Shown here piece by piece: positions 1 to 20,061 of a stretch of DNA of 20,061 nucleotides. Source of the DNA: a virus. Every line of letters starts with the position of its first letter. Position 1 is the stretch's first letter. Under the pieces are notes generated by a model. The model did not search any database. It saw only the letters and a program-made list of their open reading frames with translations, and was not told the origin of the DNA. The position numbers were made by a program, and so were the translations under genes. The DNA lies in IMG/VR virus record IMGVR_UViG_3300035698_013135, positions 1-20,061 of that record, one strand, 5' to 3'.

Positions 1-2
1 AC

Positions 3-707
3 AGAAAAGAGATTCTAGCCAGAGACTGCCTGTCCAAGTCTATCAACGTAGACCTAGAGCCAGCTATATTCGAGAAAACTGTCATAGGGCTGAACCTATC
101 TGGCTCTCTAGACGGATATGGTGAAATGCCAGAGACAGGCATAACCATCAAGGCCGAAATCAAATGCCCAAAGAACAAGAAGTCTAAAGTCTGGACAATG
201 GCTGAACAGGGCAAAATACCTACCTACTACATAGACCAGATGATTCATCAAGAATTGGTCTGCCCTACTGACGAAACTATCTTTATGGTCTACATCAGTG
301 ATGATGAGTTTATAACCCTCTATCCAGAGTTCACTGAAGGCCAGAAGGCCTCTCTTATGGAGAGTTGGCTAGACTACGATCTACAGAGATTTGAGAAGAA
401 AGCCAAGTCTTCAGACGACTCTCTAGCCCAAGCAGCAGAGTATTATCTGGATGCCAAGCGCAGAGAGAAGATTGCCAAAGAAGAGGTGGATGCTTTAAAG
501 GCAGAGCTTATCGCGCTTGTAGACGACACTGGTTACAAGTCTATGGAGATAGATTGCATAGACCCTGTTTCCGAGAAGCCACATAAGATCACCGTGGCTC
601 ACAAGACAAGAGCAGGATCAGTCCAGTACAAGAAGATTCCAGAGCTTGAAGGCGTTGACCTAGACACATACCGAGCCAATGCAACAACCTTCTGGGACGT
701 TCGGTAA
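3..707 (+). CDS. YqaJ-type viral recombinase/exonuclease, 5' truncated by window
   Basis: The reading frame is open from base 3 to the stop at 705-707, so the gene begins before the window; the ATG at 126 lies inside the domain and is not the true start. The catalytic core of the lambda-exonuclease/YqaJ nuclease fold is visible: SLDGYG (the Asp codon is at 111-113), then EIKCP with Glu at 156-158 and Lys at 162-164, the D...ExK metal site. It is followed by a YYIDQMIHQ helix like the Q-rich motif after the active site in this family. A charged helical stretch lies in the C-terminal third. Such enzymes resect double-stranded DNA for single-strand annealing recombination. The next gene starts in its stop codon (TAATG), and SSB and NinG follow, which fits a recombination operon. 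No annealase (RecT/Erf/Beta) is visible in the window; it may lie upstream. Confidence 0.85.
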   Translation, partial: RKEILARDCLSKSINVDLEPAIFEKTVIGLNLSGSLDGYGEMPETGITIKAEIKCPKNKKSKVWTMAEQGKIPTYYIDQMIHQELVCPTDETIFMVYISDDEFITLYPEFTEGQKASLMESWLDYDLQRFEKKAKSSDDSLAQAAEYYLDAKRREKIAKEEVDALKAELIALVDDTGYKSMEIDCIDPVSEKPHKITVAHKTRAGSVQYKKIPELEGVDLDTYRANATTFWDVR

Positions 708-1102
708 TGAGAAAGCCCAAGACAATGGCGGTGATAACGTCTCGCAATCAACTAGAGCAATTCATAGCCCAGTGGTCTGAGCATGACTGGCAGGAAGACC
801 CTAGACGATTCGAGACAAGCCGCTATGTCATGGGCAAGTCTAGATCACAAGAAAACTTGTATCGCTCACTGATGAGAAGACTGGCCGGTGAGATAGGCTA
901 TGAATCACCAGATGAGCTACATGGACAGTTCATAGAGGCTTTTGGTATCCGAGAGCTATATGAGAACGAAATGAATGGAGCGGAGACAGAGCGCGTTAAA
1001 TCAACCGGTGATTACACTATGGAGGAGTTATCAGCCCTGATAGAAAAGCTGATATTCGTAGCAGCCGATCACTACAGCATTGTATTGGAGATAGAGAAAT
1101 GA
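707..1102 (+). CDS. NinB-like phage recombination protein (tentative)
   Basis: A 131-residue protein whose ATG overlaps the stop of the exonuclease gene (TAATG), so translation is probably coupled. The middle reads SQENLYRSLMRRLAGEIG followed by DELH. The end reads STGDYTMEELSALIEKL and finishes with an amphipathic helix and ...YSIVLEIEK. This layout (QN..LY, DELH, then T..ytmeEls..i..l...a....gi.L) resembles lambda NinB (Orf) and related proteins, which bind SSB-coated single-stranded DNA and help load recombinases. The N-terminal 40 residues are not clearly NinB-like. The neighbours (exonuclease, SSB, NinG) support a recombination role. The family call rests on motif resemblance only; it could be another small replication-associated phage protein. 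Confidence 0.5.
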   Translation: MRKPKTMAVITSRNQLEQFIAQWSEHDWQEDPRRFETSRYVMGKSRSQENLYRSLMRRLAGEIGYESPDELHGQFIEAFGIRELYENEMNGAETERVKSTGDYTMEELSALIEKLIFVAADHYSIVLEIEK

Positions 1103-1176
1103 GTAAGCAGTACCAAGAGGAAGACGTTACCAGCGAACAAGAGCCAGAGCAGACGGAGACAAGCGATGCAGTTTAA
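1099..1176 (+). CDS. Possible 25-residue acidic small ORF
   Basis: An ATG overlaps the previous stop as ATGA (1099-1102) and opens a 25-codon frame ending in TAA at 1174-1176. It encodes MSKQYQEEDVTSEQEPEQTE followed by TSDAV, a very acidic Gln/Glu-rich peptide. It fills the only gap between the NinB-like gene and SSB and overlaps the upstream SSB start candidate. The gene-to-gene ATGA coupling is the main argument for it. No family is recognisable, and it may simply be a leader that couples translation into ssb. Codon count is too low for any composition test. Confidence 0.3.
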   Translation: MSKQYQEEDVTSEQEPEQTETSDAV

Positions 1177-1579
1177 AGGAACAATGAACCAATGCTCTTT
1201 AATGGGTAACATCGGCAACGACCTAGAGCTTAGGTTTGCTGGCGAGACACCCGTTATAGAAATGAGCATAGCTACGGCGAGAAAGATCAAAGACGGAGAC
1301 ACCACAGACTGGCACAGCGTAAAGGTCTACGGTAAGTCAGCCGAAAACCTCCACACCCTGATGAAGAAAGGCAGCAAGATACTTGTTACCGGATATTATC
1401 AGCAAGAGAAGTGGGAGCAGGAAGGCCAGAAGCGAAGCAAGATGGTAATGATCGCCAGAGAGTGGACAGGGATCAGCGGGTTCACGGAACACAGTGAGCG
1501 CAAAGGCCCTCAGCAAAGGCCAGCACATGAACAAGCGCCGCCTATAGAAGACTTCGATGACGATATACCTTTTAGATAA
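1166..1579 (+). CDS. ssb: Single-stranded DNA-binding protein (SSB)
   Basis: A 137-residue protein with one OB fold in residues ~7-105: NQCSLMGNIGNDLELRF, then FAGETPVIEMSIAT, WHSVKVYGKSAENLHTLMKKGSKILVTGYYQQEKW and MVMIAREW. This is the bacterial-type SSB pattern. A short Pro/Gln-rich linker leads to the acidic tail EDFDDDIPFR, which recruits partner proteins. The tail has an extra arginine after the usual terminal Phe (see findings). Two starts are possible. ATG 1166 has GGAG 9 bases upstream. ATG 1184 follows the stop of a tiny upstream frame and has AAAGGA only 3 bases away. The first is preferred for spacing, though the second gives an N-terminus (MNQCSLMGN) close to many short phage SSBs. 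It protects single-stranded DNA made by the exonuclease next door. Confidence 0.93.
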   Translation: MQFKGTMNQCSLMGNIGNDLELRFAGETPVIEMSIATARKIKDGDTTDWHSVKVYGKSAENLHTLMKKGSKILVTGYYQQEKWEQEGQKRSKMVMIAREWTGISGFTEHSERKGPQQRPAHEQAPPIEDFDDDIPFR

Positions 1580-1620
1580 ATCCCGTTGTAAGTCTAGGGG
1601 ATATAAAACATACTAGGCTA

Positions 1621-2046
1621 ATGAAGAATAAAACTTGCTTTAAATGTAACGAAACCAAACCCCTTGCGGAGTTCTACAAGCACAAGCAAATGGCCGATGG
1701 TCACTTGAACAAGTGTAAGGATTGCGCCAAGGGGGATGTTAAAGAACACCGATCAGGCAACATCGAGAGAATAAGGAAGTACGACCGCGACAGAGGCAAC
1801 CGGCAAAGCAAAGAGTACCTTGAAGCGTACAGAGCGGATAACCCAGAGAAGTACAGGGCTCACAACATGGTTAATAACGCCATCAGAGACGGAAAATTGT
1901 TTACAGAGCCATGCGAGGTCTGCGGAGAAACGGAGCGCATTCACGCCCACCATGATGACTACTCAAAACCACTAAATGTCCGCTGGCTTTGCGCTGTCCA
2001 CCACCGACAATGGCACACTGAAAATGGTAAAGACAAAGGGAGGTGA
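1621..2046 (+). CDS. HNH-type zinc-binding endonuclease-like protein
   Basis: A 141-residue protein with two metal-binding parts. The N-terminus has CFKC (6-9) and CKDC (32-35), a zinc ribbon in the common phage context KpLaeFyKhk..dGHlnkCKdC. The C-terminus has CEVC (98-101), then HAHHDDYSKPL and WLCAVHHRQWH, a His-Cys cluster of the HNH/beta-beta-alpha-metal type. Proteins of this architecture are frequent in phages and are annotated as HNH endonucleases or zinc-finger proteins; their substrates are usually unknown. It follows ssb after 41 bases without a clear Shine-Dalgarno. It could be a free-standing homing-type nuclease or a real component of the recombination module. Confidence 0.7.
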   Translation: MKNKTCFKCNETKPLAEFYKHKQMADGHLNKCKDCAKGDVKEHRSGNIERIRKYDRDRGNRQSKEYLEAYRADNPEKYRAHNMVNNAIRDGKLFTEPCEVCGETERIHAHHDDYSKPLNVRWLCAVHHRQWHTENGKDKGR

Positions 2047-2446
2047 TCGCGGTCTAAAGATATGGAAAGCGACTCAGGAACACAATAGACGCGCAGCCAG
2101 AGGACTGAACCGGTGGCACCAACCTCACAGTATATTTGAGGAAGCGCCACTGTCTTGGTTTAGGGCAGACACCTTGAAAGGACATGTTATCTTTGCCTTT
2201 CGAGGTGATGTCTGTGTTCGCTCAGAGCCAGCCGATTTCTTATTGAACAAGACTAAAAAGGAGGTCAGAGACTTCCTCAGAGCCAAGAAAGCCGAAGTAG
2301 GTACACTGGGCACCGACCTGCCAAGGATGACTGTCAGGCTAGAAGACGGAACGTTAGGAGAAGTGTTCTGTAAGCCCCAGTTGCGGCCACAATATCAAAC
2401 CAGCAAAGAAGCCAAGTCAGAACCCAAGTCAGCGTATCAATTCTGA
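2024..2446 (+). CDS. Hypothetical protein between HNH and NinG genes
   Basis: A 140-residue basic protein with no recognised family. An in-frame ATG at 1976 would give a start 48 bases further up, deep inside the HNH gene. ATG 2024 (MVKTKGGDRG) reduces the overlap to 23 bases and is preferred, although neither has a good Shine-Dalgarno. The sequence contains a mixed alpha/beta core with WFRADTLKGHVIFAFRGDVCV, then a Lys/Glu-rich helix (LNKTKKEVRDFLRAKKAEVG) and a polar Lys/Ser/Gln tail. Its position in a tightly packed recombination block suggests a related DNA-metabolism role, which is inference only. Confidence 0.6.
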   Translation: MVKTKGGDRGLKIWKATQEHNRRAARGLNRWHQPHSIFEEAPLSWFRADTLKGHVIFAFRGDVCVRSEPADFLLNKTKKEVRDFLRAKKAEVGTLGTDLPRMTVRLEDGTLGEVFCKPQLRPQYQTSKEAKSEPKSAYQF

Positions 2447-2448
2447 TA

Positions 2449-2994
2449 ATGGCTAAGAAGTGTCGAAACCCAGAATGCAAAGCCCCCTTCGAGACAACGT
2501 TCTCCAGTATGCAGAAGACCTGCTCTGTCCCTTGTGCCATCAGACTTACTGAACTAGACAAAGAGAAGTCTAGACGTAAAGACAACCGGGAAGCCAAGAA
2601 GACGCACCGGGAGAAAGACAGGGGTTGGTGGATAAAGACTGTCCAGACTGAATTCAACCGGTACATCAGAAACAGAGACAAGCATTTACCCTGCATTAGT
2701 TGCGGGGAGACAAGACAAGACCTGAAGTATGATGCTGGGCACTATCGCTCAGTAGGTGCCTGCGGCGAGTTAAGATTTGAAGAACTGAACTGCCACCGCC
2801 AATGTAGTTACAAATGCAATCAAACGATGACAGGGAATATTATTGAATACAGAAAGGGGTTGGTCCTGAAAATAGGACAAGACAAGGTGGACTGGATAGA
2901 AGGCCCACATGAGTTGAAGAAGTACACAATCGAGGATTTGAGAGAGTTACTAGAGAAATATAGGAAGCTGAACAAGGAATCTGGGCCGAAGTAG
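2449..2994 (+). CDS. ninG: NinG/Rap recombination protein
   Basis: A 181-residue protein matching lambda NinG (Rap), which cleaves branched DNA such as D-loops and Holliday junctions during phage recombination. The N-terminal zinc-binding part has CRNPEC (5-10) and KTCSVPCA. A charged helical linker follows (DKEKSRRKDNREAKKTHREK). The signature region is LPCISCGE, YDAGHYRSVGACGELRFEE and then NCHRQCSYKCN, the Cys/His cluster of the family. The gene starts 2 bases after the previous stop. It is the last gene of the left + strand block, and its stop codon lies inside a long hairpin facing the convergent - strand operon. Confidence 0.88.
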   Translation: MAKKCRNPECKAPFETTFSSMQKTCSVPCAIRLTELDKEKSRRKDNREAKKTHREKDRGWWIKTVQTEFNRYIRNRDKHLPCISCGETRQDLKYDAGHYRSVGACGELRFEELNCHRQCSYKCNQTMTGNIIEYRKGLVLKIGQDKVDWIEGPHELKKYTIEDLRELLEKYRKLNKESGPK

Positions 2995-3012
2995 AAAACT
3001 ACAACGGCCCGG
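2981..3012. terminator. Hairpin between convergent operons
   Basis: CTGGGCCG (2981-2988) pairs with CGGCCCGG (3005-3012), with one T-G wobble. Inside it GTAG (2991-2994) pairs with CTAC (2999-3002) around an AAAA loop, separated from the outer stem by a symmetric AA/AA internal loop. The ninG stop codon is in the inner stem, and the - strand operon ends at 3018. There is no T-run on either side, so this is either a weak bidirectional terminator or an mRNA 3'-end stabiliser. Confidence 0.5.
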
Positions 3013-3017
3013 GCAGG

Positions 3018-3275
3018 TTAAACCAACGTGTCATCCATCGCCTGTTCTAATACTGGCCACAGTTCGCCCATATTGGCCCCAGAGACCTTGCAGAGCGTTT
3101 TAGCCAGTTCGGACACCGCTAACTTATGCTTCTCCCTATCGAGCATAGACAGGTCTATATAGGCTTCTCTGTTAGGCAGCAAAACATCAGAGTCATTAAC
3201 GGCCATCACAGACTTATCCATATTGATCAGGCCACTAGCACAACGCTTACCTTCACCACTCTTTATCAGCATCAT
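3018..3275 (-). CDS. Small hypothetical protein, last gene of leftward operon
   Basis: An 85-residue protein starting at one of two adjacent ATGs (3275 or 3272), preceded on the - strand by AAAAAGGGG at suitable spacing. The frame is open further upstream, but that part lies out of frame inside the previous gene and encodes an implausible Leu/Arg-rich stretch, so the short form is preferred. It overlaps the upstream gene by 23 bases. The C-terminal half (MLDREKHKLAVSELAKTLCK, ending in VLEQAMDDTLV) is predicted helical and acidic. No family is recognised. Confidence 0.6.
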   Translation of the reverse strand: MMLIKSGEGKRCASGLINMDKSVMAVNDSDVLLPNREAYIDLSMLDREKHKLAVSELAKTLCKVSGANMGELWPVLEQAMDDTLV

Positions 3276-3711
3276 CCATCCCCTTTTTAATATTAGGCGT
3301 GAGCACCCCAACAAGACTCTCAAAGAGCCCGTCAACAGTCTCCAAGGCAGCTTCCCGAGAACTAATAACCTCATCACTAGGATCATCAAAGACAAGCATA
3401 TCTACACTAGCGGACACGGCTTGAGCTAAGTTAAGCAAGAAGACCTGAGACCAAATATCATCACCCATCTGCGTCTTCTGGGCTATTTCTAGGTGCATAG
3501 CACAGACACCAAAGATCATAGCGTCAGACATTTTTGACGGGTCTACAGGGTTAGAGTCATTGCCAAGAGCAGCAAACTGAGAGCCGTTATCTGAAGTAAC
3601 AACCGAGACAACAAAGTCTTGATCATCACCATCAGAAGTAAACATAAGGATATCGGCCATTGCCTTCCTAATATCCTGCTTGTTCTGTTTAGTCTTTACT
3701 GATACACCCAT
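3253..3711 (-). CDS. Hypothetical protein
   Basis: A 152-residue acidic protein. Its ATG overlaps the stop of the preceding gene as TAATG on the - strand, so translation is probably coupled. A polar N-terminus (VKTKQNKQDIRKAMADILMF) is followed by a beta-like segment (DFVVSVVTSDNGSQFAALG), then helices with SDAMIFGVCAMHLEIAQ and FLLNLAQAVSASVDMLV, and an acidic tail. Its order of secondary structure loosely resembles the neighbouring gene at 3711-4100 and the two may be old paralogues, but identity is too low to assert by eye. No function assigned. Confidence 0.65.
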   Translation of the reverse strand: MGVSVKTKQNKQDIRKAMADILMFTSDGDDQDFVVSVVTSDNGSQFAALGNDSNPVDPSKMSDAMIFGVCAMHLEIAQKTQMGDDIWSQVFLLNLAQAVSASVDMLVFDDPSDEVISSREAALETVDGLFESLVGVLTPNIKKGMDDADKEW

Positions 3712-4100
3712 TACTTAGATTCCTTTTCTAGTTTAGCGCCTATTTCTATAGCTTCTAGACGCACCAAGACCATCTGAACCAAGTCTTGCATCGGCTCATT
3801 AGGCGCACCGAGCTTTTCTTTCAGGATATTGCAATAAGCCGAGTAAACGGCGGCAATAGCAGACATATAAACCAACTCCCCCTCGAAAGAGCTACCATTG
3901 GCGGGATGCTCATCGGCTAGAGACCCAGCTAGAGACGCCACAAGCTGCCCAGCGGCCATAGTAGCCAAATCCGAACCGCTACCCTTGATTTTACTCTGAG
4001 TAATTTCATTCTCCGGGTCATTGACAGATAGACAGAAGGTTAAACCCTCGTCTTCCAGAATCTTTGAACACGCCTCAAATGCTTTCTCGTAATTGTTCAT
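3711..4100 (-). CDS. Hypothetical protein with strong ribosome-binding site
   Basis: A 129-residue protein. The frame extends up to 4157, but the ATG at 4100 (MNNYEKAFEACSKILEDEG) is preceded by GGAGGTTTT, a near-ideal Shine-Dalgarno, and is the clear start. It has a helical N-terminus, a short beta segment (LTFCLSVNDPENEITQSKIK), a glycine/alanine-rich helix (GSDLATMAAGQLVASLAGSL) and two further helices. No family recognised. The start region lies in a hairpin loop, and the next gene overlaps its stop. Confidence 0.7.
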   Translation of the reverse strand: MNNYEKAFEACSKILEDEGLTFCLSVNDPENEITQSKIKGSGSDLATMAAGQLVASLAGSLADEHPANGSSFEGELVYMSAIAAVYSAYCNILKEKLGAPNEPMQDLVQMVLVRLEAIEIGAKLEKESK

Positions 4101-4113
4101 AAAACCTCCAATT
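4091..4113 (-). promoter_or_regulatory. Shine-Dalgarno/start hairpin of gene 3711-4100
   Basis: On the - strand AATTG and CAATT form a perfect 5-bp stem around a 13-base loop that holds both the Shine-Dalgarno GAGGT and the ATG at 4100. This is one of the repeated start-site hairpins discussed in the findings. Confidence 0.45.
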
Positions 4114-4133
4114 GATTTCCGTTTCTGCCTTTT

Positions 4134-4181
4134 GGCTTCATCGACATAGGTACACACCTATGGACGGAAGGGACCGAAGCC
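4134..4181 (-). promoter_or_regulatory. Nested hairpin leader between two small genes
   Basis: In the 82-base gap between the genes ending at 4183 and starting at 4100, an outer pair GGCTTC (4134-4139)/GAAGCC (4176-4181) encloses a perfect 7-bp hairpin CATAGGT-ACAC-ACCTATG (4145-4162). In the - strand RNA it is followed by GCC-AAAA-GGC and then the Shine-Dalgarno hairpin of the next gene. It lacks a T-run, so it looks like a processing or stability element rather than an intrinsic terminator. Confidence 0.4.
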
Positions 4182-4182
4182 C

Positions 4183-4401
4183 CTAGTCAGTCTCCAGTCT
4201 AATTTTGTAAGTAGCGCCCTCGAATGCGTCACCATCGAAAGTTGTAGTCAAATCGGCGCAGACTGCCTCATTGTCTACAAGGTCTCTAAGAATCGTTTCT
4301 AGGACTTCTCTAGTTAATGGGATGCTGATATGGGTCAAGACTCTATGGTGCCTTGTAAAGCCCTCAGCGGTGTCTATGGACACAATCTTGTTATCTGTCA
4401 T
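4183..4401 (-). CDS. Small hypothetical protein
   Basis: A 72-residue acidic protein, MTDNKIVSIDTAEGFTRHHR at the N-terminus, then HISIPLTREVLETILRDLVDN and a beta-hairpin-like end (LTTTFDGDAFEGATYKIRLE). The layout suggests a small alpha/beta fold with a central helix. The start at 4401 has GAGGGGCG upstream at 8-base spacing. No family is recognised. It sits in a string of small genes of the leftward operon; the head of that operon (AAA+ ATPase) gives no direct hint at its role. Confidence 0.65.
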   Translation of the reverse strand: MTDNKIVSIDTAEGFTRHHRVLTHISIPLTREVLETILRDLVDNEAVCADLTTTFDGDAFEGATYKIRLETD

Positions 4402-4422
4402 TGATTTCGCCCCTCTATCAAT
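4400..4422 (-). promoter_or_regulatory. Shine-Dalgarno hairpin of gene 4183-4401
   Basis: ATTGAT (4417-4422 read on the - strand) pairs perfectly with ATCAAT (4400-4405) over 6 bp. The 11-base loop AGAGGGGCGAA carries the Shine-Dalgarno, and the first two bases of the ATG fall in the stem. Confidence 0.5.
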
Positions 4423-4435
4423 ACTATTTCCAAGT

Positions 4436-4606
4436 TCACACCCCCTCAGCTAATAGTTCAGCTTCTAACTCTTTAAAGACGAGGTCTATGTCTACGTCCA
4501 TTCTCTGTGCCGCGTACTGTATAGCCGACATAACCGTACCGTCATCTGGATAGTCCAGAAGAGCCCGCATCAAAACTAAAATTGTTACTTTGTCTAGATC
4601 ATTCAT
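4436..4606 (-). CDS. Small hypothetical helical protein
   Basis: A 56-residue acidic protein. An upstream TTG at 4624 is in frame, but the ATG at 4606 overlaps the stop of the previous gene as ATGA and has GGAGG 11 bases upstream, so the shorter form is preferred. The sequence (MNDLDKVTILVLMRALLDYP, then a turn, then AIQYAAQRMDVDIDLVFKEL) looks like a two- or three-helix bundle with an acidic surface. No family is recognised. Confidence 0.6.
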   Translation of the reverse strand: MNDLDKVTILVLMRALLDYPDDGTVMSAIQYAAQRMDVDIDLVFKELEAELLAEGV

Positions 4607-4878
4607 ATTTTCCAAAGCCTCCAAAGCTCAATTAACCATGCCTTAAACATGCAAGTTAATACAACGGCCTCTTCTCGAAGTATCAAAGCAGGTACGAATT
4701 GTATAATGCCAGTGATCAAATGATCGCCAGCATGATCAGAGAGCCCATCTAAAAAACAATGCCGGATAAACTCAAAGCAGTTGTACAACGCTGAAAACCA
4801 AATCACCAATACCATAGTGCCACCAAAAACAACTAAGTTTTTGATAAAGCCAATTCCTTTTTCGCTGTCTAATCTCAT
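4603..4878 (-). CDS. Small membrane protein, hypothetical
   Basis: A 91-residue protein. The frame opens at a GTG at 4920, but the ATG at 4878 has GGAG 9 bases upstream and shares its whole leader with the AAA+ gene, so it is preferred. The N-terminus is polar (MRLDSEKGIG). A first hydrophobic segment spans residues ~13-34 (LVVFGGTMVLVIWFSALYN). A loop with several His/Asp residues follows, then a second hydrophobic stretch at ~53-86 (ITGIIQFVPALIL and VVLTCMFKAWLIELW) interrupted by REE. It is likely an inner-membrane protein with two membrane segments. Nothing links it to lysis, because it is in the leftward operon far from the endolysin. Confidence 0.6.
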   Translation of the reverse strand: MRLDSEKGIGFIKNLVVFGGTMVLVIWFSALYNCFEFIRHCFLDGLSDHAGDHLITGIIQFVPALILREEAVVLTCMFKAWLIELWRLWKI

Positions 4879-4882
4879 TTTT

Positions 4883-4896
4883 ACATTCTCCAATGT
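4883..4896 (-). promoter_or_regulatory. Shine-Dalgarno hairpin of the membrane-protein gene
   Basis: Read on the - strand: ACATT-GGAG-AATGT, a perfect 5-bp stem presenting the Shine-Dalgarno as a tetraloop, then AAAA and the ATG. About 23 bases covering this element and the start are identical to the leader of the AAA+ gene at 7238-7260. Confidence 0.6.
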
Positions 4897-4925
4897 TGGT
4901 TTGATAGTGGTTGAACCCACTAGAA

Positions 4926-4947
4926 GGGGCCCTCTATTGAAGGCCCT
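4926..4947 (-). terminator. Intergenic hairpin downstream of the 288-residue gene
   Basis: GGGCC (4927-4931) pairs with GGCCC (4942-4946) around a 10-base loop, with a possible G-T pair outside. It lies in the 93-base gap after the gene ending at 4972. No T-run follows in the leftward direction, so a partial terminator or an RNA-processing hairpin are equally possible. Confidence 0.35.
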
Positions 4948-4971
4948 ATCTGGTTAGCTCAAGTTTTCCTT

Positions 4972-5838
4972 TTAATATGCTCCATCAGTGGCAGCGGTTT
5001 GTAGCGATTCCCATACCTCAGCGTCTAGACCGTCTTTTAAGTGAGACAGAAGAGTTTTAATCGCTCCCTCGGGAGTGCCGTATCCCTCAGTTATTGCTGG
5101 AATACATAACTCATTCGCGCCTAGTTCAGAATGATTAGGATTAATCACGATTCCGTATCCAGATACGTTTGTTATAGATTCATCCCACGTCTCAAACATT
5201 CTAAAATTAATCCTTCTAGACCATGATGGGTTAGCTAGAGCAAAAATCGCCCTGTCCCTTTCTAGTGGGTCTCCGGCGGATTTAATTTTAACCCGATTAT
5301 AAACCCTTCCGTTTTTGATCTTACTCAGGAAGACAGAGACAATTTCTACACTAATCCCCATGGCTTCAAGTGAATCAACCAAACCCATAAGAGCAAACCC
5401 AAAATTCATCATTTCCTTTGTGTCTACACTAGCCGAACATACGCAATTGTAAACAAGGGTAACGACTGGCGCTCTAGAAGAAATTTCTTCCCCCCTAGAT
5501 ACCATGTGGCAAGGGTCTCCAGAACAAAATGCGGGTATATCAGGAAAGCCACCCGCTACCCCATAAGACAGCGAATTAGCACGAACTGAACCCATGACTG
5601 GGCTCTCTGCCTCTAGCTTCAAAACGCGCTCTAAGCCTTCTGGCCAGCCTTCCCTTGCGAGTTTGATTGTCTCTTCCCAGTTATCAGTACCTGTAAACCA
5701 CTTACTTCCAGACTTACTAGAACAATCGTCTTCAGACCATTTCTTAGAGGTTGGCACGTTTTCGATGTAATCAAGAAACTGATCAAAATCATCAAACTCA
5801 GTCATACAGGTATTACCGTCTTTATATGCTTTATTCAT
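4972..5838 (-). CDS. Phage protein with possible degenerate VWA-like fold, partner of AAA+ ATPase
   Basis: A 288-residue protein. The N-terminus is acidic (MTEFDDFDQFLDYIENVP) with a Ser/Lys-rich linker. The centre has KLAREGWPEGLERVLKL, a motif seen in phage proteins encoded beside CobS/MoxR-like ATPases. A core of alternating strands and helices follows: VVTLVYNCVCSA, FALMGLVDSLEAMG, ISVEIVSVFLS, then RRINFRMFE and GYGIVINPN. This order resembles a von Willebrand A domain, but the expected metal-site DxSxS at the end of the first strand is replaced by NCVCS, so metal binding is doubtful. MoxR-family ATPases are commonly paired with VWA proteins, and the ATPase gene lies directly upstream in the same operon. 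Family placement is inference. Confidence 0.6.
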   Translation of the reverse strand: MNKAYKDGNTCMTEFDDFDQFLDYIENVPTSKKWSEDDCSSKSGSKWFTGTDNWEETIKLAREGWPEGLERVLKLEAESPVMGSVRANSLSYGVAGGFPDIPAFCSGDPCHMVSRGEEISSRAPVVTLVYNCVCSASVDTKEMMNFGFALMGLVDSLEAMGISVEIVSVFLSKIKNGRVYNRVKIKSAGDPLERDRAIFALANPSWSRRINFRMFETWDESITNVSGYGIVINPNHSELGANELCIPAITEGYGTPEGAIKTLLSHLKDGLDAEVWESLQTAATDGAY

Positions 5839-5853
5839 ACTGTTTTCTCCAGT
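5839..5853 (-). promoter_or_regulatory. Shine-Dalgarno hairpin of the 288-residue gene
   Basis: On the - strand ACTG pairs with CAGT (4 bp) around the 7-base loop GAGAAAA, which carries the Shine-Dalgarno GGAG core; the ATG at 5838 follows directly. Confidence 0.4.
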
Positions 5854-5884
5854 TTTGTTTTAGTGCTTAAATTTACACTCCGAA

Positions 5885-5906
5885 TAGCTCTCGGTTAAGA
5901 GAGCTA
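5885..5906 (-). terminator. 8-bp perfect hairpin between AAA+ and downstream gene
   Basis: TAGCTCTC (5885-5892) and GAGAGCTA (5899-5906) form a perfect 8-bp stem with a 6-base loop, 15 bases after the AAA+ stop. There is no T-run leftward, so it may attenuate rather than end transcription, or protect or process the mRNA. Confidence 0.45.
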
Positions 5907-5920
5907 AACAGGCTATAAAC

Positions 5921-7240
5921 TTACATAGCAGCCTTAATCTTATCAATTGAAGCCTTTTCCAGACCTTTCCAGACTGTTACGTCTAGAACGTCTTCTTCTT
6001 TCCATCCCTTAGCCAGCAATAAAGCACCGGCTATGGTGCACCTAGGCGATACAATGTGCCTAACTCCGCATTCTTTAACAGCATTGCGGATTTTGACCAC
6101 TTTGCGGACCCAGTCTTGATTATCAGTAAAGCTAGACTCTAACTTTTCATCATAATCTATGGCCAGTTGCTGCCACCTTGAAAGAGTAGCGGCGTCTTGC
6201 TGATAACGTCCTACATATTGCCTGTCTGCACCATTCCCATAGGTATTGGCAGCCGATATAGCAATAAAATCAGGATGCTTCTCAAAAGTGCCATGCGGGA
6301 AATCACAAATTCCATTGTCTAGTGCCGCATTAAAAGCCAGTACTGGGTTAGGCAAAGAACCGTCTATCTCGTCAAAAAGGAAGACGCCGCCAGTTGTATA
6401 TCGGCGGAAAAACTCAGTCTCGACATATTCGCCAGTGGCAGACATATAACCCATCAACTTATGTTCTTGGGTCAATGCGCCAGTGAAAGAAAAGGGAAGA
6501 CTCAAAGCATCAGCTATCTGTCTGGCTAGGGTAGTTTTACCGCTACCGGCTGGACCCACAAACTGTAGATTTAAACCGCAGGTAACGACATCCATTCCCA
6601 TCTCAAACCGATAGTGGACCCCTTCCATCTTTTTAGATTCACGCTCTGTGGCTTCAATGATGTATGACAACGGGGCTTGCGAATGTTTCTTCACTAGCTC
6701 TATCACCTTACTTTCATCAATCTCAACCTTTTGAGTTTGGCCGATAGCCGCCATCAAAGTTGCCATGGCTTGTTGAACGTCTCCAGTCTGGCTTGTTGCC
6801 GTTACTGGCTTAGACTCTGTCTTAGATGGCTTTGAAGCGCCTCCAGAATGATAGCCCCAAGGGTCAATACCACAATGTTCTGCGGCCTCGTACCATTGAG
6901 AGTTATTCATAGTTGCGCTGTCATAGCCTGAATGATCAAGAAAGCCGGCCCAGCTAATGCTGGACCTGATTTCCTTTCTCAAAGCGTCTCGGTTATCGGC
7001 CAGCTTCAAACCCGTGTAAGGGTTCGAGGTTGAATTGAGAGTAGAGAAGTAGACATAGCCAAAAGTCAGTGCCTTTTTAGGTACTGCCACTGAACCAACG
7101 GTTGACTCGAAAGTCTGGCCGTTTTTTCTGGTAACAGTGACGGTTGAATCAAAAGCCAATTGCTCTTCTGAGTGCATACCCCAGTCATTAACAGATAGTC
7201 CTGATTCATTGTGCAGTCGTACAGGTTTAATAATATTCAT
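5921..7240 (-). CDS. MoxR/CobS-like AAA+ ATPase
   Basis: A 439-residue protein; the start is ATG 7240 with GGAG upstream (an in-frame TTG at 7255 lies inside the Shine-Dalgarno hairpin and is rejected). The first ~150 residues are a separate domain with beta-rich and aromatic segments (WGMHSEEQLAFDSTVTVTRK, FGYVYFSTLN) and a Ser/Thr/Lys-rich linker; I do not recognise it. The AAA+ core has Walker A GPAGSGKT (229-236), Walker B VFLFDEID (286-293), sensor 1 AANTYG (330-335) and SPR (398-400) as a likely sensor 2. The pattern around them (LMGYMSATGEYVETEF, FNAALDNG) fits the AAA_5/CobS-MoxR group, which remodels proteins or inserts cofactors together with a VWA partner. The next gene downstream may be that partner. 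It heads the leftward operon. Confidence 0.85.
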   Translation of the reverse strand: MNIIKPVRLHNESGLSVNDWGMHSEEQLAFDSTVTVTRKNGQTFESTVGSVAVPKKALTFGYVYFSTLNSTSNPYTGLKLADNRDALRKEIRSSISWAGFLDHSGYDSATMNNSQWYEAAEHCGIDPWGYHSGGASKPSKTESKPVTATSQTGDVQQAMATLMAAIGQTQKVEIDESKVIELVKKHSQAPLSYIIEATERESKKMEGVHYRFEMGMDVVTCGLNLQFVGPAGSGKTTLARQIADALSLPFSFTGALTQEHKLMGYMSATGEYVETEFFRRYTTGGVFLFDEIDGSLPNPVLAFNAALDNGICDFPHGTFEKHPDFIAISAANTYGNGADRQYVGRYQQDAATLSRWQQLAIDYDEKLESSFTDNQDWVRKVVKIRNAVKECGVRHIVSPRCTIAGALLLAKGWKEEDVLDVTVWKGLEKASIDKIKAAM

Positions 7241-7244
7241 TTTT

Positions 7245-7258
7245 ACATTCTCCAATGT
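7245..7258 (-). promoter_or_regulatory. Shine-Dalgarno hairpin of the AAA+ gene
   Basis: Same element as at 4883-4896: ACATT-GGAG-AATGT on the - strand, a 5-bp stem with the Shine-Dalgarno as loop, then AAAA and ATG 7240. Confidence 0.6.
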
Positions 7259-7267
7259 TTGAGTTTT

Positions 7268-7320
7268 GGTACGGATTCCGTACCTTTAGAGGCTCTTAAT
7301 CAAAGCCCCTAAAGGTACGG
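7268..7320 (-). promoter_or_regulatory. Alternative-hairpin leader or palindromic operator of leftward operon
   Basis: Three copies of one 7-mer in both orientations: GGTACGG (7268-7274), CCGTACC (7278-7284), GGTACGG (7314-7320). The first two form GGTACGG-ATT-CCGTACC, a 17-bp palindrome. The last two extend to a perfect 12-bp stem (7278-7289 with 7309-7320), then one mismatch and a further 4 bp (7291-7294 with 7304-7307) around a 9-base loop. The middle copy can pair with only one partner at a time. The element lies 10 bases upstream of the Shine-Dalgarno hairpin of the AAA+ gene. It may be an RNA attenuator in the operon leader or a repressor operator with three half-sites. Confidence 0.6.
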
Positions 7321-7354
7321 CCACCTAGAAGACTAGATAGCCGTAACTCAAACA

Positions 7355-7376
7355 GTCGGCCATATATAGCGCCGAC
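7355..7376. promoter_or_regulatory. Inverted repeat with TATATA centre
   Basis: GTCGGC (7355-7360) and GCCGAC (7371-7376) flank CATATATAGC. It could be a second leader hairpin of the leftward operon, or an operator over a TATATA -10-like core. No convincing -35 box stands at 16-18 bases from it on either strand. Confidence 0.35.
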
Positions 7377-7440
7377 GAGGAGAAAACTTGATACTTGCTT
7401 GAATCCCCAGTCGTGCCCCCTTGTTGCTCTAAAGCCTAGA

Positions 7441-7500
7441 GGGGCTGGGTCTCTGTTTCTTCTATAAGGCAGAGAATCCGCGATTCAAACTTTGCGCCCC
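7441..7500 (+). other. Possible three-way-junction RNA structure
   Basis: GGGG (7441-7444) can pair with CCCC (7497-7500). Inside lie two arms: TCTCTGTTT (7450-7458) with the segment 7467-7475, including two G-T pairs, and CGCGA (7479-7483) with TTGCG (7492-7496), including one G-T pair. The G-T pairs favour a + strand transcript. It has no tRNA D-arm or T-loop geometry and is only ~60 bases. No promoter for it is clear. Confidence 0.25.
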
Positions 7501-7977
7501 CCTCGCGAGAGACACTGTCTAGGTATAGGGTTTCTATACAAACTAGACATAAAACAACGTACTAGGGGCACAATGAGGGATGGCTAACTTATAGTGAACC
7601 CCCCTACTAGATAAGGTTGGTGAATAGTATAGTTAAATCAATAGGTTACGTTTAAGACGGTGAATAATTAATTTACCTATAGATAGAGGGATAGACAGAT
7701 CACCTAGCCAGACAGAGAGACCCCTAGAATGCCTTGTAAGCAATAGTTAGATTCTAGATAGTAAGTGATAGGCATAGGCTAGCGTGAAGAGAGAGCCCAT
7801 AGGCTTTGCTTAGGATGGATAGACTTCTCCTCTTTTTTGAAGATTAAGTCTCGATTGACCAAAACGTCTTAGAAGGGAAATTAGAGGGCTCTAAGACTGG
7901 GCCGAAAAACCCCCCTCAAAACGGCGGACCGGACCTATTAACTCCAATGATATAAGACACTAAACAAATCAATAGCA

Positions 7978-8068
7978 TGAATGATCAATGTTAGTGATGG
8001 ATTAGATCAATGTCGTGAATGATTCAGAGGGATGATGATAGGTGTGGTTAGGATCACTAGGATCAATG
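7978..8068. repeat. GATCAATG/TGAATGAT direct repeats (iteron-like)
   Basis: GATCAATG occurs at 7983-7990, 8005-8012 and 8061-8068; TGAATGAT at 7978-7985 and 8016-8023; GGATCA at 8051-8056 and 8060-8065. Four GATC sites fall within 82 bases. The surrounding sequence (7930-7990) is A/T-rich. The arrangement could be initiator or regulator binding sites. Confidence 0.4.
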
Positions 8069-8160
8069 GCGGACAGAGACAGCAACAATGGGGGGAAAGT
8101 AGTTCAATCCCAAGCAAGTGTCTTGCCCTCAGTCGTGTCTCTTCCCCTTGCCGGACAGCC

Positions 8161-8261
8161 AGACAGAGACGCATCACAAGGCCAGTGGTAGACAGAGACG
8201 CCAGCATAGACAGCATAGACAGGGGCTCTAGACATAGGGGGGTAGACGTAGACTCAGAGAC
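8161..8261. repeat. AGAC-rich direct-repeat array
   Basis: AGAC occurs ten times in 101 bases, all on the + strand (8161, 8167, 8190, 8196, 8208, 8217, 8230, 8244, 8250, 8258). It includes a 12-bp direct repeat AGACAGAGACGC (8161-8172 and 8190-8201) and a perfect 9-bp tandem AGCATAGAC (8203-8211, 8212-8220). A further ACAGAGAC is at 8073-8080. The region is non-coding, immediately left of the G-runs and the rightward promoter. Confidence 0.6.
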
Positions 8262-8293
8262 ATTGAGGAGGAGGGGGGGGTAGGGGGGTAGGG
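8235..8293 (+). repeat. G-run cluster with TAGGGGGGTAG repeats, possible G-quadruplex
   Basis: TAGGGGGGTAG occurs at 8235-8245 and 8281-8291. Between them is a run of eight G (8273-8280), and GGG follows at 8291-8293. The G8-TA-G6-TA-G3 block meets the usual short-loop quadruplex pattern on the + strand. It lies about 50 bases upstream of the rightward -35 box. Confidence 0.5.
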
Positions 8294-8342
8294 CCTGAGC
8301 AGCGATGGAAATAGATTGATATCAACCCCCAGCGAATCGTCC

Positions 8343-8371
8343 TTGTGAATAATTAACGCAAACTGCATAAT
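8343..8371 (+). promoter_or_regulatory. Sigma-70-like promoter of rightward operon
   Basis: TTGTGA (8343-8348), a 17-base spacer, then CATAAT (8366-8371). This gives 4/6 and 5/6 matches to the consensus at optimal spacing. It sits directly before the first rightward gene; transcription would begin near 8378. It is the best promoter I can see in the non-coding core. Confidence 0.6.
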
Positions 8372-8396
8372 GCTCGGAGACAAAAGAAGACGGCTC

Positions 8397-8561
8397 ATGT
8401 GTGAATGCGAGACTCCAGACCTAGTATTACTCGGTAACACCCCTTTCTGTACTGGGTGTAATTGTCCTGTGCGGGACGTAATTAGACTGGAATATCTCCT
8501 TAATACCGTCCAAAAGCCTGAAAATGGCCAAAATAAGCACTTTTGCTCGTTAGCAGCATGA
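8397..8561 (+). CDS. Small Cys-rich (zinc-ribbon-like) protein
   Basis: A 54-residue protein, MCECETPDLVLLGNTPFCTG at the N-terminus. It has CEC and a CTGCNC cluster about 15 residues later, which could bind one zinc, then a short helix (VRDVIRLEYLLNTVQ). An in-frame ATG at 8370 overlaps the -10 box and would lie outside the transcript, so 8397 is preferred; its Shine-Dalgarno is weak (AAGAAGACGG). It is the first gene after the rightward promoter. It may be a regulator, but no family is recognised. Confidence 0.45.
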   Translation: MCECETPDLVLLGNTPFCTGCNCPVRDVIRLEYLLNTVQKPENGQNKHFCSLAA

Positions 8562-8601
8562 AAACCCGCTACCTAGACTGAGCAAGGGCTCTGGAGAATA
8601 T

Positions 8602-8754
8602 ATGACCAAGAAAAGTGGCAGTATACACGGGCGAGTATCAACCCCAACTAAGGGGCGATATGTGATGGAATTAGCGGGTGCTGTGATCGTTACCGGTACT
8701 GCTGTTATTGCGATGGTTGTTCTCTTTGGGCTCGCTCTGGACATCTTAATCTAA
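8602..8754 (+). CDS. 50-residue single-pass membrane protein
   Basis: The ATG at 8602 has GGAG 5 bases upstream. The peptide has a basic N-terminus (MTKKSGSIHGRVSTPTKGRY) and one hydrophobic helix from residue ~23 to the end (ELAGAVIVTGTAVIAMVVLF, then GLALDILI). It is N-in basic by the positive-inside rule. The next gene starts in its stop codon (TAATG). It lies a few genes before the endolysin, so a holin, pinholin or antiholin role is possible; a structural or superinfection role cannot be excluded. Confidence 0.6.
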   Translation: MTKKSGSIHGRVSTPTKGRYVMELAGAVIVTGTAVIAMVVLFGLALDILI

Positions 8755-9110
8755 TGGATATGCAGATACCGGCAGAGATGCTGAAGACGAAATGGCTCAC
8801 TGATCCTCAATTTGGTAGGGAAGTCCTATCAGTGGCGGGTAAGTCAGGAGTTGCGAACCCCTATATGACAGAACTTCTTGCCGAGTTCTCCCCAATACCC
8901 TATTTGCCCCCAGTAGCCCTCAATTCTATCCAATATGGCTTCTATCGGAGCTGTGCGTGGGCTTATCGTGAGCTGTTACAGCCAGTGGCCAGACTCAAAG
9001 AAGAGTATGTGGACGGAGAGCTAGCAGGCGCGCGAGTGGATGGGGTAATCTATGGTCACATGACGCCAAGGAAGCCAGAAGAATGTCCGACGACAAGAGA
9101 AGTCAGTTAA
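8754..9110 (+). CDS. Hypothetical protein in pre-lysis block
   Basis: A 118-residue soluble protein translationally coupled to the upstream membrane protein (TAATG) and overlapping the next gene by 28 bases. Aromatic and proline-rich segments (FSPIPYLPPVALNSIQYGFY, then RSCAWAYRELLQPVARLKEE) suggest a compact helical protein. The end is polar (HMTPRKPEECPTTREVS). No family is recognised. Close packing with membrane and lysis genes suggests co-expression late in infection. Confidence 0.6.
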   Translation: MDMQIPAEMLKTKWLTDPQFGREVLSVAGKSGVANPYMTELLAEFSPIPYLPPVALNSIQYGFYRSCAWAYRELLQPVARLKEEYVDGELAGARVDGVIYGHMTPRKPEECPTTREVS

Positions 9111-9577
9111 TTGGTTATTTCATTGGGCTTTCAATGGGGCAGGTTTACTCTTATTTGGGTATTACCATAGCGATCCTCACGTTCTTTGGCGGGAACTTCA
9201 TCGGAAAATATCTCGAAATACTCCCAGAACAAGTAGACAGGGCTTTTTACTCAGGTTGCATGCTCTGGCTTTCAGGGACAGGGATGCACATTTGGAAGAC
9301 AAGACTAGACGCCAATAACAATAGACGGGAAGACTCAAGACCCGCTAACCCAGCTTCAGTAATATCAATCGAACTCGCCAAGACCCTTCCTGCCACCGGT
9401 CTTACCATTCAAGAAATAAGCGACACCCTCTCACCACATCACCATGACGCTGGTAAATCCAAGCCTACCCTGATGGCTGCTTTGACCCGGGCTAGGATCA
9501 GGGAAGCCGCTCAGGACGGTTCTGAGTGCTATTATCACGAAGGACGCTACTACCCTAGAAGCGATAAAACACGGTGA
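9083..9577 (+). CDS. Membrane protein, holin candidate with C-terminal soluble domain
   Basis: A 164-residue protein with two hydrophobic segments near the N-terminus: residues ~22-45 (YSYLGITIAILTFFGGNFIG) and ~52-71 (RAFYSGCMLWLSGTGMHIWK). An Asn/Arg-rich linker and a soluble domain of ~80 residues follow, with a helix-turn-like LPATGLTIQEISDTL and ending YYHEGRYYPRSDKTR. Two membrane helices directly upstream of the endolysin fit a holin, but the C-terminal domain is unusually large for one. The start has AAGGA upstream and overlaps the previous gene. Confidence 0.5.
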   Translation: MSDDKRSQLIGYFIGLSMGQVYSYLGITIAILTFFGGNFIGKYLEILPEQVDRAFYSGCMLWLSGTGMHIWKTRLDANNNRREDSRPANPASVISIELAKTLPATGLTIQEISDTLSPHHHDAGKSKPTLMAALTRARIREAAQDGSECYYHEGRYYPRSDKTR

Positions 9578-9581
9578 TGAT

Positions 9582-10124
9582 ATGAACGTACACTCAATAA
9601 TCGAAGGAATAATCGAAGCAGAAGGTGGCTATGTCTTTGATCCTGAAGACTCAGGTGGTGAGACGAACTGGGGAATAACTGAAGCAGTAGCCCGAGACTT
9701 TGGCTACGAAGGCGAGATGATTGATCTTCAGAGAGAGACGGCGTACCAAATATATAAAGAAATCTACTGGGAAAAGCCCCAATTTGACAAAGTTGCTCTA
9801 GTTTCCGGTGTTCTTGCCGATGAAATGGCTGATACCGGCGTTAATATGGGCACAGGGACGGCTACACAGATACTTCAAGTCTGTCTGAACGCATTTAACG
9901 ACCGAGAGCGCCTTTATGCTGACATGGAAGCTGACGGGCTAATGGGACCGACCACACTATCAAACTTAAAGTTCTATTCTGAAGCCCGAGAGATAGCCGT
10001 ACTGATTAAAGCTATGAACTGCTTACAAGGCGCAAAGTATCTGGACTTATCCCAGAAACGTGAAAAAGACGAGCGTTTCGTCTACGGATGGATTAAAAAT
10101 CGTGTTGCTCTCCCTAGCCAGTAA
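9582..10124 (+). CDS. Endolysin, GH108-type N-acetylmuramidase
   Basis: A 180-residue enzyme of the glycoside hydrolase 108 family (as in the phage N4 endolysin), which cleaves the glycan strands of peptidoglycan at lysis. The signature IIEAEGGYVFDPEDSGGETN runs on into WGIT near the N-terminus; the Glu of EGGY (residue 14) is the expected catalytic acid. The C-terminal half (GLMGPTTLSNL onward) matches the PG_binding_3 type domain commonly fused to GH108. No signal peptide or N-terminal membrane anchor is seen, so release through a holin is expected. It is followed by overlapping spanin genes. Confidence 0.9.
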   Translation: MNVHSIIEGIIEAEGGYVFDPEDSGGETNWGITEAVARDFGYEGEMIDLQRETAYQIYKEIYWEKPQFDKVALVSGVLADEMADTGVNMGTGTATQILQVCLNAFNDRERLYADMEADGLMGPTTLSNLKFYSEAREIAVLIKAMNCLQGAKYLDLSQKREKDERFVYGWIKNRVALPSQ

Positions 10125-10554
10125 AGTTCTATTCAACAAGAACGTCATAATTGCCATAATTGCGATTGCTTTTGTTGCAGGGTGTTACTTTTGGTATCAA
10201 TCTCAGCTAAAAGAAGCCTACGAAGACGGATATGACCACCGGCAGGCTGAAATAGTTGAAGTTCATGGCAGAATAGTCCGAGAGCTGACAGAAGAAAACG
10301 ACCAACTCAGGTCTAGAGACACGGTCAGAGTCGAAACAGTGATCGAAGAACGCATCAGAACTGAAAGGATAATCGAGTATGTTGAACGAGAGATTCAGAC
10401 CGTTGACGTTAGCACTTGTTTTGCTCTGTCTAATGACTGGGTGCAGCTCTACAACAAAGCCGCCAACGCCAATATTGGAAACCCCGAAAATAGCTCCGGT
10501 GGCAGCGAGTCTGAAGGAGCCATGTCAGGCGTTGCTGGTGCTGGAGTCAACTGA
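10102..10554 (+). CDS. Inner-membrane spanin (Rz-like)
   Basis: A 150-residue protein with a single N-terminal membrane helix (NVIIAIIAIAFVAGCYFWYQ) and a long charged coiled-coil-like periplasmic stretch (IVRELTEENDQLRSRD, TVIEERIRTERIIEYVEREI). This is the inner-membrane spanin architecture. No ATG precedes the helix in frame; GTG 10102 is preferred, with GTG 10060 (65 bases inside the endolysin gene) as the alternative. The 3' part overlaps the Rz1-type lipoprotein gene in another frame. Rz and Rz1 together fuse inner and outer membranes in the last step of lysis, so the host should be Gram-negative. Confidence 0.8.
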   Translation: MLLSLASKVLFNKNVIIAIIAIAFVAGCYFWYQSQLKEAYEDGYDHRQAEIVEVHGRIVRELTEENDQLRSRDTVRVETVIEERIRTERIIEYVEREIQTVDVSTCFALSNDWVQLYNKAANANIGNPENSSGGSESEGAMSGVAGAGVN

Positions 10555-10660
10555 TCCTAGAGAAGCACTCAGGGTTACTGTAAAAAACTTCCAGCGGGCG
10601 TTAGAATGCGCCTCAAGGCACTCAGCTCTAGTAGCAGCAGTAAAGGACAGAAAGTTATGA
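10379..10660 (+). CDS. Outer-membrane lipoprotein spanin (Rz1-like), overlapping Rz
   Basis: A 93-residue protein read in the +1 frame relative to Rz, starting inside it and running 106 bases past its end. It has a signal peptide with a lipobox, LVLLCLMTGC, where the Cys at ~22 would be lipidated. A proline-rich stretch follows (STTKPPTPILETPKIAPV), typical of Rz1, then a helical tail. AAGGA lies 9 bases upstream of the ATG. The partial overlap of spanin genes is a known arrangement. Confidence 0.85.
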   Translation: MLNERFRPLTLALVLLCLMTGCSSTTKPPTPILETPKIAPVAASLKEPCQALLVLESTDPREALRVTVKNFQRALECASRHSALVAAVKDRKL

Positions 10661-10689
10661 TCCAAATACCCAGATACAGGCGTTAAAAC

Positions 10690-11028
10690 ATGGCCAGACG
10701 AGAATTAATCTACGGTAGAGATCGGGCGAAGAAATTTAGCGAGGTCTTAAACAAAGACGAGTCCCAGAATATGACTGTCTCGGGAGATGTCCACTGTGAC
10801 GACGAGACAATAGCCTTGTCTACTGCGTCTTGGGAAGTAGTCTCAGGCAGGGTAACATTAGGCTCTAGCACCGAGGCCGGGAACAAAACCACAGCTCTAG
10901 TGAAAGGCGTAGACGAAGGACCGGCGTTCGTCAAAGTAACCCTCACATTTGATGACACCTCTGTTGGGATCGTCTATATAAGAATTGAGGTTCAGGCCGA
11001 AGACAACGGAAGCAATAGCTATGACTGA
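10690..11028 (+). CDS. Beta-rich hypothetical virion-type protein
   Basis: A 112-residue acidic protein. After a basic N-terminus (MARRELIYGRDRAKKFSEVL), the rest alternates strands: QNMTVSGDVHCDDETIALST, ASWEVVSGRVTLGS, KTTALVKGVDEGPAFVKVTL, GIVYIRIEV. This looks like a small Ig-like or adaptor-type beta sandwich, resembling phage proteins annotated as fibre-tail adaptors. It lies between the lysis cassette and the terminase, overlapping the terS start by 8 bases. The start has a weak Shine-Dalgarno. The role is not known. Confidence 0.6.
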   Translation: MARRELIYGRDRAKKFSEVLNKDESQNMTVSGDVHCDDETIALSTASWEVVSGRVTLGSSTEAGNKTTALVKGVDEGPAFVKVTLTFDDTSVGIVYIRIEVQAEDNGSNSYD

Positions 11029-11356
11029 TACAGAAAACCCACAAACCCTGAACAGGCGAATGGCCACACAAGCCCGCAATAAGATCAGGACATCGCATAT
11101 CATCAGACGCCTAGAGTCATACGTCTTAGACGAGGAGATAACCAGTGGGACTACGGAGAAGAAAAAGATCAGTATGTCATCGGCACAGGTTACGGCGGCA
11201 CTGGGCTTACTGAGAAAAGTCCTACCAGATATGAAGACCTCAGATATAACCGTGTCCGACACCAACGAAGTCGGCAAAGTTTCAGACGTTCCAATTACAG
11301 GTGACAAATGGCAAGAACAGTATGGGCACCCCAAGCCGGACCCCAAGCAGCACTGA
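11021..11356 (+). CDS. Terminase small subunit (putative)
   Basis: A 111-residue protein starting at ATG 11021 (GGAAG upstream); an in-frame TTG 36 bases further up is less likely. It has a basic helical N-terminus (RRMATQARNKIRTSHIIRRL) and the segment ISMSSAQVTAALGLLRKVLP, a pattern common in small phage proteins immediately upstream of TerL. The C-terminal 35 residues are polar and end PKPDPKQH. It overlaps the large terminase by 49 bases. TerS binds phage DNA and regulates packaging. The call rests on position and this motif. Confidence 0.65.
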   Translation: MTDTENPQTLNRRMATQARNKIRTSHIIRRLESYVLDEEITSGTTEKKKISMSSAQVTAALGLLRKVLPDMKTSDITVSDTNEVGKVSDVPITGDKWQEQYGHPKPDPKQH

Positions 11357-12717
11357 TAAAGTGCCCAGTCCCTGAAATATTTTATGGTGGGGCGCGAGGT
11401 GGCGGTAAGACGGATGGGATGCTTGGAAAGAATCTTATCAAAGGAGAACGGTTTGGACGTAAGCAGTCAGCCGTTTTCTTTCGTCGTAAGCAGATAGAGC
11501 TAGAGGACGCTATACGGCGAGCCCAAGAGATTTACCTGCCTATGGGATGGGACTGGAAAGACCAAAAGAAGATGTTCATATCTCCCAAAGGTGCCCAGCT
11601 CAAGTTTAGATACTTGGAGCGCGAGCAAGACGCTCTGATGTATCAAGGCCACTCATATACCGATGTCTATTTCGAGGAGTTGACTCACTACGCAACAGAC
11701 AAGCCCTATAACATTCTCCGAGGAACGCTGAGATCAAAGGTCGTTCCGTGTCAGCTACATGCCACTGGAAACCCCGGCGGCCCCGGCCACAACTGGGTTA
11801 AAGACCGATTTATCACACCAAACCCCAAAGGCTTCCAGATCATCACACAGAAGATCAAGGTCCGAGGCGAGGAGCGTGACTGGAAGTATGTATTCATTCC
11901 CGCAAAGCTAGAAGACAACCACGAAATCGACCAAGCGGAATACGTTATGAACCTGTCTATGGTTGGTAACGAACATTTGGTCAATGCTTGGCTAGACGGA
12001 GACTGGGACATCATTGATGGTGCTTTCTTCGACTGCTGGGACCACAAAATGGTCTTGGAGCCCTTCAACGTGCCAGACCACTGGACTAAATTCATTTCCT
12101 TTGACTGGGGCTCCGCTAAACCCTTCTGCGCTCAGCGGTTTGCTGTTGCCGGTGAGAACTACATTCATCAAGGCAAGCTCATACCGCGAAATGCGTTAAT
12201 ATGTTACCGAGAGTGGTACGGAAGCAACGGCCAGCCTAACGTGGGCCTAAAGCTGACTGCTAATCAGGTTGGCGAAGGAATCAGGGAAAGAACCCATGAG
12301 CATTTTCATTATGCTGTAGCTGACCCTGCGGTATTTGTGGAAGATGGCGGACCATCACTTAATGAAAACATGGGCCTACCGTTCTACCCTGCGGACAACA
12401 AGAGAACAAAGGGTGCCGGACACATGGGCGGCTGGAACATGATGAGACAAAGGATGGTTGGGGAAGACGGCAGACCTATGCTGTATTATTTCAATACATG
12501 CAAAGACTCAATCAGAACTATCCCAATGCTCCAGCACGATAAGCACAACATTGAAGACTTGGATTCGGAAGCAGAAGATCACTGTGCGGACACAACAAGA
12601 TATGCCTGCATGTCTAGACCTTACATTAGTCCAGTCGGAGCCACCAAAAGCCTCGATAAATGGGATAAGAAATTTAAGAATGCTGAATCAGAGAGCGGAT
12701 CATGGAAGACACTGTAG
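11308..12717 (+). CDS. Terminase large subunit (packaging ATPase/nuclease)
   Basis: A 469-residue protein. The ATPase domain has Walker A GGARGGGKT (27-35), Walker B VYFEEL (120-125) and the coupling motif ATGNP (152-156). The nuclease half begins at TKFISFDWGS, whose Asp is the first expected metal ligand; AVADPAVF and the acidic IEDLDSEAEDHCADTTRY supply further acidic residues of an RNase H-like fold. It drives DNA into the procapsid and cuts it at the end of packaging. AGGTGA precedes the ATG, which lies inside the TerS gene. It overlaps the portal start by 16 bases. Length is normal for a podovirus TerL. Confidence 0.93.
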   Translation: MARTVWAPQAGPQAALIKCPVPEIFYGGARGGGKTDGMLGKNLIKGERFGRKQSAVFFRRKQIELEDAIRRAQEIYLPMGWDWKDQKKMFISPKGAQLKFRYLEREQDALMYQGHSYTDVYFEELTHYATDKPYNILRGTLRSKVVPCQLHATGNPGGPGHNWVKDRFITPNPKGFQIITQKIKVRGEERDWKYVFIPAKLEDNHEIDQAEYVMNLSMVGNEHLVNAWLDGDWDIIDGAFFDCWDHKMVLEPFNVPDHWTKFISFDWGSAKPFCAQRFAVAGENYIHQGKLIPRNALICYREWYGSNGQPNVGLKLTANQVGEGIRERTHEHFHYAVADPAVFVEDGGPSLNENMGLPFYPADNKRTKGAGHMGGWNMMRQRMVGEDGRPMLYYFNTCKDSIRTIPMLQHDKHNIEDLDSEAEDHCADTTRYACMSRPYISPVGATKSLDKWDKKFKNAESESGSWKTL

Positions 12718-14606
12718 TTAAGCTAGACGATAAGCGTGAGGCTGATATAACAGTCACTACCCTGACGGACTTGCTAGACGATGATCTAGACAACTCCACC
12801 GAAGCTAGAGCGGCGTCTGAGAGGTCTCGGGATTACTACGATGGCTTCCAGTACACCTCAGAAGAACTAGAAGTCTTCAGAAAGCGCCGCCAACCGGTGG
12901 TCACAAATAACGTCATCGCCCCTCTTATCGACTTCCTCAAGGGATTTGAGCTTAACTCTCGATCAGACCCCAAGGCATGGGCCAGAACTCCTCAGCATGA
13001 AAAAGACAGTGCTGCGGCTACTGATGCTTTGCGTTACGTCAAAGACAATACCAACCTAGAGAGTGTTTTCTCTGATGTATTCGAGGGACTGTTGCTGGAA
13101 GGCCCCGCGGGTCTATCTGTCGAGGTAGAGAAAAGAAAGGGTGGGGTAGAGATCGTAGTTCATCACCTCCCGTTTGATCGCATAATCTACGATGTCTTCT
13201 CTCGCAAGAAGCAGTTCACTGACCAGAGGCATAGCGCCGTTGTGATGTGGCTAGACGAAGCTGACATCATTGACCGGTGGCCAGACAGAGAAGCTGAAAT
13301 AAAAGATCGTATGCAGAAAGCCGGACAAAATTGGATAGGACGGGATTCGACCGACACCTATGACGACCTACCAAGATGGTATGACGGTAAGCGTAAGAGG
13401 GCTATGGTCCTTGAGATGTATTTCATGCACAAGAAGAAGTGGCATAGAGCCGTCTTCATGCAAGACTTGTATCTGGAAGCGCCCAAGGTATCGGCGTACA
13501 AAGACGAAGAAGACATGCCAGAGAATCCACACATTCTAGCGTGTCCTAAAATCTCCAGAACTGGCTCTCACTACGGTCCAATTCAGACAAAACTGTCTAT
13601 GCAAGATGACATCAATAAGCGTCATAGCAAGGCAACCGATTTGCTTAACCGTAGACAGACGTTCTCTAAGAAGGGAATGCTAGACGATATTGATAACTTT
13701 AAGCAGCAAGCCAATGATTCAGGCGGGCACCTAGAGTTTCCAGCAGGCCCCGGCGAGTTCGGCAAAGACTTTGGATTCATTGACAACATGCAGCTAGGCC
13801 AAGTGCAGTTCAATATGTACAAAGATGCCCAGAATTCACTGGAATCTATGGCTAATGCAGGTCTGGCCGCGAAGAACGAAACTAACTTGTCCGGTAGAGC
13901 CCTTCAGACGCTCTCTAAGGGCCGTAGCATGGAAATACAGCCTATCATCGAGGTTTATATACAGTTCAAGATACGGGTCTACAGGGCCATCTGGAACCGC
14001 ATTCGTCAGTATTGGAAGGAAGAAAGATGGATACGGGTAACGGATGATGACACCACAGCTAGATTCGTTGGCCTAAATCGCCGCATGACCATTGAAGACG
14101 CAGTAATTGAGCAATATGGCTTTGTTCCTCCTGAAGCTGCCGGAGACCCTAGACTGAAGCAACCTCTAGCCGGTCCAGACGGAAAAGCAGTACCGCACCT
14201 AAGAACGGCTGAAATGATGGTCGATATCTTCATTCAGGAAGTGCCAGACGTTGTCACAATCGAGCAGGAGCAATTTGAGCTGCTGGTTGAGCTATATAAG
14301 GCCAATCCAAACGAGATCGACTTCAAAGAGATCATTAAGCTATCGCCACTACGAGACAAGAATAAGTATCTCGGAGACAACCAAAGCCCAGAGGCTCAAG
14401 CCAAGGCCCAAGAGACGGCTGAAAAGCGTCAACAGGTCGAGCAATTGGCTATGGCCGAACAACAGTCTAGGACAGAGAAGAACCTAGCTGCCGCAGAGTC
14501 TAGTAAGGCGAATGCAGCAAATTCAATGACGAAGGCGCAACAGACCCAAATAGAGAACGATATCTTGTCGCAGTTCCCTATTGCACCAACGAGTCTAAGC
14601 GTCTAG
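12702..14606 (+). CDS. Portal protein, P22-like
   Basis: A 634-residue protein. The N-terminal region (RSRDYYDGFQYTSEELEVFR, then VVTNNVIAPLIDFLKGFELN) is the wing/stem entry typical of P22-family portals. The core includes FEGLLLEGPAGLSVEVE, FDRIIYDVFSRKKQFTD and HSKATDLLNRRQTFSKKGML. A long Gln/Ala/Glu-rich helix follows near the C-terminus (AQAKAQETAEKRQQVEQLAM), reminiscent of the P22 portal barrel helix. The dodecameric portal forms the DNA gate and docks the terminase; the gp4-like protein encoded downstream would attach to it. The order TerL-portal-scaffold-capsid is canonical. Confidence 0.88.
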   Translation: MEDTVVKLDDKREADITVTTLTDLLDDDLDNSTEARAASERSRDYYDGFQYTSEELEVFRKRRQPVVTNNVIAPLIDFLKGFELNSRSDPKAWARTPQHEKDSAAATDALRYVKDNTNLESVFSDVFEGLLLEGPAGLSVEVEKRKGGVEIVVHHLPFDRIIYDVFSRKKQFTDQRHSAVVMWLDEADIIDRWPDREAEIKDRMQKAGQNWIGRDSTDTYDDLPRWYDGKRKRAMVLEMYFMHKKKWHRAVFMQDLYLEAPKVSAYKDEEDMPENPHILACPKISRTGSHYGPIQTKLSMQDDINKRHSKATDLLNRRQTFSKKGMLDDIDNFKQQANDSGGHLEFPAGPGEFGKDFGFIDNMQLGQVQFNMYKDAQNSLESMANAGLAAKNETNLSGRALQTLSKGRSMEIQPIIEVYIQFKIRVYRAIWNRIRQYWKEERWIRVTDDDTTARFVGLNRRMTIEDAVIEQYGFVPPEAAGDPRLKQPLAGPDGKAVPHLRTAEMMVDIFIQEVPDVVTIEQEQFELLVELYKANPNEIDFKEIIKLSPLRDKNKYLGDNQSPEAQAKAQETAEKRQQVEQLAMAEQQSRTEKNLAAAESSKANAANSMTKAQQTQIENDILSQFPIAPTSLSV

Positions 14607-14680
14607 ACTTTTGTACTTAGTCGGGCCGCCACCGCAAATGGGCGTTTTACCGTAATTCGCAACGAGACAGCGGAGTAAAT

Positions 14681-15508
14681 ATGAGTGAAGTATCATCCGA
14701 GGAATACACACCTCTAGCACTAGACAGTATTTTTCAAGCAGCAGACAAGGTAGAGACAGAGGGCCATGAGCCCGAAGCCAAAGCCGAGTCACAAATTGAA
14801 ACTGACTTGTCCAGTGAACAAGACAAAGACGCGAAGACAGAGACTAAGTCTAGCGAATCCGAAACAGCAAAGGACGATAAACAAGAAAAAGGTGCGCCGT
14901 CTGCATCTGCGGAGACAGAGGATAAGAGTGATTCCAAGAATGTACCGCTCGCAGCTTTACTGGATGAACGAGACAAGCGTAAAACCGCTGAATCTCGCGT
15001 CAAACAGCTAGAAGAGAGTTCTACTCAAGCACCAGAGGCGAAGCAACCACCATCCATATTCGACGACGAGAAAGGTTTCGTTGCCGCAATGGACGACAAG
15101 ATAGAAGCTGCCAAAATGCAGACTAGACTATCAGTGTCGGAGGAGTTTGCATCGAGGGAATATGGGGAAGAGATCGTTCAAGCCTCCATTGACCGCCTTT
15201 CAGAGATCGTTAAGACGAGACCTGATCTGGCCACAAGGTTTGCTGGAGCCAAGTCACCGTTCATGGAAGCTGTGGACATCGTAAAGGAATATGAGCTTTA
15301 CGAACAAGTGACAACAGACCCAGAAGCGTATGAGAAATCATTGCGCGAGAAGTGGGAAGCTGAAAAGGCATCAGATAGTGAGAAGAAGACTCAAATGGCT
15401 GAAGAAGACGATATTCCGGCATCGCTGGCAGGTGAAACAGGGCGCGGCGGTGTTAGTTCCAAATCCAAATGGACAGGACCAACACCATTAGCTGACGCTT
15501 TAGGCTAA
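14681..15508 (+). CDS. Capsid scaffolding protein
   Basis: A 275-residue protein between portal and capsid. The first ~90 residues are disordered and highly charged (Glu, Lys, Ser, Asp, e.g. SSEQDKDAKTETKSSESETA). A coiled-coil-like stretch follows (ALLDERDKRKTAESRVKQLE), then an acidic helical body (EGAKMQT-like segment around residues 135-210), and a short conserved-looking end (RGGVSSKSKWTGPTPLADAL). This composition and position fit internal scaffolding proteins that guide procapsid assembly and leave before maturation. GGAG lies 6 bases before the ATG. The preceding 74-base gap holds no clear feature. Confidence 0.85.
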   Translation: MSEVSSEEYTPLALDSIFQAADKVETEGHEPEAKAESQIETDLSSEQDKDAKTETKSSESETAKDDKQEKGAPSASAETEDKSDSKNVPLAALLDERDKRKTAESRVKQLEESSTQAPEAKQPPSIFDDEKGFVAAMDDKIEAAKMQTRLSVSEEFASREYGEEIVQASIDRLSEIVKTRPDLATRFAGAKSPFMEAVDIVKEYELYEQVTTDPEAYEKSLREKWEAEKASDSEKKTQMAEEDDIPASLAGETGRGGVSSKSKWTGPTPLADALG

Positions 15509-15528
15509 ACGGCTAAAGGAATCTCAGA

Positions 15529-16617
15529 ATGGCAAATACAGCAGCAGCAACGGGCTTAACAGTCCAACAGTGGGACGACAACTTCTTTGTTGAGTCCTTG
15601 AACGCAAACCAATTCGCCAGCGACATGGGTACAGACGAAAACTCTGTGATCCAGTTGAAAGAAGACCTGACGAAGAAGCCGGGTGACTCTACAACCTTCG
15701 CCCTTGTAAACAAGCTGGCAGGCGCAGGCCAAACAGGGTCTAGCACTCTGGAAGGCAACGAGGAAGCTCTAACGTCTCGTAGTCAGAAGCTCACAGTCGA
15801 CCAATACCGACACGCTGTAAGAATTCCTGTTCTCGAAGAACAGTTTTCAGCGATCCCACTTCGTAATGCAGCAAAAATTACGTTGTTGGATTGGGTAATG
15901 GAGTTAGTCCGCGACCAAATTATCGCGGCACTTGGCTCAATCAATGGCATCGCATACGGCACCGCTTCTGAAGCCCAGAAAGACGCATGGTTAGTTGATA
16001 ACGCTGACAGAGTGTTGTTTGGTGCAGCTACAAGCAACAACAATGCGAACGACATGTCAGCCTCTCTGCTCAACATTGACGGCACTAACGACATGTTGAC
16101 CATGGATGCAATCGGCTTGATGAAGCGGCTCGCTAAGAACGCCTCACCAAAGATTCGACCTATCAAGGGTCGTAACAAGATGACTCGCTCAGATGCTTAC
16201 TACCTGTACACAGGTTCTTTGACTCTGCGTGACCTGACCGATGCGGCAGACTTCAAGCAAGCGAACCGTGAAGGTCGTCTCCGTGGCAAGGACAACCCCT
16301 TGTTCTCTGGCTCTGACTACGTTGTAGATAACGTTGGTATCATCGAAATTGAAGATATCGCCGTAATTGCTGGCGTTGGTGCTGCTGGTATTGACGTTGC
16401 ACCAGTTTACTTTTGTGGCGCACAGGCAATTGGTTACGCCATTGCCAAACGTCCTCAGACTGTAGACGAAGAGTTCGACTACAAAGACAAGCAAGGTTGC
16501 GCGGTACGAATGTGGCACGAAATCGACAAGCTACGTTTCGGCTCCGGCAGCTCAGATACTGCTGATCTAAAGGATCACGGTGTTCTGACTGGTTTCTTCG
16601 CAGCAGTAGCTGATTAA
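15529..16617 (+). CDS. Major capsid protein (DUF4043/N4-gp56 type)
   Basis: A 362-residue protein. The N-terminal region (TVQQWDDNFFVESLNANQFA, then GDSTTFALVNKLAGAGQTGS) and VDQYRHAVRIPVLEEQFSAI fit the HK97-fold capsid proteins of the DUF4043/N4 gp56 group; the end (LKDHGVLTGFFAAVAD) is also typical. About 415 copies would build the shell of a T=7 podovirus. Codon use differs from neighbouring genes: Arg is mostly CGT here, while AGA dominates elsewhere, as expected of a very highly expressed gene. It has AAAGGA upstream. It is followed by a hairpin terminator. The fold family is inferred by motif, and P22 coat is the main alternative. Confidence 0.88.
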   Translation: MANTAAATGLTVQQWDDNFFVESLNANQFASDMGTDENSVIQLKEDLTKKPGDSTTFALVNKLAGAGQTGSSTLEGNEEALTSRSQKLTVDQYRHAVRIPVLEEQFSAIPLRNAAKITLLDWVMELVRDQIIAALGSINGIAYGTASEAQKDAWLVDNADRVLFGAATSNNNANDMSASLLNIDGTNDMLTMDAIGLMKRLAKNASPKIRPIKGRNKMTRSDAYYLYTGSLTLRDLTDAADFKQANREGRLRGKDNPLFSGSDYVVDNVGIIEIEDIAVIAGVGAAGIDVAPVYFCGAQAIGYAIAKRPQTVDEEFDYKDKQGCAVRMWHEIDKLRFGSGSSDTADLKDHGVLTGFFAAVAD

Positions 16618-16631
16618 CCAGTAGCTATTAC

Positions 16632-16649
16632 AGGCCCTTTCGGGGGCCT
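16632..16649 (+). terminator. Hairpin after the capsid gene
   Basis: AGGCCC (16632-16637) and GGGCCT (16644-16649) form a 6-bp GC-rich stem with loop TTTCGG. Only ATTTA follows, a short T-run, so it is probably a partial terminator that lowers expression of the tail genes relative to capsid. Confidence 0.6.
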
Positions 16650-16653
16650 ATTT

Positions 16654-16668
16654 AGCAGGAGATTTGCT
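16654..16668 (+). promoter_or_regulatory. Shine-Dalgarno hairpin of the gp4-like gene
   Basis: AGCA (16654-16657) and TGCT (16665-16668) pair over 4 bp (5 with an inner G-T) around the loop GGAGATT, which presents the Shine-Dalgarno. The TTG start begins on the last stem base. Confidence 0.4.
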
Positions 16669-17030
16669 TGGCTGACTTAGCTACAGTAAGGAAGGGGGCT
16701 CTAGAGTTACTAGGGCACTCTGATCCTTTTTCAGCAGTAGACTCGACTCTAGACAATCGAATGGTTGCGGCTTACAACCAACTCTGGGCCAGACTGACCA
16801 AGCGTCAGATATCCAGATGGGGTTTAACTGAAGACGTTCCTGATGAGTATGTATTTTCAGTCCAATACCTCTTGGCTCATAGCCAGATGGTGCAGTTTGC
16901 CGCTTCCGCCGAAAGACAATCACAGATAGTTGCAATGGTTGGCATGGACGCTGAGAAGGGCATACGAATGATTAGAGAAGTTGGGCAAGGCACTAACGCC
17001 AACCCAACTGTAGCCGGAACATTTTTTTAA
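16668..17030 (+). CDS. Head completion/tail accessory factor, P22 gp4-like (TTG start)
   Basis: A 120-residue protein beginning at TTG 16668, chosen because AGGAG lies 6 bases upstream and no ATG stands near the N-terminus. The sequence opens with ADLATVRKGALELLGHSDPF, similar in layout to the start of P22 gp4, where a short helix ends in Leu-Gly. It continues with YNQLWARLTKRQISRWGL and VQYLLAHSQMVQFAASAERQ, all helical, and a Gly/Thr-rich tail. In P22, gp4 binds under the portal and connects it to gp10, whose homologue is the next gene. It is shorter than P22 gp4. A run of seven T precedes the stop. Confidence 0.6.
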   Translation: MADLATVRKGALELLGHSDPFSAVDSTLDNRMVAAYNQLWARLTKRQISRWGLTEDVPDEYVFSVQYLLAHSQMVQFAASAERQSQIVAMVGMDAEKGIRMIREVGQGTNANPTVAGTFF

Positions 17031-17052
17031 GCGGGAGGAAGCATGGCGCTTA
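17028..17052 (+). promoter_or_regulatory. Shine-Dalgarno/start hairpin of the gp10-like gene
   Basis: TAAGCG (17028-17033) pairs perfectly with CGCTTA (17047-17052) over 6 bp. The 13-base loop GGAGGAAGCATGG holds both the Shine-Dalgarno and the ATG at 17043. It is a mirror of the architecture at 4091-4113, with a different stem sequence. Confidence 0.55.
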
Positions 17053-18491
17053 TCGATCTGCCGCTAGAAACCAATTACCAATCAACTAGACTAGCCGCTA
17101 CGGTCCAAGAGACCATTAACATGTATCGGCATTCCACTAAGGGCTATAGACAGTTCCCCGGCCTAGTGGAAGTCTTTGCCGCTACTACCCTCGCAAATAT
17201 CCGTGTTACCAAGACTGGTGCTACCAGAATAATAAGCACAGGCGACCAAAGAGGGGTCAATATCGCTGATGTGACGTTGGCTGACCGTGGTATGAAGCTC
17301 ATGGGTAGCCTGATCTATGCCATTCTAGGAACAAAGTTGTATTCTCTTAGTGAAGCGGGAACAGTCGTCAATATCGGTACTATCCCGGGCTCACAAAGAG
17401 CAATTCTAGCCACAGATGGCACCAATCTGGTAATGACTGCCGGAGCAAACCCCTATTACTACACTGTAGCCAGTGGCTCTATTGTGGAGATCACAGACGC
17501 AGACCTTGGAACACCTGATTCAGTAGACTACCTAGACAGGCGCTTCATATACGAAGACGCTGGCAACTTTGCTATGTCTGACCTGAATACGCCATCATCC
17601 GTACAGAGTAAAAATAAGGCCGAAGCGGAGTCATTGAACGATGATATTCTCAGAGTTGATGTACTGAACAGGCTATGCCGTTTCTTCGGTGAATTCTCTA
17701 TTGAGATATGGCGTACCGCATCGGCTGGTAATCCTCCCCTTATCCGGCAGGAGATCATAGAGAGCGGGATTATTGGCCGGTACGCGGTGACAACGGTAGG
17801 CAACCTGACTTACTGGTTAGATGAAATGAGACGGCCAAGTGTGATGGAAGGTCTCTCCTATCAACCACTCTTTATCAGTAACGCCATAGCAGAAGAGATT
17901 GCTGATTATACGACAGTAGATGATTGCGTAGTGTCTACATTCACCGTCCAGCAAGAAGAGTTTGTTCAGTTCTCGTTCCCGACTGAGAATAAGATTTGGC
18001 TATACCACAAGCCGTCTCAAGACTGGGTTCGTCTAGAAGGTTCAGGAGGGGCTAAGTACCCTGTTATTACTTGGGTTAATGCCTTTGGTGCGACTTACGG
18101 TCTTTCTGAGTCTTCGGGTAAAATCTACCAGCTCAGAACATCTGACTACCAGATAGACACTGACGCGATGACAAGGACTAAGAATTCAGGTCTTATCAAT
18201 GGCGATACTTTAGGTGTAGCCGGTAAAGACATAGAAATCCGTCTAGTGATTATCAGATTTGATGCCTCTGCCGAGACGACCGTAGACGTATCAATATCAA
18301 AAGATGACTCGGTCTTCTCAACACCAAGAACAATCACTGTTCCAGCGGGTCCATCAAAGTCTTTGCTGCCAATGTGGGGAACTTGTAACGAGGCTATCTT
18401 CAAGATATCCAGCACCAGCAATACACGCCTAGACATAATCTCTATGCAAGGCGAGGTATCTATCTTGGAAGCCCAAGCAGGCCACGGCTAA
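17043..18491 (+). CDS. Packaged DNA stabilisation/tail hub protein, P22 gp10-like
   Basis: A 482-residue protein, close to the 472 residues of P22 gp10. Resemblances include an N-terminus leading to a YRQFPGLVEVF segment (P22 has YLRSFPGI), the central VDYLDRRFIYEDAGNFAMSD, and RLCRFFGEFSIEIWRTASAG, which parallels DFIVCFGSSTIEYFSLTG of P22. It is beta-rich throughout, as expected of a propeller-like hub. In P22, gp10 plugs the portal after packaging and carries the tailspikes. The gp4-like gene is upstream and fibre genes are downstream. No gp26-like needle is seen in the window. Confidence 0.8.
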   Translation: MALIDLPLETNYQSTRLAATVQETINMYRHSTKGYRQFPGLVEVFAATTLANIRVTKTGATRIISTGDQRGVNIADVTLADRGMKLMGSLIYAILGTKLYSLSEAGTVVNIGTIPGSQRAILATDGTNLVMTAGANPYYYTVASGSIVEITDADLGTPDSVDYLDRRFIYEDAGNFAMSDLNTPSSVQSKNKAEAESLNDDILRVDVLNRLCRFFGEFSIEIWRTASAGNPPLIRQEIIESGIIGRYAVTTVGNLTYWLDEMRRPSVMEGLSYQPLFISNAIAEEIADYTTVDDCVVSTFTVQQEEFVQFSFPTENKIWLYHKPSQDWVRLEGSGGAKYPVITWVNAFGATYGLSESSGKIYQLRTSDYQIDTDAMTRTKNSGLINGDTLGVAGKDIEIRLVIIRFDASAETTVDVSISKDDSVFSTPRTITVPAGPSKSLLPMWGTCNEAIFKISSTSNTRLDIISMQGEVSILEAQAGHG

Positions 18492-18494
18492 ACA

Positions 18495-19190
18495 ATGTCC
18501 AATATAAAGTATTTCGACCCAATCACACTGGCGCATCAACCATCTATCGAAGAGTTAAGACGAGCGGTCCGTGAGCCTTGGGAAGAAATGCTCCAAGTAG
18601 CCTGCATGACTACTCCAGACGACTTCACGACCAATGCCTATATTCCCAACCAAAGAATAGCCTCAGACGCCACCGGTACTGGGACTCAGACCATAACTCT
18701 GGCCTCCGCTCCAAAAGAATGCCAGACACTGGAGATTGCTTGTCTTGGCGGGAAACAGATGAGGATATTGGCTGCGGGGCCGGAGACCATCAACGGTCTA
18801 GCGGATATTTATCTAAACACCCAGTATGACCAAGTCACCCTACGAGTGATTCAAGATGACTCTACTGACGAGGAGTCCGTTAATTATTTCATTATCTCGG
18901 ATCAGCGAGGGGCATTTGAATCGTCAACGACCACTGACTACACCACTACGGGTAAATCTAAGCTAGAGATCGTAATATGTAAGAATACGTCAGCAATCAC
19001 TGTAAGCCTCCATGACGCCTTTGCAGACGGAGACAATGTGATTGTATTCAGACAGGGCACAGGAGCCGTCACAGTGGACACAGCGGGGTCTGAAACGATC
19101 AATGGAGGAACTTCTATTGTGATTCCTCTCCAATACGACTCCCCCCACTTTCGGGGCAGCACAATCGCGGGAGAATGGATCATTGTCTAA
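18495..19190 (+). CDS. Beta-repeat fibre- or tail-associated protein
   Basis: A 231-residue protein. The N-terminal ~40 residues (LRRAVREPWEEMLQVACMTT) are helical. The rest carries two related beta modules: one around AAGPETINGLADIYLNTQYD (residues ~95-115) and one around TAGSETINGGTSIVIPLQYD (residues ~195-215). The last module ends in GEWIIV, like the 'G-x-W-x-v' end of modules in phage fibres. It sits between the gp10-like hub and the tail fibre, so a fibre-base or decoration role is likely but not shown. It starts 4 bases after the gp10 stop, with weak Shine-Dalgarno. Confidence 0.65.
   Translation: MSNIKYFDPITLAHQPSIEELRRAVREPWEEMLQVACMTTPDDFTTNAYIPNQRIASDATGTGTQTITLASAPKECQTLEIACLGGKQMRILAAGPETINGLADIYLNTQYDQVTLRVIQDDSTDEESVNYFIISDQRGAFESSTTTDYTTTGKSKLEIVICKNTSAITVSLHDAFADGDNVIVFRQGTGAVTVDTAGSETINGGTSIVIPLQYDSPHFRGSTIAGEWIIV
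19161..19186 (+). promoter_or_regulatory. Shine-Dalgarno hairpin of the TTG-start gene
   Basis: ACAAT (19161-19165) pairs with ATTGT (19182-19186) over 5 bp; the 16-base loop contains GGGAG. The TTG start falls in the 3' stem arm. The long loop makes this the weakest of the set. Confidence 0.3.
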
Positions 19191-19350
19191 CTTTGGAGTC
19201 CCGCAAAACGAAATATCAGTGGTCAATAGTCGGGCTGGTATTAGCATCTACAGCTCCAACGCCTCTGACGGTGATCTGGTTCTGATCGTCACAGGTAACA
19301 ACAATCCAGTAGGCGTATCAATTACATTGGGGTATGAAACCTCAGCATAA
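19183..19350 (+). CDS. 55-residue TTG-start protein, virion-associated candidate
   Basis: The frame starts at TTG 19183 with GGGAG 9 bases upstream and ends in TAA at 19348-19350, overlapping the previous gene by 8 bases. The peptide (SNFGVPQNEISVVNSRAGIS after the start, ending VGVSITLGYETSA) is beta-rich and resembles in composition the modules of the gene before it. No ATG or GTG start exists in frame. It fills what would otherwise be an empty 222-base gap. No family recognised. Confidence 0.5.
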   Translation: MSNFGVPQNEISVVNSRAGISIYSSNASDGDLVLIVTGNNNPVGVSITLGYETSA

Positions 19351-19381
19351 AGTTTCACATGGAACATTTCTCTAGACTGCC

Positions 19382-19387
19382 TATAAT
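19382..19387 (+). promoter_or_regulatory. Possible -10 box before the tail fibre gene
   Basis: A perfect TATAAT stands 26 bases before the fibre ATG. No good -35 lies at 16-18 bases upstream (TTCACA is 22 bases away), so this may be a weak or activator-dependent promoter, or chance. Confidence 0.3.
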
Positions 19388-19412
19388 GGCGTAGACACAA
19401 GAGGCCCAGATA

Positions 19413-20061
19413 ATGGCTGAAAAGATATTTGACCTGACAGAGAAAGCTACCGCGATAGTCGGTACTGATGAATTCGAGATGCAGGTTACTGCTGATGGAG
19501 ACAGTGGCAAAGTCACTCTCGCCACCATTCTCAATGCTGGTCTAGCGTCTACACTTGGGCAAACCACGGTCCTAAGCACTGATGCGGGGGTCTCTGCTGG
19601 GCCTGACATGATGATCTATCGGAATTCAGCGAGCCCTGCTGATGCCGATTTCATTGGCCGAGTTCTGTTTCAAGGCAAAGACGGCGGCGGCAACACCACT
19701 GTCTACGGGTCTTTAGAGGCTCAGATAGACGATGTTACTGGTGGCTCAGAAGACGGGACTCTCCTAGTCAAGACAATGGAAGCCGGGACTCTCACTACTC
19801 AGATAGACATAAGCTCTACAGGAATAGTGATTACACCGGCTATTACAGCCACCGGCGGGTTAGTCGGAAACGTTACAGGTAACGCATCAGGCACAGCGGC
19901 CACGGTAACAGGCGCAACTCAAGCGGCTATTACCACCACGGCAAACCTAACCACTGTCGGCGCTCTTAACGCAGGTTCAATAACCTCTGGATTCGGCGCT
20001 ATAGACATTGGTGCTAGTGCGTTTACGACTACGGGTACAGCGGCTACGGGCGCACTGACTG
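19413..20061 (+). CDS. Tail fibre protein, N-terminal part (3' cut by window)
   Basis: The frame is open from ATG 19413 to the window end (216 codons). It begins MAEKIFDLTEKATAIVGTDE, then a segment with DMMIYRNSASPADADFIGRV and FQGKDGGGNTTVYGSLEAQI. It ends in Ala/Thr/Gly-rich repeats (VTGNASGTAATVTGATQAAI, ITSGFGAIDIGASAFTTTG). The last motif is a hallmark of phage and prophage tail fibre shaft regions that lead into a receptor-binding C-terminus. The C-terminal domains lie outside the window. AGAGG precedes the start. Confidence 0.8.
   Translation, partial: MAEKIFDLTEKATAIVGTDEFEMQVTADGDSGKVTLATILNAGLASTLGQTTVLSTDAGVSAGPDMMIYRNSASPADADFIGRVLFQGKDGGGNTTVYGSLEAQIDDVTGGSEDGTLLVKTMEAGTLTTQIDISSTGIVITPAITATGGLVGNVTGNASGTAATVTGATQAAITTTANLTTVGALNAGSITSGFGAIDIGASAFTTTGTAATGALT

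Follow-up and report, generated by a model that had tools for sequence, protein, structure and literature searches.

The window, a 20,061-base virus record analyzed over its whole length, carries at positions 7256 to 7354 an element that was predicted to fold, on the leftward strand, as a four-way RNA junction at the head of the leftward operon. Our leading explanation, put forward tentatively, is that the element serves the leftward mRNA, whose first gene is the AAA+ gene, as a structured 5′ leader that acts in cis and after transcription. The leftward strand from 7360 to 7230 folded at -60.9 kcal/mol (z -8.5), and none of 200 shuffles was as good. The interval 7261-7350 folded alone gave z -8.8, and across computations the fold of the element ranged from z -8.5 to about -10. 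A significant fold in the leftward strand directly upstream of a gene, as structured leaders in general have, was therefore found.

The gene content of the record comprises a P22-type portal, a Phage_capsid_3 capsid protein, a terminase, a lysozyme, an SSB and a RecE-like exonuclease. The nearest named relatives of the portal were phage CBW1004C-Prop1 (37%) and the Pseudanabaena phages Pam5, Pan3 and Pam1, which makes a cyanobacterial host plausible. The first gene of the leftward operon encodes an AAA+ ATPase (AAA_5; PHROG 249; 5921 to 7240, leftward strand); its most likely start is the ATG at 7240, 28 nt downstream of 7268 in the leftward sense. The second is a DUF7192 gene (at 5838). The nearest gene on the other side of the element is divergent and ~1 kb or more distant, and for this reason a role of the element as the terminator of an upstream gene was rejected. 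The rightward genes of that side start beyond ~8,370 at the earliest, with ~1.1 kb lacking convincing genes in between.

In the predicted structure (all features on the leftward strand), an outer stem encloses three hairpins. The 5′ strand of the outer stem (UGUUUGAGUU, 7345 to 7354) is complementary at 10/10 positions to its 3′ strand (AACUCAAACA, 7256 to 7265), giving a perfect 10-bp helix with pairing probabilities of 0.92-0.94. Hairpin H1 (ACGGCUAUCUAG-UCUU-CUAGGUGGCCGU, 7317 to 7344) has 12-13 bp with two G.U pairs, hairpin H2 (7285 to 7313) has 12 bp, and hairpin H3 (7268-7284) has 7 bp. The linkers of the junction are 0, 3, 0 and 2 nt long, and the outer stem stops two nucleotides short of the GGAG Shine-Dalgarno sequence (7250-7253) of the AAA+ gene. 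A preliminary description made from the letters of the window had proposed three alternating segments at this site; H3 and an extended form of H2 were already part of that proposal, which had missed a fourth segment, H1 and the outer stem.

The three repeat copies of that description were located as GGTACGG at 7268-7274 and 7314-7320 and CCGTACC at 7278-7284. Both of the pairings that it gave to the middle copy were also found. The near pair (7268-7284) can form 8 bp around a 1-nt gap or 7 bp around a 3-nt loop. The arms of the distal pair (7278-7294 and 7304-7320) lie 9 nt apart and match by Watson-Crick rules at 16/17 positions, as 12 perfect bp, one mismatch and 4 bp. In RNA of the leftward strand this mismatch becomes a G.U pair and the stem gains two closing pairs, which makes a hairpin of 19 continuous bp with a loop of 5 nt (7278-7320; -32.1 kcal/mol, z -9.2). 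With loops of 3-9 nt and at most one G.U pair allowed, the longest stem on the leftward strand of the window was 17 bp; 60 dinucleotide shuffles of the full 20 kb gave 12 at most and 9.6 on average. A chance origin of the repeats and the stem is excluded by this comparison.

Four segments account for the alternative folds: a (UACGG, 7341 to 7345), b (CCGUACC, 7314 to 7320), c (GGUACGG, 7278 to 7284) and d (CCGUACC, 7268 to 7274), the last three being segments 1, 2 and 3 of the preliminary description. Segment a pairs with b in state A and with d in state B. State A (a:b + c:d, the latter being H3) was computed at -60.9 and state B (b:c, with a:d in the minimum structure) at -59.6, and H2 lengthens from 12 to 19 bp when b and c pair. 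The mutually exclusive pairings described beforehand were thus borne out as near-isoenergetic states. In the ensemble, state A accounted for ~83% (c:d 0.83) and state B for ~15% (b:c 0.15), and the outer stem was retained in the minimum structures of both. When growing transcripts were folded, b:c was part of the best fold until d emerged, after which c:d replaced it; a transient state B during RNA synthesis is therefore plausible. As modeled, the alternative pairing amounts to a local slide (migration) of the junction by a few base pairs, which is permitted because the helix ends are repeats. The site had been called a dedicated switch, and a dedicated structure far from chance does stand at the head of the operon; the output of an attenuator does not accompany it, and the alternative pairing is the slide of the junction.

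Translation signals lie at the base of the fold. The Shine-Dalgarno hairpin anticipated for the AAA+ gene was found at 7245 to 7257 (leftward strand; ACAUU-GGAG-AAUGU, GGAG in the loop, 4-5-bp stem). It falls within an exact 23-nt repeat, 7237-7259 being identical to 4875-4897 (leftward strand), so that two leftward-operon genes are preceded by the ribosome-site cassette AACAUUGGAGAAUGUAAAAAUGA. For the DUF7192 gene at 5838, the Shine-Dalgarno sequence sits in the loop of another hairpin (ACUG-GAGAAAA-CAGU). No change of Shine-Dalgarno accessibility between states A and B was found, both minimum structures keeping the outer stem. Pairing of GGAG appeared instead to be set by the 5′ end of the transcript. 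In folds of transcripts beginning at 7359 or 7362, a UUGG:CCGA extension paired the GG of the ribosome site; transcripts beginning at 7355, 7357 or 7376 left it mostly open, and in longer ones, from 7420 or 7480, upstream sequence paired it again.

Directly upstream of the element, a perfect inverted repeat, GTCGGC-N10-GCCGAC (7355 to 7376), surrounds TATATA. It is the sole such site in the window, and with up to 2 mismatches 0.45 sites are expected by chance. This repeat may be a promoter or operator, and as a -10 element TATATA would start the RNA at ~7355-7360, at the outer stem. A promoter scan of the leftward strand returned no sigma-70-like promoter at threshold and none that was convincing. 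The GC skew and the purine skew each have a turning point at 7504, which in the leftward sense precedes the element, and the GC skew reaches its opposite extreme precisely at 2994, a convergent gene end; these turns are consistent with leftward transcription through the element. We infer that the region is transcribed leftward.

Under the favored reading, the nascent leftward RNA would fold compactly, with linkers of 0-3 unpaired nucleotides joining its three hairpins and its outer stem of 10 bp. The three GGTACGG/CCGTACC copies and a fourth, partial copy would be the junction-proximal helix ends, and the 'switch' would be the mobility of the junction itself. Such a fold could shield the start of the mRNA from decay, present a double-stranded target to an RNA-binding protein or to an enzyme of the RNase III type, and place an open ribosome site at the base of a helix. 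We infer that the element is most likely phage-specific and acts on mRNA stability, processing or initiation; the anatomy and known phage leaders suggest 5′-end protection, RNase III-type processing or initiation control as its exact task. In the 5′ leader of lambda cIII, RNase III binding changes the conformation and relieves a fold that inhibits translation (PMC2777011). The element would resemble that leader in being a phage 5′ leader structure, and the link to RNase III is drawn here by analogy. The conformational change in cIII frees translation, whereas the slide of the element would leave the outer stem in place beside the ribosome site. If transcribed, the element would be a very stable and compact structured leader in a phage without close sequenced relatives, at the head of an operon that opens with an AAA+ and a DUF7192 gene, a pair widespread among phages.

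A further possibility is a new kind of phage regulatory RNA, a migrating four-way junction of repeated helix ends that acts in cis on the polymerase, an RNase or the ribosome, its two positions being two functional states; we consider this unlikely.

Whether the element acts as RNA or as DNA was approached through strand asymmetry. The presumably transcribed (leftward) strand folded at -60.7 and its complement at -44.9. Three other non-coding stretches of the operon differed in the same direction by smaller margins (-25.2/-15.5, -30.7/-27.8 and -17.6/-15.8). All non-Watson-Crick pairs in the stems of the element are G.U in the leftward sense, a bias carried by few pairs. In these models the asymmetry favors RNA over a DNA operator without proving RNA, as it rests on those few pairs. 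Folded as single-stranded DNA, both strands were strong (z -7.3 and -6.5), and a role as DNA is therefore still conceivable.

Two readings at the DNA level were weighed. The first, which the preliminary description had offered as an equal fit, is an operator in which a repressor controlling the leftward promoter binds CCGTACC half-sites, two of them in a 17-nt palindrome and a third apart from it. The half-sites are as described: perfect 8-bp arms flank a 1-nt gap at 7268-7284, a further copy stands at 7314-7320, and the exact arrangement occurs once in the window, near the candidate -10 and inverted repeat at 7355-7376. However, an operator leaves unexplained the strand asymmetry as well as H1, the outer stem and the central 12 bp of H2, none of which derives from the half-site, and we give it only a small chance. 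The second is a DNA structure, either a branched cruciform or a fold of one strand, that would lie close to an origin or an end of the genome and serve replication, recombination or packaging. The strength of both strands as DNA would suit it, and in Sinorhizobium phage phiM5 an AAA+ gene of the same family adjoins the terminal repeat, with a RuvC gene nearby. Set against this are the asymmetry seen when the strands are folded as RNA and the ending of the fold exactly at the Shine-Dalgarno sequence; such a structure is improbable to about the same degree as an operator.

Among RNA-level alternatives, an antitermination RNA like HK022 put would stay on RNA polymerase and allow it to read through the hairpins of the operon. 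The put RNAs of HK022 (putL/putR) are ~70 nt long, consist of two stem-loops, lie downstream of early promoters and have proven antitermination activity (PMC9378689). Like put (PMC9378689), the element would be a structured RNA that acts in cis close to the start of a phage operon transcript, and this strongly folded RNA heads an operon with further hairpins in its intergenic stretches. Unlike the two stem-loops of put, the element has ~100 nt and three hairpins inside an enclosing outer stem, and is known by its predicted fold. It had no Rfam match, and the downstream hairpins lack U-runs and so give little sign of terminators to overcome. A put-like function is accordingly rated as distinctly unlikely.

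Very unlikely, too, is a transcription attenuator or riboswitch-like device, in which exclusive hairpins choose between termination and ribosome access. Attenuators of amino-acid biosynthesis operons have four segments, in which 1:2 and 3:4 pairing competes with 2:3 pairing. The element shares the four segments and the mutually exclusive pairings, with a:b and c:d opposed to b:c in the same topology. The states are nearly isoenergetic, and b:c is predicted to form first during transcription before c:d replaces it. Unlike those attenuators, the element lacks the U-run of a terminator and a leader peptide equipped with a Shine-Dalgarno sequence or control codons. A terminator scan of 7256-7360 (leftward strand) found no terminator-like site; CCGUACC is followed by AAAACUC instead of a U-run, and no hairpin has a U-run after it. 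A 12-codon ORF inside the leader (MADCLSYGYLVF, 7325-7363) has neither a Shine-Dalgarno sequence nor a run of codons for one residue. The outer stem is present in both minimum structures, GGAG pairing varies with the 5′ end of the transcript, and state A is already dominant (83%). The attenuator that had been suggested for this site thus lacks its defining output, because there is no U-run behind any arm, the outer stem is kept and the ORF has no Shine-Dalgarno sequence. A small mobile or decayed MITE-like element would suit the perfect 10-bp terminal inverted repeat around ~80 bp. It is extremely improbable, since there is one copy in the window, the exact core was not found in IMG/VR and no target-site duplication is visible in the flanks.

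Relatives of the leader were searched for at several levels. Using blastn against phages, queries of 2 kb and 152 nt returned no leader homologs or chance matches only, and in IMG/VR there was no match to an exact 33-mer of the element or to the exact 22-nt ribosome-site cassette. A single-sequence covariance model run against ~140 loci of the same AAA+ family recovered only itself. One search for genome contigs with the AAA+ protein came back empty, and another gave relatives at 50% identity or below, with no leader match. In the DNA examined, phages related by capsid or portal protein lacked the AAA+ gene; a search through whole records of such phages gave one weak, doubtful match (in G005). 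No Rfam family reached its gathering threshold in the window, the best sub-threshold hit being a microRNA model (21.9 bits against a cut-off of 93); identity as a tRNA or an Rfam RNA was rejected, none being found in the window.

Members of the AAA+ family occur widely, mostly beside a DUF7192 gene, and are at most 52% identical to the AAA+ protein of the window. Among 79 leaders before this family, that of the window had the strongest fold. Where the gap was 110 nt or longer, leaders folded below z -4 in 7/31 cases before AAA+ genes (one of the 7 being the window itself) and in 5/247 before other genes of the same phages, a contrast weaker than it appears because 4 of the 7 look related to each other. 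A stricter count of perfect hairpins gave a smaller difference (p 0.005 for stem density, 0.04 for two or more hairpins). On these figures, leaders before the AAA+ family are somewhat more structured on average, which hints at RNA-level control of the AAA+/DUF7192 pair in several lineages, as a lead and not a result. One RNA common to all leaders of the family was rejected, as sequences and folds differ and the hairpin enrichment is weak.

Four loci (L085, L091, L047 and L104) share a conserved multi-hairpin leader upstream of the AAA+ start, with a competing local GGACRUUCYGUCC hairpin. In a rough alignment, a stem enclosing H1 shows some compensatory changes and competes with the local hairpin. 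Like the element, these are multi-hairpin leaders before the same gene; they have no sequence or covariance-model match to it, and they are parallels, not members. At another locus, L001, a GC-rich and visibly structured non-coding stretch (2200-2650) lies ~1.2 kb upstream of the AAA+ gene; L001 gave no Rfam match.

Further features were observed within the window. Between the AAA+ and DUF7192 genes, a long interrupted hairpin (5866-5923, leftward strand) reached significance only on the coding strand (z between about -4 and -6, compared with -1.0) and is a possible RNase III-type site. The ~1 kb from 7380 to 8370 is apparently non-coding, with CTAG at 2x and AGACAG at nearly 5x their frequency in the rest of the window, and a gap of ~780 nt that looks similar precedes the AAA+ gene of L001. 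Inside the gene-poor region, a small rightward ORF (8370-8561) contains CxC and CxxC pairs and possibly encodes a zinc-ribbon protein.
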